Under the pieces are notes generated by a model that was given only the letters and a program-made list of their open reading frames with translations, did no database searches and was not told the origin of the DNA. A stretch of DNA of 64,000 bases from Haloactinopolyspora alba (lineage in GTDB: Bacteria; Actinomycetota; Actinomycetes; Jiangellales; Jiangellaceae). Made by a program: the position numbers and the translations under genes. The DNA is taken from assembly GCF_003014555.1 (NCBI RefSeq), contig NZ_PYGE01000001.1:496001-560000 (forward strand). The letters run 5' to 3'. Shown here piece after piece: positions 1 through 64,000 of this stretch (positions are counted from its first letter, which is position 1; each line of letters opens with the position of its first letter).

Positions 1-966
1 ACTTTCTTGTCGTCGGAGTACGTGCACGTCGTCTTGGCGAACAAGATTCACGACGAGGCCGAGTACTTGCGGGTACGCCGTTCCGGTCGAGGCGTGGCAC
101 TCGATCGCGGTAAGCGGTCGGCCGTCTGGGCTCTGATCGCTGCATACCGCGCGCAGAGCAGAATCGACGGCAGTCTCGACTTCGCCGAGGCCGCGGCCGT
201 CGCCGCCGCGTACCTCTCCGGCCAAGACGAGCGCCCAGCCGATCACGTACTCGTCGACGAAGGCCAGGACCTCGCGCCGACGCACTGGCAGCTTCTGCGC
301 GCTCTGGCGCCGGAGGGCACGGACGACCTGTTCATCGCCGAGGACTCCCACCAGCGCATCTACGGCTCACGCACCGTTCTCGGTCGTCACGGGATCGCCA
401 TCGTCGGTCGTTCGCAACGCCTCACACTCAACTACCGAACGACTGCGCAGAACCTGCACTACGCAATGACCATTCTCGACGGAGCCGAATACGTGGACTT
501 GGAGGACGAGCTCGACTCCACGGGGTACCGCTCCGCTCGACTCGGTCCCGCACCCACGATCGACGTCGTCGACTCGCTGGCGAACGAGATCGACGCGGTC
601 GTCAGACACGTGAGCGAGTGGCTCGACGACGGTGACGACCACGAGACCGTCGCGGTGCTGGCGAGGGACCGATACCACCGCGACCGTCTCGTGACGGCGC
701 TCACGGAGCACGGCACCGACGCTCGGGCCGTCGACCGTGAACGTTCCCCGAGAGGACGAGTCCCAGTGATGACGATGCATCGCGCCAAAGGCACGGAATT
801 CTCCAAGGTGGTCCTCGTACCCGGCAGGCCGTCGTCGGGGGAACTGGCCCGGCTCGAATCCTTGGATCCGTCGGAACGAGCGGACGCAGATCTGCGTGCT
901 CGGTCGTTGCGATACGTCGCAGCCACCCGAGCAAGAGACGAGTTGGTGGTCGTGCACAGGAACTGA
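1..966 (+). CDS. UvrD/PcrA-type superfamily 1 helicase, C-terminal part (5' end outside window)
   Basis: The frame is already open at base 1, so the gene begins upstream; about 320 residues are visible. Helicase motifs appear in canonical order: Walker B as DEGQD, motif III around EDSHQRIY, motif IV with LNYRTT, motif V with MTMHRAKGTEF, and motif VI with YVAATRARDEL. The Walker A motif must lie upstream. This order is diagnostic of ATP-driven 3'-5' DNA translocases of the UvrD/Rep group. It is followed after 59 bp by a GIY-YIG/McrB/McrC/ShosTA block on the same strand, which points to a role in phage or plasmid defence rather than repair; that is inference. A shortened UvrD-like defence helicase of unknown class is equally possible because the N-terminus is not visible. 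Confidence 0.85.
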   Translation, partial: TFLSSEYVHVVLANKIHDEAEYLRVRRSGRGVALDRGKRSAVWALIAAYRAQSRIDGSLDFAEAAAVAAAYLSGQDERPADHVLVDEGQDLAPTHWQLLRALAPEGTDDLFIAEDSHQRIYGSRTVLGRHGIAIVGRSQRLTLNYRTTAQNLHYAMTILDGAEYVDLEDELDSTGYRSARLGPAPTIDVVDSLANEIDAVVRHVSEWLDDGDDHETVAVLARDRYHRDRLVTALTEHGTDARAVDRERSPRGRVPVMTMHRAKGTEFSKVVLVPGRPSSGELARLESLDPSERADADLRARSLRYVAATRARDELVVVHRN

Positions 967-1025
967 CGTGATGTCGCTCCGAGGCCACGACGTCCAGAGC
1001 GTGGCCCCGGAGCGGATGAAGGGCG

Positions 1026-1312
1026 ATGACGATGCCAGACGATTCTCGACTTGCCCCGCGCCGGGCGTTCGCGCGCCCGAACATGGCCGACGTACCCAAC
1101 GAACCGGGCGTCATGGTCGTCTTCGATCCCACGGGGAACCCCCTCTACGTCGGCTTCAGTCGGACGTTGCGCGACCGCCTGTTGGAGCACTTGAGCGGCG
1201 ACCGCAGCACGTCTGCGCTGCGCCGGCGGCTCGGCGACATGCTCGACGCGGAGAACCGCCGCACGGTGACCGGTGGCGAGGTCACCGATTGGCTGTCCAA
1301 GTGCGAGTTCAG
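1026..1312 (+). pseudogene. GIY-YIG nuclease module, out of frame with the following McrB gene
   Basis: About 95 residues match a GIY-YIG endonuclease fold: GVMVVF and LYVGFS stand for the GIY and YIG strands, and an arginine follows in TLRDRLLEHL. The domain should continue through a helix carrying a catalytic glutamate, but in this frame the sequence turns into arginine-rich nonsense after KCEF near 1312. Skipping one base there joins KCEF to EHLERWYKLE in the next frame, which is the expected C-terminal helix and runs on into the McrB ATPase. I therefore read it as the N-terminal module of a GIY-YIG::McrB fusion split by a 1-nt insertion or 2-nt deletion. The ATG codons at 1026 and 1032 are both possible starts, with AAGG just upstream. 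Confidence 0.6.
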
Positions 1313-3438
1313 AGCACCTGGAACGCTGGTACAAGCTCGAAATCGCCGCGATGCTCGAGGGGGTCCGATCGGCGATGAACTCGGGCGGAGAGTGGCTGGC
1401 CGGGCTCAAGCAAGCGTTCCAGCCGCCGAACAACCTCACGAGCTTCTACTTCCACGGCAAGTTCCTCGACTGGGCAGCCCGCGACCCGGCCGCGGCACAG
1501 AGCGCACTCGAGGCGTTATGGGATATCGAGTTGGAGCCGGTCGAAGCAGTCCGAACGTTCGCCTCGCACCTGCCGGACGAACTCAGCGGTCCGGGATCGC
1601 GGGCCAATCTCGCGTCGTTCCTGCTGACGGCGATCGACGCCACACAGTTGCCGATCTACAAGTTCACCGTGTTCGAGAACGCCTACCGGAGCGTCGGTCT
1701 CGATCCCGCAGACCGCAAGACCCCGCATGGCGCCTACGCCGCCGCGCTCGATTTTCTCGATACGTACGGCGGCAAGCTCGCCGAGCGTAGCCGTCCGCAA
1801 CGCGACCGCCTCGACCTTCAGGGGCTGCTGTGGACCGTGTTCGCTGGCGAGGCACCGGAAACGTGGAGCGCGGACGAGAAGACGGGTTACGCGAATTTCG
1901 TGAAGGGACAGACCGTGAACGACCTCGGCGCGCTCGTCGCCAGATTCCGCGACGAGATCGGCTACCCGCCCGAAGGGCGCGTACAACGCCACCGTGAACG
2001 TGAGGACCTCGCCGCCTCACTCAGCCGGGAGGCGTTGGCGGAGCCGGACGTCGATGAGTGGCGTCGTTTCGCCGGCCCCGTCTATGGATCGCCAGGCCCG
2101 CAGCCCGGCTTCAATACGCATCTCCAAACGCCTGAAGGCATCAGGCGCGTCGCCGACGCGTTCGGGTACCTGCTCTACGGAGAGGGTGAGCTACACGAGC
2201 GCATCGATGCGCTGCAGTCTGACGAGCGCCGCGTACCAGGGCTCGGCGAGGCGCTCATCACCAAAGCCCTCGCCGTCACGCTGCCGGATCGTTGGTTCCC
2301 GACGTACGTCACCAAGTCACGCAAGCAAGTAGGACGGGAGGACGTCCTACGCCTCCTGCAGTTGCCGCCGATCCCCACGGGGCTGACGCTCGGGCAAGCG
2401 GCGATCTGGTCAAACGACACGGTGTATCAGGCGTTGAAGCCGCATTTCCCGGACGACGCCTGGGGCATGCAAGAGTTCGCGTGGTGGGCGCTGAAACGCG
2501 AGGTCGACGAAGACGACACGTCGCCGGTCGACCCGGTCGCCGAGCTCGCTGGCGAACTCTTCCTCTCCGAGGACTGGTTGCGGAAGACCGTCAGGCTGCT
2601 TCACGACAAACGTCAGATTGTCTTCTACGGCCCACCCGGAACCGGCAAGACCTACGTCGCGCGAAAGCTGGCCGCGCTCGTCGCGCATGGCGGCGGGTCG
2701 GTGGAGACGATCCAGTTCCATCCGTCGTACGCCTACGAGGACTTCGTCGAGGGCTACCGGCCCAAGTCCGACGACGCCGGTCAGATCTCGTACGAGATCG
2801 TCGACGGCCCGCTCAAACGGCTCGCCCAGGCCGCGCAAGACCGACCCGAAGTCGACCACGTCCTACTCATCGACGAGATCAACCGTGCCAACACGTCGAA
2901 GGTGCTCGGTGAGCTCTACTACCTGCTCGAATACCGTGACGAGGAAATGCGCTTGCAGTACTCGTCCGTGCCGTTCTCGCTTCCGAGCAACCTCAAGATC
3001 ATCGCGACGATGAACACCGCGGACCGTTCGATCGCGCTTCTCGATGCGGCCCTTCGGCGCCGGTTCCATTTCCTCGCGTTCTTTCCCGATCGCGAACCGA
3101 TCGACAAGCTGTTGTCGGAATGGCTGGCAGCTCGCCGACCGGAGATGCAGCACGTCGTCAAGTTGGTCGAGGCGGCCAATGAGCAGCTCAAGGACCGCGA
3201 CCTCGCCATAGGCCCGAGCCACTTCCTCCGCGAGGACCTCGACGAGGAGAGCCTCGAACTGATCTGGGAGCACTCAGTCCTGCCGTATCTCGAGGAGGAA
3301 TTCTTCGCCGATCCTGATCAGCTCCAGGACTTCGAGCTGAGTCGGCTGCGTGACAAGGTCGAGCGTCAGGCTCGCGCCGTCGACGCAGGTATGGCGGCGG
3401 GGCCGGATAGCGCGGACGAGTACCCGGAGTCACCGTGA
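1273..3438 (+). CDS. mcrB: McrB-type AAA+ GTPase, subunit of a McrBC-like restriction system
   Basis: McrB proteins are GTP-driven AAA+ motors that recruit the McrC nuclease to cut modified or foreign DNA. In the 721-residue open frame the Walker A GPPGTGKT is at about residues 453-460, Walker B is in LLIDEINRAN near 533, and the McrB signature MNTADRS begins at 580, followed by an arginine-rich sensor region LRRRF. The first 450 residues would hold target recognition and linker domains. The GTG at 1273 is only the first start in this frame; the first convincing residues are EHLERWYKLE near 1312, which complete the upstream GIY-YIG domain. If the frameshift is real, translation might restart at ATG 1351. 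The stop overlaps the mcrC start by GTGA. Confidence 0.85.
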   Translation: MARSPIGCPSASSEHLERWYKLEIAAMLEGVRSAMNSGGEWLAGLKQAFQPPNNLTSFYFHGKFLDWAARDPAAAQSALEALWDIELEPVEAVRTFASHLPDELSGPGSRANLASFLLTAIDATQLPIYKFTVFENAYRSVGLDPADRKTPHGAYAAALDFLDTYGGKLAERSRPQRDRLDLQGLLWTVFAGEAPETWSADEKTGYANFVKGQTVNDLGALVARFRDEIGYPPEGRVQRHREREDLAASLSREALAEPDVDEWRRFAGPVYGSPGPQPGFNTHLQTPEGIRRVADAFGYLLYGEGELHERIDALQSDERRVPGLGEALITKALAVTLPDRWFPTYVTKSRKQVGREDVLRLLQLPPIPTGLTLGQAAIWSNDTVYQALKPHFPDDAWGMQEFAWWALKREVDEDDTSPVDPVAELAGELFLSEDWLRKTVRLLHDKRQIVFYGPPGTGKTYVARKLAALVAHGGGSVETIQFHPSYAYEDFVEGYRPKSDDAGQISYEIVDGPLKRLAQAAQDRPEVDHVLLIDEINRANTSKVLGELYYLLEYRDEEMRLQYSSVPFSLPSNLKIIATMNTADRSIALLDAALRRRFHFLAFFPDREPIDKLLSEWLAARRPEMQHVVKLVEAANEQLKDRDLAIGPSHFLREDLDEESLELIWEHSVLPYLEEEFFADPDQLQDFELSRLRDKVERQARAVDAGMAAGPDSADEYPESP

Positions 3439-4695
3439 CGCTTCGGCTGATCGAGGCACGGGAGTGGCGCACGACCGTCGGGCATCAGCTTTCGACCTTC
3501 GAGCGCGACCAGCTCGCTGCGCTCGTCCCGTCGCTCACGATCGCTCCAACACCGGGTGAGGTCGACCGCTACGACCTGACCCCCCGGCAGTCACGTCGGA
3601 GTGGTTCGCGTCGGCGACTTGCAGCTGCAGATCCAACCCAAGGTCGGTGTCGCGCAGGTCATTGCCCTGGCTTCGTACGCGATCGACCCGAAGGCCTGGA
3701 AGGATTCGCCGGCATTCGTCACGTCTGACACGGACCTCGCAGAGGCTGCGATCCCGGCTCTCGCGCAGCTCACGCGCCAAGCGCTACGTCGCGGTCTCCT
3801 GCAAGGGTACCGCAGAGCCGAAGACGACCTCACGACCATCCGCGGCCGTATCGACACCGGGCAGCAGCTCAGCCGTCGAGCCGGCCTGCCACTACCCGTC
3901 GCCGTGACGTACGACGACTACGACCACGACATCCTGGAACACCAGCTGATCCGCGCAGCTGCCAAGGCGCTGGGGCGTCTCCGCCTGCGGCACGTCGACA
4001 GCCGACGCGAACTCACCTGGATGAGGCAACAACTCCACGAGGTCAGTGACGTCCGGTTCGACCCGGCGAACGTGCCCGAGCCACGGTGGACACGACTCAA
4101 TGACCGTTACCGTCCGGCCGTCACGTTGGCACGACTCGTCTTGTCTGGCGCAGTCGCCGAGGCACAGGCCGGACACCACGACCTCGCGTCGTTCTTGGTC
4201 AACATGAACACCGTGTTCGAGGATTTCGTCCGGGTCTGCTTGAAGGAACACCTGCGGCTGACCGACCGCCAGTTCCCGCCCGGTGCGCACGTGCCCGCCA
4301 ACTACCTCGACGTCGAACGCAATCTCCGACTCGAGCCGGACCTGTCGTGGTGGATCGGCAACAGATGCGTCTTCGTTGGTGACTGCAAGTACAAGAGGCC
4401 GACGGGCAGCATTCCGAACAGCGACGTCTACCAGATGCACGCCTACCTGACGGCGCTGCGTCTACGACAGGGCGTCCTCGTCTACGCCTCGGGCCACGAC
4501 GTCCCACCGCCAGCGACGATCGAGCACGGTGGGACCCGAATCGACGTTGCCTCGATCGACATCCGCCGCCCGGTCCGCGACCTGGTCAGTGACCTACAGC
4601 GGCTAACAAACGAGATCCGCCGCCACGCTCACTCATATGCCGCACCGATCAGCCGGATGCCTCCGACGCACACGACCAGCCCCACGCGACGTTGA
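3435..4695 (+). pseudogene. mcrC: McrC-like PD-(D/E)XK nuclease subunit with a +1 frameshift
   Basis: McrC is the endonuclease partner of McrB. The N-terminal 49 residues read from GTG 3435 (overlapping the mcrB stop) to DLTP. The remaining 365 residues lie in the next frame from about 3583, with VVRVGDLQLQIQPK as the conserved McrC strand. The shift falls in a run of six C at 3580-3585: reading five C restores one continuous protein of about 419 residues. The catalytic core is intact downstream: EPD (Asp codon 4339-4341), then GDCKYK (Asp 4381, Lys 4387), fitting PD-(D/E)XK. A homopolymer sequencing slip, phase-variable tract or true inactivation all fit. A restart at GTG 3601 would give a protein lacking the N-terminal McrB-binding part. 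Confidence 0.75.
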
Positions 4696-4822
4696 CGCAG
4701 TACGTCCTCTCACAAGTCCGCTCGGCTGTACGCGATACACATCCGGTCGACTCGGCAAGCTCAGCCGGTGAACCGACCGTGTCGGACGACCTCGTCCTCG
4801 TGCCAGACCGTAGGCTGGTGTC

Positions 4823-5734
4823 ATGCAGAGTGAGTTCCATGACGAGCGGGTCGCGCTGCTTGCTCTGCTTCAAACCCGACCGCAGCGGATATCGTGGTCG
4901 AAGATCACAGAACAGATCATCGACGCCGGTAGCGCTACCGACGTATGGAATCGGCTAGTCCCGCCCACACTCACGCCACCGCCTAATGGCTCCGACCCGA
5001 TAGACGCGGCGGAGCAGACGATCTCGGCATGGGGCGAGCAAGGACTGCGGTTCGTCACGTTTCTGGACGCTGACTATCCCGCCCCTCTGCGAGGCATACA
5101 CGAAGCACCGCCGTTCCTGTTCATCGACGGAAAGTCCGAGCCGGACGACTCCGCGGTCGCCGTTGTCGGGTCACGGAAGTCCTCAGAGCGCGGACTCGCC
5201 TTCGCTCGTGACGTCGCGTCGGCACTCGTCGGTGAAGGAATCACCGTTACGGCGGGACTCGCACTCGGAATCGACACCGCCGCTCACGAAGCAGCGCTAC
5301 ACGCAGGTGGTCGTACGGTCGCCGTGCTTCCCACTGGCATCAGCCAGGTCTACCCGAAAGAGAATCAAGGGCTGAAAGCTCGCATCAGCGAAACCGGCCT
5401 CGTCATCTCCCAGTTCTTTCCGGATGCGCCGCCGCAGAAACACACGTTCCTCATGCGTAATGCGACGATGTCCGGATACAGCAGGGCCACGGTGGTCGTC
5501 GAAGCAGGCGAGCACAGTGGGGCCCGCGCGCAAGCCCGTATGGCGACTGAGCATGGCCGCCCGGTCATTCTCAGACGCGACGTCGTCGACCACAACGCCT
5601 GGGGCAAGGAGCTTGCGGACCAGCCTGGTGTCACAATTGCCGATACCGCCGATGACGTGGTCACCACCATTCTGGGACTCATCCGCAGCCAAGAACTGAT
5701 CGATTCTACTCTGCGTTCACTCGTCGAGTTGTGA
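4823..5734 (+). CDS. DprA/Smf-like Rossmann-fold protein, probable ShosA antitoxin
   Basis: 303 residues. The DprA (LOG-like) Rossmann core is clear: VVGSRKSS at 114-121, GLALGIDTAAH at 145-155 and the following VAVLPTG strand with YPKE. In competence, DprA loads RecA on incoming single strands, but this copy is not in a competence or topA/rnhB context. It sits 1 nt upstream of a phosphoribosyltransferase gene with a zinc knuckle. This pairing is the known architecture of ShosTA, an anti-phage toxin-antitoxin system in which the DprA homologue is the antitoxin. The 88 bp before the ATG may hold a promoter, but no strong boxes are seen. The assignment to ShosA rests on domain content and gene order only. 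Confidence 0.8.
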   Translation: MQSEFHDERVALLALLQTRPQRISWSKITEQIIDAGSATDVWNRLVPPTLTPPPNGSDPIDAAEQTISAWGEQGLRFVTFLDADYPAPLRGIHEAPPFLFIDGKSEPDDSAVAVVGSRKSSERGLAFARDVASALVGEGITVTAGLALGIDTAAHEAALHAGGRTVAVLPTGISQVYPKENQGLKARISETGLVISQFFPDAPPQKHTFLMRNATMSGYSRATVVVEAGEHSGARAQARMATEHGRPVILRRDVVDHNAWGKELADQPGVTIADTADDVVTTILGLIRSQELIDSTLRSLVEL

Positions 5735-5735
5735 C

Positions 5736-6485
5736 ATGGCTGAGAAGCCTGACGTCGCTCAACTTGCCGATTACCTTGTCAGCCATGCTGGCGGCTATCT
5801 TCGTAACACCGTACGAATCCAGCGGCAGACATGTTCGATCTGTACCACGCCCACAAACGGCTACAAGACGTGCTATCCGTGTCGAGGCCATCAACAACAA
5901 TACAGAAACGAGCTTGCAGACCTGGTAGCACCAGTCATATATGCTAAGAAAGGAACTCAGGCCGGCTACTTGATGCACGGATACAAACAGCCTCCCGTCG
6001 CCCCGGAGCACCGCAGAATAGTTGCGACCCTGAGCCTCGTCACACTATCGCTGCACTCAGGGTGCCCCGGACGTCTCATTGGGTCGCCGTTGACGAGTTG
6101 GGCAACAGTCCCGTCCCTTGCCGGACGCTCAGGGCGACACCCCCTACACGCTTTGGTAGCGCGCATGGTCCCGTTGCCGGAAATTCCGTTGCATCCCGGC
6201 GAAGACGTCGTCGATCCCCGTGCCGCAAGAGCCGACAATTTCACCGCAGATCCCGTCCACGACGTCGGCGCGCACGTTCTGCTACTCGACGACACGTGGG
6301 CCTCGGGCGGTCATCTCCAGTCGGCAGCCCTTGCGCTTCGACAGGCCGGAGCCGCACACGTGTCTGGCCTGGTCCTTGCTCGTTGGATAGGGGAGTCAAC
6401 CGTAAGCACGGGAGATTTCCGGACGAAGCTTGCGCGCCCCTACAACCCTGATGTGTGTCCATGGACAGGCGCGACCTGCCCGTGA
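5736..6485 (+). CDS. Zinc-knuckle phosphoribosyltransferase, probable ShosT toxin
   Basis: 249 residues. An N-terminal zinc-binding knuckle has Cys33, Cys36, Cys46 and Cys49 (two CxxC pairs). The C-terminal half carries the PRPP-binding loop of type I phosphoribosyltransferases, DDTWASGG at 185-192, after a hydrophobic strand LLL. Layout resembles ComF, but it follows the DprA-like gene with one base between stop and ATG, so the two are translationally coupled as expected for an antitoxin-toxin pair. In ShosTA the PRTase protein is the toxin, thought to act when phage infection relieves the DprA-like partner. GC in the first 250 bases is close to 50%, well below the rest of the window, which suggests recent transfer. 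Confidence 0.75.
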   Translation: MAEKPDVAQLADYLVSHAGGYLRNTVRIQRQTCSICTTPTNGYKTCYPCRGHQQQYRNELADLVAPVIYAKKGTQAGYLMHGYKQPPVAPEHRRIVATLSLVTLSLHSGCPGRLIGSPLTSWATVPSLAGRSGRHPLHALVARMVPLPEIPLHPGEDVVDPRAARADNFTADPVHDVGAHVLLLDDTWASGGHLQSAALALRQAGAAHVSGLVLARWIGESTVSTGDFRTKLARPYNPDVCPWTGATCP

Positions 6486-6495
6486 AATGGCCAAC

Positions 6496-7258
6496 TCACC
6501 GAGCATGCCCTGAGCCAGCTACGCAGCCCTCGGTCATGGTCGGCGTGGCTGGACGCCTTCGCGCCGTTCGGCCACTATCGAAGACAAGTTGCATAGATGC
6601 GCTCTGCGGCTCGATCGATCTGCGCTCGTCGAAGTCTGTGCAGCTCAGTAGGCACTCGAGATCGTGGCGCTGCGCCATGTCGACGAGTTCGTCAGCGGTG
6701 AAGAGTTGCCAGTCGAACGAGTCGGTCGTGTCGCCGTCGTAAGCGAGGTCGACGCCGAGCCTGTCGCCGCGAATCGAGGTCGTTGTCTCGACCACCACGC
6801 CGGCCCGTGTCGTCGTCCTCGTCGCGCCGTCCCGTCTCGGCGAGTGGTCGCCGTTGTAGACGTCGAGGATCAGCCGGCCACCCGGAACGAGCTTGGAGGC
6901 CATGTCGGCGAACCATTGCTCATTCTCGTCTCTGGACAGGAACCCGAAGCTCTGTCACATACAGATGACGGCGTCGAACCAGCCCGCCATATGACGCAGA
7001 TGCCGCACGTCGAGCTCGGCCACACGCACCCCTGCATGACACCTACGGGCGACAGCGAGAGCTTCGGTGTTTTCGGTCCACGGCCACGACCTCGTAACCT
7101 GCCCGCGCCAGTGGCGCGCTGAGTCGTCCTCGACCACAACAGACGTCGAGGACGCGCCCGCACCAAGGCTTCGGCAGGTTCCGGGCCAAGAAATTCCTCT
7201 CGCGATCGGTGGATGGCCGAGTCTCACTGAACACGTCGAACCACGTGGGCGAGTACAC
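6496..7258 (-). pseudogene. Class I SAM-dependent methyltransferase, inactivated
   Basis: Read from GTG 7258, the N-terminus shows the SAM-binding motif I, RVLDVCCGRGRLSAPLA, and motif post-I EVVAVD. Continuity then needs a shift of one base near 7083 to reach NTEALAVARR and the strand GWFDAVICM. In that same frame an in-frame TGA follows at about 6955, where relatives usually have a tryptophan before QSFGF, so a single TGG to TGA change is likely. The rest (LVPGGRLILDVYNGD, FTADELVDMA) is intact to the end at 6496. One frameshift plus one nonsense change make a functional product unlikely. It lies tail to tail with the ShosT gene and may have been part of the same island. Substrate cannot be guessed. 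Confidence 0.65.
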
Positions 7259-7434
7259 GTTTCACCGTCATGACCGGCCATTCTGGCTCCGTCGCAGGAC
7301 GCGACCAATGTCGTGGTCCGCTCGCTCGGGGCACACCACGTCTCTCACGCCCCGGATTCGCCGCTGTTGACCGATTCGTCAGCCAATGGTAAGACCTCTG
7401 TCATCCGGACTCATACGTGATGGGAGTCACGACG

Positions 7435-9930
7435 ATGCCTCCGAGCGCACGGTTCGCCCCCGGTCCCCGCACCCTTCTCGCCCTCGCCACCGCCGCTGCC
7501 ACGGTCACCCTTCCGCTGGTCGCCCAAGCAGCCGAGCCCACCAACCCCGCCCAGCAAGACACCGCCCCACCCGCCGAGCAGATCCACATCAACGGCCAAG
7601 ACCCCGGCCGCACGTTCGACGGCGTCGGCGCCCTCAGCGCCAGCTCGTCGCGCCTGCTGGTCGACTATCCGGAGCCGGAGCGCAGCCAGATCCTCGACTA
7701 CCTGTTCAAGCCCAACTACGGCGCCAACCTGCAGACCCTCAAGGTCGAGATCGGCGGCGACACCAACTCGACGTCCGGCGCGGAGCCGAGCCACATGCGC
7801 ACCCCCACGGACCTCGACTGCAACCGCGGCTTCGAGTGGTGGCTCATGCACGAGGCCAAGGAGCGCAACCCGGACATCAAGCTGTACGGCCTCGTCTGGG
7901 GCCTGCCGGGCTGGGTGGACAAGTGGACTCAGGAGCACGTCGACTATCTGGTCGAATGGCTCGGCTGCGCCGAACAGCAGGGTCTGACCATCGACTATCT
8001 CGGCGGCGGCAACGAGAGCGGCGCGCTTCACCACGGCGACTTCTTCGTCAAGCTCGACCAAGCCCTCGAAGCCGAACACCCCGACGTCAAGATCGTCGCC
8101 GACGACGACCACCGCCCGCCGAACTACTGGGGCATCGCGTCGCGACTCACCGACAACGAAGCCTTCCGCGACGCCGTCGACATCGTCGGCGTGCACACGA
8201 TCTGCGGCTGGCGCTCGCCGTACCGAAGCTGCGCCAGCAGTGACGAGGCGAAGGCCCTGGACAAGCCGTTGTGGATCAGCGAGCAGAGCAGCCAGGACGC
8301 GCAGTCCGGCGCCGCACCGCTGGCCCGCGCCATGACCCGTTCGTACATCGATTCGCGCACGACGGCGATGTTCAACTGGTCGATGATGGCCGGCTTCTAC
8401 AGCACGGTCCGCACCGCCGGCACCGGTCTGATGCTGGCGCAGCAGCCGTGGTCGGGCTACTACGAGCTCGGCGCGGGCATGTGGGTCGACGCGCACGTCA
8501 CGCAGTTCACCGAACCGGGCTGGCGCTACATTGACAGCGCCAGCGGCTACCTGGACAGTGGCGCCAGCTACACCACGCTCCGCGACCCGGACTCCGGCGA
8601 CTACACCATGCTGGTCGAGACGGTCGACGCCGACGGCCCCACCACGCTCGACGTCGACGTCACCGGCGGGCTGTCCGACGGCGACGTGCACGTCTGGTCG
8701 ACCGAGGTGAAGTCACCCGACGACGGCGACTGGTTCGTCCAGCAGGGCGCAACCACGCCCGCCGACGGTGCCTACTCCGTCACCCTCGAGCCGGGTCGTA
8801 TGTACACGCTCAGCACGACCACCGGGCAGCACAAGGGCTCCGCGACCCCGGACGCCGGGCGAGACGAGCACATGGACCTGCCGCACGCGGAGGACTTCGA
8901 AGGGCTCGGCGAGCACGAGACCGCGCCGTACTTCGCCGACCTCGAAGGCGCCTTCGAGCCGGCCGACTGCGGCGGCGACCGCGACGGCACCTGCTACCGC
9001 CAGGTGATCACCGAGCACCCGGTGTGCTGGCACTGCGGCTCCCTCCCGGACATGCCGACGACGGTGATGGGCGACCCGCAGTGGTGGGGCGACTACGAGA
9101 TCACCACCGACGCGATGCTCGAGGAGCCGGGCTTCGTTGAACTCGTCGGCCGGTCCGAGACACACACCCGGGAGACACACCCGGGCTACCACCTCCGTGT
9201 CGACGACGCCGGGCAATGGCGCCTCTACGCCGAGGACGCCTACGGCGCGGAGACCGACCTGGCCAGCGGGACGACGGCGACGCCGTTCGGCCTGGACACG
9301 TGGCACGAGCTCACGCTGCGCTTCACCGACGACCAGATCGTCGTGGCCATCGACGGCGACGTACTCGCGCGGGTCAGCGACGGCACGCACACCACCGGCA
9401 TGGTGGGCCTCGGCGTCAGCCCGTACCAGCGGGCCCAGTTCGACGACGTCGAGATCACCCCGACGGAGAAGGCGCCCCGGTTCGTCCCGCACGAAACAAT
9501 GACGGCGAGCGCGTCCAGCACCCACGAAGGCCTGTTCGACCACCACTTCTACAGCCCGGACCGCGCGATCGACGGCCGTCCGGAGACGATGTGGGGCTCG
9601 GAGTGGGACCCGAAGGCTCCGCTGCCGCAGTCGATCACGCTCGAATTGGACCGACCGCGCGCCATCCACGGCCTCACCTACCAGCCGCGGCTGGACACGT
9701 ACCGCAACGAGAACTGGGGCAACATCACCGGCTACACCGTCTCCACCAGCCTCGACGGTGAGAACTTCACCGAGGTCAGCTCCGGAACCTGGCCGGTGAA
9801 CACCGCGACCAAGACCGACACCTGGTCGCGGCCGCACCCGGCGAAGTACGTGCGGCTGACGGCGACGTCGGGAGTGGACGGTATCGCCGTCATCGGTGAG
9901 CTCGATCTGGCAGCCGCCCCACTGCGCTGA
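7435..9930 (+). CDS. Secreted GH59 galactocerebrosidase-like glycosidase with C-terminal F5/8 (discoidin) domain
   Basis: 831 residues from ATG 7435, chosen because GGGAG lies 8 bases upstream; GTG 7417 and ATG 7420 are in frame but have no such site. A signal peptide runs to about AQAAEP. The N-terminal half matches the GALC family: RTFDGVGALSASSSRLL, the LFKPNYGA segment, and EIGGDTNSTSG. Likely acid/base Glu194 (GGGNES) and nucleophile Glu283 (WISEQSS). A beta-sandwich/lectin-like part follows, then a discoidin-type domain from about residue 690 with carbohydrate-binding character. Known GH59 enzymes cleave terminal beta-galactosyl bonds such as those of galactosylceramide; in a soil actinobacterium plant or fungal galactosyl conjugates are plausible targets. 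No partner genes flank it. Confidence 0.85.
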   Translation: MPPSARFAPGPRTLLALATAAATVTLPLVAQAAEPTNPAQQDTAPPAEQIHINGQDPGRTFDGVGALSASSSRLLVDYPEPERSQILDYLFKPNYGANLQTLKVEIGGDTNSTSGAEPSHMRTPTDLDCNRGFEWWLMHEAKERNPDIKLYGLVWGLPGWVDKWTQEHVDYLVEWLGCAEQQGLTIDYLGGGNESGALHHGDFFVKLDQALEAEHPDVKIVADDDHRPPNYWGIASRLTDNEAFRDAVDIVGVHTICGWRSPYRSCASSDEAKALDKPLWISEQSSQDAQSGAAPLARAMTRSYIDSRTTAMFNWSMMAGFYSTVRTAGTGLMLAQQPWSGYYELGAGMWVDAHVTQFTEPGWRYIDSASGYLDSGASYTTLRDPDSGDYTMLVETVDADGPTTLDVDVTGGLSDGDVHVWSTEVKSPDDGDWFVQQGATTPADGAYSVTLEPGRMYTLSTTTGQHKGSATPDAGRDEHMDLPHAEDFEGLGEHETAPYFADLEGAFEPADCGGDRDGTCYRQVITEHPVCWHCGSLPDMPTTVMGDPQWWGDYEITTDAMLEEPGFVELVGRSETHTRETHPGYHLRVDDAGQWRLYAEDAYGAETDLASGTTATPFGLDTWHELTLRFTDDQIVVAIDGDVLARVSDGTHTTGMVGLGVSPYQRAQFDDVEITPTEKAPRFVPHETMTASASSTHEGLFDHHFYSPDRAIDGRPETMWGSEWDPKAPLPQSITLELDRPRAIHGLTYQPRLDTYRNENWGNITGYTVSTSLDGENFTEVSSGTWPVNTATKTDTWSRPHPAKYVRLTATSGVDGIAVIGELDLAAAPLR

Positions 9931-9957
9931 ACCCAGGCGCATACCGGTGGACGCACG

Positions 9958-9985
9958 CAGGACCCGGCCCTCGGGTCGGGTCCTG
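9958..9985 (+). terminator. Hairpin after the GH59 gene
   Basis: A perfect 9-bp stem (CAGGACCCG with CGGGTCCTG) encloses a 10-base loop, 28 bases after the stop codon of the glycosidase gene. There is no T-run, as is common for actinobacterial terminators. Confidence 0.55.
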
Positions 9986-10206
9986 TCGCTCCACCGAGAG
10001 TCGCTGCGACTACGCCAGTAGCGCAACGACCTGCTCGAGGACATCGAGACCAGCGAAACACCCGGAGGTGACGACCGCGCCCTTGGCGAGACCTTTGCCC
10101 AGTGGGCGCACGTCCTCGTAGATCACTGTCATCACGGCGGTGTGTTCCCGGAGACGGCGCAACGCGCGAAGTGTCCAGCACTCCGGCACGTCACCGTCGC
10201 CATGCC

Positions 10207-10269
10207 TGTTACAGCGGTGCATCGGCCCTCCAGACCTACTGGCGGAGGCTCACGAGAGCCGCTGTAACA
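10207..10269. repeat. 11-bp inverted repeat with 41-bp spacer
   Basis: TGTTACAGCGG at 10207-10217 and its exact complement CCGCTGTAACA at 10259-10269. The right arm overlaps a short odd palindrome GCTGT-A-ACAGC. Related GCTGTAACA and TACAGCGGTGC words recur near 10413 and 10453. No transposase is nearby; function unknown. Confidence 0.5.
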
Positions 10270-10438
10270 GCCGCTCGCGAACCACCTGGGTGGCTACATC
10301 GAGCGACAATCTCTGATGTAGTTGTCCGATCATCGTGACTGGCGCATCACTGCTCGTCAACGCATTGCTCGCCGAACTGTTGCCGCCTAGGCTGGTGTGC
10401 GCTGGTGGAGGTGCTGTAACACCCGTGAAGCTGGCAGA

Positions 10439-10480
10439 CCCCGGCGCGTGGCTACAGCGGTGCCGCGCCGGGGTTCTTTG
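10439..10480 (+). terminator. GC-rich hairpin followed by TTCTTT
   Basis: An 11-bp perfect stem, ACCCCGGCGCG at 10439-10449 with CGCGCCGGGGT at 10465-10475, followed by TCTTT. This fits an intrinsic terminator on the plus strand, but no gene ends just upstream, so the transcript it would end is unknown. Confidence 0.5.
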
Positions 10481-10588
10481 CGCACGAACTCACGGTTTCT
10501 CGACCGAGCGATTATCGCCGCACGCGGCGGCGATATCGGGAGACGAGTTCCCGTCCAGCTGATCAGCCCGGTGATGGCAGGGGTATCC

Positions 10589-11302
10589 ATGACTGATCAC
10601 GTGCTTGGAGTCGATGCGTGCCGCGCCGGTTGGGTCGGCATCAGCCTTGTCGGCGACGACGTCCGAGGCTGGTTCGCGACCACGATCGCTGATCTTGTGC
10701 ACAACGTCAGCGCCGATGGCAGACCACGTGTCGTGGCCATCGACATCCCGATCGGGCTTCCGACCAACGGCCCCCGGGAGGCGGACCGGCTGGCGCGCGA
10801 GCTCCTCGGCCCGCGTCGGTCAGCAGTCTTCACCACTCTCGTCCGCGCAGCGTACGAGGCGATCGATTTCCGAGCAGCCAATCAGGCGCAAGTGGCGGCT
10901 ACCTCAAAGGGCACGACCCAACAGGGCTGGGCTTTACGACACAAGGTTCTCGAAGTCGATCGCTGGCTGGACAAGGGCGGACCGGACACTGGTGGCGACG
11001 ACGAGACCACTGTCGTCGAGTGCCATCCGGAAGTCTCGTTCGCCGCAATGAACGGTGATTCACCGGTGTCAGCCCCGAAGAAGACGTGGTCGGGCCATTA
11101 CCAGCGCCGTGAACTCCTGGCCGCCAACGCAGTCGTCGTCCCCGACGAGCTCGGCGACGCCGGCCGCAGGGCGGGCATGGACGACGTGCTCGATGCGGCG
11201 GCAGCCGCATGGACCGCTCGGCGCGTCGCCCGCGGCGAGGCTGCGTCAATACCCGAAACACCGGAACGGTTCGGCAATCGCCTTGCGGCCATCGTCTGCT
11301 GA
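10589..11302 (+). CDS. DUF429 family protein (predicted RNase H-like fold)
   Basis: 237 residues. The start ATG 10589 is placed so the protein opens with HVLGVDACRAGWVGI, the conserved first strand of DUF429 carrying the acidic GVD motif, with AGGGGT a few bases upstream. AIDIPIGLP, GPRRSAVF and VECHPEVSF follow, all typical of the family, and ETPERF near the end. The family is predicted to share the RNase H-like nuclease fold, but no reaction is established. The gene stands alone between the repeat-rich gap and a leftward gene. Confidence 0.8.
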   Translation: MTDHVLGVDACRAGWVGISLVGDDVRGWFATTIADLVHNVSADGRPRVVAIDIPIGLPTNGPREADRLARELLGPRRSAVFTTLVRAAYEAIDFRAANQAQVAATSKGTTQQGWALRHKVLEVDRWLDKGGPDTGGDDETTVVECHPEVSFAAMNGDSPVSAPKKTWSGHYQRRELLAANAVVVPDELGDAGRRAGMDDVLDAAAAAWTARRVARGEAASIPETPERFGNRLAAIVC

Positions 11303-11364
11303 AGCGTCAGTAGTGCCACGACCTGTACGAGCGGATTCTCGAGGTCAGCTCACGGCCCCGGCGA

Positions 11365-12801
11365 TTACCCCACTGTGGGCACGATTCGGCCGCTCGGCAA
11401 CTCAATGCGCCCCCTACGAGTCGTGTAGTCCCTGCCGCTCCGGTATCGAACACTCACCTCGGCATGATCGTCACCAACCGCCGCCAACCTGACCTCGTCA
11501 CACACCGCGTCACCCTGATCGGCCGACTCCGTGACGAACGCCGCCAACTCGGCGGGATCGACAGCGGTCAACGGCAGTAATCGACGTTCTCGGTACTCCT
11601 GCCGGTACCACAGCAGGTGGAAAGGGCCTGCGGGCACGCAACCGTACTCGCCCGGACCTTCGTCACCCAAGAGTTCGACGGCGACGCACGCCCCCACCAT
11701 GAAGACCTTCAGCACGTCGGTGCTGGCGATCAGTTCCTCGATCGCGGCCCAGACCACGCCGAGGTCAGCCGCGCTCCCGGCGTCGATCGGCCGCTCCGCT
11801 GGCTCGGCGAGCGTCTCGAGCGCTTCGGAAAGCTGCTCCGGCCGGGCCAGACGCAACGCGTGATCCAAGACCGACCCTCTGACTAGCGAGACCGCCGAGA
11901 TCGTGAGCTTCTGTAGCACAGCGGCGATCCGCCGCGCTTGACCATCAGTCCACCGAGGCAGGTCGAAAATGCCGGGGCCGCAACAGTGATACGGCCTGTA
12001 CGCGGCAACAGCGCGAGCGACCTCAGGGCTCACAGCGAACAGTTCAACCTGGAACGGGTCGTCGCCCAGAAAGATCGTGATGTGACCATCGCGTTCCACG
12101 TCCCACCACCGCCCGCGAAGCTCAAGCACCTGATCACCGGAGCCCCAGCACCGACGGAGCGAACCCGCGATCGAGTATCGGTGCGCTTCACCCCAGATGA
12201 GGTCGACCTCATGAACGTCACCCTGATACCCAACCGAGTACACCATCCAGGGCCCGGGCCCGAACGACACCTCTCCCGGTGGAAGCGTTCGTTCACCGAG
12301 CTCGTACTCGAGTTCACGCAAGTACGCCTCGGCATCGTCCGCGTCGTCGAAGGACATCAGCCACAACGGTGCGGTGAGATCGGGCGAGAGCTTCCGGCGG
12401 GCCTGTTGAGCCAACGTCGCCAGTCGATCGGCTTGTGCGTCCGTCCAGCTCGCGAGCTCGATGACGCCCTCATCGGTCGGGCGGCCGTCGCGAAGCAGCT
12501 CCTCGACGACGGCGGCCACACGTGGCGTGGTCGGAGCGAGCTGGATGCTCCACGGGCAACGGCCTTCCGTGCGCCACGACAGATGCGGCGAGACGCCGTG
12601 CCACTGTGGCAGACCGTCCAACCGACGATCCTCGGGCCAGTCCCAGCGTGAACCGACAACCCGCGTGACGCTGCCGGCGTCGAGCGGTCCGCGAACGACG
12701 TCGACGAAGACACGAGCCTGCCCGCCGTACTCGCCCTCCGACGAGATCAGGAACGGCCCGTCTCCCAGCGTCGTCGGGTCAACTGACTGCCCCATGATCA
12801 C
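11365..12801 (-). CDS. Hypothetical protein of 478 residues
   Basis: No family recognised. The protein is soluble-looking, without signal peptide or membrane segment, and has several Trp-rich stretches (HGVSPHLSWRTEG, GRWWDVERDGHITIFLGDDPF). Two blocks beginning WTDAQADRL and WTDGQARRI, each followed by a helix, suggest an internal duplication (about residues 117 and 281). ATG at 12801 or 12795 could be the start. Its C-terminal end SGRDYTTRRGRIELPSGR reads like a beta-hairpin rich region seen in immunity or SMI1-like proteins, but that is weak. Neighbours are accessory genes. Confidence 0.6.
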   Translation of the reverse strand: MIMGQSVDPTTLGDGPFLISSEGEYGGQARVFVDVVRGPLDAGSVTRVVGSRWDWPEDRRLDGLPQWHGVSPHLSWRTEGRCPWSIQLAPTTPRVAAVVEELLRDGRPTDEGVIELASWTDAQADRLATLAQQARRKLSPDLTAPLWLMSFDDADDAEAYLRELEYELGERTLPPGEVSFGPGPWMVYSVGYQGDVHEVDLIWGEAHRYSIAGSLRRCWGSGDQVLELRGRWWDVERDGHITIFLGDDPFQVELFAVSPEVARAVAAYRPYHCCGPGIFDLPRWTDGQARRIAAVLQKLTISAVSLVRGSVLDHALRLARPEQLSEALETLAEPAERPIDAGSAADLGVVWAAIEELIASTDVLKVFMVGACVAVELLGDEGPGEYGCVPAGPFHLLWYRQEYRERRLLPLTAVDPAELAAFVTESADQGDAVCDEVRLAAVGDDHAEVSVRYRSGRDYTTRRGRIELPSGRIVPTVG

Positions 12802-12989
12802 GCAGTCACACTAACAACGCTGAACACCGCCGAGGCGACGACGGTTCCGTTGACGAGTGCTTCACCGATCAGCCACAAAGCTCTACAGAGCTCTTAGTCA
12901 CAGCCACCACGTTCGCAGCACTTACAAGCGACGAGCGCTCACCACGGCTCGAAGCACCCCGACGCGACGTCACCGCCCAGGAGGCGAAT

Positions 12990-14291
12990 GTGGTTCCACC
13001 ACCAGACGAGGACTACCGGCGACGAATCCAGTTCGTGCAGCGCCTATCGGTCCGCGACCCCGATGAGTATCTGCTCTTCTGTTCCCAGGTCGCGCGCGCC
13101 GCCGAGACGGACGAGCTGCCCGAGCACATGCGCGAACTCCGCGACGATCTCGCCCAGTGCATCCGGAACTCGTCGCACCGTCCATTGACCCTGGACACGC
13201 CACAATGGACCAACGACGAGTGGATGCGTGACCTGTGGTTCGACATCTTCGGCCCCGAACCTGCACCTGGCGATCCGTACCCGGTACCTGGTGACGCTTG
13301 GGGTTTCACCCGGCGGACGACCGCGATGCGGGCCCTGGCGTCGCATGGCATGCGTCCCGATTGCGACATCGACGAGCAGACGACGACGTGGTGCCGTACA
13401 CACCGCCTCGACCGCGATCATCTGACGGCCGCTCACGAAACCGCTGCCGGTGTCGCCGCCCCCGAGGTCGGCGACTACCGACCCGAACCGCCCGGATACC
13501 GAGATCGGCTCAGCCGCCGTGTCGAGGAAGGAGCACGTCATGCCATGCCCGGCGAGGAATGGTACACGGGCGAAAGTGACCTATCCACACTCCTCGAAGC
13601 GGATGATCACGACGTGTGGTGGACGGAGGCGAAACGCCTCCAGACCATCGTCGACGAAGCGGCCACCATCCTGAAGGTCGACAGTCCCGAGGTCTTGCAC
13701 CTGTGCCCGGACGAGCCGCTCGATCGGAAGGATGCCAAATGTGGAAGCCCGGCAATGCTGCGCATGACCCGCGCGAAGAAACGACGACATCGGCGGCACG
13801 TTCCTCGGCGCTTTCAGCTCGTGCTCGCGCGGCAGGTCGCCGCGCAGCCGGACTCCGTGGCTCGAGGGATCATCGGGCACGAGATGGCGCATGCAGCCAG
13901 GTTCCATCCCCGAGACCGGATCCGCCGCCGAGCGCTCGTCGGCGGTACCTACGTCGCCACCGTGGTCATCCTCACGGTGATCCAGGAACTGTTCTCGCTG
14001 ACCTTTCCGCAGTCGATCCCCATCGTCATTCCCAGTATGGTGGCGCTGGTCGCGTGGCACAGCTGGAGAAGGCGCCGGGAGGAGCTCGCCTGTGACGTGC
14101 TCGCGGCATCCATCGGCATGCCGATCACGACCGAAGCGGCAGCGTGGATAGCGGACAACTACACCGGTCACGTACCGACAGGACTCCGCTGGCTTGTCGC
14201 GCCACTACGAGAACATCCGCCGTGGCAGACGCGTCTCGAAGCGATCCGGCAGGCGACGCCGTCTCCGGAGCATGAGGCGCCCCGGGTTTGA
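12990..14291 (+). CDS. M48-type zinc metallopeptidase fused to an N-terminal immunity-like domain
   Basis: 433 residues from GTG 12990 with AGGAGG at 12979-12984. The zinc-binding HEMAH is at residues 297-301 and a second ligand region ELACD at 365-369, the layout of M48 (HtpX/Ste24-like) membrane peptidases. Two hydrophobic spans at about 315-332 and 341-357 lie between them. Residues 1 to about 150 form a separate domain with DEW and GPEPAPGDPYPVP (near 88-100), clearly homologous to the small protein encoded at 19870-20418. A CxC-rich patch (Cys239, Cys251) precedes the peptidase core. Substrate unknown; the shared domain ties it to the toxin/immunity-like cassette 6 kb away. Confidence 0.8.
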   Translation: MVPPPDEDYRRRIQFVQRLSVRDPDEYLLFCSQVARAAETDELPEHMRELRDDLAQCIRNSSHRPLTLDTPQWTNDEWMRDLWFDIFGPEPAPGDPYPVPGDAWGFTRRTTAMRALASHGMRPDCDIDEQTTTWCRTHRLDRDHLTAAHETAAGVAAPEVGDYRPEPPGYRDRLSRRVEEGARHAMPGEEWYTGESDLSTLLEADDHDVWWTEAKRLQTIVDEAATILKVDSPEVLHLCPDEPLDRKDAKCGSPAMLRMTRAKKRRHRRHVPRRFQLVLARQVAAQPDSVARGIIGHEMAHAARFHPRDRIRRRALVGGTYVATVVILTVIQELFSLTFPQSIPIVIPSMVALVAWHSWRRRREELACDVLAASIGMPITTEAAAWIADNYTGHVPTGLRWLVAPLREHPPWQTRLEAIRQATPSPEHEAPRV

Positions 14292-14473
14292 TGCCGCGAC
14301 CGGATCGGTCGGCTTCCGATCGACACCGGAAGGCTCGTTCGAGCGCGCCGAGTCGTCACGATTCGGCCTCATCTGGCCCTGTTCGCTCTGGATACGCCCT
14401 GCATGTCTGGCCAGAGTTCCGGGAAGGGTCCTAGCATGATCGACGGGGTGGGGACTGCTGTGGAGGGGTGGCC

Positions 14474-15385
14474 ATGGCCGGAGGCCGTGATCAACTCGGT
14501 CCGCTGGAACGCGTGACACGGGTGGTGGTTGCGTTGATCGCAGCCGAACCGAAGGGCGTACCGGCGGCGCGATTGCTGCGGATCGCCGATTTCGGCGGCG
14601 ATCCGGCGCATCATCAGCGCCGGTTGACGCGGCTGGTCGAGGAGCTCAACCGAGCCGGGTGGGACATCCGTAGCACCGCGCTGCGCGGGCAGAACGCGGT
14701 CTACCGCGCCTTCACCCGGGACAACCGGCTGCGGGTCCGGCTGAACCCCGAGCAGCAGGCCGAGCTGGCTCGCGCCGCGCTGATCGCCGGCGACACGGTG
14801 TTCGCCGACCGCCTGGGCATCGAGTCGACCCAGCTGCCGCAGATCCCCAAGCTGCACTCACCGGCGGTCCGCGGCACCGACGATGCGCTGAACAAGGTGC
14901 TGCACGCCCTCGAGTACCACTGCCTGCTGCACTTCACCTACAAGCAGCAGCCACGCGTGGTGCATCCGCATTTCGTCCAGCCGGGCACGTCCGGGTGGCA
15001 CCTGATCGGGCACGAGGACGGCGGCGCCGTCGAAAAGCAGTTCGTCACCGACCGCATGACCGCCGTCACCATCGACCATCCGGGCACCGCGCGACCGCAC
15101 GACGAGCCGCACCGTGCCGAGCTCGACCCGCTGACGTGGGCGGTCGACCCGCCGACGGACGTCGTGGTCGAGACGACGCCCGAGCACCGCGCCCGGGTGG
15201 AGATGCTGCTGGGCAGTCGGGTGTTCTCGGAGGTCGACGACGACGTCGTCCGGCTGACCGTGCCGGTGACGCACCGTGCGGCCTTCCGGGACCGGATCTA
15301 CGAACTCGGCCGCCTCGTGCGGATCGTGGAGCCGGCGGAGGTGCGAGACGAGCTCGTCGCCGAGCTGGCCACGCTGGCGGAGTAG
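14474..15385 (+). CDS. WYL-domain transcriptional regulator, first of a tandem pair
   Basis: 303 residues from ATG 14474, with GGAGGGG just upstream. An N-terminal winged-helix segment (ERVTRVVVALIAAEP, then a recognition region to about residue 75) is followed by a WYL-type domain: the segment ALEYHCLLHFTYKQ, a GWHLIGHE strand where the family has its WYL turn, and a C-terminal WCX extension with VTHRAAFRDRIYELG. WYL proteins sense nucleotides or single-stranded DNA and regulate stress or defence genes. It precedes a second WYL gene by 7 bp, like PafB and PafC, the mycobacterial DNA-damage activators, but no proteasome genes are near. The target is unknown. Confidence 0.8.
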   Translation: MAGGRDQLGPLERVTRVVVALIAAEPKGVPAARLLRIADFGGDPAHHQRRLTRLVEELNRAGWDIRSTALRGQNAVYRAFTRDNRLRVRLNPEQQAELARAALIAGDTVFADRLGIESTQLPQIPKLHSPAVRGTDDALNKVLHALEYHCLLHFTYKQQPRVVHPHFVQPGTSGWHLIGHEDGGAVEKQFVTDRMTAVTIDHPGTARPHDEPHRAELDPLTWAVDPPTDVVVETTPEHRARVEMLLGSRVFSEVDDDVVRLTVPVTHRAAFRDRIYELGRLVRIVEPAEVRDELVAELATLAE

Positions 15386-15392
15386 AGCCGCC

Positions 15393-16391
15393 GTGGCTGC
15401 GTCTCCAGAGTACGTCCGGCGCTTCGACCGGGTGACGCGTGCGCTGCGGATCCTGACGATGTATCCGGACGGGTTGCCGTTGAGCCGGCTCGCCACCGAG
15501 CTCGACGTGGACGAGGCAACGCTGCGCGAGGAGATCGTGGCGTTCTACCGCGCCGACATCGATCCGGCGTTCGATCCGGACTCGTTCAGGCAGGTCCGCA
15601 TCGAGTTCGTCGGCCCGGACGGCGAACCGGACGAGGTCGATCCGGCCGAGGCGGAGATCGTCCGCGCGTCCACCGAACAGCCGGCCGCCGAGATCGGCGT
15701 GGTGCACACGTCGCCGGCCGAGCTCGCCAACGTCTACCGCGCCGGGCACGCGCTGCTGTCCGTCGAGCCGGAGAACACCGTGCTGCACGACGCCTTGAGC
15801 GCACTCGGCGACACCGTGCTGCGGGGCATCCGCCCGAGCGACGACCACTGGAAGGCGGAGCTGGCCGGCATGCTGCTCGAAGCGATCGAACGGCAGCGGC
15901 GGGTCCGGATCACCTACCTGCCGGTCTGGGGCGGCGGAACGCACGACCGGATCATCGCGCCGTACCGGCTGCTGTGTACCCGCAGCGGCTGGGAGGTCGA
16001 AGCCGCGGAGTCCACCGACGACGGCGACGTTCTCGGCACGTACCTGCTCACCAGCATCCGCGAGGCGACGATCCTGGACGAGCCGTTCGACCGTCCCGCC
16101 GATCTCGACCAGCGCATCCGCGAACACCGCCGCGAGCACGAGGTGGACGTCGTCGTCCCGCAGGACTACCGCTGGGTCGCCGACCGTTTCGCGGAGAGCT
16201 CGGAGGTCGTCGCCGAGGACGAGGCGTCGGTGAAGTTGCGCGCCCGCATGCGCACGCCCGTCGAGCAGCGCCTGGGTGTGCTGTTGCTGGTGGCGGGGCC
16301 GAACGCGTTCGTCACGGCGCCGGGCGAGCTCGCCACCGCCGGGCGGGATCTCGCGCGCGACCTGCTGGACCACCACCGGCAAGCCGGCTGA
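15393..16391 (+). CDS. WYL-domain transcriptional regulator, second of a tandem pair
   Basis: 332 residues from GTG 15393; earlier in-frame codons lie inside the preceding gene and read as nonsense. Residues 1-60 form a winged helix (RFDRVTRALRILTMYPDGLPLSRLA). The WYL part includes AIERQRRVRITYLPVWGGG and APYRLLCTRSGWEVEAAE, where the usual WYL is replaced by WEV, and a C-terminal extension ending with LDHHRQAG. Spacing of 7 bp from the first gene implies one mRNA and probably a heteromeric regulator in the manner of PafBC. The two proteins are divergent from each other, not a recent duplication. Confidence 0.8.
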   Translation: MAASPEYVRRFDRVTRALRILTMYPDGLPLSRLATELDVDEATLREEIVAFYRADIDPAFDPDSFRQVRIEFVGPDGEPDEVDPAEAEIVRASTEQPAAEIGVVHTSPAELANVYRAGHALLSVEPENTVLHDALSALGDTVLRGIRPSDDHWKAELAGMLLEAIERQRRVRITYLPVWGGGTHDRIIAPYRLLCTRSGWEVEAAESTDDGDVLGTYLLTSIREATILDEPFDRPADLDQRIREHRREHEVDVVVPQDYRWVADRFAESSEVVAEDEASVKLRARMRTPVEQRLGVLLLVAGPNAFVTAPGELATAGRDLARDLLDHHRQAG

Positions 16392-16618
16392 TCACGAACA
16401 CACGGCTCGTACCCGGCCGAGTCGCCGTGAACGGGTGACCCCGTCGATCACTCTCGAGCGGCTACTGGCCGACCAGCGGTTGCAGCGCGTGTCAGTGAGC
16501 GGCCACGCCACCTTGATCGACGCCGTCATCGCACAGTTGGATCCCCGCTCGGTGCAACGCTACGACGGTCGACCGAATGGTTCCCGCACTCGACCGCAGC
16601 CTGGGTCGAGCGCGACGG

Positions 16619-17671
16619 TCAGGGTGAGTCGTCCGGACGCACGAGAACCTTGGCGTGCGTGCTCTGGCCGGAGTCGAGCTCCTCCAGGAGATCCCGCAGC
16701 GAAGACAGGTCGACGGTCCCGGTGTGGAGCGCTGTCACGTCGAGTTTGCGGCCGACGATCGCGCGGATCGTGCCGAGGAAGTCTTCATGGTTGTATGCGA
16801 GTGATCCGATCACGGTCAGCTCGCGGCTCTGCCAGTCCGCGTAACTCACCGTGGACTGTTGGAGAGGATAGCCGAGCAGCGCGAGCGTTCCGCCGCGGCG
16901 TACGAGCTCGGCGGACGGCTGCAGGAGAGCGGCCACTCCCGCGCACTCGTAGAGAACGTCCGCTCCAAGCCCGTGTGAGACATCGTTGATAGCAGCCTGA
17001 AGATCGTCCGGTTCCACCACGGTGTGGAAGCCGAGGCGGGTAGCTAGCTGACGGCGTGCTGCTGAGGGCTCGGAGATGATGATGTTCCCAGCGCCGGCGT
17101 TACGCGCGTGCTGAGCCGTCAGCAGACCGATCGGGCCGGCGCCCTGTACGGCCACCAGAGCGCCGAACTCGGCCGCCACTCTGCGCACCGCGTGGAACGT
17201 CACCGTCGCTGGTTCGACCAACGCGGCCTCGACGTCGGTGATCTCATCGGGCACCGGAATGACCCGGCGTGCCGATACCTGCATCCGACCCGCGAATCCG
17301 CCGTGGTCGGGTGCCTCGGAGTCGACCCCGTTGGCCTCCGCGAACGCCGTTTCACACTGCCGGGTGTGGCCCGCGACGCACTGTGGGCACGTGCCACACG
17401 CCGGGCCGACACCGCCGACGACGCGCTGACCGCGCTGAAGGCCGGACACCCCTGCACCGACCGCGCTCAGCCTGCCGGTCCACTCGTGGCCGAACACGGC
17501 CGGCGGCAACATGTGTCCATCGGTGTATCCGTGAACGTCGGTGCCGCAAATGCCGGCATACGTGATCTCGACGACGACGCGTCCGGGCTCGGGCTCGGTG
17601 AACCCTTCGGTGACCTCCCGTAGTTCTCTAGGTCCGGCGACCGTGACGACGCGATCCGCTGCTGGAGGCAT
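16619..17671 (-). CDS. Zinc-dependent medium-chain alcohol dehydrogenase
   Basis: 350 residues. MDR family signature: the catalytic-zinc region ICGTDVHGY and GHEWTG, the structural-zinc loop with four cysteines CGTCPQC...C between about 90 and 107, and a Rossmann turn VQGAGPIGLL near 175. The closest general type is the threonine/sorbitol dehydrogenase-like group that oxidises secondary alcohols with NAD(P). The substrate cannot be fixed; no pathway partners flank it. The preceding 226 bp (16392-16618) hold an open GTG frame from 16437 of unknown nature that runs into the 3' end of this gene and is probably a remnant. Confidence 0.85.
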   Translation of the reverse strand: MPPAADRVVTVAGPRELREVTEGFTEPEPGRVVVEITYAGICGTDVHGYTDGHMLPPAVFGHEWTGRLSAVGAGVSGLQRGQRVVGGVGPACGTCPQCVAGHTRQCETAFAEANGVDSEAPDHGGFAGRMQVSARRVIPVPDEITDVEAALVEPATVTFHAVRRVAAEFGALVAVQGAGPIGLLTAQHARNAGAGNIIISEPSAARRQLATRLGFHTVVEPDDLQAAINDVSHGLGADVLYECAGVAALLQPSAELVRRGGTLALLGYPLQQSTVSYADWQSRELTVIGSLAYNHEDFLGTIRAIVGRKLDVTALHTGTVDLSSLRDLLEELDSGQSTHAKVLVRPDDSP

Positions 17672-17768
17672 ACGTTCACATTGCCCGCCGACGTAGACCC
17701 CTGTCCATCGCGACGCCCGGATCGCTGGATGAAGTCGGCGCCTTGAGTGGACAGGAGATTGCGCTGTC

Positions 17769-18030
17769 TCAGCCTTCTTCCAGCACCGCCTGAATCACGT
17801 GGCGAGCATTGTCCGCCATCATCGAGCAACCCCATCGGCCCCGCCGCGGTGGGCCTTCGGGGCTGGGCGACCATGTCGTCACCCAGCCGGTACAGGGCAT
17901 CCACCGCGCCGCCGGAAAGCCACCTTTGCAGCGGTAGCTCCGCCCACTGCGGGAACTGCTCCGCGATCAGCCCTCGTACGAGGTCGTCGTCGATCGGATG
18001 CGTCCCGGGATACATCTGCCACGTACTCAC
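17769..18030 (-). pseudogene. Aminoglycoside phosphotransferase-like remnant with internal deletion
   Basis: The N-terminal 60 residues (MSTWQMYPGTHPIDDDLV..., then AEQFPQWAELPL and YRLGDDMV) match APH-family kinases. The sequence then jumps to the last 16 residues, NARHVIQAVLEEG, in another frame at 17769-17819. The kinase core with the catalytic HGD and DFG-like motifs, some 200 residues, is missing. So the two ends of one gene are retained and the middle has been lost. No product can be active. It sits between a dehydrogenase and a NUDIX gene, both on the same strand. Confidence 0.65.
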
Positions 18031-18183
18031 CGCGCATCATCCGACGCCCGGAGGTGGGCGACGTCAACCTCTTTCGTCGGCGGACGTCATCTTCGCGAAG
18101 TCCGACGCATTCGATCTGAACATGCTCCGAGCGCCTGGTCGTGCCAATCGGAACAATGGGGTTGAATCGGTCAGCGGATCCAC

Positions 18184-18693
18184 TCACACGAGCCGCCGTG
18201 CCTGGCCCAGGATCCCTGGCCACTCGGCGCGGACGAACGCCGCGAGACCCGGCGGCCGCAGGTCGATCGCGTCGACGCCGCCGGCCGCCACATCGACCCG
18301 CTCGACCACCGACTCGCCGCGAGCGGCAGCGTCCACATCCGGACCGCTGCGCAGGCTGGCGTCCAGGGACGACAGCCGCGCGACGTGAAAGTGCTGTCGT
18401 GACGGATGTGCGCCGGTCGGCTCCTGCACGTAGACCTCCGCGCCGACGACGGCGTTCGCGCCGAGCTCCTCCCGCAGCTCCCGATGCAGCGCGGTCACCG
18501 TCGAGCGGTCCGAGGGCTCGACCCGACCGCCCGGCGTCGTCCAGTACGCAGCGGTGTGTGGCTTCACGCGCTTGATCAACACCAGCCGGTCGGCGTCGTC
18601 GACCAGCAGCGCACGGGCAGACGTCCGCGCCTGGTTGCCCTGCGGATCCCCCGTCACGGCGACGATCCTGCCGTGATCGTCACGCGGTGTCAC
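18184..18693 (-). CDS. NUDIX hydrolase
   Basis: 169 residues from GTG 18693. The Nudix box is recognisable as GGRVEP...RELREELG at about residues 55-78, with the REXXEE core intact, though the first half has one extra residue (VEPSDRS), a variant common in actinobacterial relatives. NUDIX enzymes cleave nucleoside diphosphates linked to another group; the ALLVDDADRLVLIKR strand is typical of the family's first strand. Specificity is not predictable. The gene is divergent from the toxin-like gene starting at 18737, with only 43 bp between the start codons. Confidence 0.85.
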   Translation of the reverse strand: MTPRDDHGRIVAVTGDPQGNQARTSARALLVDDADRLVLIKRVKPHTAAYWTTPGGRVEPSDRSTVTALHRELREELGANAVVGAEVYVQEPTGAHPSRQHFHVARLSSLDASLRSGPDVDAAARGESVVERVDVAAGGVDAIDLRPPGLAAFVRAEWPGILGQARRLV

Positions 18694-18736
18694 GATCGGT
18701 ATCGTTCCGTGTCATCGGCATCGGAAGGGGACGGCG

Positions 18737-19870
18737 TTGGCGCTGGACGCAGCGAGCGGGCGAGGCGAGCTGCGCTCGGCGATCGAAGGGCTGTTGCGCA
18801 CCTGCGTCGACCTCGAGCGTCAGGCCTACGACCTCGGGCACCGCGCCCGCGGCGAAGTCGACGCCGTCGTCCGCGAGCTCGCGGGTCTGCAGCCACCCGA
18901 GCTACGCGGGCTGGCCGACGAGATCGCCGGCATCGGCGCCAGGCTGGGGACCGACGTCACCGATGCCACGACCGAGGGCCGTCGCGCCTACCTCGACGAG
19001 GTACACCACCTGCTCACGTTGCTGGCTCCCCATCACGGCGTGGACGGCACCTTGCCGCCGCTGGCCGAAACCACGACCTTGATCCGCGACGCCGACGCCT
19101 TCGCCGCCCAGTTCCCGCCCGGGTTCGCCCGCCGCTACGTCCGTGACCTCATCACCTCCGTCGACCGCAGCGTCACCCTGACCATCGACGACGCCGGTCG
19201 CGTCCAGCCCGTACCCACTGACGACGTCGACGCCGCCACCACATCTATTGCTGACACGTTCGATGGACCGTGCCGTGCCCAGGGCGCGGCTCTGCTCACA
19301 AGCGAGACGAGCCACGCCATCGAGCAGCACGGCCCGCAGATCCCCGACGAAGCCCACCTGGCGAGGCTCGTCTGGCTCAAAGACCCCACTGGACAGGACG
19401 CCTGGCAGGTCAGTGCCGACAACCGCGTCACTACGGCTCACTGGGCAGGAACCTCGACGGGAGGGTTCACGTCACCCGAAGCACTCGCCAAACCAATCAA
19501 CGCAATTCTTACGGCTGCAAGCACGCGCGCCCAGAATCTGGATCAGTTCCTCGACGCAAACGCCGAGGACACACGTCTCGCGATACATGTGCCTGCCGAC
19601 CAAGCCGATCTCAGTCCCGACGACGCTACCGGTTACCGAGGCTCCGGGACCGGGCATCCAGAGACTCAGCGAGACTGGATCGCAGCACGCAAGTACGCCA
19701 TGAAGAACGGCGGTCCAGCTGTGCACGGCGTCCCCGACGATCCGCTCCGGAGCGGATCGGATCCTGGCGCGATGGTCGTGTTCAAGCACAGCAGTGACGG
19801 CTGGCGACTGGTGACCTGCTTCCCGGTAGATGCTCAACGTACGCAGACGAAGCGACTGGAGGAACTCTGA
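18737..19870 (+). CDS. Probable polymorphic toxin with C-terminal RNase-like domain
   Basis: 377 residues from TTG 18737, with GGAAGGGG six bases upstream. The first 110 residues are helical (LRSAIEGLLRTCVDLERQAYDLG) and could be an export or trafficking domain of the type VII kind, though no WXG or LXG motif is seen. From about residue 195 the pattern resembles the C-terminal RNase domains of contact-dependent toxins: HAIEQHGPQIPDEAHLARLV, then GGFTSPEALAKPINAIL, and a terminal strand AMVVFKHSS...WRLVTCFPV. GC drops in this part. The stop overlaps the next start (TGATG), as in toxin-immunity pairs. No catalytic residue is claimed; the toxin call is inference. Confidence 0.55.
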   Translation: MALDAASGRGELRSAIEGLLRTCVDLERQAYDLGHRARGEVDAVVRELAGLQPPELRGLADEIAGIGARLGTDVTDATTEGRRAYLDEVHHLLTLLAPHHGVDGTLPPLAETTTLIRDADAFAAQFPPGFARRYVRDLITSVDRSVTLTIDDAGRVQPVPTDDVDAATTSIADTFDGPCRAQGAALLTSETSHAIEQHGPQIPDEAHLARLVWLKDPTGQDAWQVSADNRVTTAHWAGTSTGGFTSPEALAKPINAILTAASTRAQNLDQFLDANAEDTRLAIHVPADQADLSPDDATGYRGSGTGHPETQRDWIAARKYAMKNGGPAVHGVPDDPLRSGSDPGAMVVFKHSSDGWRLVTCFPVDAQRTQTKRLEEL

Positions 19871-20418
19871 TGATACCCGCGAGCAAAACGTTCCGGGCAA
19901 TCTTCGGGAGCGGATTCAATCTCGCAGATGATGAGCCTGGAATTTACATCGAAGCCTGTGAGGAAGTGCCAGAAAAGCTCTCCAACGATCCTCGCGGTAG
20001 ATATCAGGCATTCAAAGAAGAGTTTGCGACACACATCCGGGACTCGTCGTTCGCGCCTGCGTCCGAGGGCGACACGCAGTGGATGACCGACGAGTGGCTC
20101 CGGAACGTCTGGTACGACGCGTTCGGGCCCGAACCGGCGCCCGGCGACCCGTACCCCGTCCCGGCCGAGGACTGGGGCCACCGCCGGCTCACCGACTACA
20201 TGCTGCACGCGGTCAACGAGACGCCCGAGCTCAGCAGCGCCGGCGCACCGGCGTGGCTCGAGACACGAGGCCTGACCTTCGCCGACATCAGCGCCGCCGT
20301 CGACCTGTCCGCGACGCAGTCGGTCGGGTTCCGGTCCGCGCCGGAGGGCTGGCTCGAGCATCTCAAGGACCTCACCGACCGCGGCCTCCGCGAGCCGCAG
20401 CCGGGCGAACTCCCGTAA
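19870..20418 (+). CDS. Small protein, putative immunity partner of the upstream toxin
   Basis: 182 residues, ATG overlapping the previous stop by one base. No named family, but residues 71-103 (WMTDEW, WYDAFGPEP, APGDPYPVP, DWG) are nearly identical to residues 73-104 of the M48 peptidase at 12990-14291, and weaker similarity extends on both sides (EF..HIRDSS versus DL..CIRNSS). The first 190 bases have GC near 53%, the last half is much richer, suggesting a mosaic gene. The position directly behind a toxin-like gene fits a cognate immunity protein; the homologous domain on a peptidase would then be an orphan immunity domain. Soluble, no signal peptide. Confidence 0.6.
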   Translation: MIPASKTFRAIFGSGFNLADDEPGIYIEACEEVPEKLSNDPRGRYQAFKEEFATHIRDSSFAPASEGDTQWMTDEWLRNVWYDAFGPEPAPGDPYPVPAEDWGHRRLTDYMLHAVNETPELSSAGAPAWLETRGLTFADISAAVDLSATQSVGFRSAPEGWLEHLKDLTDRGLREPQPGELP

Positions 20419-20481
20419 CGCTCCCCTGGCCCGCCTGCCCTACCGTGGAGCGCTGACGGATCACCGAGCAGGAGAACCGAC

Positions 20482-21933
20482 GTGGCGGATCACCCGGATC
20501 ATCCGGACCTGGCGACCGAGCAGCGGCATCTGGACCGCGTGTGCCGAGCCGTCACCGAAGCCGACGCTGACGCCCCGACGCCACCCGACAGTTCGCCGCT
20601 GCTGTTCGGCCGCGTGGAGTTCGCCGCCGACACGAACCAGCCGGACTCCGCCCACACCATCTACGTCGGCCGCCGTCACGTCACCGACGACGACGGCACC
20701 GTGCTGGCGCACGCCTGGTACGAACCGACCGCGGCGCCGTTCTACGAGCGTCCGTCCTCCGTCCGGCGCCGTGTCCTCGTCCAGCACGACCGTCGGCTCA
20801 GCGCGGTACACGACGAGCCCACCGGCGAACCCACCGACGGCGCAGCGCCCGAACACGTCCTCGGCCCGGCCGCGCACGCGCAGCTGGAACGTTTCCGCGA
20901 CGGCATCCTGCATCCGGCCACCGCGACGCTGAGCCGCCAGCAGTACGACGCCGTCACCCGGCCCGCCGCCGGTGTCCTCGTCGTCGCCGGCGGGCCTGGC
21001 ACTGGCAAGACGCAGGTCGGCCTGCACCGTGCGGCGTGGCTCGCGCACACCGACCCGGGCACCACCGTCACCATCGTCGTGCCGACGGCCGCCCTGCGCA
21101 CGTACACGCGTGCCGTGCTGCCCGCGCTGGACGCCGACTCCGTCACCTCCGGCACCACACGCGATGCCCCCGCAGGTCACCTGATCGTCGACGAGGCGCA
21201 CGACCTCGACCGCGCACAACTCGACGAACTGGCGACCACGCACCGTTCGGTGACCCTGCTCGTCGATCCCGGGCGCGCCGCGAAACCAGCCGCATGGTCC
21301 GACGTGGATCTCGACCTGACGCACATCCAGCTCACCACCAGCTACCGCGTGCCGCGACCGCTCCGCGACACGGTTGCTGCCACCCTGGCCCGTACCGACG
21401 ACGACGTGACGCCGCCGGTGACCGTCCGGTCCGGTCTGGGCGGACCACTGGTGCAGCACGACGACGCCGACGAGGTCGCCGGGGACGCACTGCACGCCGG
21501 GACCGCAGCCGCCAGCACCGACTTTCGTGTCGGCGTCGTCGTCGCCAGCAGCATGCTCGAGCCGACCCTACGGCTGGCCACCGACACCGAACGGCCGGTG
21601 GGCGACGCCCGCGACGGCGACCTGACACACCCGGTCACCGTGCTCACACCGGACGACGCCGCCGGGCTCGAGTTCGACGCGGTCGCCCTGGTGTCCCCGG
21701 ACGCCATCGCCGCCGAGCACGGGGCGCGAGGGCTCTACACCGCGGTGTCGCGATGCACCCAGACGCTGGCGATCTTCCACTCGGAGCCGTTGCCCGCCGG
21801 GCTCGACCATCTCGCGACTCCGGCAAGGCCCGCCCCGGAGCCCGACGCCGACCTGCACACCCTCGTCGACGCGCTCGGCGAGGACGACCGCGTCATCGTC
21901 GAGGCCCTGGTCCGCCGCCTGCTGTCCACCTGA
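20482..21933 (+). CDS. Compact HelD-like superfamily 1 helicase/ATPase
   Basis: 483 residues from GTG 20482 (AGGAGA eight bases upstream). The N-terminal section carries HelD hallmarks: FGRVEF, YVGRRHV, and APFYERPSSVRRR. Walker A GGPGTGKT is at 170-177 and Walker B DEAH at 237-240; TTSYRVPRPLRD and LYTAVSRCTQTLAIF are motifs IV and VI. HelD proteins bind RNA polymerase and free it from stalled complexes or antibiotics such as rifampicin. Usual length is about 700-750, so this one lacks roughly a third, mainly in the region between the ATPase lobes. It could be a distinct short subfamily rather than a canonical HelD. Confidence 0.7.
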   Translation: MADHPDHPDLATEQRHLDRVCRAVTEADADAPTPPDSSPLLFGRVEFAADTNQPDSAHTIYVGRRHVTDDDGTVLAHAWYEPTAAPFYERPSSVRRRVLVQHDRRLSAVHDEPTGEPTDGAAPEHVLGPAAHAQLERFRDGILHPATATLSRQQYDAVTRPAAGVLVVAGGPGTGKTQVGLHRAAWLAHTDPGTTVTIVVPTAALRTYTRAVLPALDADSVTSGTTRDAPAGHLIVDEAHDLDRAQLDELATTHRSVTLLVDPGRAAKPAAWSDVDLDLTHIQLTTSYRVPRPLRDTVAATLARTDDDVTPPVTVRSGLGGPLVQHDDADEVAGDALHAGTAAASTDFRVGVVVASSMLEPTLRLATDTERPVGDARDGDLTHPVTVLTPDDAAGLEFDAVALVSPDAIAAEHGARGLYTAVSRCTQTLAIFHSEPLPAGLDHLATPARPAPEPDADLHTLVDALGEDDRVIVEALVRRLLST

Positions 21934-21954
21934 CCGGCGGTTGCGCCGAAACCA

Positions 21955-22341
21955 TCACACCGCAGCCCATGCCTCGACCTCGACCCGGAATTCCGGGTTC
22001 ACCAAGCCGGATACCTGGACCAGCGAGCTCGCCGGAGGTTCGGACAACACGATGTACTCGTCCCGAACCTGCCGGAAGAGCGGCAGATCGGCAAGATCGA
22101 TCAGGAAGACGGTCAGCTTGACGACGTCGCGCATCCCGGCGCCCGCCGCCGCGAGGGCTGTGCTCACGTTCCGGAAGACCTGCCGGATCTGCGCCTCAGC
22201 GTCGCCGCGGCCGACCAGGTCCCCCGTGCTGTCCAGCGGCACTTGTCCGGAGACCGCAACCGTGCGTCCGCTGTAACTGACGACATGGCTGTAGGCGTTG
22301 GTCGGCGGTAGTCCTTCCGGCTGTCGGATGTGTTCGCGCAT
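21955..22341 (-). CDS. RidA/YjgF family protein
   Basis: 128 residues with the Rid family fold: AVSGQVPLD, the central V.NV..AL..AG segment (VFRNVSTALAAAGAGMRDVV), and the C-terminal EVEAWAAV. RidA deaminates reactive enamines such as 2-aminoacrylate. The conserved arginine of true RidA is expected near residue 105, where this protein has SSLVQVSGL instead, so it may be one of the Rid2-7 subgroups with another activity. Monocistronic, convergent with the HelD-like gene. Confidence 0.85.
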   Translation of the reverse strand: MREHIRQPEGLPPTNAYSHVVSYSGRTVAVSGQVPLDSTGDLVGRGDAEAQIRQVFRNVSTALAAAGAGMRDVVKLTVFLIDLADLPLFRQVRDEYIVLSEPPASSLVQVSGLVNPEFRVEVEAWAAV

Positions 22342-22374
22342 GCGCTCCTGCCTTGACGATTTCCGGCCGGCGGA

Positions 22375-22650
22375 TCAGCCGCCGGCGGCGACCCGGGCCT
22401 CGTACCGGGCACGCGCCTTGGCGGCCAGCTCTTCGCGATCCCGCGGCGGCGCCGTCGTGACCAGGGAGTCCAGCAGCCGTTCGGTGGCAGCCGTGATCTC
22501 CTCGACGGCCTGGTCGAACGCGGCCTGGTTCGCCTTCGACGGCTTACGCGTCCCGGCGAGCTTGCGCACGTACTGCAGCGCGGCGTCGCTGATCTCGTCC
22601 GGCGTGGCCGGCGGTGCGAGGTTGTTGAGCGGCTTGATGTTTCGGCACAT
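22375..22650 (-). CDS. DUF2277 family protein
   Basis: 91 residues from ATG 22650. The start MCRNIKPLNNLAPPATPDEI is the hallmark of DUF2277, a small helical family of unknown role frequent in actinobacteria; the remainder is two helices rich in Ala and Arg. An upstream in-frame extension is open but has no family similarity, so the ATG at 22650 is preferred. Divergent from the OsmC gene with 95 bp between starts. Confidence 0.85.
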   Translation of the reverse strand: MCRNIKPLNNLAPPATPDEISDAALQYVRKLAGTRKPSKANQAAFDQAVEEITAATERLLDSLVTTAPPRDREELAAKARARYEARVAAGG

Positions 22651-22745
22651 ACTCCGAGCGTAGCGACCGGCACCGACACGACCCCGTGGCCGATCCGGTA
22701 CGACCCGGTCGAACGCGACGTGCGGCGACTGGCAGGCTGAGCAGC

Positions 22746-23168
22746 ATGGCTGAAGATACCCACCGGTCCGTGTCCATCCGCCGGACGGCAACACGTCAGT
22801 ACGTCGCCACCAACGCCCGCGGAGGTGAGCTCCGGTTCGGCGAGGGATCGGGCGGCGAATTCACCCCGGTCGAACTGCTGCTGACCGCCATCGCGGGCTG
22901 CTCTGCCGTCGACGTCGACTACATCGCCGCACGCCGCGCCGAGCCGGAGTCGTTCGACGTCGAGGCGCACGCGGAGAAGATCCGCGACGAGTCTGGCAAT
23001 CGGCTCGAGGACATCGAGGTCGTCTTCCGGGTGTCCTTCCCGGCCGGCGACGACGGTGACGCGGCACGCGCGGTGCTCCCCGACGCGGTCGCGAAGTCGC
23101 ACGACCGGCTGTGCACCGTCAGCCGCACCGTGGAGCTGCCCAGCCCGGTGACGATGCACGCGGAGTGA
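22746..23168 (+). CDS. OsmC family protein
   Basis: 140 residues from ATG 22746. Matches OsmC/Ohr-type proteins: GGEFTPVELLLTAIAGCSAVDVDYIAARR contains the first conserved cysteine (AGCSA), and SHDRLCTVSRTVE the second (RLCTVSR). The pair can reduce organic hydroperoxides through a dithiol. It belongs to the less defined YhfA-like branch, judged by the PVELLL helix, so peroxidase activity is likely but not shown. Confidence 0.85.
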   Translation: MAEDTHRSVSIRRTATRQYVATNARGGELRFGEGSGGEFTPVELLLTAIAGCSAVDVDYIAARRAEPESFDVEAHAEKIRDESGNRLEDIEVVFRVSFPAGDDGDAARAVLPDAVAKSHDRLCTVSRTVELPSPVTMHAE

Positions 23169-23210
23169 CCCGGCGCGGCGCCGACGATCCGGCTCGGGCG
23201 CGGTGCGACG

Positions 23211-24413
23211 TCACCCGGCCAGCTCACGCTCCAGCGGCGTACGGAACGTGGGCGTCACGGAAGCGGACTCCAACCTGGGCTGCAGCCGCGCGGCCGCACC
23301 CGCGACCGCTTCGGCAGCCTCGGTGCCGATGTCCTCGAGCAGCCGCCAGACGATCTCGTCGCCGCGCATGCCCCAGCCACCGACGACCCGGCCGTCCCAC
23401 CAGACGGTCGGTCCGATGTTGCCGTTGCGGTCGAACAGCGCGTCGCGATGTGCCCCCAGGAACCAGTCACGCCCCTGCCACCCCATCGGCGTCGGGTCGA
23501 GCGCCGGGAGCAGCGCCGCCGACGGCTCGACCCGCGGGTCCGGGTCGACGTCGTCGGCCAGGACGATGCCCGGTGTGCCGTCCAGATCGACCTCGACGGT
23601 GTCGAGCCGGGCGAGCGTCTTCCGGGTGGCGCCGAGCGTCCAGCCCGTCCACCACTGCAGGTCGGCCACGGTGCCCGGGCCGAACGCGCGCAACCACTGC
23701 CGCGCCAGCTCCGTGCGCGCTTCGTCCTCCGGCAGGGGCGGCAGGCCTTCCGGCCACAGCGCCCGGGCCGGCGCCCAGCGGTGTTGACGAGACTGCCAGG
23801 TGCCGGCGGGGCGCCCGCGCACGAGCCGGCCTTCGGCGCCCATGAGCGTCAGAACCCGGCTGGTGACGTTCTGCTTCGTGTCCCACTTCTTGTCCGTGGT
23901 CGGCAGCAGGGCTGTGCGCAGCCGCGGCTCGGCGGCGGCGACCTGGTTGGCCAGCGCCTCACCGCGTTCGAGCAGCACCCGTTCCGCCCCGTCCTCGACG
24001 TCGGTCAGCCAGGCGTCGGCGTCGCCGTCGATCTCGGGCTCGGTGGGGACGGTCCGCAACTCCTTGACCAGCCGACGCCGCAGCCGCTGCGCGACCTCGG
24101 CCGCGGCCCCCGCGTGCACGACCGGACCGGTGCCGGTGGGGACGACGAACATGGTGCGCCGCATGCCGAGCAGCTTCACCACCGAACGGTCCTCGTACAA
24201 CGCGTCCGACACGTCGGCGAGCGTCGCCGTCGGGTTCCGTGCCAGCACGGACAGATACACCGACGCCGGGTCGGTCGCGTGCAGCGCCACCACGGCATCG
24301 GCGACGTCCGGCACCGTCGGTTCGGCCGGCGCCGACGCGACCGGCCCGGCGGATGCCAGCCGGTGCCGTCGCATCAGGCGGGTCCGGCGCTGGTGAACGT
24401 CGATGGTCAACAC
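23211..24413 (-). CDS. Winged-helix DNA-binding domain protein (YcaQ/AlkX-like, HTH_42)
   Basis: 400 residues from GTG 24413. The family pattern is clear: RLAPxxPAxVVALHATDPASVYLSVLARNP, a YEDRSVVKLLGMRRTMFVV strand, and the C-terminal GWDGRVVGGWGMRGDEIVWRLL-like region split here as WWDGRVVGGWGM. Relatives such as YcaQ unhook interstrand DNA crosslinks and AlkZ is a DNA glycosylase; the catalytic QXQ motif of AlkZ-type proteins is not evident, so enzymatic activity is uncertain. It may simply be a DNA-binding protein. Convergent to OsmC. Confidence 0.75.
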   Translation of the reverse strand: MLTIDVHQRRTRLMRRHRLASAGPVASAPAEPTVPDVADAVVALHATDPASVYLSVLARNPTATLADVSDALYEDRSVVKLLGMRRTMFVVPTGTGPVVHAGAAAEVAQRLRRRLVKELRTVPTEPEIDGDADAWLTDVEDGAERVLLERGEALANQVAAAEPRLRTALLPTTDKKWDTKQNVTSRVLTLMGAEGRLVRGRPAGTWQSRQHRWAPARALWPEGLPPLPEDEARTELARQWLRAFGPGTVADLQWWTGWTLGATRKTLARLDTVEVDLDGTPGIVLADDVDPDPRVEPSAALLPALDPTPMGWQGRDWFLGAHRDALFDRNGNIGPTVWWDGRVVGGWGMRGDEIVWRLLEDIGTEAAEAVAGAAARLQPRLESASVTPTFRTPLERELAG

Positions 24414-24609
24414 ACGCTGATGCTGACACACGGCACCGACAAGCCGGAGTCTCAGGAACGATGACGTTTTCACAGCCGAATCGGGCGGACATTGTGCGCC
24501 GTGCCGGTAGTCGCGCGTGACAAATTCCGTCGATCATCAGAAAGGGTTGACAGCACCCGTAAAGTCTCTTCCGGAAAGTTCCTTCCCACTGGGCTATCGG
24601 GGGGTAGCC

Positions 24610-24795
24610 GTGAGTCACAACCGGACAACCACGGAAGAACGGCGCTACCGCGTCGAGCTGGCGGTCGTCATCGGAGTCGGCGTCGCTCTCGCGATCGTCG
24701 CCGTTGCGGCCGTCCTGACCATCAACCGCGCTCCGATCGAGGAGCAGGAGAACTTCCAGGGCCTGTCCACCGCGGTCTCGCACCTGACACCCTGA
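24610..24795 (+). CDS. Small single-pass membrane protein
   Basis: 61 residues from GTG 24610, preceded by a G-rich Shine-Dalgarno-like stretch. Short charged N-terminus (MSHNRTTTEERRYRVE), one hydrophobic helix AVVIGVGVALAIVAVAAVLTI, and a 24-residue extracellular tail. No family known. It ends only 11 bases before the inverted-repeat element at 24806, which may serve as its transcript end. Confidence 0.5.
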   Translation: MSHNRTTTEERRYRVELAVVIGVGVALAIVAVAAVLTINRAPIEEQENFQGLSTAVSHLTP

Positions 24796-24805
24796 CCTCC
24801 GCCGA

Positions 24806-25176
24806 GAATGACCACGTTCACCATGGAATTCCATGCGTCACCACCCGTACAGGCCTGGTGACGCGTGGAATCCCCTGGTGATGTGACCGCCGCATCAGCC
24901 GCTGGTCCGAGCGATCCCCCGTCGAGATCGATCGATCGGTTCCGCGCGTTCGGTGCGAGCCGCGGCGGGGCCATCGCCCGCCGACATGTCGATCACCGCC
25001 TCCGCACGAGCACTTCCCGACGCTGAACCGGTGCGTGTTCGTCCTCCACGGCCGGCATGCGAACGACGACATTGTCGATCGCATGCCCGGCGCGCCGCCA
25101 TCACCAGGAAATTCGGCGCATCACGAGGCCTGTACGGGTGGTGACGCATGGAATTCCATGGTGAACGTGATCATTC
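24806..25176. mobile_element. 371-bp palindromic element of two inverted hairpins (MITE/BIME-like)
   Basis: Left unit: arm 24819-24842 and arm 24857-24880 form an imperfect 24-bp stem around a 14-base loop. Right unit: arms 25102-25125 and 25140-25163 around the same loop reversed. The two units are inverted copies: 24806-24856 matches the complement of 25126-25176 with a single mismatch over 51 bases, and similarity weakens over the other arms. Each outer arm contains the 14-bp palindrome CATGGAATTCCATG. About 215 bp separate them and hold no recognisable gene. Such nested inverted hairpins are typical of non-autonomous MITE or REP/BIME elements moved in trans. No transposase or target duplication is visible. 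Confidence 0.7.
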
Positions 25177-25475
25177 CCCACGCCACATGGGTGAGTGGTC
25201 GGCGGGGTGAGCTCGGAACTGGGACGCCTCCGCGACCGTTCTCTGCAGTGGCCGGCATTCACGGGGGATGCCTACGAGGGAATCCTCGAACGAGGATCTC
25301 CCCCTACGGGGATGGTGTCCGGCCGGAGGCGCCGTTCGAGCTGCGCGTCAGCTGACGAACCGGCGGCTCACGCCCGGTGCCGCCCTGGGCCGAGGGGTGG
25401 CACCGGGCGGCACGCGCTGCGGATGACGGTCACGGTCCCGGTCGGTGCCACGGCCGAGGTGCACGTACCGGCCCG
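25177..25475. other. Gene-poor 300-bp stretch with possible alpha-L-rhamnosidase C-terminal remnant
   Basis: No complete gene. At 25414-25470, in a plus frame, ALRMTVTVPVGATAEVHVP resembles the C-terminal strand of Bac_rhamnosid-type alpha-L-rhamnosidases. Only these 19 residues are convincing, so this would be the tail of a deleted gene, next to the palindromic element and the start of a sugar locus. Confidence 0.3.
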
Positions 25476-26621
25476 TCACCACTCGGCGAAGGCGCCGTCC
25501 GGGTGCCGCCACACCGGTGAGCGCCACCGGTGCCCGGCGGCGTCGGCGCGCCGGACGGCGTCCTCGTCGATCCGGATACCCAACCCGGGACCCATCGGCC
25601 GCTCGACGTGCCCGTCGACGAAGTGGAACACCGCCGGATCGACGAGGTAGTCGAGCAGGTCGTTACCGACGTTGTAGTGGATACCCAGGCTCTGCTCCTG
25701 GATCAGGAAGTTCGGCGTCGCGAACGCGACCTGCAGGCTGGCGGCCAGCGCGATCGGGCCCAGCGGGCAGTGCGGCGCGAGCACCGCTCCGGACATCTCC
25801 GCCAGCGCGGCGATGCGGTGCACCTCGGAGATGCCGCCCGCGTGCGAGATGTCCGGCTGTACCACCGACACCCCGGCCTGCAGCGGCGCGGCGAACTCGC
25901 TGCGGTGGTAGCAACGCTCGCCGACGGCCACCGGCACCGAGCTGCACGCCACCAGCGACGCCAGGTGCCCGCCCAGGTCCGGCAGTACCGGCTCCTCGAC
26001 GAACAGTGGGTGCAGCGGCGCCATCTGCGGCAGCAGCCGTCGCGCGTTGGCCGCGGACACCCGGCCGTGGAAGTCGACGGCGACGTCGCGGTCGGCGCCG
26101 AGCACCTCCCGGGCGGCGGCCAGCCGGCGGAGCACCTCGTCGGTCTCGGCGCTGGTCGCGACGGGGGACATCGCGGCGCTGCCGTTCATCTTCACGGCGG
26201 TGAAGCCCTGCTCGATCTTCTCCGAGATCGTGTCGGCCACCTGGGCCGGTTCGTCGCCGCCGACCCAGGTGTACATGCGGACCCGGTCTCGCACGTGCCC
26301 GCCCAGCAGCGCGTGCACCGGGGCGCCGTAGTGGTGCCCGGCGATGTCCCACAACGCCTGGTCGATGCCGGCGACGGCGCTGGACAGGATCGGCCCGCCG
26401 CGGTAGAAGCCGCCCTTGGTGAGCACCTGCCAGTGATCCTCGATGCGCAGCGGGTCCTGACCGATCAGGTAGTCGGCCAGCTCGTGCACGGCCGCCCGCA
26501 CGGTGTCCGCGCGGCCCTCGACGATGGGCTCACCCCAGCCCACGAGGCCCTCGTCGGTGCTGATCCGGCAGAACAGCCACCGCGGTGCCACGGCGAACGT
26601 TTCGACGTCGACGATCTTCAT
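25476..26621 (-). CDS. dgoD: D-galactonate dehydratase (enolase superfamily, MR subgroup)
   Basis: 381 residues, the usual DgoD length. Family hallmarks: GWGEPIVEG near the start, LTKGGFYRGGPILSSAVAGIDQALWDI, metal ligands in VDFHGR (Asp), FVEEPVLP (Glu) and GER (Glu), and the catalytic His in VQPDISHAGGISEVHRIAALAE, with LAPHCPLGPI after it. DgoD converts D-galactonate to 2-keto-3-deoxygalactonate. It overlaps the upstream GntR gene by ATGA (26618-26621). With the alpha-galactosidase operon on the other side of the divergent promoter this suggests oxidative galactose catabolism. Related sugar-acid dehydratases cannot be excluded. Confidence 0.85.
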   Translation of the reverse strand: MKIVDVETFAVAPRWLFCRISTDEGLVGWGEPIVEGRADTVRAAVHELADYLIGQDPLRIEDHWQVLTKGGFYRGGPILSSAVAGIDQALWDIAGHHYGAPVHALLGGHVRDRVRMYTWVGGDEPAQVADTISEKIEQGFTAVKMNGSAAMSPVATSAETDEVLRRLAAAREVLGADRDVAVDFHGRVSAANARRLLPQMAPLHPLFVEEPVLPDLGGHLASLVACSSVPVAVGERCYHRSEFAAPLQAGVSVVQPDISHAGGISEVHRIAALAEMSGAVLAPHCPLGPIALAASLQVAFATPNFLIQEQSLGIHYNVGNDLLDYLVDPAVFHFVDGHVERPMGPGLGIRIDEDAVRRADAAGHRWRSPVWRHPDGAFAEW

Positions 26622-27373
26622 CGTTTTCCTTCCCCGGACGGGTTCGTGGCGGATCCGCCCTGACCCGCGTCGCGCAGTTCACGGACATCACGGTCGGCCT
26701 GCTCGAGCAGGTCGCGCACGGCACGCTCGGCGGCGTCGACGGCGCCGGCGGCCACGGCCTCGTACACGGCCCGGTGCGCCGGGACGCTGTCGGCCCATGT
26801 CCCCTGACCGTGCACGAGAAGGTCCCTCGCCTGCAGCCCGGTCTCGATGACCAGCTCCATCTGCTGCAGCAGCTCGTTGTGCGCGGAGAACAGCAGGGTC
26901 CGGTGGAACGCGAGGTCGGCTTCGATGACGTCGTCGGCCAGCGCCTCCGGGTCGGCCAGGACCTCGAGCGCCGCACGCAGCGTCTCGACGTCCTCCTCGG
27001 TGCGGCGTTCGGCCGCCAGCCGCGCGCCTGCGGGTTCGACGATGCCCCGCACCTCGGCGAGATTGGCCAGGAACACGTCGTCGGAACGGTTCTGGACCTG
27101 CCAACGCAGCACGTCGCCGTCGAGCAGCGACCAGTCCTCACGGGGCCGGACGTAGGTCCCGCGTTTCGGCCGGGCGTCGACCATCCCCTTGGCCGAGAGC
27201 ACCCGCAGCGCCTCGCGGACCACGGTGCGGCTGACGCCGAGCTCGTGCTCGAGCTCGAGCGGATCGATCGGCTCGCCGGGCGGGATGTCGCCGCGGATGA
27301 TCCGCTGCCCGACGTGGGCGACGACGGATCCGTGAATGCCCCGGTAGGGCGAGCGATGCGGCAGGCGAGTCAT
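26618..27373 (-). CDS. GntR family regulator, FadR subfamily (DgoR-like)
   Basis: 251 residues from ATG 27373, with GAGGAG upstream in the mRNA sense. Winged helix at about residues 10-75 (IIRGDIPPGEPIDPLELEHELGVSRTVVREALRVL) and an FCD ligand domain with the zinc/His pattern EADLAFHRTLLFSAHNE. FCD regulators of sugar-acid pathways usually repress until their substrate (galactonate for DgoR) binds. A matching TNGTNNNACNA operator lies at 28353-28363 between the SDR and ABC genes. Translationally coupled to dgoD. Confidence 0.85.
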   Translation of the reverse strand: MTRLPHRSPYRGIHGSVVAHVGQRIIRGDIPPGEPIDPLELEHELGVSRTVVREALRVLSAKGMVDARPKRGTYVRPREDWSLLDGDVLRWQVQNRSDDVFLANLAEVRGIVEPAGARLAAERRTEEDVETLRAALEVLADPEALADDVIEADLAFHRTLLFSAHNELLQQMELVIETGLQARDLLVHGQGTWADSVPAHRAVYEAVAAGAVDAAERAVRDLLEQADRDVRELRDAGQGGSATNPSGEGKR

Positions 27374-27488
27374 CTCGAGCTCCTCACATGCGACGACGGT
27401 GACGAGGGTCGGCCGGCGTCCGTTCGGTCGTGACGACGACGGATCGGCTCCGGACGCGCTGGGCCCCGATGCGCGCACCTTCGCACCA

Positions 27489-28289
27489 TCATGCCGAGTC
27501 CGCCGTGATGCTCCAGCCGCCGTCGACGACGAGAGCGGTCCCGGTGACGAACGACGCGTCCGGCGATCCGAGGAACGCCACGGCGGCGGCGACCTCATCC
27601 GGCTGCCCGAACCGGCCGAGCACGGTCTGGCGGACACTGCGGTCCCGGTCGGCTTCGGCGACCTCGGCCCACGCCGGCGACATGATCGGGCCCGGGACGA
27701 CGGAGTTGACCCGCACGCCGGGACCGTAGTCGACGGCGAGCTGCCGGCCAATCGACAGCAGCGCCCCCTTGCTCGCAGCGTATGCCGAGCGCCCCGGCAG
27801 CCCTCGCTCCGCGTGCACCGACGACGTCAGCACGATCGACCCGCCGGTCGCGCGCAGCAGCTCTCCCAGCGCGCGGACCGCGAGGAACGACGCGGTGAGG
27901 TTCACCGCGAGCTGCCGGTCCCATTCGACCACCGACATCTCGTCGGCCGGGCGCACCACCGCCGTCGCGGCGTTGGAGTGCAGCAGGTCCAGCCGGCCGT
28001 GCCTCGATCGCACGTCCGCGGCCAGTCGCTGCCAGCCGGCCTCGTCGGCGACGTCGAGCTCGACCGGGTGGGCGCCGCCGGCCCCGGCTTCGCCGTCTCC
28101 GTCGTCGCCGTCTCCGTTCACCCCCGCCGCCTCGCGGCGCACCGCCGCGCCGTCGACGTCGGCCATCACGACCTCGGCACCCTCGGCGGCCAGGCGCCGC
28201 GCGGTGGCGGCGCCGATGCCCGACGCCGCCCCGGTCACCAGGGCGACCCGTCCCCGGTATCGCGATGACACCGGCGTGCTCCCCGTCAT
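27489..28289 (-). CDS. SDR family oxidoreductase in the galactoside locus
   Basis: 266 residues. Classical SDR: nucleotide-binding TGAASGIGA near residue 19, SNAA (the NNAG variant) near 106, catalytic Ser in TSSVHAER and Tyr-Lys in YAASK near 165. A poly-Gly/Asp insert (GDGDDGDGEAGAG) around residue 60 is unusual and probably a surface loop. In this locus it may oxidise galactose or another aldose to the lactone, feeding the adjacent galactonate dehydratase, but no substrate residue proves it. It is the first leftward gene of the divergent promoter at about 28350. Confidence 0.8.
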   Translation of the reverse strand: MTGSTPVSSRYRGRVALVTGAASGIGAATARRLAAEGAEVVMADVDGAAVRREAAGVNGDGDDGDGEAGAGGAHPVELDVADEAGWQRLAADVRSRHGRLDLLHSNAATAVVRPADEMSVVEWDRQLAVNLTASFLAVRALGELLRATGGSIVLTSSVHAERGLPGRSAYAASKGALLSIGRQLAVDYGPGVRVNSVVPGPIMSPAWAEVAEADRDRSVRQTVLGRFGQPDEVAAAVAFLGSPDASFVTGTALVVDGGWSITADSA

Positions 28290-28352
28290 CTGGACTCCCC
28301 TGCCGTCGATGCGTCTGGCGTGTGCCCGTCCACGAACCTAGCACTAAGCATT

Positions 28353-28363
28353 TTGTATGACTA
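28353..28363. promoter_or_regulatory. Predicted GntR/FadR-type operator
   Basis: TTGTATGACTA fits the FadR-subfamily consensus TNGTNNNACNA exactly. It lies 5 bp upstream of the -35 TTGACA box of the ABC operon, and between two divergent transcription units of a locus that encodes its own FadR-type regulator. Confidence 0.5.
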
Positions 28364-28367
28364 TTTC

Positions 28368-28396
28368 TTGACAGTATTCGCGAGCCACACCAAGAT
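28368..28396 (+). promoter_or_regulatory. Candidate sigma-70-type promoter of the ABC/GH36 operon
   Basis: A perfect -35 TTGACA at 28368-28373 and CAAGAT at 28391-28396 as a weak -10, spacer 17. The leader of about 100 bases then leads to the ABC binding-protein gene at 28505. Confidence 0.4.
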
Positions 28397-28504
28397 GTCT
28401 GCCGTGACCGGCGTCACGCCTGATGTGGCCCGACCCCGCCGCCCACGCGGCGGATCCGGCCGGAACTCGAGGAGTACGCGCCGCGAGGCGCGGAGGAGGG
28501 CGAC

Positions 28505-29806
28505 ATGAGCACGTCTGACATCTCCCGGCGCGGATTCCTCGCCGGGACCGCGGCCATCGGACTGTCCGGCATCCTCGGCGGATGCGTCGGCTCCGGCGGA
28601 TCGACCGACGGCGGAGGCGGCGGCGGCGACGCGAGCCCCTCCGGCCCGATCACGCTGCAGTCCAGCGCCGCCGATCCCAAGCCCAAGGCCGCACTCAAGG
28701 CCGTCGTCGACGCGTTCCAGGGCGCGGAGACGACCATCAACACGGTGGCGGTCGAGAACTTCCGTGCCCAGCTGCCGACCTACCTCACGTCGTCGAACCC
28801 GCCGGACGTGCTGACGTGGTACGCGGGCTCGGTCGCCCGCGACTACGCCTCGGAGGGGTTGCTGCTCGACGTGTCCGATCTGTGGGAGGGCGACGGCGCG
28901 TGCGCGGGCTTCTCGGACGCGCTGCGTGACCTCTCGAGCACCGAGGACGGCTCCCAGATCTTCGTGCCCACGCACTACTACTGGTGGGGCGTGTTCCATC
29001 GCACGTCCGCCTTCGACGAGTGGGGTGTGCAGGCCCCGGAGACCTGGGAGGACTTCCTCGCGCTGTGCGAGATGCTGCGGGGACGCGGCATCGTCCCGCT
29101 GACCATGGGCACCGGCTCGACCCCGTGGGTCGCCTCCGGCTGGTTCGACTACCTCAACCTGCGCATCAACGGCCCGGAGTACCACCTCGAGCTGCTCAGT
29201 GGCGAGCACTCCTTCGACAGCGCAGAGGTCCGCGCCGTCATGACGGAGTACGCGAAGCTGATCCCGTTCATCGACCCGAACGGGCGGTCCTACTCCTGGC
29301 AGGAGGCCGTCACGCCGCTGGTGCAGAACGAGGCGGCGATGTACCTCATGGGCGCGTTCTTCACCCAGTCCGTCCCGTCCGACGTCGTCGACGACATCGA
29401 CTTCTTCCGGGTTCCCATCATCGACGAGTCGCTGCCGGTGGCCGAGGAAGCGCCCACGGACGGCTACTTCGCGGCCTCCGGCACCGACAACGCCGCCGGC
29501 GCGAAGGAGCTGATGTCGCACCTCGCGGCGCCGGACAGCCAGCAGACGTACGTCTCCAAGGCCGGCGGCGCCTACCTGCCGACGTCGCCGGAGGTCGACA
29601 CGTCCGGCTTCTCACCGATGGTGCAGAAGGGCATCCAGCTGCTCGAGGAGTCCGACCGGCTGACCCAGTTCTTCAACCGCGACTCCAGCGACGAGCTGCA
29701 GACCACCGCCGACGCCGCGCTGACCCGGTTCCTCGACCAGCCCGACCAGGTCGACGACATCCTGTCGCAGTGGCAGCAGGCCGCTGAGCAGGTGTTCCAG
29801 GCGTGA
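28505..29806 (+). CDS. Sugar ABC transporter substrate-binding lipoprotein
   Basis: 433 residues with GAGGAGGG upstream of the ATG. The start carries a twin-arginine signal (SRRGFLAG) and a lipobox LGGC near residue 27, so it is exported by Tat and anchored as a lipoprotein, a common combination for actinobacterial family-1 sugar binders. The body matches SBP family 1 (FRAQLPTYLTSSNPPDVLTW, TMGTGSTPWVASGWFDYLN). It delivers oligosaccharides to the two permeases encoded downstream. Its stop overlaps the next start (GTGA). The ATPase is not in the locus and is presumably a shared MsiK-type one. Confidence 0.9.
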   Translation: MSTSDISRRGFLAGTAAIGLSGILGGCVGSGGSTDGGGGGGDASPSGPITLQSSAADPKPKAALKAVVDAFQGAETTINTVAVENFRAQLPTYLTSSNPPDVLTWYAGSVARDYASEGLLLDVSDLWEGDGACAGFSDALRDLSSTEDGSQIFVPTHYYWWGVFHRTSAFDEWGVQAPETWEDFLALCEMLRGRGIVPLTMGTGSTPWVASGWFDYLNLRINGPEYHLELLSGEHSFDSAEVRAVMTEYAKLIPFIDPNGRSYSWQEAVTPLVQNEAAMYLMGAFFTQSVPSDVVDDIDFFRVPIIDESLPVAEEAPTDGYFAASGTDNAAGAKELMSHLAAPDSQQTYVSKAGGAYLPTSPEVDTSGFSPMVQKGIQLLEESDRLTQFFNRDSSDELQTTADAALTRFLDQPDQVDDILSQWQQAAEQVFQA

Positions 29807-30738
29807 GCGCCGCTCAGGTGGTCACCACCGACGCGTCGCCGCAACGCGGGCGACCGCCGGCGCGCGGAGGGCACAGGCGGCGCCGGGTGCCGCCGCTGGT
29901 GTGGCTGTTCCTGCTCGTACCGCTGGGCATCGAACTGGCGTGGGTGTTCTGGCCGGCGCTGAACAGCTTCTCGCTGTCGTTCTCCCGCTGGAACGGCGTC
30001 GGCGCCGCCGAACCGGTCGGGCTGGACAACTACCAGCGGATGTTCGACGACCCGATCGTGCGCACCGCCGTGCAGAACACGGTGATCTGGACCATCGGAT
30101 TCGGCGGCGCCTCGGTGCTGATCGGGCTGAGCCTCGCGGTCGCGCTGAACCGGCCGCGCCGTGGCGTCGGCATCTACCGCAGCGCGATCTACCTGCCGAT
30201 GGTGTTCTCGCTCGCGGTCACGGGCCTGTTCTGGCGAGTGCTGTACCAGCCCGACGGCAGCATCAACACCGCGCTCGAGGGCATCGGCCTCGACGGCGTG
30301 GCGCGGCAGTGGCTGGCCGACCCGGACACCGCCCTGTACGCCGTGCTGGTCGCCGCCGTGTGGCGACAGGTCGGCTACATCATGGTCCTGTACCTCGCCG
30401 GGCTGAAGGGGTGCGACCCCACGCTCGAGGAGGCCGCGGCCGTCGACGGCGCGTCCGCGTGGCAGCGGTTCCGCCATGTCGTGTTCCCGCAGCTCCGCAG
30501 CGTCAACACCGTCATCTTCGCGGTCACCGTCATCGACTCGCTGCGTACGTTCGACATCGTGTGGGCCATGACCCGCGGGGGGCCGTACAACAGCAGCCAG
30601 CTGCTCAGCACCTACATGTTCGAACAGGGCTTCACGTCGCTCAACCTCGGCTACAGCTCCGCGCTGGCGGTCGTGATCTTCCTGCTGGCGATCGGCTTCA
30701 TCATCACCTACCTCGTCCGCGCGACCCGGGAGGACTGA
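29803..30738 (+). CDS. Sugar ABC transporter permease, MalF type
   Basis: 311 residues from GTG 29803. Six predicted membrane spans and the EAA loop (EEAAAVDGASAWQRFRHVVFP) that binds the ATPase, placing it in the MalF/UgpA group. Second gene of the binding-protein operon, directly ahead of the MalG-type permease. Confidence 0.9.
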   Translation: MSAAQVVTTDASPQRGRPPARGGHRRRRVPPLVWLFLLVPLGIELAWVFWPALNSFSLSFSRWNGVGAAEPVGLDNYQRMFDDPIVRTAVQNTVIWTIGFGGASVLIGLSLAVALNRPRRGVGIYRSAIYLPMVFSLAVTGLFWRVLYQPDGSINTALEGIGLDGVARQWLADPDTALYAVLVAAVWRQVGYIMVLYLAGLKGCDPTLEEAAAVDGASAWQRFRHVVFPQLRSVNTVIFAVTVIDSLRTFDIVWAMTRGGPYNSSQLLSTYMFEQGFTSLNLGYSSALAVVIFLLAIGFIITYLVRATRED

Positions 30739-30741
30739 GAC

Positions 30742-31608
30742 GTGGCGACGGATACCGCGGTCTCGCGGACCGCACATCCCGTGTCCGGCCACAGCCGGAA
30801 CCGATGGGTCTTCCACGCCCTGATGACCCCGTTCACACTGCTGTGGATCGCGCCCATGGTGTTCGTGCTGGCGGTGGCGTTCCGCTCGTTCGACGACATC
30901 GCCTCGCGCGGACTCGGCGCGCTGCCCGCGTCGTTCACCTTCGACGGATTCGCCACGGCGCTGGACGAGGGCTCGATCGGCCGTGCCCTGGCCAACAGCG
31001 CACTCGTCACCGTCGTGGGTGTCGTGGCCACGCTGTTCCTCGCCTCGCTGGCGGCGTTCGCCCTGAGCCGGCACGCCATCCCGTTCCGGCGCACGATCCT
31101 GCTGACGATGCTGGCCGGCAACCTGCTGCCCCCGCAGATCCTGCTGATCCCGGTCTCGAGCATCACCGAGACGCTCGGCATCTACGACTCGCTGTTCGCG
31201 CTGATCGTCGTGCAGGTCGCTTTCGGGATGGGCTTCTACACGTTCGTGCTGCACGGCTTCATGCGCTCGATCCCGAACGAGATCGTCGAGGCGGCGGTGG
31301 TCGACGGGGCGGGCTCGGCGCGGATCTACGCGCGGATCATCGTCCCGCTGAGCCGCCCGGCGCTGGCCGCGCTCGCGGCACTGGCCACGACCTGGATCTT
31401 CAACGACCTGATCTGGGCGCTGACGGTGCTGCGCACCGAGGAGAAGTTCCCCATCACCATGGCGCTGCTGAACCTGCAGGGCGGGTTCGTGAGCAACTGG
31501 AACGTGGTGGCCTCCGGCGCGGTCCTGGCGGCGATCCCCACGGCCGTCGTGTTCTTCGCCTTCCAGAAGCACTTCGTCTCCGGGCTGCTGGTCGGTGCGA
31601 ACAAGTGA
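30742..31608 (+). CDS. Sugar ABC transporter permease, MalG type
   Basis: 288 residues from GTG 30742, 3 bases after the previous stop. Six spans and the EAA loop EAAVVDGAGSARIYARIIVPL. Forms the heteromeric channel with the preceding gene product. Its stop overlaps the GH36 start by GTGA, so import and hydrolysis are translated as one unit. Confidence 0.9.
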   Translation: MATDTAVSRTAHPVSGHSRNRWVFHALMTPFTLLWIAPMVFVLAVAFRSFDDIASRGLGALPASFTFDGFATALDEGSIGRALANSALVTVVGVVATLFLASLAAFALSRHAIPFRRTILLTMLAGNLLPPQILLIPVSSITETLGIYDSLFALIVVQVAFGMGFYTFVLHGFMRSIPNEIVEAAVVDGAGSARIYARIIVPLSRPALAALAALATTWIFNDLIWALTVLRTEEKFPITMALLNLQGGFVSNWNVVASGAVLAAIPTAVVFFAFQKHFVSGLLVGANK

Positions 31609-33764
31609 CGCGGCAGTGGATGTTGCCCACGGCGACGTCGTCGTACGTCGTGAGCCTGACGCCCGACGCGCGTGCGTTGCGGTTCGACCAGTGGGGCCCG
31701 GCGACGTCCGAGCCGACCGCTCCGGCGCCGCTGCCGGAACGGGTGCCGTTCTCGACGCCGCTGGACGTGGCGCCGCTGGAGTACGCGACGTCGGGCACCC
31801 GGCACGCGCAGCAGGTCGAGCTGGTCGTCGACCACGGTGACGGCCGGCGCGGCGCGGCCTGGCGGGTGGAGCGGCCGGACGGCCCGGCGTCGTACGACGT
31901 CTCGGGCGGGACGACGACGCTGCAGGTCCCGTTCACCGACGACAGCGGCGGGCTGCGCCTGACGCTGACCCTGCGCGCCGACACCAGCCACGACGTCGTC
32001 GAGAAGTCCGTCGTGGTCGAGAACCGGTCCGAGCACACCGTGACGCTGCCGCGCGTGTTCAGCGGTGCGTGGCCGGTGCCGGTGGGTGCGCCGGCCCATG
32101 TCGAGTACCTGACCGGCGCCTGGGGCCACGAGTTCACACCGGCGTCGGTGGATCTGCCGGCCGGCACGTTCTCGATCGGCAGCCGCCAGGGCGTCACGGG
32201 GCACGTGTTCGCTCCGACGGTGACGGTGTCGGCAGCCGGTGGCGGATCCGGTGGCGGAACCGGGGACGCGTACGGCGTCGCGCTGGCCTGGCCCGGCTCG
32301 TGGTGCCTCGCCGTCGAGGCGCCACCGTACGGCGAGCACGTGCGGGTGTCGTGCGGCGTCGACGACGAGGACACCGTCGTCACGCTGCTGCCGGGCGAGT
32401 CGTTCACGACGCCGCCGACGCTGGGCACGTGGAGCCCGCACGGCGCCGCCGGCGTCACCCGGAACTGGCACGCCTACCAGCGGCGGGTGCTGGCGCGATC
32501 GCTCGGGCCCGAGCATCACCCGGTCGTCTACAACTCCTGGTACGCCACCACCTTCGACGTCCGCCCCGAGCACCAGCTGCAGCTCGCCGATGTCGCCGCC
32601 GAGATCGGCGCGGAGGTGTTCGTCGTCGACGACGGCTGGTTCGCCGGACGGCACTCCGACGCCGCGGGGCTCGGCGACTGGACACCCGACCCGGACGTCT
32701 TCCCGGACGGGCTGGACCCGCTGGTCGACGGCGTGCGCGAGCGTGGCATGCGGTTCGGGTTGTGGGTGGAGCCGGAGTGCGTGAACCCGGACAGCGACCT
32801 CTACCGCGCGCATCCGGACTGGGTCTACCGCGTCGACGGGCGCGAGCCGACCACCGTCCGCAACCAGCTGGTGCTCGATTTCGGCCGCGAGGAGGTCGTG
32901 GCCTGGGCCGAGGACACGCTGCGCGGGCTGCTGACGCGGTACCCGGTCAGCTACCTGAAGTGGGACATGAACCGCCCGGTCAGCGACGGTGGACGTCCGG
33001 GCGACGTGCACGGCGGGCAGTGGCCGGTGCAGCACGCGGCCGGATACCTGCGGGTGATGCGGATGCTGCGGCGCGAGTTTCCGCACGTCACCGTCGAGGC
33101 GTGCGCCAGCGGCGGCGGGCGGGTGGACGACGCCGTCCTCGCCGTCGCGGACGTGGTGTGGCCCAGCGACGAGACCGGTCCGCGCGACCGGCTGCGCATC
33201 CAGGACGGCTTCCTTCGCGCCTACCCGGCCCACGTCATGAGCTCGTGGGTGACCGACGAACCGGGGTTGCGCGACCGCACGCCGGTGTCGTTCGGCTACC
33301 GGTTCGTGGTGGCCATGGCCGGGGCGCTCGGCATCGGCTCCGACCTGCTGCGCTGGGACGCCGGCAGTCGTGCGCAGGCCCGGTGGCTGGTGCAGCTGTA
33401 CCGGGAGCTGCGTCCGATGCTGCACGGCGGCGACGTCGTGGCGCACGGCGTCCCGCACGAGCCCGGTTACGCGCTGGAGTACGGCGACGGCGCCCGCGTC
33501 GTGATCCTCGTCTACGACACCCTTCGCGAGCGCCGCACTCCGGTCCGGGTCCGTCCGCGTCTCGTGCGCGACGACGTCCGGTACCGGCTGCGCGGCAGTG
33601 ATGTGACGATCACCGGCGCAAGCGCACGAGCCGCCGGCATCGAGGTGCCGTGGGCGGTCGCGCCGGACGCCGACGTGCTCGTCCTCGACCCCGACGACCC
33701 TGACCCCGACGACCCCGACGACCCTCGTCCTGACGCACCGAACCGAAGGAGCCCGGCACCGTGA
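31605..33764 (+). CDS. Alpha-galactosidase, GH36
   Basis: 719 residues from GTG 31605, the start set by the 4-nt overlap with the permease. GH36 hallmarks: N-terminal supersandwich, VVYNSWYATTFDV, FVVDDGWFAG, FGLWVEPECVN, and the nucleophile Asp in YLKWDMNR with the acid/base Asp in WPSDETGPRDR. The last 25 residues are a low-complexity Asp-Pro run (DPDDPDPDD). No signal peptide, so it acts in the cytoplasm on imported alpha-galactosides such as raffinose or galactomannan pieces, releasing galactose for the leftward dgo genes. Confidence 0.9.
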   Translation: MTRQWMLPTATSSYVVSLTPDARALRFDQWGPATSEPTAPAPLPERVPFSTPLDVAPLEYATSGTRHAQQVELVVDHGDGRRGAAWRVERPDGPASYDVSGGTTTLQVPFTDDSGGLRLTLTLRADTSHDVVEKSVVVENRSEHTVTLPRVFSGAWPVPVGAPAHVEYLTGAWGHEFTPASVDLPAGTFSIGSRQGVTGHVFAPTVTVSAAGGGSGGGTGDAYGVALAWPGSWCLAVEAPPYGEHVRVSCGVDDEDTVVTLLPGESFTTPPTLGTWSPHGAAGVTRNWHAYQRRVLARSLGPEHHPVVYNSWYATTFDVRPEHQLQLADVAAEIGAEVFVVDDGWFAGRHSDAAGLGDWTPDPDVFPDGLDPLVDGVRERGMRFGLWVEPECVNPDSDLYRAHPDWVYRVDGREPTTVRNQLVLDFGREEVVAWAEDTLRGLLTRYPVSYLKWDMNRPVSDGGRPGDVHGGQWPVQHAAGYLRVMRMLRREFPHVTVEACASGGGRVDDAVLAVADVVWPSDETGPRDRLRIQDGFLRAYPAHVMSSWVTDEPGLRDRTPVSFGYRFVVAMAGALGIGSDLLRWDAGSRAQARWLVQLYRELRPMLHGGDVVAHGVPHEPGYALEYGDGARVVILVYDTLRERRTPVRVRPRLVRDDVRYRLRGSDVTITGASARAAGIEVPWAVAPDADVLVLDPDDPDPDDPDDPRPDAPNRRSPAP

Positions 33765-35053
33765 CCGTCCCCCTCGCCGACCACCTGCCCGACCGGATGA
33801 CGATCAGTCTGTGGGACTTCACCTGGTACACCCGGACCAGCCCGGGCGAACCGTTCGAGAACCTCGACGCGGCGTTCTCCCGGGCCGTCGAGCTCGGCTA
33901 CGACACCGTGCGGATCTGCGCGATGCCGTTCCTGCTGTTCGGCTCCGGCCTGGACACCTCCGCGCTGACGCTGGGGTCGCTGGGAGGGGACTACGGGCAG
34001 CGCACCCGCTGGTACGACGTCAAGCACACGACGACCATCGACGCGCGCGAGCATCTGCTCGAGTTCTTCCGCGCGGCGAAGCGCCACGACTGCTACGTCA
34101 TCGTCTCCAGCTGGGAGTACCAGCAGAGCCCGTCCTTCGCCACCGACCGTGCCTGGTTCGACGCCCTGATGGCGGTCGACCCCGAAGACCGTGCTCCCAG
34201 GCTGGCCGATGCGCACGCCGACCTGATCGACCTGCTCGAAGCGCACGGCCTGGCCGACCGCGTCGCCTTCGTCGAGCTGCACAACGAGGTCCAGGGCGGC
34301 TACCTGACCGAGGGCCTGCCGGCCGACGAGTCGTACGTCGTCGGCCTGAAACCCCGGCTGACGCGTGGCATCGAGCGGTTCAAGTCGCGGCACGCGGACG
34401 TGCCGGTGACGGTGAACTACGCCCGCGTCCCGGTGGGCGAGCTGCGTGGCGTTCCGGACCACATCGACGTCGCCGTGTTCCACCCGTACGTCTACGGCGT
34501 TCTCGACGCGCTGAACCGGCGGTTCGGCGTGCGCGGACCGGCGGAGTCGTACCCGCAGGACGAGATCCGGCGGACCTTCCTGCGGCCCGGGGCGCCCGAC
34601 CAGGCGGACTGGGCGCCTCCCGCCGCGGACCGATGGAAGCTGCAGGCCACGATGGTCCGCCCCACCGAGGTCTACCTGCACGACTGGTGCGACACCGAAG
34701 CCTACGACCGCTGGCTGTACGACCACTACGGCGAGTACCGGGTGGCCATGGACGAGAAGCTGGTCACCTGGATCGAGGCGGCCGCGGACTTCGCCCTGTC
34801 CCGCGGGGTGCCGATGGTGCTGGGCGAGGGCTGGGTCGGCTACACGCCACTGGGCAGCTGGTTCGAGGAGGGACCGGTGGGCGCCGAGATCTGCCGGCTG
34901 GCCGTGCGGACCGCCGCGAACGTGGGCGCACGCGGCACCGTGATCTGCTCGAACGCCGCGCCACACCACGCCATGTGGGGCGAGGCCGAGCTGCAGAGCA
35001 CGTGCAACGAGACCTTCCGGAAGGCACCCACCGGCTCCGCCTGGCTGCGCTGA
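33761..35053 (+). CDS. Cellulase-like (GH5-type TIM-barrel) protein
   Basis: 430 residues, GTG overlapping the previous stop. Resembles the family of sugar-binding cellulase-like proteins: ISLWDFTWYTRTSPGEPFE, an early SSWEYQQSP strand, the acid/base region FVELHNEV with Glu (HNE), and a distal LGEGWVGYTPLG with a possible nucleophile Glu. No secretion signal, so the substrate is intracellular oligosaccharide. The exact activity is unknown, but last position in the alpha-galactoside operon implies a second glycosidase step. Convergent with the flavoprotein gene, 4 bp apart. Confidence 0.75.
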   Translation: MTVPLADHLPDRMTISLWDFTWYTRTSPGEPFENLDAAFSRAVELGYDTVRICAMPFLLFGSGLDTSALTLGSLGGDYGQRTRWYDVKHTTTIDAREHLLEFFRAAKRHDCYVIVSSWEYQQSPSFATDRAWFDALMAVDPEDRAPRLADAHADLIDLLEAHGLADRVAFVELHNEVQGGYLTEGLPADESYVVGLKPRLTRGIERFKSRHADVPVTVNYARVPVGELRGVPDHIDVAVFHPYVYGVLDALNRRFGVRGPAESYPQDEIRRTFLRPGAPDQADWAPPAADRWKLQATMVRPTEVYLHDWCDTEAYDRWLYDHYGEYRVAMDEKLVTWIEAAADFALSRGVPMVLGEGWVGYTPLGSWFEEGPVGAEICRLAVRTAANVGARGTVICSNAAPHHAMWGEAELQSTCNETFRKAPTGSAWLR

Positions 35054-35057
35054 GCTC

Positions 35058-36053
35058 TCACGCCGGCAGCTTCGCTGCCCGCACCGCGTCACGGACGTCC
35101 TCGTCGACGAGGTCGGCGTTGATGGCTCCGGCGGTCTGGACCCCGGCCGCCGCCGCACCGATCGCCGTCAGCCGGACGTCGGCGACGTTACCGGCCACCC
35201 ACACCCCCGGCGCGTCCGTGGCGCCCGCGGGGTCGGCGGCCACCTGGGTGCCGACGACGTGTCCGCCCATCTCGATGTCGGTGACCTTCACCCCCAGCGG
35301 CTCCAGCACCTCGGCCCGGGCGGTGAAGCGCGGTTGGACGGTGACGGCGCGGCGCGGGACCACATCGCCGGAACGCAGCCGGACGCCGGAGATCGCGCCG
35401 TCGGTGACCTCGAGCGCGGTGACCTCGCCTTCGACGACCGTGATGCCGCGTGCGCCCAACTGCTCGAGCTCGTCGTCGGTGAGCGGCGGCGCGGTGTGCC
35501 GGAACAGCGTGACGTCGTCGCTCCACTGCCGGAACAGCATCGCCTGGTGCACCGCGAACGGGCCGCTCGCCAGCACGCCGATCGGCTCGTCGCGCACCTC
35601 CCAGCCGTGGCAGTACGGGCAGTGCAGCACGTCGTGCCCCCACCTGGCGTCGACACCCGCGACGTCGGGCAACTCGTCCACCAGCCCGGTGGTGACCAGC
35701 AGCCGCCTGGCCAGCACCGAGCGGCCGTCGTCGAGCACCACGCCGAGGCCGCCGTCGACACCGTTGTCGCCGTCGCCGTCGCCGTGCAGGCGGTGCACCG
35801 ACGCCACGGTGGCGCTCAGGATCTCGCCGCCGTACCCGGTCACCTCGTCCCTGCCCGCCGAAAGCAGGTCGCCCGGTGGTGTGCCCTCACTGCCCAGGTA
35901 GTTGTGCACACCGGCGGCCGGTGCGTTACGTGGTTCGCCGGAGTCGATCACCAGGACCGACCGGCGCGCCCGCGCCAGCGTCAGCCCGGCGCTCAGTCCG
36001 GCCGCGCCGCCACCCACGATCACCACGTCGTAGCTCGTCTGCACGATGCTCAC
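35058..36053 (-). CDS. Thioredoxin reductase-like NAD(P)/FAD oxidoreductase
   Basis: 331 residues. N-terminal FAD site VVIVGGGAAGLSAGLTLARA, redox-active CPYCHG near residue 144, NADPH-site region and C-terminal VWVAGNVAD. Similar proteins reduce thioredoxins or act without one. It has an insert of Gly-Asp repeats (GDGDGDNGVDGG) around residue 95. Divergent from the XRE/cupin regulator gene at 36146, with a TTGCC-N5-GGCAA palindrome between, so it is probably the regulated gene. Confidence 0.85.
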   Translation of the reverse strand: MSIVQTSYDVVIVGGGAAGLSAGLTLARARRSVLVIDSGEPRNAPAAGVHNYLGSEGTPPGDLLSAGRDEVTGYGGEILSATVASVHRLHGDGDGDNGVDGGLGVVLDDGRSVLARRLLVTTGLVDELPDVAGVDARWGHDVLHCPYCHGWEVRDEPIGVLASGPFAVHQAMLFRQWSDDVTLFRHTAPPLTDDELEQLGARGITVVEGEVTALEVTDGAISGVRLRSGDVVPRRAVTVQPRFTARAEVLEPLGVKVTDIEMGGHVVGTQVAADPAGATDAPGVWVAGNVADVRLTAIGAAAAGVQTAGAINADLVDEDVRDAVRAAKLPA

Positions 36054-36121
36054 TCCCTGTCCGTTCGCTCTTTCCTGGTCCCGTCACCTTCGAACAACGA
36101 AACGGGGGATCGCAAATGTTG

Positions 36122-36136
36122 TTGCCGGTCTGGCAA
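36122..36136. promoter_or_regulatory. Palindrome overlapping the regulator's leader
   Basis: TTGCC-GGTCT-GGCAA is a perfect 5-bp dyad with a 5-bp spacer, located 10 bases before the ATG at 36146 and between the divergent flavoprotein and regulator genes. A plausible autoregulatory operator for the XRE protein. Confidence 0.45.
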
Positions 36137-36145
36137 ACTTGGGAG

Positions 36146-36733
36146 ATGAATGACGCGGAGCAGGAGATCGACGAGGTTCTCGACGGGGTCGGACAGCGGC
36201 TACGAGAGCTGCGGCAGCGGCGCGGCGCCACGCTCGCGCAGCTGTCCACGGCGACGGACATCTCGATCAGCACACTGTCCCGGCTGGAGTCCGGGCAGCG
36301 CAGGCCGACACTGGAGCTGCTGATGCCGCTGGCCCGGGCCCACCACGTGCCGCTGGACGAGCTCGTCGGCGCGCCACCCACCGGTGACCCGCGCGTGCAC
36401 GCCCGTCCGGTGACCCGGCACGGAATGACCTACGTGCCACTGACCCGTCGTCCCGGCGGGCTGCAGGCGTACAAGCAGATCATCCCGCCGCGGGTGCCGG
36501 AGCGGGAACCGGACCCGCGCAGCCACGAAGGCTACGAGTGGATGTACGTCCTGTCCGGCCGGCTGCGCCTGGTGCTCGGCGAGCACGACCTGGAGCTCAC
36601 GCCGGGCGAAGCCGCCGAGTTCGACACGCACGTCCCGCACTGGTTCGGCAACTTCGGGACACAACCGGTCGAACTGCTCACCATCTTCGGGCCCCAGGGA
36701 GAGCGCGTCCACCTCCGCGCCCGCCCCGCATGA
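36146..36733 (+). CDS. XRE-family regulator with C-terminal cupin domain
   Basis: 195 residues from ATG 36146; ATG 36116 is in frame with a better-spaced GGGGA upstream and would add 10 residues. HTH_3 helix-turn-helix at about 15-70 (LRELRQRRGATLAQLSTATDISISTLSRLESG), then a cupin barrel (EGYEWMYVLSGRLRLVLGEHDLELTPGEAAEFDTHVPHWFGN) with the ligand-binding histidines. Regulators of this type control small metabolic or detoxification genes in response to a ligand held by the cupin. The divergent flavoprotein is the likely target. Confidence 0.85.
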   Translation: MNDAEQEIDEVLDGVGQRLRELRQRRGATLAQLSTATDISISTLSRLESGQRRPTLELLMPLARAHHVPLDELVGAPPTGDPRVHARPVTRHGMTYVPLTRRPGGLQAYKQIIPPRVPEREPDPRSHEGYEWMYVLSGRLRLVLGEHDLELTPGEAAEFDTHVPHWFGNFGTQPVELLTIFGPQGERVHLRARPA

Positions 36734-36758
36734 CCAGCGCACCCGAGGAGACACTCCC

Positions 36759-36980
36759 ATGACCACCCGGATCCGGGGCCTGACGCCCGACGACGTCGCG
36801 CTCGTGGAATTCGCCCGCGGGATCGTCGATGCACACGGCGACGGCTCGACGCACACGATGGGCGCTGCGGTCCGCGGTGTCGACGTCACCGACCTCCTGC
36901 CGTTCGGCGGACAGTGGACACCCGACCAAGGCACGCTGCCCTATGATCCGCAGCGCTTCGACGACACCGCGGGCGAATGA
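36759..36980 (+). pseudogene. Cytidine deaminase remnant lacking the catalytic centre
   Basis: 73 residues from ATG 36759 (GGAGACAC upstream). The first 40 residues (PDDVALVEFARGIVDAHGD, THTMGAAVR) match the N-terminus of cytidine deaminases and the last 30 (VTDLLPFGGQWTPDQG) match the C-terminal end. About 60 residues with the zinc-binding HAE and PCxxC motifs are missing between them, without a stop or frameshift, so an in-frame deletion is likely. The frame is still open and might be expressed, but cannot deaminate. A distinct small protein family is the alternative. Confidence 0.5.
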
Positions 36981-37394
36981 TCACTCCGGCGGCGCCACGA
37001 TGTCGACCATCCAGCCAACGCCGAAACGGTCGGCGCACATGCCGAACTCGTCACCCCACATCTGCCGCTCCAGTGGGACCGAGACGGTGCCGCCGTCGGA
37101 AAGCTGGTTCCAGTAGCCGCGCAGCTCGTCGACGTCGTCGCCACTGAGGCTGATGGCCATGGTGTCCCCGGGGCTGTCTGCCATGTCCCGAGTAGTGTCC
37201 GCAGCCATCAACGTGAGCCCGGCAGCAGTCTCGAGCATGGCATGCATGATCTTGTCGGCTCCCGGGGCGTCCTGGCTCCCGAACTCGCCGAAGGTGTTGA
37301 GTGTCAGGGTGCCGCCGAACACACGCTGGTAGAACTCCATCGCCTCGCGCGCGTCACCAGCGAAACTGAGGTACGGGTTGAGTCGTGTGGCCAT
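36981..37394 (-). CDS. VOC family protein (PhnB-like)
   Basis: 137 residues. Starts MATRLNPYLSFAGDAREAMEFYQRVFGG, the classic PhnB/YdhR-type glyoxalase-fold start, with metal-site residues around MHAML and MWGDEFGMCADRFGVGWM. Members of this subgroup are found beside sigma-70-like regulators but have no fixed reaction. Convergent to the deaminase remnant, with the two stop codons adjacent. Confidence 0.9.
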   Translation of the reverse strand: MATRLNPYLSFAGDAREAMEFYQRVFGGTLTLNTFGEFGSQDAPGADKIMHAMLETAAGLTLMAADTTRDMADSPGDTMAISLSGDDVDELRGYWNQLSDGGTVSVPLERQMWGDEFGMCADRFGVGWMVDIVAPPE

Positions 37395-37492
37395 CGGAAG
37401 CTCCTTCGGTCGCGATGGCGATCGCCGTGGTGATCAACAGGACTCTGCTACTGCCACAGCGATAGCAGAGCCCTGACGATCGCGCCAGCGGG

Positions 37493-38626
37493 TCAGCGGG
37501 TGTTCTCGTCGATGGTCCGGTCACCCTTGCCTTCGGCCGCCTTGGCTTCGGCCTTCGCGTCCTGCACCGCGGCCGCTGCGAGCTCGGCGACCTCGTCGAC
37601 GTTCGCCGCCTCCAGCGCCGGCTCCCCGGCGGTCAGCTCCCTGCCCGACGTGGCCTCCTCCGCCGTGGCCTCGCTCTCGCCGGCCTCGACCTCGTCGGCT
37701 TCGGCGCCCTCGTCCGGCGCGCCTTCACCGGTACCGTCGCCGGCCGGCGCTCCCATCTTCGAGTAGTCGCCGAACGCGTCCGTCACCGACTTCACCGCCT
37801 GGGTGAGCTCGCCCGGGATCACCCAGAAGGTGCTGTTCTGGCCGTTGGCGATGCTGGGCAGCGTCTCGAGGTACTTGTAGGCGAGCACCTTCGGGTCGGC
37901 GTTGTTCTTGTGCACGGACTGGAAGACCCGTTCGACGGCCTTCGCCTCACCGTCGGCGCGCAGAATGGCGGCCTGCTGGTCACCCTGCGCCTCGAGGATG
38001 TTCTGCTGGCGGGTCCCTTCGGCAGTGAGGATCTTCGACTGCCGCTCGCCCTCGGCGTGCAGGATGACCGCGCGCTTGTCGCGCTCGGCCCGCATCTGCT
38101 TCTCCATGGCTTCCTTGATCGTGGACGGCGGGTCGATCGCCTTGATCTCCACCCGGTTCACGCGGATGCCCCACTTGCCGGTGGCGTCGTCGAGGACGCT
38201 GCGCAGCTGTGCGTTGATCTCTTCACGTGAGGTCAGCGTGCGCTCGAGGTCCATGCTGCCGATGACGTTACGCAACGTGGTGACCGTCAGCTGGTCGATG
38301 GCCGCCAGGTAGTCCGCGACCTCGTAGGCCGCCGCGCGCGGGTCGGTGATCTGGTAGTAGAGCACCGTGTCTATGTTCACCACGAGGTTGTCCTCGGTGA
38401 TCACGGGCTGCGGAGCGGACGAGAACACCTGCTCGCGCACATCGAGCTTGGTGTTGATCCGGTCCATGAGCGGGACGATGAAGTTCAGCCCCGGCTGCAG
38501 CGTCGTCCGGTAGCGGCCGAAGCGCTCGACGTTGTAGCGGCGAGCCTGTGGCACGACACGCACCGTGGAGATGACCGCGAACACCACCAGGGCCGCCACG
38601 ACGATGATCAGCACCAGAGGATCCAT
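37493..38626 (-). CDS. SPFH-domain (stomatin/QmcA-like) membrane protein
   Basis: 377 residues. N-terminal membrane helix (VLIIVVAALVVFAVIS), SPFH domain from about 25 to 190 (VERFGRYRTTLQPGLNFIVPL), then a coiled coil (EAMEKQMRAERDKRAVILHAEGERQ) and an acidic Ala/Glu-rich tail. Forms flotillin-like microdomain scaffolds. It is followed by an NfeD-type gene 33 bases upstream in genome order (38660), the usual stomatin-NfeD operon, with NfeD first. Confidence 0.9.
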   Translation of the reverse strand: MDPLVLIIVVAALVVFAVISTVRVVPQARRYNVERFGRYRTTLQPGLNFIVPLMDRINTKLDVREQVFSSAPQPVITEDNLVVNIDTVLYYQITDPRAAAYEVADYLAAIDQLTVTTLRNVIGSMDLERTLTSREEINAQLRSVLDDATGKWGIRVNRVEIKAIDPPSTIKEAMEKQMRAERDKRAVILHAEGERQSKILTAEGTRQQNILEAQGDQQAAILRADGEAKAVERVFQSVHKNNADPKVLAYKYLETLPSIANGQNSTFWVIPGELTQAVKSVTDAFGDYSKMGAPAGDGTGEGAPDEGAEADEVEAGESEATAEEATSGRELTAGEPALEAANVDEVAELAAAAVQDAKAEAKAAEGKGDRTIDENTR

Positions 38627-38659
38627 GTCTCGACCGCCTCCGTATCAAACGGGTTGTGT

Positions 38660-39097
38660 TCAGGGCAGCAGTTCTCGGGGGTAGACGACGGCCGTGGCGC
38701 CTTCGATCTCCATGACGTCGACCATCGCACCCTCCGGGATGACGTGGTCCTCGTCGAACGCACGTGCCGACCATTCCTCCCCGGACAACTTGACGAGCCC
38801 GTGCATCGCGGTGACCTCCTTCACCACCACCGCGCGTTGCCCGACGAGCGCGTCGCTGCCTTCGCGTACCAACGGTGGCTGCGCCATGTGTCGTTGGGCG
38901 ATCGGCCGGGCGATCCACAGTCCGGCGGCGGCCGTCCCCGCGAATGCGAGAAGCTGCAGTACCCACACCCCGCCCAGACCAGCGACGACCGCGGCGACCA
39001 GCGCCGCAGCGGCGAGCAGGCCGAAGCTGAGCGTCAACGTCATGAACTCGGCGACGCCCAAGGCCGCGGCTGCGACCAGCCACACGATCCACAGCAT
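38660..39097 (-). CDS. NfeD family protein
   Basis: 145 residues from ATG 39097. Four hydrophobic segments in the first 80 residues (LWIVWLVAAAALGVAEFM), then the soluble NfeD OB-fold (VGQRAVVVKEVTAMHGLVKLSGEEWSARA). Works with the SPFH protein encoded next in the same operon. Confidence 0.9.
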   Translation of the reverse strand: MLWIVWLVAAAALGVAEFMTLTLSFGLLAAAALVAAVVAGLGGVWVLQLLAFAGTAAAGLWIARPIAQRHMAQPPLVREGSDALVGQRAVVVKEVTAMHGLVKLSGEEWSARAFDEDHVIPEGAMVDVMEIEGATAVVYPRELLP

Positions 39098-39254
39098 CGA
39101 ACCGACCTCCTGTCCAGGGCGGTTACTCCCCAACCTACCTCGTCACGCAGGCCAGTGACACCCGTCGTGTGCGCCGTACCCAGCCGGTACGCGGCGCTCC
39201 AAAAATGGCCGTTCTTGCAGTGCACACGCGCGGCATTCACGGCACCATCGGGAC

Positions 39255-39641
39255 ATGGACGTTCTCAGCAGCCGCATCCTGCTCCGCCCGACCGATCCGG
39301 TGCGCAGCCGGCACTTCTACGGCGACGTGCTCGGCCTCGCCGTGTACCGCGAGTTCGGGCCGCCCGACAGCCCGGGAACGGTCTATTTCCTCGGGCCGGC
39401 GCAGCTCGAGCTGTCCGGACAGGCCAGCTCACGCGTCGACGGGCCGGTGCGGATCTGGCTCCAGGTCCGTGACGTGCACGCCGAGCACGAGCGGCTGCTC
39501 GCTGCCGGAGCGGACGTCACCCGGGAGCCGCGAACCGAACCGTGGGGGCTGATCGAGATGTGGCTCGAGGACCCGGACGGTGTGCCGATCGTTCTGGTCG
39601 AGGTGCCGGCCGAGCACCCGTTGCGCCGGGACACACGCTGA
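39255..39641 (+). CDS. VOC family (glyoxalase/bleomycin resistance-like) protein
   Basis: 128 residues. Paired beta-alpha-beta-beta units: LRPTDPVRSRHFYGDVLGLAVYREFG and a second around WLQVRDVHAEHERLLAAGADV, ending with EDPDGVPIVLVEVP. Ligands His and Glu typical of the fold are present (HFYGD, IEMWLEDP). Substrate unknown. Single gene, convergent with the MerR regulator. Confidence 0.85.
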   Translation: MDVLSSRILLRPTDPVRSRHFYGDVLGLAVYREFGPPDSPGTVYFLGPAQLELSGQASSRVDGPVRIWLQVRDVHAEHERLLAAGADVTREPRTEPWGLIEMWLEDPDGVPIVLVEVPAEHPLRRDTR

Positions 39642-39664
39642 CGGCGCGGCGGGCGTACGGACGC

Positions 39665-40042
39665 CTACGGATGCGTTGCGGTGACCTCGATGATCTGGTC
39701 GAGGCGGTCGAGCGCGACCTGTAACGCGTCGCGTTTCGCCTGGATCCGGTCGCGTTCGGCCAGCAGCATGGCCCGCTGGTCGGCGTCGGTGTGGCCCGAA
39801 TCCACGCACGGCAGGAGCTCGGCGATGTTCCGGCTGCTCAGGCCCGCGGCGTACATCTGCTGGAAGAACAGCACCCGGCCCACGGCGTCCGGTGAGTACA
39901 GCCGCTGCCCGGACGGGCTCCGCTCCGCCGTCAACAGCCCCTGCTGCTCGTAATAGCGCACGGCACGGACGGAAACGCCGGCCCGTCGCGCAACCTCGCC
40001 GATACGGATCGACGGCTCGGTCGGCGCCTCTGTGGTGATCAT
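39665..40042 (-). CDS. MerR family transcriptional regulator
   Basis: 125 residues. N-terminal winged helix IRIGEVARRAGVSVRAVRYYEQQGLL, then coiled coil RAMLLAERDRIQAKRDALQVAL. No metal-binding cysteines, so an organic ligand or none is sensed. Divergent from an SDR gene whose promoter carries a 19-bp-spaced dyad, the usual MerR target. Confidence 0.9.
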   Translation of the reverse strand: MITTEAPTEPSIRIGEVARRAGVSVRAVRYYEQQGLLTAERSPSGQRLYSPDAVGRVLFFQQMYAAGLSSRNIAELLPCVDSGHTDADQRAMLLAERDRIQAKRDALQVALDRLDQIIEVTATHP

Positions 40043-40065
40043 CGCACATTCCTTCCGCCGTTCCC

Positions 40066-40096
40066 TTGCCTCTGACGTCAGCGTCAGGTTTTAGCG
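40066..40096 (+). promoter_or_regulatory. MerR-type promoter of the SDR gene
   Basis: TTGCCT at 40066-40071 and TTAGCG at 40091-40096 are separated by 19 bp, the long spacer typical of MerR-activated promoters. Centred between them is CTGACG-TCAG-CGTCAG, a 6-bp dyad. MerR encoded divergently next door is the natural regulator. Confidence 0.55.
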
Positions 40097-40104
40097 TAGC
40101 CGAC

Positions 40105-40830
40105 ATGGACATCAAGAACTCGGTCGCACTCGTCACCGGAGCCAACCGTGGCCTCGGCCACGCATTCACCCAGAGCCTCCTCGAGCGGGGCGCACGCAAG
40201 GTCTACGCCACCGCTCGGAACCCGGAGACCGTGGACCTGCCCGGAGTAGAGACCCTGCCGCTCGACATCACCGATCCCGAAGCAGTCAAGGCTGCCGCCC
40301 ACCTCGCCCCCGACGTCTCGCTACTCGTCAACAACGCCGGAATCCAGACGTCCACCGACCTGGTGTCCGGCTCGATGGAGACGCTGCAGCTCGAGCTGGA
40401 GACCAACGTCCTCGGCCACCTGCGGATGATCCGGGCGTTCGCCCCCGCGCTGAGCGCGAACGGCGGCGGGGCCATAGTGAACGTGCTCTCGGCCATGTCG
40501 TGGTTCGGGATCAACGGCGCCAACTCCTACCACCTGACCAAGGCGGCCGCGTGGGCCGTGACCAACGGGGTCCGTCTCGAACTCGCGGACCAGGGAACGC
40601 TCGTGACGGCCGTCCATCTCGGCCTGGCCGACACCGACATGTCGTCCGGCTGGGACGTGCCCAAGATCGCAGCGTCCGACCTGGTCGACGCCACCCTGGA
40701 CGGCGTCGAGGCCGGTACCGCCGAGGTCCTCGCCGACGAGTGGAGCCGGGGCATCAAGGCACGCCTGCCACTGCCGCCGGAAGAGTTCAACGCCGCGATG
40801 GACCGTGACCTGGCGGCGTTGGTTACCTGA
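40105..40830 (+). CDS. SDR family oxidoreductase controlled by MerR
   Basis: 241 residues from ATG 40105 (the upstream extension would overlap the promoter dyad). Nucleotide site TGANRGLGHAF, NNAG at about residue 80, catalytic Ser in VLSAMSWF and YHLTK at about 150. Belongs to the common actinobacterial SDR group acting on small carbonyl compounds. MerR-controlled SDR genes often answer to an electrophile or antibiotic; not provable here. Confidence 0.85.
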   Translation: MDIKNSVALVTGANRGLGHAFTQSLLERGARKVYATARNPETVDLPGVETLPLDITDPEAVKAAAHLAPDVSLLVNNAGIQTSTDLVSGSMETLQLELETNVLGHLRMIRAFAPALSANGGGAIVNVLSAMSWFGINGANSYHLTKAAAWAVTNGVRLELADQGTLVTAVHLGLADTDMSSGWDVPKIAASDLVDATLDGVEAGTAEVLADEWSRGIKARLPLPPEEFNAAMDRDLAALVT

Positions 40831-40872
40831 GCATCGCCGCGGGCGAAGCGGCAGCGCACCCCTGACTTGCCG

Positions 40873-41652
40873 TCAAGCCGCCGCGTCGACGAAGCGGCCG
40901 TCACGCAGGAGCGGGACACAGGCGCTCATGTCGACCTCGGCCGCAACCAGCACGTCCGCTTCGAATCCCTTCTCGGCGAGTTCACGACCACTGGCGCACC
41001 GCAGCAGCGACCCGTCGATGCCGGGCCATACCGAGTCGAACGCTGCAACGGCCGTGGCAGCCTCGGGGCTGAGCGAGCTCACCCCGTGATCTCCGAGGGC
41101 GGCAATTACCGACCCGGCACCCCACAGGTCCTCGACAGCCGGGCGCAACGACCCGTCCGGCCACCGCTCACCGGCGGCGATCACCGTGACGGCTGACGAC
41201 GGATCTGCGTGGAGGCGATCGGTGAGCCACTCGGCGACGGCCGAGCGGTTTCGCAACGAGGCCGCCACGACGCCGGCGCCGCCCTCAGCAAGCCGAGCAC
41301 TGATGGTCGAGCCATTGGGAGACGGCAGCACGAGCCGGGACAGACCCGACGAGCTCCGGATCGTCGCCGGCGACAGGCTGACCGACGCGACGTTGCCGGA
41401 GTCGCGTGCTTCCAGCCGCCCGACAGCCAGGGTCGCCTGATGTGCTCGGGCGTACTCCGCGGCGGTGTCGTCCGCCCACTGGTAGGGATGGACCTCGGCT
41501 CCACCGTCGAGCGCGACGCTGACCGTGGTCGTGAAGCTCAGAACGTCCACGACCACCGCCAGGTCCGCTCCGTGCACGGTCTCGCGGACGGCCGCCGGCC
41601 CCCAGTCCAACCGGACACGTGCCGACACCTGTCCGAGTGAGCTGCTACGCAT
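40873..41652 (-). CDS. comB: 2-phosphosulfolactate phosphatase (ComB family)
   Basis: 259 residues from ATG 41652. ComB features: VVVDVLSFTTTVSVALDGGAEVHPY, the LPSPNGSTISARLA loop, VIAAGERWPDGSLRPAVEDLWGAGSVIAAL with acidic metal ligands, and a C-terminal helix. In methanogens ComB makes sulfolactate for coenzyme M; in bacteria the family is used in sulfolactate or related metabolism, so the physiological substrate here is uncertain. Divergent from the nucleoside hydrolase, 183 bp apart. Confidence 0.8.
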   Translation of the reverse strand: MRSSSLGQVSARVRLDWGPAAVRETVHGADLAVVVDVLSFTTTVSVALDGGAEVHPYQWADDTAAEYARAHQATLAVGRLEARDSGNVASVSLSPATIRSSSGLSRLVLPSPNGSTISARLAEGGAGVVAASLRNRSAVAEWLTDRLHADPSSAVTVIAAGERWPDGSLRPAVEDLWGAGSVIAALGDHGVSSLSPEAATAVAAFDSVWPGIDGSLLRCASGRELAEKGFEADVLVAAEVDMSACVPLLRDGRFVDAAA

Positions 41653-41835
41653 CAGCTGGTCACGGCCCTTCTCACCTGTCCCGAACAGTTCCGCCGCCGG
41701 TGGTTCACCGGAACGTACGTGCGGACGCCGAGAGTCTCCACTCATACCAGCAGCACAAAGGCGGCCGGCATCCACCTCTCCGGACCGGCGGTCCGGCACC
41801 CCGTATGTTGGCTGCCCGGAAGAGGTGGTGCCCCC

Positions 41836-42768
41836 ATGGCGACTCCGGTGATCCTGGACGTGGACCCCGGTCACGACGATGCGCTGGCGATCCTGCTCGC
41901 ACGAGCCGACCCGCGTCTGGACCTGCTCGCGATCACGACGGTCGCGGGCAACCAGACACTCGACAAGTGCACACTCAACGCACGCCGCATCTGCACCGTC
42001 GCCGGCATCGACGACGTGCCCGTCGCGGCGGGCGCCTCGTCGCCCCTGGTGCGAGAGTTGCGCACCGCCGCCGACGTCCACGGCGAGTCCGGGTTGGACG
42101 GGCCGGCATTCGGGACACCCACCGTCGACGTCGACGACCGCTCCGCGGTCGAGCTCATGCGCGACGTGCTGAGCGCACACCACGAACCGGTCACGCTGGT
42201 CCCGACCGGCCCGTTGACGAACATCGCCCTGCTACTGCGGACGTTTCCGCAAGTCCGCGAGTCCATCAGCGAGATCGTGCTGATGGGCGGCACGACGGGC
42301 CGCGGCAACACCACCCCCTACACCGAGTTCAACATGACCGTCGACCCCGAGGCCGCCGACGTGGTGTTCCGCTCCGGGCTACCGGTCACGATGGCCGGGT
42401 TGAACGTCACCCACCAGGCGCTGGCGACGGACGAGGTGCTGGTCCGGTTACGCGAGCTGGGCACGCCGCTGGCGCGGACCTGCGTCGAGCTGCTGACCTT
42501 CTACGGCACCACCTACCAGGAACAGTGGGGACTTTCGGCACCACCTGTGCACGACCCGGTGGCGGTCGCCCGGGTGGCCGACCCGTCTCTGGTGCGCTGC
42601 GTCGAGGCGCCGGTTCTGATCGAGCGACAGGGCGAGCACACGGCAGGAGCGACCGTCGTCGACTTTCACTACCGCACGGGCCATCCGGACAACGCACGAG
42701 TGGCGATGGACCTGGAGGCCGAGCCGTTCTGGGACCTGATGATCAACGCGGTACACAGCTACGGCTGA
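41836..42768 (+). CDS. Nucleoside hydrolase (IUNH family)
   Basis: 310 residues from ATG 41836. The metal-binding aspartate cluster DVDPGHDDALAI at the start is the family signature; TGPLTNIALLLR, VLMGGTTGRGN, and a terminal catalytic-His region (VHDPVAVA) are also present. Hydrolyses N-glycosidic bonds of nucleosides for salvage. Its last 10 bases overlap the convergent TM2-like gene. Confidence 0.9.
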   Translation: MATPVILDVDPGHDDALAILLARADPRLDLLAITTVAGNQTLDKCTLNARRICTVAGIDDVPVAAGASSPLVRELRTAADVHGESGLDGPAFGTPTVDVDDRSAVELMRDVLSAHHEPVTLVPTGPLTNIALLLRTFPQVRESISEIVLMGGTTGRGNTTPYTEFNMTVDPEAADVVFRSGLPVTMAGLNVTHQALATDEVLVRLRELGTPLARTCVELLTFYGTTYQEQWGLSAPPVHDPVAVARVADPSLVRCVEAPVLIERQGEHTAGATVVDFHYRTGHPDNARVAMDLEAEPFWDLMINAVHSYG

Positions 42769-43220
42769 CCGGTGACGCCCACGTCGCCGGCGAACACGTT
42801 CACCTGCTGCAGCCCTGGACGGGCGAGCTTCAGGTCGACGAAGGCCTGGTCGATCAGGCGTTTGTTGTGCCGCATGACCTCGGTGGGCATGGTGAAGATC
42901 GACACCAGCCACCACAGGCCAAAACCCTGGAAGGTCAGCAACGCCAGCAGCGCCTTCGGCCACTCTCGCTGATAGACGTACGACACGGTCGGCGACAGCA
43001 CTGCCGTCAGCACCCACGCCACCACCACGCCGCGCGGGCGCTTGGCAGCGTACAGCTGCCGGAACAGCGCCTGGTCGTGCTCGTCCGGGATGCTCAGCAC
43101 CTTCTGCTCGAGACACCGGTCCGTGGCTCTGGCCGGGCCGCGAAAGAACCAGACGGCGCCGGCGGCCCAGGCCAGCACCAGCACAACGAAGAACGCGACA
43201 ACGACATCACCCATCGGCAA
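42759..43220 (-). CDS. Membrane protein of unknown function
   Basis: 153 residues with three predicted hydrophobic spans (VVVAFFVVLVLAWAAGAVWF, a central one in VVAWVLTAVLSPTVSY, and KALLALLTFQGFGLWWLVSIF) and a charged C-terminal tail. Resembles small TM2-like actinobacterial membrane proteins; no function can be assigned. Confidence 0.65.
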   Translation of the reverse strand: MPMGDVVVAFFVVLVLAWAAGAVWFFRGPARATDRCLEQKVLSIPDEHDQALFRQLYAAKRPRGVVVAWVLTAVLSPTVSYVYQREWPKALLALLTFQGFGLWWLVSIFTMPTEVMRHNKRLIDQAFVDLKLARPGLQQVNVFAGDVGVTGQP

Positions 43221-43463
43221 CCAGCTCCCAGTCTCGGCGCGACCTCCGGTCGGAGGCCGCGGACAGCGGACCCCGGGAGCGGCACCCCGGTGGCCGCTCC
43301 CGGTCTGGTTGCTATGGGTTCCTTCGGGAGCCGCTGTGTGACAGGTGGTGCCGAAGAATCTCGACCACGGACGTGCGCCTGGCGAATGTCGACCGGCAAC
43401 CTGCGCACCTCACTCCGGCACGTCAGGTAGGTTTCCCGGCCGACGGTCCTTACCCTCGAAGGT

Positions 43464-44387
43464 GTGGGTTCCCGTTCTCCGCGCACCGTCGGCCTCGTGC
43501 TTGGCGCGCTCATGGTGCTGGTCGGCATCGCCGGAACCTGGCTGAGCTGGCGATACTTCGTCGACACGGCCGCCGGCCAGCGTCTCGACCAGAGCGCCTT
43601 CAGCGGCTCCGCGTTCGGCCGGAACACGCTGTGGCGCGGCGCGGAGCCGGTGCTGGACGTGGTGTCCGTGCCGTTCGTCGTCCTCGTCCTGGGCGCGGCG
43701 GCGGTGATCGCTGTCATGCGCCGTCGCTGGTTCCTCCCGCTTCAGGTCGCGGTGCTCGTCGGCGGGGCGAACATCACCACCCAGCTGCTGAAGCACGTGG
43801 TCCTGGACCGTCCGACGCTCGACGGAGGCGCCGGTGTGACGCCGAACTCGCTGCCCAGCGGGCACACCACGGTCGCCGCGAGCGTGGCGGCGGCGCTGCT
43901 GCTGGTGGTCCCGCGCGGGGCGCGCCCGGCCGTCGCGGTCCTGGGTGCCGGATACGCGGCGCTGACCGGGGTGTCGACGATGATCGGCGGCTGGCACCGG
44001 CCGTCGGACGTGGTGGCGGCGTTCACCGTCGTGCTCGCGTGGGCCGGGCTGACCACGGTACTCACCGCCCTCAGCAGCCCGGAACGCGCGACCGCGGCCC
44101 GGCCCGGCGCGACCGGGACCAAGGTGGCGGCGGTGTTCTTCACACTGGCGGCCGTCGCCTCCGGCACGGTGGCCGCGTCCGCCCTCCTCCGCACCCGCGA
44201 CCAACTCGGCTCGGTCGGCCCGCTGACCGAGCGTTCCGACCTGGTGCCGGCTTACGTCGGCGCGGCCTTCGGCGTGGTGGCGGCGGCGTCGGTGACGTTC
44301 GTCGCGGTCCTGATCGCGCACCAGGCCGCCACGCAGCACCGCACCGTCGACGTCGAGGCCCCGCCGCGTCCGCAACCGGTCGGCTGA
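43464..44387 (+). CDS. PAP2-family membrane phosphatase
   Basis: 307 residues from GTG 43464. Phosphatase motifs: KHVVLDRP (KX6RP), PSGHTT (motif 2, catalytic His) and GGWHRPSDVVAA (motif 3), between several membrane spans. Acts on lipid phosphates such as undecaprenyl or phosphatidic species. Single gene. Confidence 0.85.
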   Translation: MGSRSPRTVGLVLGALMVLVGIAGTWLSWRYFVDTAAGQRLDQSAFSGSAFGRNTLWRGAEPVLDVVSVPFVVLVLGAAAVIAVMRRRWFLPLQVAVLVGGANITTQLLKHVVLDRPTLDGGAGVTPNSLPSGHTTVAASVAAALLLVVPRGARPAVAVLGAGYAALTGVSTMIGGWHRPSDVVAAFTVVLAWAGLTTVLTALSSPERATAARPGATGTKVAAVFFTLAAVASGTVAASALLRTRDQLGSVGPLTERSDLVPAYVGAAFGVVAAASVTFVAVLIAHQAATQHRTVDVEAPPRPQPVG

Positions 44388-44475
44388 CCACCGTTCCGGG
44401 ACCGAACATGATCAGCGGAAGAGGAACGCGCATTCCCGACAATTCCCGGAGGATGCGCCGCTGTGATGTCAAGAG

Positions 44476-44505
44476 TTGACATACTCTTCGACACAGGGCT
44501 ACCCA
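44476..44505 (+). promoter_or_regulatory. Candidate promoter before the 44535 gene
   Basis: TTGACA at 44476-44481 with TACCCA at 44500-44505, spacer 18. The -35 box is perfect and the -10 poor; the start codon follows 30 bases later. Confidence 0.35.
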
Positions 44506-44534
44506 AGGATCGTGACGCACGGCACACTGACGCA

Positions 44535-44762
44535 ATGACCTCTCGTACATCGGCCGCACGGCCTGTTTTTCCTTCGAGTCCGTTTCAGACCAACGCCACA
44601 GCTCCGCCCCTGGAGAAGTTCGCCGTCGACGACATGGTCACGCACGATCGTCACGGTGTCGGACGCGTCGTCGGCGTCCGTGGGGACAACGAGGTACACG
44701 TCGACTTCGGTTCCGCCGTTCGCCGCATCTCGCTGCCGAACCCGAAGGTGACGCGGCTCTGA
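44535..44762 (+). CDS. Small Tudor/KOW-like conserved protein
   Basis: 75 residues from ATG 44535. The second half, FAVDDMVTHDRHGVGRVVGVRGDNEVHVDFGSAVRRISLP, is the short barrel found at the C-terminus of UvrD/PcrA helicases and in CarD-like RNA polymerase binders; here it stands alone after a disordered N-terminus. Conserved single-domain proteins of this kind are common in actinobacteria; a role in nucleic acid or polymerase binding is inferred only. Confidence 0.7.
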   Translation: MTSRTSAARPVFPSSPFQTNATAPPLEKFAVDDMVTHDRHGVGRVVGVRGDNEVHVDFGSAVRRISLPNPKVTRL

Positions 44763-44876
44763 CCGCAGGCACGGCAACACTCCCACCAGACCGCGGCGCT
44801 GCCGAGAGGCCGACGGGGTACGGGCCGCCGGCCGGTCAGCGGAGTTGACCGGCCGGCGTCCGCGCCCGCACTCGAA

Positions 44877-45770
44877 TCAGCCCGGTTCGCTCACGTCCAG
44901 CGCCGCCATCCGGTGTACCCGCTGCAGGCCGCGCATCCGATCCGGGTTGCGGAACGCCAGTATGCGCGCGACGCGTCCCTCCCGGACCTCGATCAGCCCG
45001 GCGACGTCCACGACGCCGTCGAGGGTCCCGACGACGCCGTAGCCGCCGTTGAGGCACGTCATCTCGAAGCGGTGCTCGGCGAAGCGGCCCTTCGCCGTCA
45101 GCCCGGTAACGAGCCTGCTCACCTTGTCGGCACCGGACACCGGCCAGCGGTTCGCCCGGGCCTTGCCACCGTGGTCGCTGACGATCACCACGTCCGGCGC
45201 CAGAACCTCCATCAGCGCGTCCAGGTCACCTCCGAGCGCGGCCTCCAGGAACCGCTCGGTGACCTCACGCTGCTCGGTCGGGTCGGCCTGATAACGCGGC
45301 TGCCGCGCCTGGACGTGCTCGCGCGCGCGGTGCGCGACCTGTCGCACGCTCGCCTCGCTGCGCCCGAGCGTGGTCGCCAGCTCCGCGTACGGCAGGCCGA
45401 ACACCTCACGCAGCACGAACACGGCCCGCTCCAGAGGAGCCAACGTCTCGAGGACGACGAGCATCGCCATCGACACGTCCTCGGCGAGCTCGATGTCGGC
45501 CGAGGCGTCCGGGCTGGTCAGCAGCGGTTCCGGCAACCACGGCCCGACGTAGGTCTCGCGCCTGGTCCGTAGGGTCCGCATCCGGTTCAGGGCCAGCCGG
45601 GAGGCGATGCGGATCAGGTACGACTTCGGGTCGGCGACGTCGGAACGGTCGGCCGCAGACCACCGCAGCCAGGCGTCCTGCACCACGTCCTCGGCGTCGG
45701 CGACGCTGCCCAGCAACTCGTAGGCCACGGTGAACAGCAGTCCACGATGCTCCTCGAACACGTCGGCCAC
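44877..45770 (-). CDS. ECF41-type sigma factor (SigJ-like)
   Basis: 297 residues. Sigma region 2 (FEEHRGLLFTVAYELLGSVADAEDVVQD) and region 4 (LPYAELATTLGRSEASVRQVAHRAREH), then a C-terminal SnoaL-like domain from about 175 with the ECF41-type SDHGGKARA loop that normally reads SDGGGK. The C-terminal domain controls sigma activity without an anti-sigma factor. The cognate carboxymuconolactone decarboxylase-like gene usually adjacent is absent. Confidence 0.85.
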   Translation of the reverse strand: MADVFEEHRGLLFTVAYELLGSVADAEDVVQDAWLRWSAADRSDVADPKSYLIRIASRLALNRMRTLRTRRETYVGPWLPEPLLTSPDASADIELAEDVSMAMLVVLETLAPLERAVFVLREVFGLPYAELATTLGRSEASVRQVAHRAREHVQARQPRYQADPTEQREVTERFLEAALGGDLDALMEVLAPDVVIVSDHGGKARANRWPVSGADKVSRLVTGLTAKGRFAEHRFEMTCLNGGYGVVGTLDGVVDVAGLIEVREGRVARILAFRNPDRMRGLQRVHRMAALDVSEPG

Positions 45771-45885
45771 GATGGCGGCACCTCCTCGTCGCGGATGTCA
45801 CGAGTGTCGCCTCCTAGACACGCGCCGCCTTCGAAGTGTGACATCGTCACCGTCCCGCCGGCACCGGAGAACCGGCGGGCACGCG

Positions 45886-47409
45886 TCAGGGCGTGACGCC
45901 GAACGCCCACCCGGCGACCGTGTACATGACCAGCAGCACGAGAACCAGCGAGATGACGTTCAGCCAGGTCCCCGCGCGGACCATCTGCCCGATGCGGACG
46001 TAGCCGGAGCCGAACGCGATCGCGTTCGGCGGCGTCGCGACCGGCAGCATGAACGCGAGCGTGGCCGCCAGCGCCGTCGGGATGATCAACGTCATCACGT
46101 CGAGGCCCATCCCCACGGCCACCCCGCCCATGATCGGCAGGAACGCCGCCGCGGTGGCGGTGTTGCTGGTCAGCTCCGTCAGCAGGAGCACGATCCCGGC
46201 GACCACCACGACCAGCACCCAGCCCGGGATGCTGTCCAGCACCCCGACCTGCTCACCGATCCACTCGCTGAGCCCGCTGGCGGTGAACTGACTGGACAGG
46301 CTGAGCCCGCCGCCGAACAGCAGCAGGATCCCCCAGGGCAGCTGCACCGCCGTGTCCCAGTCCAGCGTCGCCGTACCGCGCTGGCGGTCCGCCGGGATCA
46401 GGAACAGCACCACGGCGACGGCCATCGCGATACCGGCGTCGCTGATGTCGGCCAGCCACGGCATCGGGTCACCGAAGGTCGCGCTGTCCGCCATCAGCGG
46501 GACGAAGACCCACGACAGCGCCGCGAGCGCGAACACCACCGCCACGATGCGCTCGCCGCTCGACATCGGCCCCATCTTGGTCAGCTCGCCACGGATCAGT
46601 TCCCGTCCGCCGGCGAGCTCGCTGATCCGCGGCGGGAACACGAAACGAGTCAGCACCAGCCAGGTGATCAGCAGGAACACCACGGCGAGCGGGACACCGA
46701 CCATCATCCACTCGCCGAAACCGACGTGGATGTCGTGGTTCTCCGACAGGTAGCCCTCCATCAGTGCGTTCGGCGGCGTCCCGATCAGCGTCGACACCGA
46801 TCCGATGGAGGACGAGTAGGCGATGCCGAGCATCAGGGCGACCGAGAAGTTCGCGTCCCCCTTGCCGCCGTTCTGGGTCACCAGGGCCAGCACCGACAAC
46901 CCGATCGGCAGCATCATCACTGTCGTGGCCGTGTTGGACACCCACATGGTGATGAACGCGGTGGCGAGCATGAACCCGCCGACGAGCCGGACCGGGCTCG
47001 TTCCCACCGCGGCGATGATGGTGAGCGCGATCCGCCGGTGCAGGTTCCAGCGCTGCATCGCCAGCGCGAGCATGAACCCGCCCATGAACAGGAAGATGAT
47101 GTCGTTGGCGTACGGCGCCGCGACGTCCTCGATCGTGCTCACGCCGAAGAACGGGAACAACACCAGCGGCAGCAGCGCGGTCGCCGGGATCGGGATCGCC
47201 TCGGTCATCCACCACACCGCCATCAGCGCTGCCACGGCGGCCGTCGTCTTCCCGTCGGCGGACAGGCTGTCGGGCAGCGCCAGGTACAGCACGCCCGCCA
47301 GCACGACGCCGACGAGCAGGCCGATCCGTCGGCGACGCACGGACGTTCCGGGATCGGTGGATGTGTCGCCGGACTGCGGTCGGCTGTCGTCAACAGCTGG
47401 TGTCGACAT
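45886..47409 (-). CDS. DASS/SLC13-type sodium:dicarboxylate or sulfate symporter
   Basis: 507 residues from ATG 47409, with AGGAGGATCCG upstream. About 12 membrane spans, sodium/substrate motif SNTATTVMMLPI and a repeat SNTATAAAFLPIM later (the two SNT signatures of the family), and IGTPPNALMEG. Likely imports C4-dicarboxylates or related acids. Divergent from the TAXI lipoprotein gene and near a two-component system, so transport may be regulated by that sensor. Confidence 0.85.
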   Translation of the reverse strand: MSTPAVDDSRPQSGDTSTDPGTSVRRRRIGLLVGVVLAGVLYLALPDSLSADGKTTAAVAALMAVWWMTEAIPIPATALLPLVLFPFFGVSTIEDVAAPYANDIIFLFMGGFMLALAMQRWNLHRRIALTIIAAVGTSPVRLVGGFMLATAFITMWVSNTATTVMMLPIGLSVLALVTQNGGKGDANFSVALMLGIAYSSSIGSVSTLIGTPPNALMEGYLSENHDIHVGFGEWMMVGVPLAVVFLLITWLVLTRFVFPPRISELAGGRELIRGELTKMGPMSSGERIVAVVFALAALSWVFVPLMADSATFGDPMPWLADISDAGIAMAVAVVLFLIPADRQRGTATLDWDTAVQLPWGILLLFGGGLSLSSQFTASGLSEWIGEQVGVLDSIPGWVLVVVVAGIVLLLTELTSNTATAAAFLPIMGGVAVGMGLDVMTLIIPTALAATLAFMLPVATPPNAIAFGSGYVRIGQMVRAGTWLNVISLVLVLLVMYTVAGWAFGVTP

Positions 47410-47570
47410 CGGATCCTCCTGGTCGGCGGTGGTCGGCCGTGAGTCGATGGTGGGTCGGCGGTGGTCTGCGCGATGCTGGCCACCGCCGGCGCGCGGGCAC
47501 AAGGACGCGGCCGGAAACTTCAGATTCCTCGCACGTTTCGCCGGCGTGGCGCCCAGTACAGTGACCGGCC

Positions 47571-48509
47571 ATGGAGGTCAGCCGGCGCGCCGTTCTGCTC
47601 GCCGGGGTCGCGGGTGTCCCCGGAGCCGCCTCGATCGCCGGCTGTGACGGTCGGGCGCACATCGACTACCCGCAGCTGCGTATCGGCACCGGCCCGGCCG
47701 GCGCGGTGTACCGCGAGCTCGGTGGTGCCATCGCGCCGATGCTCGACCGGCAGCTGACCGAGACCGCCGTGTCCACCGTGCCCAGCCGGGCTTCGACGGA
47801 CAACATCCGGATGCTGCTCGACCACGACGTGCACCTCGGACTGTGCAGTCTCGACGCGGTCGTCAGCGCGGACGGGCAGCCGCCGCCGGAGCTGGCCGCC
47901 GTCTGCCGCCTCTACGACAGCTATCTGCACCTCGCGGTCCTGGCCGACTCGCCCGTCCGCCACGTCGCCGACCTCGCCGGGAAACGGGTCTCGTTCGGCG
48001 CGCGCGACTCCGGGACGGAGTTCACCACCGAGCGGCTGGTCGCGCTCGAGGAGGTCGACGTGCGAGCGGTCCGGCTCGATCAGGCGGACTCGGCCGAGGC
48101 GCTGCGGACCGGGAGCATCGACGCGCTGTTCTCGCTGACCGGCATCCCGACACCGGCGATCAGCGAACTCGCCGCCCGTCGGCGGGTCCGGTTCGTCCCG
48201 ATGACGCAGCAGGCCGGCCGGCTCGCGGACACCTACCCGGGCCCGTACGTCCCCGCGACCATCCCGTCCACCGCCTACACCGGGGTCGGCGCCAGCCCGA
48301 CGGTCGCGGTTCCCAACGTCCTGCTGGCCCGGGCCGACCTGCCGGACGACGTCGTGCGTGCCGTCACCGGCACGATCATGACGGGCGCCAGGACGGTCGC
48401 GGCGCGCCGGCCGGAGGCGCGCCAGATCAACGTCCGCACCGCCATCGCCACCGGACCGGTTCCGTTGCACCCCGGAGCCGCCGCGTGGTTCCGCGCGAAC
48501 AAACGCTAG
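47571..48509 (+). CDS. TAXI-family solute-binding lipoprotein
   Basis: 312 residues. Lipobox SIAGC near residue 25. TAXI features: LRIGTGPAGAVYRELGGAIAPML, then LCSLDAVVSADGQPP and GKRVSFGARDSGTEFTTERL. TAXI proteins usually serve TRAP transporters, but no TRAP membrane subunits lie here; a DASS transporter diverges from it and a histidine kinase is convergent to it. It may act as ligand sensor for the kinase. Confidence 0.85.
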   Translation: MEVSRRAVLLAGVAGVPGAASIAGCDGRAHIDYPQLRIGTGPAGAVYRELGGAIAPMLDRQLTETAVSTVPSRASTDNIRMLLDHDVHLGLCSLDAVVSADGQPPPELAAVCRLYDSYLHLAVLADSPVRHVADLAGKRVSFGARDSGTEFTTERLVALEEVDVRAVRLDQADSAEALRTGSIDALFSLTGIPTPAISELAARRRVRFVPMTQQAGRLADTYPGPYVPATIPSTAYTGVGASPTVAVPNVLLARADLPDDVVRAVTGTIMTGARTVAARRPEARQINVRTAIATGPVPLHPGAAAWFRANKR

Positions 48510-48584
48510 GACGCCGGCGAGGTCGGACCGACGGCGAGGTCCGCCAGGAGTACGAGGTCGTCGAAGGGCCTCGTCGTCGAATGG

Positions 48585-48621
48585 GGTGACATGAGGGCCA
48601 ACGGTTGCCACTCATGTCACC
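48585..48621. terminator. Bidirectional hairpin between convergent genes
   Basis: Perfect 11-bp stem GGTGACATGAG (48585-48595) and CTCATGTCACC (48611-48621) with a 15-base loop, located between the TAXI gene and the histidine kinase gene, which are convergent. The 226 bases after it up to 48848 hold no gene I recognise. Confidence 0.5.
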
Positions 48622-48847
48622 ACCTTCGAACACACGAACCTGACGCCCGGAGTTGGGCCGGGAACCGGTGACGACGGGACCTCGACGAAGGCAGCCCATC
48701 GACCTCGACCGGACCCTTCTCCAACTACGGTCCACAGCTGCAGTACTTGAGCGTCGACGTGAGCCGCGCACCCTCGTCGTGGCTGCGCAGGGCGCTCTGT
48801 CGGGGCGTCGATCTCGGCGACGGAGTAAGCGCGGTCGTCACGCGGGC

Positions 48848-50245
48848 TCAGGCTCGTGGCAGCCGGACGACCACGCCGAGGCCATGACCGACCCCGTCCG
48901 CGCGGGCGAGCCCGTCGTCGAGGCGCAATCGACCGCCCGCCGCCTCCACCAGCTCGGCACAGATCGCCAGCCCCAGTCCGGTGCCGGCGACGTTCTGGTG
49001 CCGTGCGGAGCGCCAGAACCGGCCCACGGCGGCCGCACGTTCGTCGTCGTCCAGACCGGTGCCGTCGTCGCCGACCCACAGCTCGACCTCACCCACCGCC
49101 GGCACCGGCTCGGCCCGCAGCACGACCCGCGTCCCGCCGGACAGCCGCAACGCGTTGCTGATCAGCTCGTCCAGCACGCTGCCCAGCCCGCCCGGAGGTT
49201 CCAGCACCACGAAACCGGCCGGCACGTCCAGCTCGGCGGACATCGAGTTCTCCGCGGCGAGCGCGCGCCAGCGCTGCTCCCGCGTCTCGACCACGCCGTC
49301 CAGCTCGACCGGCTCGGCGTCCTTCATGCTGTCGATCCGCGTCGCCGCCAGCAGCGAGTTCAGCATGCGGTGCATCGCCGCGGCCTCGTCCACGGCCACG
49401 GCGTGCGTCTCGCGGGCCTGCTCCGTGGCGAGGTGCGGCGCGAGGTTCTCGACGGCGAGGCGCAGGCTGGCCAGCGGGTTGCGCAGCTGGTGCGAGGCGT
49501 CGGAGACGAACGCCCGCTGCCGTTCCAGCGCACGTTGCACCACGTCGACCATCGCGTTGAACGACGACGCCAGTCTCCGCAGTTCGGGCGGCCCGCCGGC
49601 CGAGTTCGCCCGCACCGACAGGTCACCGTCGGCGATGGCGGCGGTCGCGTCGTCGAGCCTGCGCACGGGGCGCAGCACCCACCGCGACACCGGCCAGGCC
49701 ACCGCGGTCAGGGCGCTCAGCGGCAGCAGCCCCAGCAGCGCCATCCAGCCCCAGCTGGTCAGCACCGAGGAGCGCAGCCGGCCGGTGTCGGACAACGTGA
49801 CGACGACGCCGACGACCTCGCTGTCCCGCCCGACCGGCTCGGCGAGCACCAGCGGGCTGTCGTCCCACGGCCACAGCACGGTCGGGGGTTCCGGCCGGTA
49901 TCCGGCGAGCGCCTGCGCCACGACCTGCTCGGCCGCCGCGGAACGCGTCGGAACGTCGGCGGCGTCCGGCCCGGACGAGAGCACCACCCGGCCACCTGGG
50001 TCGACGAGCGCCACGGGGATGCCGTAGAGGTCCTCGTACCGTTGCAGCTCCGAGCGCAGCGCCTCGGTGCGGCCGGTGGACAACGCCGTCTCGGCGAGCG
50101 AGGCGAACCTGCCGACGTCGTTCAGCCGGTCGACGTAGACCTCCTGCGTCTCGCGTTGCGCCACCGCCGTGCCGAGCGGCACACCGAGCGCCGCGACCAG
50201 CAGGAACGCGAGCGGCACGAGCACGACGAGCAGCCGGCGCAGCAT
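48848..50245 (-). CDS. Membrane sensor histidine kinase
   Basis: 465 residues. Two N-terminal membrane spans flank an extracellular sensor of about 130 residues (residues 35-165). HAMP region (PVRRLDDATAAIADGDLSV), the phospho-acceptor H box SDASHQLRNPLASLRLAVEN, N box ELISNALRLSGG and G boxes DDGTGL and GTGLGLAI. Partner of the response regulator at 50249, encoded 3 bases upstream in the mRNA. Resembles TctE/CreC-type kinases often found next to TAXI or tricarboxylate carriers. Confidence 0.9.
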   Translation of the reverse strand: MLRRLLVVLVPLAFLLVAALGVPLGTAVAQRETQEVYVDRLNDVGRFASLAETALSTGRTEALRSELQRYEDLYGIPVALVDPGGRVVLSSGPDAADVPTRSAAAEQVVAQALAGYRPEPPTVLWPWDDSPLVLAEPVGRDSEVVGVVVTLSDTGRLRSSVLTSWGWMALLGLLPLSALTAVAWPVSRWVLRPVRRLDDATAAIADGDLSVRANSAGGPPELRRLASSFNAMVDVVQRALERQRAFVSDASHQLRNPLASLRLAVENLAPHLATEQARETHAVAVDEAAAMHRMLNSLLAATRIDSMKDAEPVELDGVVETREQRWRALAAENSMSAELDVPAGFVVLEPPGGLGSVLDELISNALRLSGGTRVVLRAEPVPAVGEVELWVGDDGTGLDDDERAAAVGRFWRSARHQNVAGTGLGLAICAELVEAAGGRLRLDDGLARADGVGHGLGVVVRLPRA

Positions 50246-50248
50246 GCC

Positions 50249-50923
50249 TCAGCCGGTCTCGTCGCCGAGGCGGTAGCCGACACCGCGCACGGTGCGGATG
50301 CGCACCGCCTCGTCCAGCTTTGCCCGCAGCGACGCGATGTGCGTGTCCAGGGTCCGCGACGACGCCTCCCAGGTCGCGCCCCACACCTGGTCGACGATGG
50401 TGTCGCGCGGCACCACGGCGGGAGCACGTGCGGCCAGCAGCGCCAGTACGTCGAACTCCTTCCGGGTGAGGCCGAGCTCGACGCCGTCCACCCGCACCGC
50501 ACGGGTACCGGCGTCGATGCTGAGCGGACCGATCACCACCGGCGGCTCGTCGCGCGCGGCCATCGAGCGCGCCGCGCGGGTCCGCCGCAGCACCGCGTCG
50601 ATGCGCGCCAGCAGCTCACCGATGCCGAACGGCTTGACGACGTAGTCGTCGGCCCCGGTCCGCAGCCCGCGGATGCGGTCGCGCTCCTCCGCACGGGCGG
50701 TGACGGCGATCACCGCGGTCTCCGGGCGCTCCCGCATCGTGCGCAGCACCTCGATGCCGTCGGCGTCCGGCAGGCCCAGGTCCAGCAGGACGACGTCGAC
50801 CGCCGGCGCGGCCAGGGCCGCCTCGGCCGTCGCGACCCGGTGCACCTCGTACGAGGCCTGGCGCAACGCGGTCACGAGCCCACGCGCCACACGATCGTCG
50901 TCTTCGACCACCAGGACCCGCAT
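50249..50923 (-). CDS. OmpR-family response regulator
   Basis: 224 residues from ATG 50923. Receiver domain with acidic pocket VVEDDD, phospho-acceptor LLDLGLPDADG, Thr/Lys at TARA and VKPFG, then a winged-helix effector (TRKEFDVLALLAARAPAVVPRDTIVDQVWG). Transcribed with the kinase, whose start follows after 3 bases. Divergent from cobN, whose riboswitch starts 60 bp away. Confidence 0.9.
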   Translation of the reverse strand: MRVLVVEDDDRVARGLVTALRQASYEVHRVATAEAALAAPAVDVVLLDLGLPDADGIEVLRTMRERPETAVIAVTARAEERDRIRGLRTGADDYVVKPFGIGELLARIDAVLRRTRAARSMAARDEPPVVIGPLSIDAGTRAVRVDGVELGLTRKEFDVLALLAARAPAVVPRDTIVDQVWGATWEASSRTLDTHIASLRAKLDEAVRIRTVRGVGYRLGDETG

Positions 50924-50984
50924 GGGGGGACATGGTAGGAGGACACGTCCACCCGAGGCAGTAGGATCATCCCCGACCAATCCG

Positions 50985-51165
50985 ACGTCACGGCAGGAAC
51001 ACCGGTGAGAGCGTCGCACGCGCTCGACTCCGGGGCGGTCCCGCCACTGTGACCGGGGAGCGGTCCTCGATCCACGACCGGCCACCGGGACGAGCCCGGG
51101 AAGGCCACGAGGACCCGCGACGATCCGGGAGCCAGGACACTGCCCTGGCGTCGTCCGCCGATCCG
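50985..51165 (+). ncRNA. Cobalamin riboswitch upstream of cobN
   Basis: Conserved core elements in order: GGCAGGAACACCGGTGAGA, CCCGCCACTGTGACCGGGGAG, the GCCACCGG and GGGAAGGCC pair, and the B12 box region AGCCAGGACACTGCC, ending in the GCCAGG...CCTGGC helix at about 51130-51148. The cobN start follows 27 bases later. B12 would repress cobN translation or transcription. Confidence 0.85.
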
Positions 51166-51191
51166 GGTGCGGAAGACGCCTGGGAGAGGAC

Positions 51192-54100
51192 ATGATCATG
51201 GACCGGCCACGCCTGCTGCTGCTCTCCACCGCCGACACCGATCTGCTCACCGCGACCCGCGCCGACCCGCGCTGGGCCGTCGCGAACCCCGCCCGCACCG
51301 GCGCGGACGACCTGCCGGCGCTGCTCGACGGCGTGGACGTGGTCGTGGTGCGGCTGCTGGGCGGGCGCGAGGCCTGGCCGGAGGGACTCGACGCGGTGGT
51401 CGCCTCGGGCGTTCCCGCGGTGGTCGTCAGCGGCGAGTCCGTGCCCGACGCCCGCCTGCACGCGCTGTCCACGGTCCCGTCCGGCGTGGCGACCGAGACC
51501 CAGCGCTACCTCGTGGCCGGCGGCCCGGAGAACCTGGCCCATCTTGCGGCATTCCTGTGCGACACCGTGCTGCTGACCGGCGAGGGCTTCGACCCGCCCG
51601 CCGAGCAGCCACGGTTCGGCCTGCACGTGACGCCGGATGCCTCAAGCGGGTCGGACGACGGGGTCGACGCGGTCGACGCCGGCGGCGACAGGGGCACCCG
51701 TCCCGTCGTCGGCGTGATCTTCTACCGCTCGCACGAGCTCTCCGGCAACACCGCGTTCGTGGACGTGCTGTGCGAGCAGATCGAGGCAGCCGGCGGGCAC
51801 CCGCTGCCGGTGTTCACCGACACGCTGCGCGGCACCGACCGGCCCGAGTACGAGCCGCTGCGAGAGCTGCTCTCCCGTGCGGACGTGCTCGTCACGACGG
51901 TGCTGGCCAGCGGCGGCCTGATCGCGGGCGCAGCGAGCGCGGGCGAGGACGACGACGCCTGGAGCACCGCGCTGTTCGACCAGCTCGGCGTCACCGTGCT
52001 GCAAGGGCTCACCGTCACGAACACGCGCGCGGCGTGGGAGGCCAGCGACGGTGCGCTGAACCCGATGGACGCCGCCACCCAGGTCGCCGTCCCCGAGTTC
52101 GACGGCCGGATCATCGGCGTCCCGTTCTCGTTCAAGGAGAGCGACGACGGCGGCATCCCGCGTTACGTCGCCGACCCGGAACGCGCCCGCCGACTCGCCG
52201 GCATCGCCGTGCGCACCGGGCGGCTGCGGCACCAGCCCGCCGCGGACAAGCGGCTGGCGCTCGTGCTGTCCAGCTATCCGACCAAGCACGCCCGCGTCGG
52301 CAACGCCGTGGGCCTGGACACGCCCGCCAGCGCCGTCGTCCTGCTGCGGACGCTGCGCGACGCCGGTTACGACCTGGGCGGGTTCGACCCGGACGCCCTC
52401 GGGAAGGGCGAGGCAGACGACGGCGGCGACATGCCCCCCGGGGACGCCCTGGTGCACCGGCTGATCGCCGCCGGCGGCCACGACGTGGAGTGGCTGACCG
52501 AGGAGCAGCTCGCCGACGCCGCGGCGAGCATCCCCGCATCGACCTACGGCCGCTGGTTCGCGTCGCTGCCGGAGCCGCTGCGCGCGTCGGTCACCGGCGC
52601 GTGGGGCGAGGCTCCCGGCGAACTGTACGTGGACACCAGCGGCGCCGAGCCGGCCATCGCGGTCGCCGGGCTGGTCCTGGGCAACGTGGTGCTGATGATC
52701 CAGCCGCCGCGCGGCTTCGGCGAGAACCCGGTCGCGATCTACCACGACCCGCAGCTGGCGCCGTCGCACCACTACGTCGCCGCGTACCGGTGGCTGCAGG
52801 CGCCGGTGCACGACGGCGGCTTCGGCGCGGACGCCGTCGTGCACCTCGGCAAGCACGGCACGCTGGAGTGGCTGCCCGGCAAGGGCCTGGGCCTGTCGGC
52901 GGACTCGGCGCCGGACGCGGTGCTGGGCGACCTGCCGCTGATCTATCCGTTCATCGTCAACGATCCCGGCGAGGGGACGCAGGCCAAGCGGCGGGCGCAC
53001 GCCGTCGTCGTCGACCACCTGATCCCGCCGATGGCGCGGGCGGACACCTACGGCGACCTCGCCAAGCTCGAGCAGCTGCTCGACGAGTACGCCACCGTCG
53101 TCGACCTGGACCCGGCCAAGGCGCCGGCGGTGCGCACCCAGATCTGGGAGCTGGTCACGGCCGCGCAGCTGCACCACGACCTGCACACCGAGCAGATGCC
53201 CGACGAGGCCGACTTCGACGACTTCGTGCTGCACATCGACGGGTACCTGTGCGAGATCAAGGACGTGCAGATCCGCGACGGCCTGCACGTGCTCGGACGC
53301 GCGCCCGAGGGCGACGAGCTGGTCGACGACGTGCTCTCCGTGCTGCGGGCGCGGCAGGTGTTCGGCGGCGAGTCCGCGCGCCCGGGCCTGCGCGGCGCCG
53401 TCGCCGAGTGGGCCGGCGTGGACGAACAGGCGCTGCTGGCCGAGCCGGGCACACCGGTCGACGACGCCAGTGGAGTCCGGAAGCTGCTCGACGTCGCCCG
53501 GATGCGGGCCGACGGCGCGGAACCGGCGGCGCGCACCGCGTCCGACGTCGTCGACCTGCTCGAGACCGTGGCGCGGGCGCTGGTGGAACGGCTCGCCGCG
53601 CACGCGTGGCGTCCGGAGGAGTCGAAGCGCGTCGCCGCGGACGTCCTCGGCTCCGGCGACACCTCCGACGCCGACGATTCCGGTGTCGACAACGTCGAGG
53701 CCATCCTGCGCTTCGGTGCGGAACAGCTGATACCCCGGCTGGCCCGCACCACCGACGAGATCACCAACACCCTCCGCGCCCTCGACGGCGCCTACATCCC
53801 GCCCGGCCCGTCCGGCTCACCCACCCGCGGGCTGGTCAACGTCCTGCCGACCGGCCGGAACATGTACGCCGTCGACCCGAAGGCGATCCCGTCGCGCAAC
53901 GCGTGGGACGTCGGCGTCGCGCTCGGCGACTCGCTGCTGCGCCGTCACGTGGCCGACACCGGAGCCGTGCCCACGTCCGTCGGGCTGACCGTGTGGGGCA
54001 CCGCCGCGATGCGCACCCAGGGCGACGACATCGCCGAGGTCCTGTGGCTGCTGGGCGTGCGCCCGGTGTGGGACGACGCGTCCCGGCGGGTCACCGGGTT

Positions 54101-55046
54101 CGAGCCGGTCCCGGCCGACGAGCTGGTGCTGGACGGCGAACCACGCCCCCGCGTCGACGTCACGGTGCGCATCTCCGGGTTCTTCCGCGAGGCGTTCCCG
54201 CACGTCGTCAGCTTCATCGACGACGCGGTCCGGATGGTCGCCGGGCTGGACGAGCCGGACACGGTGAACCACGTCCGCGCGCACGTCGACGCCGACGTCG
54301 CCGGCGGGGCCGACCCACGACGCGCCAGCGCACGCATCTTCGGCTCCAAACCCGGCGCGTACGGCGCGGGCATGCTGCCGCTGGTGGACGCGCGGAACTG
54401 GCGCACCGACGCCGACCTCGCCGAGGTCTACGCGGCCTGGGGCGGCTACGCGTACGGGCGCGGGCTGGACGGCGTCGAGGCGCGCGCCGACATGGAGAAG
54501 GCGTACTCGCGCATCCAGGTGGCGGTGAAGAACCAGGACACCCGCGAGCACGACATCGTCGACTCCGACGACTACTTCCAGTACCACGGCGGCATGGTCG
54601 CCATGGTGCGCTCCCTGACCGGGGAGTCGCCGGAGGCCTACGTCGGCGACTCCGCCGTGCCCGAGCACGTCCGTACCCGCTCGCTCGGCGAGGAGACCGC
54701 GCGCGTCTTCCGCGCCAGGGTGGTCAACCCGAAGTGGATCGCCGCGATGCAGCGGCACGGCTACAAAGGCGCGTTCGAAATGGCCGCCACGGTGGACTAC
54801 CTGTTCGGCTACGACGCCACCGCCGGCGTGGTCGAGGACTGGATGTACGAGACGCTGACCCGCGAGTACGTCGCCGACCCGGAGGTCGCGGAGTTCTTCC
54901 GGCAGTCGAACCCGTGGGCGCGCAAGGGCGTGGCCGAGCGGCTGCTCGAAGCCGCCCAGCGCGGGCTGTGGGCCGAGCCGTCCACCGAGGCGCTGGAGAC
55001 GCTGCAGCAGGCCGTCCTCGAGACCGAGGGCGATCTCGAGGACTGA
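51192..55046 (+). CDS. cobN: Cobaltochelatase subunit CobN
   Basis: 1284 residues, normal CobN length, ATG 51192. The magnesium-chelatase H-type domain spans the whole protein: VIFYRSHELSGNTAFVDVLCEQIEAAGG, the ALVLSSYPTKHARVGNAVGLDTPAS strand, VHLGKHGTLEWLPGKGLGLS, RDEGTQAK-type loop (PGEGTQAKRRAHAVV), and ISGFFREAFPHVVSFIDDAV. Inserts cobalt into hydrogenobyrinate a,c-diamide with CobS and CobT in the aerobic B12 pathway; those subunits are not in the window, and some actinobacteria use a ChlI/ChlD pair instead. Preceded by a cobalamin riboswitch. Confidence 0.95.
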   Translation: MIMDRPRLLLLSTADTDLLTATRADPRWAVANPARTGADDLPALLDGVDVVVVRLLGGREAWPEGLDAVVASGVPAVVVSGESVPDARLHALSTVPSGVATETQRYLVAGGPENLAHLAAFLCDTVLLTGEGFDPPAEQPRFGLHVTPDASSGSDDGVDAVDAGGDRGTRPVVGVIFYRSHELSGNTAFVDVLCEQIEAAGGHPLPVFTDTLRGTDRPEYEPLRELLSRADVLVTTVLASGGLIAGAASAGEDDDAWSTALFDQLGVTVLQGLTVTNTRAAWEASDGALNPMDAATQVAVPEFDGRIIGVPFSFKESDDGGIPRYVADPERARRLAGIAVRTGRLRHQPAADKRLALVLSSYPTKHARVGNAVGLDTPASAVVLLRTLRDAGYDLGGFDPDALGKGEADDGGDMPPGDALVHRLIAAGGHDVEWLTEEQLADAAASIPASTYGRWFASLPEPLRASVTGAWGEAPGELYVDTSGAEPAIAVAGLVLGNVVLMIQPPRGFGENPVAIYHDPQLAPSHHYVAAYRWLQAPVHDGGFGADAVVHLGKHGTLEWLPGKGLGLSADSAPDAVLGDLPLIYPFIVNDPGEGTQAKRRAHAVVVDHLIPPMARADTYGDLAKLEQLLDEYATVVDLDPAKAPAVRTQIWELVTAAQLHHDLHTEQMPDEADFDDFVLHIDGYLCEIKDVQIRDGLHVLGRAPEGDELVDDVLSVLRARQVFGGESARPGLRGAVAEWAGVDEQALLAEPGTPVDDASGVRKLLDVARMRADGAEPAARTASDVVDLLETVARALVERLAAHAWRPEESKRVAADVLGSGDTSDADDSGVDNVEAILRFGAEQLIPRLARTTDEITNTLRALDGAYIPPGPSGSPTRGLVNVLPTGRNMYAVDPKAIPSRNAWDVGVALGDSLLRRHVADTGAVPTSVGLTVWGTAAMRTQGDDIAEVLWLLGVRPVWDDASRRVTGFEPVPADELVLDGEPRPRVDVTVRISGFFREAFPHVVSFIDDAVRMVAGLDEPDTVNHVRAHVDADVAGGADPRRASARIFGSKPGAYGAGMLPLVDARNWRTDADLAEVYAAWGGYAYGRGLDGVEARADMEKAYSRIQVAVKNQDTREHDIVDSDDYFQYHGGMVAMVRSLTGESPEAYVGDSAVPEHVRTRSLGEETARVFRARVVNPKWIAAMQRHGYKGAFEMAATVDYLFGYDATAGVVEDWMYETLTREYVADPEVAEFFRQSNPWARKGVAERLLEAAQRGLWAEPSTEALETLQQAVLETEGDLED

Positions 55047-55068
55047 GCAGTACGGCCGCGGAACCGCG

Positions 55069-55668
55069 TCAGTAGGCCGAGTCACGCCCGTCGTCGGAGT
55101 CGTCCTCGGTCTCGTTCTCGGAGTCCGTGGCCTCGTCCAGCGGAGTCTCGACCGGGTTGCCCTCGGCGTCGACCACGTACCAGACGTCGTTGACACCCTG
55201 GCCGTTCAGGTCGCCGGAGGCCTCGTCGCCGGCGAAGTAGTACAGCGGCCAGTCCGCGTAGCTCGCCTGGACCGTCCCGTCGTCGCGTTCGAACGTGCCG
55301 AGCAACTCGGCGTCGACGCCTTCGCCGGCCTCGACGTCACCCTCCAGCGGCGGCCAGTTGGCCAGGCACTCCGCGTCGCAAGGGCTCCCCTCCGGCGTGT
55401 CCGGGGTGAACAGGTACAGCGTGCGTCCATCGCCGTCGACGAGGATCTCGCCAAGCGGCGTGTCCGCGAGTTCGACCCGAGGGCTCCCGGAACCCCCGTC
55501 GTCGGTCCCGGCCGTGTCGCCGGTCCCGGCGCTCTCGTCGTCCGAGCCGCAGCCGGCGAACGCCAGCAGCGCGACGAGTCCCACGGAGGCGAGAGCCGCA
55601 CGGATGCGGCTACGGATCCGGCTACGCGGCCGGCTGCTGTGGACGCTCAAGGTGGAAGTGGCACTCAT
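55069..55668 (-). CDS. COG4315-type secreted lipoprotein
   Basis: 199 residues from ATG 55668, with GAGGAGGTCACC upstream. Arg-rich start, hydrophobic helix and lipobox FAGC near residue 40, then a Gly/Asp/Ser-rich linker. Two repeat units follow (LVDGDGRTLYLFTPDTP...CLANWPPL and ...WPLYYFAGDEASGDLNGQGVNDVWYVV), the pattern of Lipoprotein_15/COG4315 proteins with conserved Trp-Pro and DXXG. Function unknown, possibly redox or copper-related. It lies opposite to the cob genes, between cobN and cobG. Confidence 0.85.
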   Translation of the reverse strand: MSATSTLSVHSSRPRSRIRSRIRAALASVGLVALLAFAGCGSDDESAGTGDTAGTDDGGSGSPRVELADTPLGEILVDGDGRTLYLFTPDTPEGSPCDAECLANWPPLEGDVEAGEGVDAELLGTFERDDGTVQASYADWPLYYFAGDEASGDLNGQGVNDVWYVVDAEGNPVETPLDEATDSENETEDDSDDGRDSAY

Positions 55669-55777
55669 GGTGACCTCCTCGTGTCCTCCGTCGGTAATAC
55701 GCCGCGAACCGTCGCCGGGATTGCACGACGGCGGCGCGACGACGGGCCGGAAGGCACCGGCTGGTAGATTCGTCCGC

Positions 55778-55938
55778 GCCGTGGCGATACGGGAAGCCGG
55801 TGCGATACCGGCGCGGCCCTCGCCACTGTGATCGGGAGTCCCGGCCGTTCCCCTCGCGGGGAGCCACTGGGCAGCGGTGACGCTGCCTGGGAAGGCAGGC
55901 CGGTGACGCACGTCCCGTCAGCCAGGAGACCGGCCACG
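55778..55938 (+). ncRNA. Cobalamin riboswitch upstream of cobG
   Basis: Core elements: GGGAAGCCGGTGCGA, CTCGCCACTGTGATCGGGAG, GAGCCACTGGGCAGCGG, CTGGGAAGGCAGG and the B12 box GTCAGCCAGGAGACCGGCC. The cobG start follows about 45 bases later behind a GGAAGG site. Together with the cobN riboswitch this puts both B12 units under product control. Confidence 0.85.
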
Positions 55939-55982
55939 GCGCGAACAGCTGCGATTCCACGAGGTGATGGAAGGCGGTCGGC

Positions 55983-57296
55983 ATGTCCGGTCCTGCACGT
56001 GACCGCGGCGACTCCTGCCCTGGCGCACTCACGACGCACGTGGCGGCGGACGGTCCGCTGGCGCGGATCCGGCTCCCCGGCGGGGGCGTCACCGCCGACC
56101 AGTTGCGCGTCCTGGCCGGATGCGCCGACGAGCTCGGCGACGGGTCATTACACCTGACGTCGCGGGCGAACGTTCAGCTGCGAGCGGTGTCGGATCCGCC
56201 GGAGCTCGCCGCGCGCCTCGGCCGCGCCGGACTGCTGCCGGCGCCGCGGCACGAACGCGTCCGCAACATCCTGGCGTCTCCACGCAGCGGCCTGATCGGC
56301 GGCGTCACCGACGTCCGCCCGCTGGTGCCGGCGCTCGACGAAGCGATCTGCGCCGACCCGACGCTGGCTCGGCTGCCCGGCCGGTTCCAGTTCGGACTGG
56401 ACGACGGCAGCGGCGATGTGCCGATCAGCACGCTGGATGCCGGCTGGCACGCGCTGTCCGGGGGTGTCGGCGCGCTGGTGCTCGGTGGCGTCGACAGCGG
56501 CCTGCGGGTGCCCACGACGCACGTCGTCGACGCGCTGGTCGCCGGAGCCCACGCGTTCCTCGCCGCTCGCGACGCCGAGTTCGGCCCGGACCGGGCGGCC
56601 GGTGCCTGGCACGTCCGCGACCTGCCCGGAGCCGGCGCCGGCGTGGCCGCTGCCGTGCTGAGCGAGCTGCCGGGGGACGTCGCGCACGGGCACGCCGACA
56701 CGCTGCGCGGTACCGTTCCCGCCGATCGCCGTGGTCCCGCCGATCGCCGTGGTCCCGCCGGTCGCCGTGGTCCGGCCGGCGTCAGCGTGCCCGTCGCCGT
56801 CGGCGTGCACGCACAGGATGACGGTGCGCACGCCGTCGTCGCCGGGTGCCTGTTCGGCGCCGTCTCGGCCGAACAGGTCCGGCTGGTGGCCGGCCTCGCG
56901 CCGCACGCGGTCGTCACCCCGTGGCGTTCGGTGCTGCTACCCGCGCTCGTCGGACAGGCGGCCCGGCACGCGGCGTCCGCGCTCACCGACGCCGGTCTCC
57001 TCCTCGACCCTCGCGATCCGGCGCTGCGGATCACCGCGTGCATCGGCCGGCCCGGCTGCGCGTCGTCGGCCACCGACGTCCGAGCCGACGCGCGACGGTT
57101 GGCCGCCACGGTCGCTCCGGGGGTCACGCCGACGGGCGCTCCGGGCACCGCCGTGCACGTCGTCGGATGCGAGCGCCGGTGCGGGCGCCCGCACACCGAG
57201 CACGTCGACGTCGTCGGCACCGACGGCGGCTACATCGTTGATGGAGCCGTCGTGTCGACCGATCAGCTGGCGTCCAACCTGGAAGGACCACGATGA
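55983..57296 (+). CDS. cobG: Precorrin-3B synthase CobG
   Basis: 437 residues from ATG 55983. Nitrite/sulfite reductase-like protein with two ferredoxin-like halves ([22 protein letters not shown]) and the [4Fe-4S]-siroheme cysteines in [11 protein letters not shown] and [10 protein letters not shown] near the end. CobG oxidises precorrin-3A to precorrin-3B and is oxygen dependent, so the pathway is aerobic. The insert at about residues 248-266 carries 18-bp tandem repeats. ATGA overlap with cobH. Confidence 0.9.
56724..56777 (+). repeat. 18-bp tandem repeat within cobG (3 copies)
   Basis: Units at 56724-56741, 56742-56759 and 56760-56777 encode [12 protein letters not shown] and GRRGPA; the first two are identical. 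The insertion sits in a surface loop of CobG between its halves and is a candidate length polymorphism. Confidence 0.7.
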
Positions 57297-57916
57297 ACAC
57301 CTACGTCCGCGACGGTGCGGAGATCTACCGCCGCTCGTTCGGCATGATCCGGGCCGAGGCCGACCTCGCCGCCGTGCCGCCGGACGTGGCCACGGTCGCG
57401 GTCCGGATGATCCACGCCTGCGGCATGGTCGACCTGGTCGACGACCTCGCCTTCAGCGCCGACGTCGTCGCCGCCGGGCGCTCCGCGCTGCGTTCCGGGG
57501 CTCCGGTTCTCACGGACGCGACCATGATCGCCAGCGGCATCACCCGAGCCCGCCTCCCCTGTGCCAACGACATCGTCTGCACACTGCCGGACGCGCGGGT
57601 GCCGAAGCTCGCCGCGCACCTCGGCACCACCCGGAGCGCGGCGGCGCTGGATCTGTGGCGTGACCGGCTGCCCGGTTCGGTGGTCGCCATCGGCAACGCC
57701 CCCACGGCGCTGTTCCGGCTGTTCGAGCTACTGGACGAGGGCGTGGGGCCGCCTGCGGCGATCGTGGGCGTGCCGGTGGGCTTCGTCGGCGCGGTGGAGT
57801 CGAAGGAGGAACTGGTCCGGCGCTCACCCGCGCCGTATCTGGTGGTGCACGGCCGGCGCGGCGGAAGCGCGATGGCGGTGGCCGCCGTGAACGCGATCGC
57901 GACGGAGGACGGATGA
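57293..57916 (+). CDS. cobH: Precorrin-8X methylmutase CobH
   Basis: 207 residues, start ATG overlapping the cobG stop. CobH features: [34 protein letters not shown] with the catalytic His, and [17 protein letters not shown]. Moves the C11 methyl group to C12 to give hydrogenobyrinic acid. Overlaps cobIJ by ATGA, so cobG, cobH and cobIJ form one translationally coupled operon. Confidence 0.95.
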
Positions 57917-59490
57917 ACGGCACGCGAACGCAGGGACGTCCGGCCGGGACGCCGGAACGTGCCCCCGGGACGCTGTGGGGCGTCGGGCTCGGCCCGGGTG
58001 ACCCGGAGCTGATGACCGTCAAGGCCGCCCGGCTGATCGCCGCCGCCGACGTCGTCGCTTACCACTCCGCCCGGCACGGCCGCAGCATCGCCAGGTCCAT
58101 CGCCGAGCCGTACCTGCGCGACGGGCAGCTCGAGGAGGCGCTGATCTATCCGGTCACCACCGAGGCCACCGAGCACCCGGGCGGATACGACGGCGCCATC
58201 GAGGAGTTCTACCAGCACGCCGCGAAACGGCTCGCCGAACACCTGGACGCGGGCCGCGACGTCGCGCTGCTCTGCGAAGGGGACCCGTTCTTCTACGGCT
58301 CCTACATGCACATGCACGAGCGTCTCTGCGAGCGCTACCCGGCCCACGTGGTTCCGGGCGTCACCTCGATGAGCGCCGCGTCGGCGGCCGTGGGACGGCC
58401 CCTGGTCCAGCGCGGGGAGACGTTGACCGTGCTGCCCGGCACGATGCCGACGCCGGAGCTGGCGATGCGGATGGCCGACGCCGACGCGGCGGTCGTGCTC
58501 AAACTCGGCCGCACGTTCGCCTCGGTGCGCGACGCCCTCACCGAGGCGGGGCGGCTGTCCGACGCGTACTACGTCGAACGCGCCACCTGGGGCGAACAGC
58601 GGCTCGAACCACTGGCCGAGGTCGACCCGGAGTCGGTGCCGTACTTCTCCGTGGCGGTGCTGCCGAGCCCGGCCTACACCGCCCGCGCCTCCGGGCAGGT
58701 CGATACCGGACCCGCTGTCGCCGAAGCCGCCGGTACCGAGCCCGCACCGCAGGGCGAGGTCGTCGTCGTCGGACTCGGGCCCGCCGGGCCGCAGTGGCTG
58801 ACCTCCGAGGCGGAACGGGAGCTGGCGGCGGCCGAGCACGTCGTCGGCTACGGCCCGTACGTCGCGCGCGTCCCCCAGCGCGCCGGCCAGCAGCGGCACA
58901 GCTCCGGCAACCGGGTGGAGGCGGCTCGCGCCGAGCAGGCGCTCGAGCTCGCCGCCGACGGCGCGCGGGTCGCGGTCGTGTCTTCGGGTGATCCAGGGGT
59001 GTTCGCGATGGCGTCGGCCGTGCTGGAACAGGCGAACGACCAGCGCTGGGCGGACGTGCCGGTCCGGGTGCTGCCGGGGGTGACCGCTGCGCAAGCCGCG
59101 GCAGCACGTGTCGGCGCACCGTTGGGACACGACTACTGCGTCCTGTCGCTGTCGGACCGGCTCAAGCCGTGGGACGTCATCGAGCGGCGGCTCTCGGCCG
59201 CGGCTTCCGCCGATCTGGCGCTGGCGCTGTACAACCCGGCGTCTCGCAGCCGCCGTGAACAGCTGGATCGCGCCCGCGACACGTTGCTGCGCCACCGCGC
59301 CGGCGACACCCCCGTGGTCATCGCCCGCGACGTGGGCGGCGCGGACGAGTCCGTCCGGGTCACCACGCTGGACGAGTTCGGCTCCGACGACGTCGACATG
59401 CGCTTCCTCCTGTTGGTGGGCTCGTCGCAGACCACGATCTCCGACCGTGCCGGAGCCACCACCGTCTGGACCCCGCGCCGATACGGCTGA
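57913..59490 (+). CDS. cobIJ: Fused CobI-CobJ: precorrin-2 C20- and precorrin-3B C17-methyltransferase
   Basis: 525 residues, two tandem SAM-methyltransferase (TP_methylase) domains. CobI half, about 15-245: [39 protein letters not shown] and [11 protein letters not shown]. CobJ half, from 280: [32 protein letters not shown], and [16 protein letters not shown]. The fusion is usual in actinobacteria. Both substrates belong to the aerobic pathway with CobG between the two reactions. Last gene of the operon; 234 bp without a gene follow (59491-59724) with 12-bp imperfect repeats near 59570-59600. Confidence 0.95.
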
Positions 59491-59724
59491 TCCAGGCAAG
59501 CCAGGCCCGCGTGTCCCGTCGGCAGTCGGCGGGCACCCGCATCCCGGGGACACCGCACCACGGGAAACGCCACCGGAAACGCCAACGGAACGCCGCGGTA
59601 GATGGTCGGGCTCGACCGCACGAGCGTCGGACAGTCCCGAGGGACCCCTCGCTGTTGCGCCGGCTGGTCAGCCTCGGATCGGGCGTCGAGTCACTCGGCC
59701 GGGTCTGCAGTTCAGCGCAGCGGT

Positions 59725-61389
59725 TCAGAACGGTGGTGGGTCGTGTTCGGCGGCGTCGGGTGGCGGGTTGTGCGTGTGTCCGATGGGTTCGGGGTGGACG
59801 GTGTACGTGCGTCCGGCGGGGCTGGTCCATCGCAGCGCGCCGTTCGGGAGTTGGTGTCGGTCCCAGCCGTGCAGGGTCTTGTCGAGGTGGAACCGTCGGG
59901 ACAGGGCCTGGTTGTTGCTCGCGCCGGTGGTGCCGCCTCGCTGGTAGGGCTGGCGGTGGTCGATGTCGCAGATGCTGGCCGGGGTGTCGGCCGTGGGGAA
60001 GCGGCAGGTGCGGTCGCGGGCGATGATGAAGTCGGCCAGCGCCCGCGGCGGGGTGTAGGTGCTGCGGCCGTACTCCAGCAGCCGCCCGTCGACGGGGTCG
60101 GTGAGTAGCCGCCGCAGCGTGGCGTCGGCGGCGATGGCCCGGGCGGTGTCGGCGGTGATCGGGCCGTACCCGTCCAGGTGCGCGGGCTCCTCGTCCACCC
60201 CGACCAGGGTGGTGTAGGCGAGGGTCACGTTAACCGTGGCCCCGCGCCCGTGCCGGGTCGCCAGCCGATACGGCCCCGCACGCGCACCAGCCGCCGCGGT
60301 CGTAGCCACCGGATCGGCGACCGGCCCGGCGCCGGCAACACCGCCATCCACGGTGTCAGCATCCGCGGCACCGGCCGTGTCGGCAACCGGCCCGCCGGTC
60401 GCACCAGAAGCTCCGGCGGCGCCGGTCGCGCTGTGCGTGGTGCTGCCCGCAACGTCGGCCACGGCGTCGCCGGTCGCGGCGTCGTCGGTCGCGGCGTCGT
60501 CGGTCGCGGCGTCGTCGGTCGCATCAGTGGTGTGGGTGGTGCTGGTGGTGGTGCAGTCGGGGTGGCAGCAGCCGAGGTGCCCGAGCTGCAGCGCGGTCCA
60601 GCCGAGCCCGGCGAGGATGTCGAACCGCAACTGCTGCAGGGCCCGCTCGTCCCCCTCGGCGCGGGCGGCGCGGGCGGCGCGGGCGGCGGCATCGATAGCG
60701 GCGTGCAGCGCGGTGAGATCCTCCGCCGGGCCGGTGAGCACCATCTCGGCCATCCCGTCCGCGGCACCGGTCGGGCGCGGCGCCTCGACACGCCGCTCAG
60801 CCCGCCCGCGTTGACGGCGCCGCTCAGCCGCGCCCGGGTCGGCGCGCAGCACCCGCCGGTCCAGCGCCGCAGCCAGCTGCCGGCTGGTGCGCTCCCCCGC
60901 GGTCGGCAGCACATCAGCCTCGACCTCACGCTGCGCGAAGTGACCGAGCACCCGCGTTTTCGACGCGATCAGCCCGGCGCGCCGCTCATCGATCCGCCCG
61001 GATTCCAGCGCCGCGAGCGTCGCCGGCAGATCCTCGGCCAACTCGACAGCCAACCCGGCACGGGTATCAGCCTGCGCCGGCGTGCACGACAACGCCGCCG
61101 ACACCTCCGAACCGACCGCACGCACCCGATCATGTGCATGCTCCGGCGAGGCCTCCCACGCATCGTCACAACCACCGCAGAACGCGTAATTCTCCCGCTC
61201 GGACAACTCCGCCATCGCCCGCATCTGCAACGCCCGCAGATGCGCCACCTGCCGCTCCGCAGCCACGATCACATCCACCAGCGGCCCGTCCTCGGCGCCG
61301 GGCACATCCACGCCCTCCAGCGCCACCGCAAGCTCCGCGCCCGGCCCGCACGACTCCCACTCGACTGCGGCAACCCCGGGCGTCATCAT
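59725..61389 (-). CDS. DUF222/HNH endonuclease-domain protein (13E12-type)
   Basis: 554 residues. N-terminal DUF222 (about 1-370), a low-complexity Asp/Ala/Thr stretch (repeats of DDAAT around 293-310), and a C-terminal HNH domain with CDIDHRQPYQRGGTTGASNNQALSRRFHLDKT. The usual zinc cysteines around the HNH are altered: CRFPTADT lacks the second CxxC cysteine and ALSRRFH replaces the usual CRRHH. The HNH core residues DH, N and H remain. These proteins are very common, often repeat-like in actinobacterial genomes, and their role is unknown. Confidence 0.8.
   Translation of the reverse strand: MMTPGVAAVEWESCGPGAELAVALEGVDVPGAEDGPLVDVIVAAERQVAHLRALQMRAMAELSERENYAFCGGCDDAWEASPEHAHDRVRAVGSEVSAALSCTPAQADTRAGLAVELAEDLPATLAALESGRIDERRAGLIASKTRVLGHFAQREVEADVLPTAGERTSRQLAAALDRRVLRADPGAAERRRQRGRAERRVEAPRPTGAADGMAEMVLTGPAEDLTALHAAIDAAARAARAARAEGDERALQQLRFDILAGLGWTALQLGHLGCCHPDCTTTSTTHTTDATDDAATDDAATDDAATGDAVADVAGSTTHSATGAAGASGATGGPVADTAGAADADTVDGGVAGAGPVADPVATTAAAGARAGPYRLATRHGRGATVNVTLAYTTLVGVDEEPAHLDGYGPITADTARAIAADATLRRLLTDPVDGRLLEYGRSTYTPPRALADFIIARDRTCRFPTADTPASICDIDHRQPYQRGGTTGASNNQALSRRFHLDKTLHGWDRHQLPNGALRWTSPAGRTYTVHPEPIGHTHNPPPDAAEHDPPPF
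60466..60522 (-). repeat. 15-bp tandem repeat in the DUF222/HNH gene
   Basis: Units of 15 bp (GTCGTCGGTCGCGGC on the plus strand) at 60481-60495, 60496-60510 and partial 60511-60522, preceded by a one-base variant at 60466-60480. They encode the DDAAT repeats and are a likely slippage site. Confidence 0.7.
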
Positions 61390-61522
61390 GACCCCATGCT
61401 ATCGAACTGATATTCGAAATCACAACTCGACCACTGCGGATCACCGGTTCGGGCCGTTCACACGAGACGAAGTGCCGGCGATCCACAGGAGCGCTGTCGG
61501 AGTCGGCCGCTACGGTCTGTCC

Positions 61523-62086
61523 ATGACTGACGACAACGACGACTACCCCTGGGAACCTCCACTCGCCGGAACCGAAGTCGAGCATGTGGTCGGCGCGCTC
61601 GACCGGCTGCGTACGACCTTCCGCTGGAAGGCCGGCGGCCTCGACAGCGCCGGGCTGCAGGCCCGCACGGGCGCTTCCGCCCTGACCCTCGGCGGGCTGC
61701 TCAAACATCTCGCCGCGGTCGAGGACCACACGTTCACCACGAAACTCGCCGGAGAGCCGATCGGTGCTCCCTGGGACGAAACCGGCTGGGACGGCTCGAA
61801 CGACTGGGAGTTCACCTCCGCCGCCGACGACACTCCGGAGCAGCTCTACGCGCTGTGGGACGGCGCCGTCGAGCGGTCGAAGGCGAGACTCGACGCGGCG
61901 CTGTCGAACGGCGGGCTCGACCAGCTGGTCCACGCGTCGGCCGACGACGGGACCCACGCCAGCCTGCGGAGGCTGGTGTGCGATCTGATCGAGGAGTACG
62001 GACGGCACACCGGGCACGCGGACCTGCTCCGCGAGGCCGTGGACGGACTGGTCGGCGAGGACCCTCCGGCCGGATGGCGTCCGTGA
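61523..62086 (+). CDS. DinB/DUF664-family protein
   Basis: 187 residues from ATG 61523. Four-helix DinB fold: LDRLRTTFRWKAGGLDSAGL, LGGLLKHLAAVEDH with the first His ligand, and LIEEYGRHTGHADLLREAV with the H..H pair. The DUF664 branch of DinB proteins is found with bacillithiol or mycothiol transferases; whether this one transfers a thiol is not shown. Overlaps the GNAT gene. Confidence 0.85.
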   Translation: MTDDNDDYPWEPPLAGTEVEHVVGALDRLRTTFRWKAGGLDSAGLQARTGASALTLGGLLKHLAAVEDHTFTTKLAGEPIGAPWDETGWDGSNDWEFTSAADDTPEQLYALWDGAVERSKARLDAALSNGGLDQLVHASADDGTHASLRRLVCDLIEEYGRHTGHADLLREAVDGLVGEDPPAGWRP

Positions 62087-62718
62087 ACGACCCGATCGCC
62101 GCCGACCGGCTGACCGTCGTGCCGGCGAACGAGGCGTCCTGGGACGACATCACCGCCGTCTTCGGCACCAGGGACTACGCCGGCCGGTGTCGATGCCAGC
62201 GATTCAAGGTCGCCGGCTGGGTCTGGCGTGACACCACGCAGGATCAGCGGTCCGAGATGCTCAGGACCCAGACCCGTTGCGACGATCCGGACGCCACCTC
62301 CACCAGCGGGCTCGTCGCGTACGTCGAGGACGAGCCCGCCGGCTGGGTCGCTGTCGAGCCCCGGACCGCGTATCCCAAACTGCGCACCACCCGCGTGCCG
62401 TGGAAAGACCGGGACGAAGACAAGGGCGACGAGGACGTCTGGGCGGTGACCTGCTTCGTGGTCCGCAAGGGCTACCGCGGACGTGGCCTCACGTATCCTC
62501 TCGCGCTCGCCACGGTCGACTTCGCACGCCAGCGTGGCGCCAAGGCGCTCGAGGCCTACCCGATGATCACCCGGCCGGGGCTGGAGATCACCTGGGGTGA
62601 GCTGCACGTGGGCGCCCGTCAGGTGTTCCAGGACGCCGGCTTCGACGAGATCACCCACCCGACCACCCGGCGCGTGGTCATGCGGATCGACTTCGACCAC
62701 GATCTCGGCACGTCGTGA
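62074..62718 (+). CDS. GNAT family N-acetyltransferase
   Basis: 214 residues from ATG 62074 (13-nt overlap with the DinB gene); GTG 62083 would give the 4-nt GTGA overlap common in this genome and is a good alternative. Acetyl-CoA site VTCFVVRKGYRGRGLTYPLALATVDFARQRG matches the GNAT A motif. Substrate unknown. Probably co-transcribed with DinB. Confidence 0.85.
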   Translation: MASVNDPIAADRLTVVPANEASWDDITAVFGTRDYAGRCRCQRFKVAGWVWRDTTQDQRSEMLRTQTRCDDPDATSTSGLVAYVEDEPAGWVAVEPRTAYPKLRTTRVPWKDRDEDKGDEDVWAVTCFVVRKGYRGRGLTYPLALATVDFARQRGAKALEAYPMITRPGLEITWGELHVGARQVFQDAGFDEITHPTTRRVVMRIDFDHDLGTS

Positions 62719-62860
62719 CGCACTGACCGTGTCACATCTTCCGGCCGGGCCGTGTCATGACAGTGGACAACGGATACGCCCGCCGGCCGGGACACACACC
62801 GCCCGAGCACCCCGGCGCGCGACTGGTCTCGCGACCCACGCACTGGAGGAGAACACACGC

Positions 62861-63649
62861 ATGCAGACTTCCACCGTTCTGGTCACCGGCGGCACGGGCA
62901 CGCTGGGCAGCCTGGTCACGCCGATCCTGCTGGATGCCGGCCGGCAGGTACGGGTGCTCAGCCGCAGCAGCCGTCCGTCCGGTGACGGAATCGAGTACGT
63001 GTCCGGCGACCTGCTCGAGGGCGACGCGGCCCCACGCGCCGTGGACGGGGTCGAGACCGTCCTGCACCTCGCGGGCGGCGCCAACGCGAAGTCCGACCCG
63101 AAGGCGACGAGGAACCTGGTGCGGGCGGCGACGCGAGCCGGGGTGAACCACCTGGTCGGCATCTCGGTCGTCGGCGCCGATCGGGTCCCGGTGGGTTACT
63201 TCCGGAACAAGCTGGCCGTCGAGCGGATCGTCGCCGACTCGGAGCTGCCGTGGACGATGTTGCGCGCAGCCCAGTTCCACGACCTGGTGGTGGCGCTGGG
63301 GAACGCGCTGGCGAAGAGCCCCGTCGTGCCGGCCCCGACGAGCATGTGGTGGCAGCCGGTGGACGCGCGCGACGTGGCCACCCGGATCGCGGAACTGACC
63401 CTCGGGGAACCGGCCGGGCTGGTCCCCGACATCACCGGACCGCGCGTGTACCCGCTGGGCGAGCTGATCCGCGGCTATCTGAGGGCGGCCGGCAAGCGCC
63501 GGTTGACGGTGCCGCTCCGGCTCCCCAGCAAGGCCGGTCGCGCCTTCCGCAACCAGGAGAACCTCGCACTCGAGGGAGCCCTCGTCGCCCAACGCACCTG
63601 GGAAGATTTCCTGGCCGAACGCTTCGCCACCCCGGCTCACCCGTCGTAG
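62861..63649 (+). CDS. NAD(P)-binding atypical SDR (NmrA/SDR_a5-like)
   Basis: 262 residues from ATG 62861 with GGAGGAG upstream. N-terminal TGGTGTLGSLVTPILL dinucleotide site and VSGDLLEG, then LHLAGGANAKSD and a C-terminal half with no YxxxK, so it belongs to the atypical SDR/NmrA-like class that binds but may not oxidise. Convergent overlap of 13 bp with bluB. Confidence 0.85.
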   Translation: MQTSTVLVTGGTGTLGSLVTPILLDAGRQVRVLSRSSRPSGDGIEYVSGDLLEGDAAPRAVDGVETVLHLAGGANAKSDPKATRNLVRAATRAGVNHLVGISVVGADRVPVGYFRNKLAVERIVADSELPWTMLRAAQFHDLVVALGNALAKSPVVPAPTSMWWQPVDARDVATRIAELTLGEPAGLVPDITGPRVYPLGELIRGYLRAAGKRRLTVPLRLPSKAGRAFRNQENLALEGALVAQRTWEDFLAERFATPAHPS

Positions 63650-64000
63650 CGTTCGTGGTGCACCGCCTCGGACAGCGGACGCCGTCGCCGCCATCCGTGC
63701 CGCTCGAGGTCCGGCGTGTCGGCGAGTTCGCTCACCGGTCCGAGGCACAGCCACGCGACCGGCCGCACACCGTCGGGCAGGCCGACGAGCGAGGCGAGGA
63801 ACTCCTCGCGGTAGAAGCTGACCCAGCCCACACCGAGCCCTTCGGCGGTGGCGGCGAGCCAGAGGTTCTGGATGGCCAGGCAGACCGAGTACAGTCCGGC
63901 GTCGGCGATCGCGTGCCGGCCCAGCACGGCGGGTGAGCCGCGCGACGGGTCGTAGGTGACGACGACGCCGAGGCTGGACTCGAGGACGCCCTCGACCTTG
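63637..64000 (-). CDS. bluB: 5,6-dimethylbenzimidazole synthase BluB, C-terminal part (5' end outside window)
   Basis: The frame is open to the right edge (TYDPSRGSPAVLGRHAIADAGL... reading leftward from 64000), so only the last about 120 residues are visible. LYSVCLAIQNLWLAATAEGLGVGWVSFY and the terminal PDLERHGW are BluB hallmarks within the nitroreductase superfamily. BluB uses FMNH2 and oxygen to make DMB, the lower ligand of cobalamin, matching the aerobic cob genes 4-13 kb upstream. Overlaps the convergent SDR-like gene by 13 bp. Confidence 0.85.
   Translation of the reverse strand, partial: KVEGVLESSLGVVVTYDPSRGSPAVLGRHAIADAGLYSVCLAIQNLWLAATAEGLGVGWVSFYREEFLASLVGLPDGVRPVAWLCLGPVSELADTPDLERHGWRRRRPLSEAVHHERYDG

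What the first reader, a model, noticed from the sequence alone, without database searches (positions are those of the whole stretch)
24806..25176. 371-bp nested inverted-repeat element with CATGGAATTCCATG palindromes
Two imperfect 24-bp hairpins are placed as mirror images, 51 of 51 positions but one matching between outer halves. The centre has no gene. This nested layout suggests a non-autonomous mobile or REP/BIME-type element not matching any family I know.
Basis: seen in the sequence. Interest (0 to 1): 0.65.

Follow-up and report, generated by a model that had tools for sequence, protein, structure and literature searches.

The report
Dispersed stop-codon palindrome, IS landing pad
The 371-base structure is two facing copies of a 79-base palindromic repeat that is scattered over a hundred times through this actinobacterium's genome, usually just behind the stop codon of a gene, and that several kinds of jumping gene use as a landing pad.

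Summary
The inverted repeats are real (50 of 51 outer positions, 71 of 78 overall), but the 371-bp composite is not a unit: it is two facing copies of one 79-nt imperfect palindrome, catalogued 114 times in this genome. Twelve of 22 Jiangellaceae genomes give 40 or more model matches, in genome-specific 'dialects'; 38 genomes outside the family gave none. (1) Position: in 80 of 114 copies the neighbouring gene's stop lies within -6 to +40 nt of the element's 5' end; in 22 the element's own TGA is the stop. (2) Mobility with homogenisation: empty sites exist in related species, without visible target duplication, while elements at nine shared sites are no more alike between species than random pairs (70.0 vs 69.3%; within genomes 80-85%). 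(3) Landing pad: 21 of 22 ends of an ISL3-like and an IS30-like IS found in this genome run into the element; an IS110-type IS does too. The inner stem covaries between genomes. No RAYT (Y1) transposase was found in 23 genomes, so the driver is unknown. Best reading: a REP-like repeat, larger than classical REPs and without their transposase. New variant of a known kind.

The parts
24806..24884 (+). element copy 1 (79 nt): conserved unpaired 5' end GAATGACCACGT, then imperfect hairpin
   Evidence: alignment A1 of 41 copies, fold, R1 match 105.8 bits
25098..25176 (-). element copy 2, facing copy 1; its conserved 5' end is at 25176
   Evidence: R1 match 90.1 bits
24822..24835 (.). CATGGAATTCCATG of copy 1; the central GGAATTCC is where the ISL3-like IS joins other copies in this genome
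25147..25160 (.). CATGGAATTCCATG of copy 2
24885..25097 (.). spacer between the copies; no gene called; the search with the 371 bp found no second copy of it
24517..24795 (+). short ORF (92 aa; my caller took 24610-24795 with a low score) whose TGA ends 10 nt before copy 1, a typical distance
25476..26621 (-). gene whose 3' end faces the 5' end of copy 2, but 299 nt away (one of the exceptions)

Best explanation
The feature is a facing pair of copies of a REP-like element: a 79-nt imperfect palindrome (near-perfect and 88 nt in the copies seen from G006 and G014) with a conserved single-stranded 5' end, RAATGAYCAYGTT, and a hairpin. SHOWN: it is dispersed; within my searches it is confined to Jiangellaceae; it mostly sits in sense orientation directly behind stop codons; sites occupied in one species are empty in relatives; it is homogenised within each genome; its inner stem keeps pairing by double changes between genomes; and it is an insertion site of three kinds of IS. 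INFERRED: (a) in mRNA it acts as a 3'-UTR hairpin behind the terminating ribosome (mRNA end protection or damping of translation, as reported for E. coli REPs close to a stop), and its TGA serves as a back-up stop; (b) copies spread by a machinery that is not RAYT and that I did not find, leaving no visible target duplication; (c) because these sites are harmless, ISL3-, IS30- and IS110-type elements have specialised on the palindrome.
For: Copies: 147 R1 matches in G000 among 150 scored of 4,544 candidates (some are the same copy on both strands), 114 catalogued. Sharp borders. Context, by my own simple gene caller: 88 of 114 have the 5'-side gene pointing at the element, 80 of 114 within -6..+40 nt, 22 use the element's TGA, and no called 5'-side gene runs further into it; convergent contexts (n=51) median gap 4 nt at the 5' end vs 40 at the 3' end, p=1.6e-7; co-directional 37 sense vs 15 antisense, p=0.003. 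Empty sites: 11 of 17 best-matching gene ends in G001; 10 of 11, 7 of 7 and 6 of 8 loci at three J. asiatica sites. Homogenisation: 9 shared sites, 70.0% vs 69.3%, permutation p 0.13. Covariation over 12 sequences: 9 of 20 pairs with double changes, 0 of 500 shuffles as high. IS joins: 21 of 22 ends of types A-D; IS families from fuller copies in relatives. Literature parallels.
Against: No transposase found, so mobility rests on empty sites, and loss cannot be excluded at any one of them. 34 of 114 copies lack a stop codon close to the 5' end; 9 lie between divergent genes. In G001 one gene (L160) does read into an element in another frame before stopping. Within G000 the stem shows no double change (0 of 15 pairs). 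The 12 sequences of the covariation test were picked by eye as well-formed copies. Nine pairs give the permutation test little power. The empty-site alignments hold 10-30 nt of unalignable sequence beside the element, so exact junctions are not fixed. Function on mRNA is untested.
Confidence: 0.8

Rival explanations
1. Classical REP/BIME: the element is a REP moved by a REP-associated tyrosine transposase (RAYT, Y1 HUH).
For: Copy number, palindrome with conserved unpaired 5' end, facing pairs, dialects, position near stops, no visible target duplication.
Against: No Y1_Tnp (PF01797) match at E<=0.001 in 23 genomes, 15 of them of this family, including single-contig G007 and G013; the same search rings in 5 of 14 control genomes. 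G016 and G020 were not in that search. No GTAG tag; 79 nt against 20-40.
Confidence: 0.1
2. Vertically inherited regulatory or terminator hairpin, not mobile.
For: Several sites are shared between species and even genera: 6 of 21 G001 loci, and some Jiangella loci; position behind stops.
Against: Empty sites in sister species; R1 matches range from 0 to 147 within one genus (R1 can miss dialects); sequence uniform within a genome and different between genomes; I see no T-run after the hairpin in the printed copies.
Confidence: 0.12
3. MITE of a DDE insertion sequence such as the ISL3-, IS30- or IS110-type elements found with it.
For: Those IS are adjacent in several genomes; fully palindromic copies in G006/G014 look like foldback elements.
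Against: The IS ends do not resemble the element's ends as I read them; the IS lie inside the element or at its edge, with target repeats of their own (GGAATTCC; NNAAATGA; CCT) read from the sequence. No target duplication seen around the element at 3 sites.
Confidence: 0.07
4. Protein-binding or DNA-uptake-like signal kept uniform by selection and recombination.
For: Genome-specific dialects at shared sites resemble uptake-sequence dialects (recalled).
Against: 79 nt is long for such a signal, copy number is low, and lineage-specific insertions are discrete.
Confidence: 0.1

Closest known systems
RAYT-associated REPs / BIMEs (Nunvar 2010, PMC2817692, abstract and passages read; GTAG and CGTC REPs, PMC3733652, passages read; REPINs, PMC3116915, search listing only)
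   Same: High copy, extragenic palindromes, inverted pairs, species-specific, near or overlapping stop codons (GTAG termini are reported often to supply a TAG stop), IS targets
   Different: 79-88 nt instead of 20-40; end RAATGAYCAYGTT and not GTAG/CGTC; no RAYT found; supplies TGA; an actinobacterial family
CGTC-tagged REPs (PMC3733652, passages read)
   Same: Reported apparently to lack a dedicated transposase
   Different: Different tag and size
Computed REPs of RepRanger (PMC12306157, passages read)
   Same: Hairpins near stops; its table lists REP predictions for three Actinomycetota genomes, so REP-like hairpins in actinobacteria as such are not new
   Different: Jiangella does not occur in the text; predicted hairpins there, not one homologous dispersed family with dialects
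ERIC/IRU and Correia-type small palindromic elements (recalled)
   Same: Around 100 nt, palindromic, intergenic
   Different: Sequences not compared here; target duplication described for some (recalled), none seen here
IS-targeted REPs (Tobes and Pareja 2006, PMC1525189, abstract and passages read)
   Same: Palindromic repeats as specific IS targets; IS110 the family most represented
   Different: It names IS3, IS110, IS4, IS256 and IS5; ISL3 does not occur in the text, IS30 only in the discussion of target binding and references. Here ISL3- and IS30-type IS join IS110 on one repeat

Membership tests
RAYT-associated REP | Y1 (HUH) RAYT gene in the genome, flanked by two inverted REPs | tested here: not met
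   PF01797: 0 of 23 genomes at E<=0.001 (15 of this family); 5 of 14 controls positive
RAYT-associated REP | GTAG or related tag at the foot of a 20-40 nt palindrome | tested here: not met
   5' end is RAATGAYCAYGTT, unit 79 nt
RAYT-associated REP | More than 100 dispersed, mostly extragenic copies | tested here: met
   114 catalogued; no called gene runs through the element
BIME | Regularly spaced repeats in alternating orientation | tested here: inconclusive
   Facing pairs of 191 or 202 nt recur in Jiangella (6 of the 11 pairs printed), but in G000 spacers vary from 145 nt (L117) to kilobases and most copies are single
MITE | Terminal inverted repeats with target-site duplication | tested here: not met
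   No duplication visible at 3 sites with empty counterparts; unalignable flanks limit precision
Intrinsic terminator | GC hairpin followed by a T-run | tested here: not met
   No T-run seen by eye in the printed copies; the terminator scan tool was not run
Known RNA family | Match to an Rfam model | tested here: not met
   Window and 4 element loci: only two cobalamin riboswitches at gathering threshold

The most novel reading that the evidence does not exclude
Jiangellaceae carry a superfamily of transposase-less palindromic repeats (79/88, about 72 and 60-61 nt units, sharing TGATC and hence a TGA near their ends) that are dispersed by a dedicated, non-RAYT machinery which aims at, or is tolerated only at, stop-codon sites and overwrites old copies, so that each species' set changes dialect together; ISL3-, IS30- and IS110-type elements have each evolved to use them as safe harbours.
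Probability: 0.35. Interest if true: 0.75.

Novelty: new variant of a known kind. Interest (0 to 1): 0.55.

Why it matters
Many REP elements are attributed to RAYT transposases. Here is an abundant REP-like system, with dialects, empty sites and a strong stop-codon address, in genomes where no RAYT was found. It makes testable whether another enzyme can disperse such palindromes, how copies at one site are rewritten into a new dialect, and why three unrelated IS families converge on one target. The address also bears on how hairpins behind stop codons affect translation in high-GC actinobacteria.

Tried and rejected
RAYT search, negative. Rfam, negative for the element. An IS carrying the element as its own ends: not seen in the IS types met here, which interrupt or abut the element. 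A driver gene shared by element neighbourhoods: all-against-all of 1,385 ORFs near elements, of which I looked by eye at the 45 largest clusters only; the ORF set holds out-of-frame ORFs and no family search was run on it; nothing transposase-like stood out except one small cluster from J. rhizosphaerae, G003 and G007 loci that I did not identify. First genome-contig scan with the G000 dialect found nothing. Short C-terminal fragments of the IS at contig ends gave no family hit; families were read from fuller copies in relatives. Integron attC was considered and dropped from recall. Of 12 J. asiatica sites queried, I aligned 3. Left out of the 114: ten weaker, partial or rearranged places, two degenerate places (L021 92, L034 2668), four places that I never fetched, and copies broken at contig ends. 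The query prepared (G001 flanks against G000) was not run, so empty sites were tested mainly in one direction.

Full report
WHAT IS THERE. Each arm folds into a hairpin, the left one far more stable than its shuffles (z -6.4), the right one less so (z -2.8). But a search of the genome with the whole 371 bp found the composite once and the 78-nt arm in dozens of other places. The unit is therefore the arm. An alignment of 41 copies shows a 79-nt element with sharp borders: 12 nt of conserved unpaired 5' end, RAATGAYCACGT, then an imperfect hairpin whose 5' strand is nearly invariant and whose 3' strand varies. A covariance model (R1) gave 147 matches in this genome, with 150 of 4,544 candidates scored; a few are one copy seen on both strands. 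I catalogued 114 copies and read their flanks, leaving out weaker, rearranged, unfetched or contig-end places (listed under Tried and rejected).

WHERE IT OCCURS. R1 matches in the 22 family genomes (thresholds 0.01 and 1e-4, at most 150 scored each): 102 to 147 in G000, G001, G003, G005, G009, G013, G014 and G020; 40 to 63 in G006, G007, G016 and G019; 12 and 9 in G011 and G004; 1 or 2 in G010, G012, G015 and G002 (the G002 match lacks the conserved ends); none in G008, G017, G018 and G021. R1 undercounts other dialects: G010 has 2 matches, yet 5 of 9 ISL3-type ends read there run into clear palindromes of this kind. Outside the family, 38 genomes had no blastn match and 4 of them none with R1. 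A scan of named species (84,980 genomes) with a Jiangella-dialect pattern found 73 stretches, all Jiangella: J. asiatica, rhizosphaerae, aurantiaca and ureilytica. Contig lengths identify G020 as J. asiatica and G016 as J. aurantiaca, so the family is Jiangellaceae. Copies read from G006 and G014 are near-perfect 88-nt palindromes with the conserved end on both sides, and Jiangella often has facing pairs of about 190-200 nt.

WHERE IT SITS. Gene context came from a simple codon-usage gene caller of my own, so single cases may be wrong. In 88 of 114 copies the gene on the element's 5' side points at it, and in 80 of 114 its stop codon lies between -6 and +40 nt of the element's first base. In 22 the TGA of RAATGAY is itself the gene's stop; no called 5'-side gene runs further in, though in G001 one gene (L160) reads on in another frame to a TAG. 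Between convergent genes (51 copies) the median gap is 4 nt at the 5' end and 40 at the 3' end (p=1.6e-7). Between co-directional genes the element is in sense orientation 37 times and antisense 15 times (p=0.003). Nine copies lie between divergent genes. In the window, copy 1 begins 10 nt after the TGA of a short ORF; copy 2 is an exception, 299 nt from the facing gene.

IT COMES AND GOES, AND IT IS REWRITTEN. Of the 22 genes that end on the element's TGA, 17 have a best-matching locus in G001: 6 carry an element there and 11 do not. Empty sites appear in other Jiangella at three J. asiatica sites: 10 of 11 loci, 7 of 7, and 6 of 8 (one occupied, one unclear); at two of the three sites the nearest relative, G013, carries an element of its own dialect. 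No target duplication is visible, but 10-30 nt beside the element do not align, so the junctions are not exact. At nine sites occupied in both G000 and G001 the two elements are 70.0% identical on average, hardly more than non-orthologous pairs (69.3%, permutation p 0.13, little power), while copies within a genome agree at 85% and 80%. The sites can be old; the sequence at them is genome-specific. In one shared case (L188 and its G001 counterpart) the element lies 18 nt behind the same ATCGAC in both, but G001 keeps a TAA there while G000 has lost it and ends on the element's TGA: the element can act as a back-up stop.

THE HAIRPIN IS KEPT BETWEEN SPECIES. Over 12 sequences from 11 genomes, 87% of cells pair and 9 of 20 pairs show changes on both sides; no measure was reached in 500 shuffles or by slid partners. 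The signal is in the inner stem (8 of 12 pairs); the outer stem adds one. I chose the 12 by eye as well-formed copies, which favours pairing. Within G000 alone no pair shows a double change (0 of 15).

IT IS AN IS LANDING PAD. The draft assembly breaks at IS copies, so contig ends show where they sit. I first saw the joins because R1 found elements near contig ends, then searched the genome with the IS ends themselves to remove that bias: one search lists 22 ends of types A-D in G000 (32 of 60 candidates scored). I read all 22, and 21 run into the element (A 4 of 5, B 5 of 5, C 6 of 6, D 6 of 6). The exception is the start of C18. Three type E ends also join it (C38, C3 to a shortened copy, and C32), but those were found through the element and say nothing about frequency. 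A and B are the two ends of one IS and abut GGAATTCC (one case GGAATTTCC), the palindrome in the element's middle, in either orientation, as an 8-bp duplication would give. C and D are the two ends of another; as I read the flanks they overlap by CCT in the element's centre. Fuller homologous copies in relatives name them: ISL3 (a broken copy in G020, 51.7 bits against a cut-off of 180) and IS30 (G013, 264 bits against 80). Type E is 75% identical over 89 nt to the end of an IS110 in G007 and related to one in G003 whose copy ends at an element. In G014 and G010, 12 of 23 ISL3-type ends read run into an element at its edge and the other 11 show TCATTTNN, the far side of an 8-bp NNAAATGA target. 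Against a fixed partnership: in G021 the ISL3-type IS sits in a plain CCAAATGA site, and neither the IS30 copies of G013 nor the IS110 copies of G007 lie in this element.

SISTER FAMILIES. The IS30 copies of G013 lie inside another palindrome, outer ends GTTGATCTTGGAG and CTCCAAGATCAAC, and IS110 copies of G007 (L126, L129) beside TTGATCATGGAG palindromes. The 13-mer GTTGATCWTGGAG is found 4 to 148 times per strand in the 12 Jiangella genomes, 0-4 elsewhere in the family and 0-1 outside it, with 0 everywhere for the reversed control. Units are 60-61 and 71-73 nt (12 distinct ones in the loci held).

MECHANISM. Shown: dispersal, position, empty sites, homogenisation, covariation, IS joins. Inferred: function as a hairpin behind the terminating ribosome. 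The parallel is E. coli, where REPs fewer than 16 nt from a stop are reported to down-regulate translation (as cited in PMC12306157, passages read; the same paper puts only about 11% of its predicted E. coli REPs that close), and GTAG REPs, whose ends are said often to supply a stop to flanking ORFs (PMC3733652, passages read). Unknown: the enzyme. RAYT genes are reported to be always flanked by REPs and proposed as their movers (PMC2817692, abstract and passages), but Y1_Tnp was absent from all 23 genomes searched, and no candidate stood out among genes beside elements (by eye).

IN PRINT? Searches for Jiangella with palindromic, Jiangellaceae with repeat, actinobacteria with REP terms and RAYT with related terms showed no description of this element in the listings; the J. 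gansuensis genome paper mentions palindromic repeats only for CRISPR in the passages found. This covers an open-access library only.

Noticed in passing
window 50994-51142 and 55765-55952 (+): Two cobalamin riboswitches (Rfam RF00174, 54.7 and 85 bits).
   Followed up: no
the 12 Jiangella genomes searched; L411 1501-1571 in the own genome: Further palindromic repeat families of 60-61 and 71-73 nt with ends GTTGATCATGGAG and GTTGATCTTGGAG, up to 148 exact ends per strand in one genome.
   Followed up: partly
window 23211 (3' end of the minus-strand gene 23211-24473); L160 1325-1403: The G001 counterpart of this gene ends in an element copy (reading into it to a TAG), while the site in the window is empty: an empty/occupied pair inside the window itself.
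   Followed up: partly
L117 2001-6965: Cluster of four elements among glycine-cleavage-like and MerR-like genes (names from reading the translations); J. asiatica L085 has elements beside related genes.
   Followed up: no
L390 (G020:C128 6647-9509): A broken ISL3-type copy flanked by two elements pointing away from it (flanks TCATTTCG and CGAAATGA), reminiscent of a transposase gene between two inverted REPs.
   Followed up: partly
L020 2984-3090: An element lies between a dnaJ-like and a 16S rRNA methyltransferase-like gene (read) that often form one operon (recalled), which argues against a strict terminator role.
   Followed up: no
G000:C18 start (L153, L380): The one IS end of 22 that is not joined to an element.
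   Followed up: no
G000:C3 start (L114): A type E IS end joined to a shortened element, in which the conserved 5' end faces itself around GGAATTCC.
   Followed up: no
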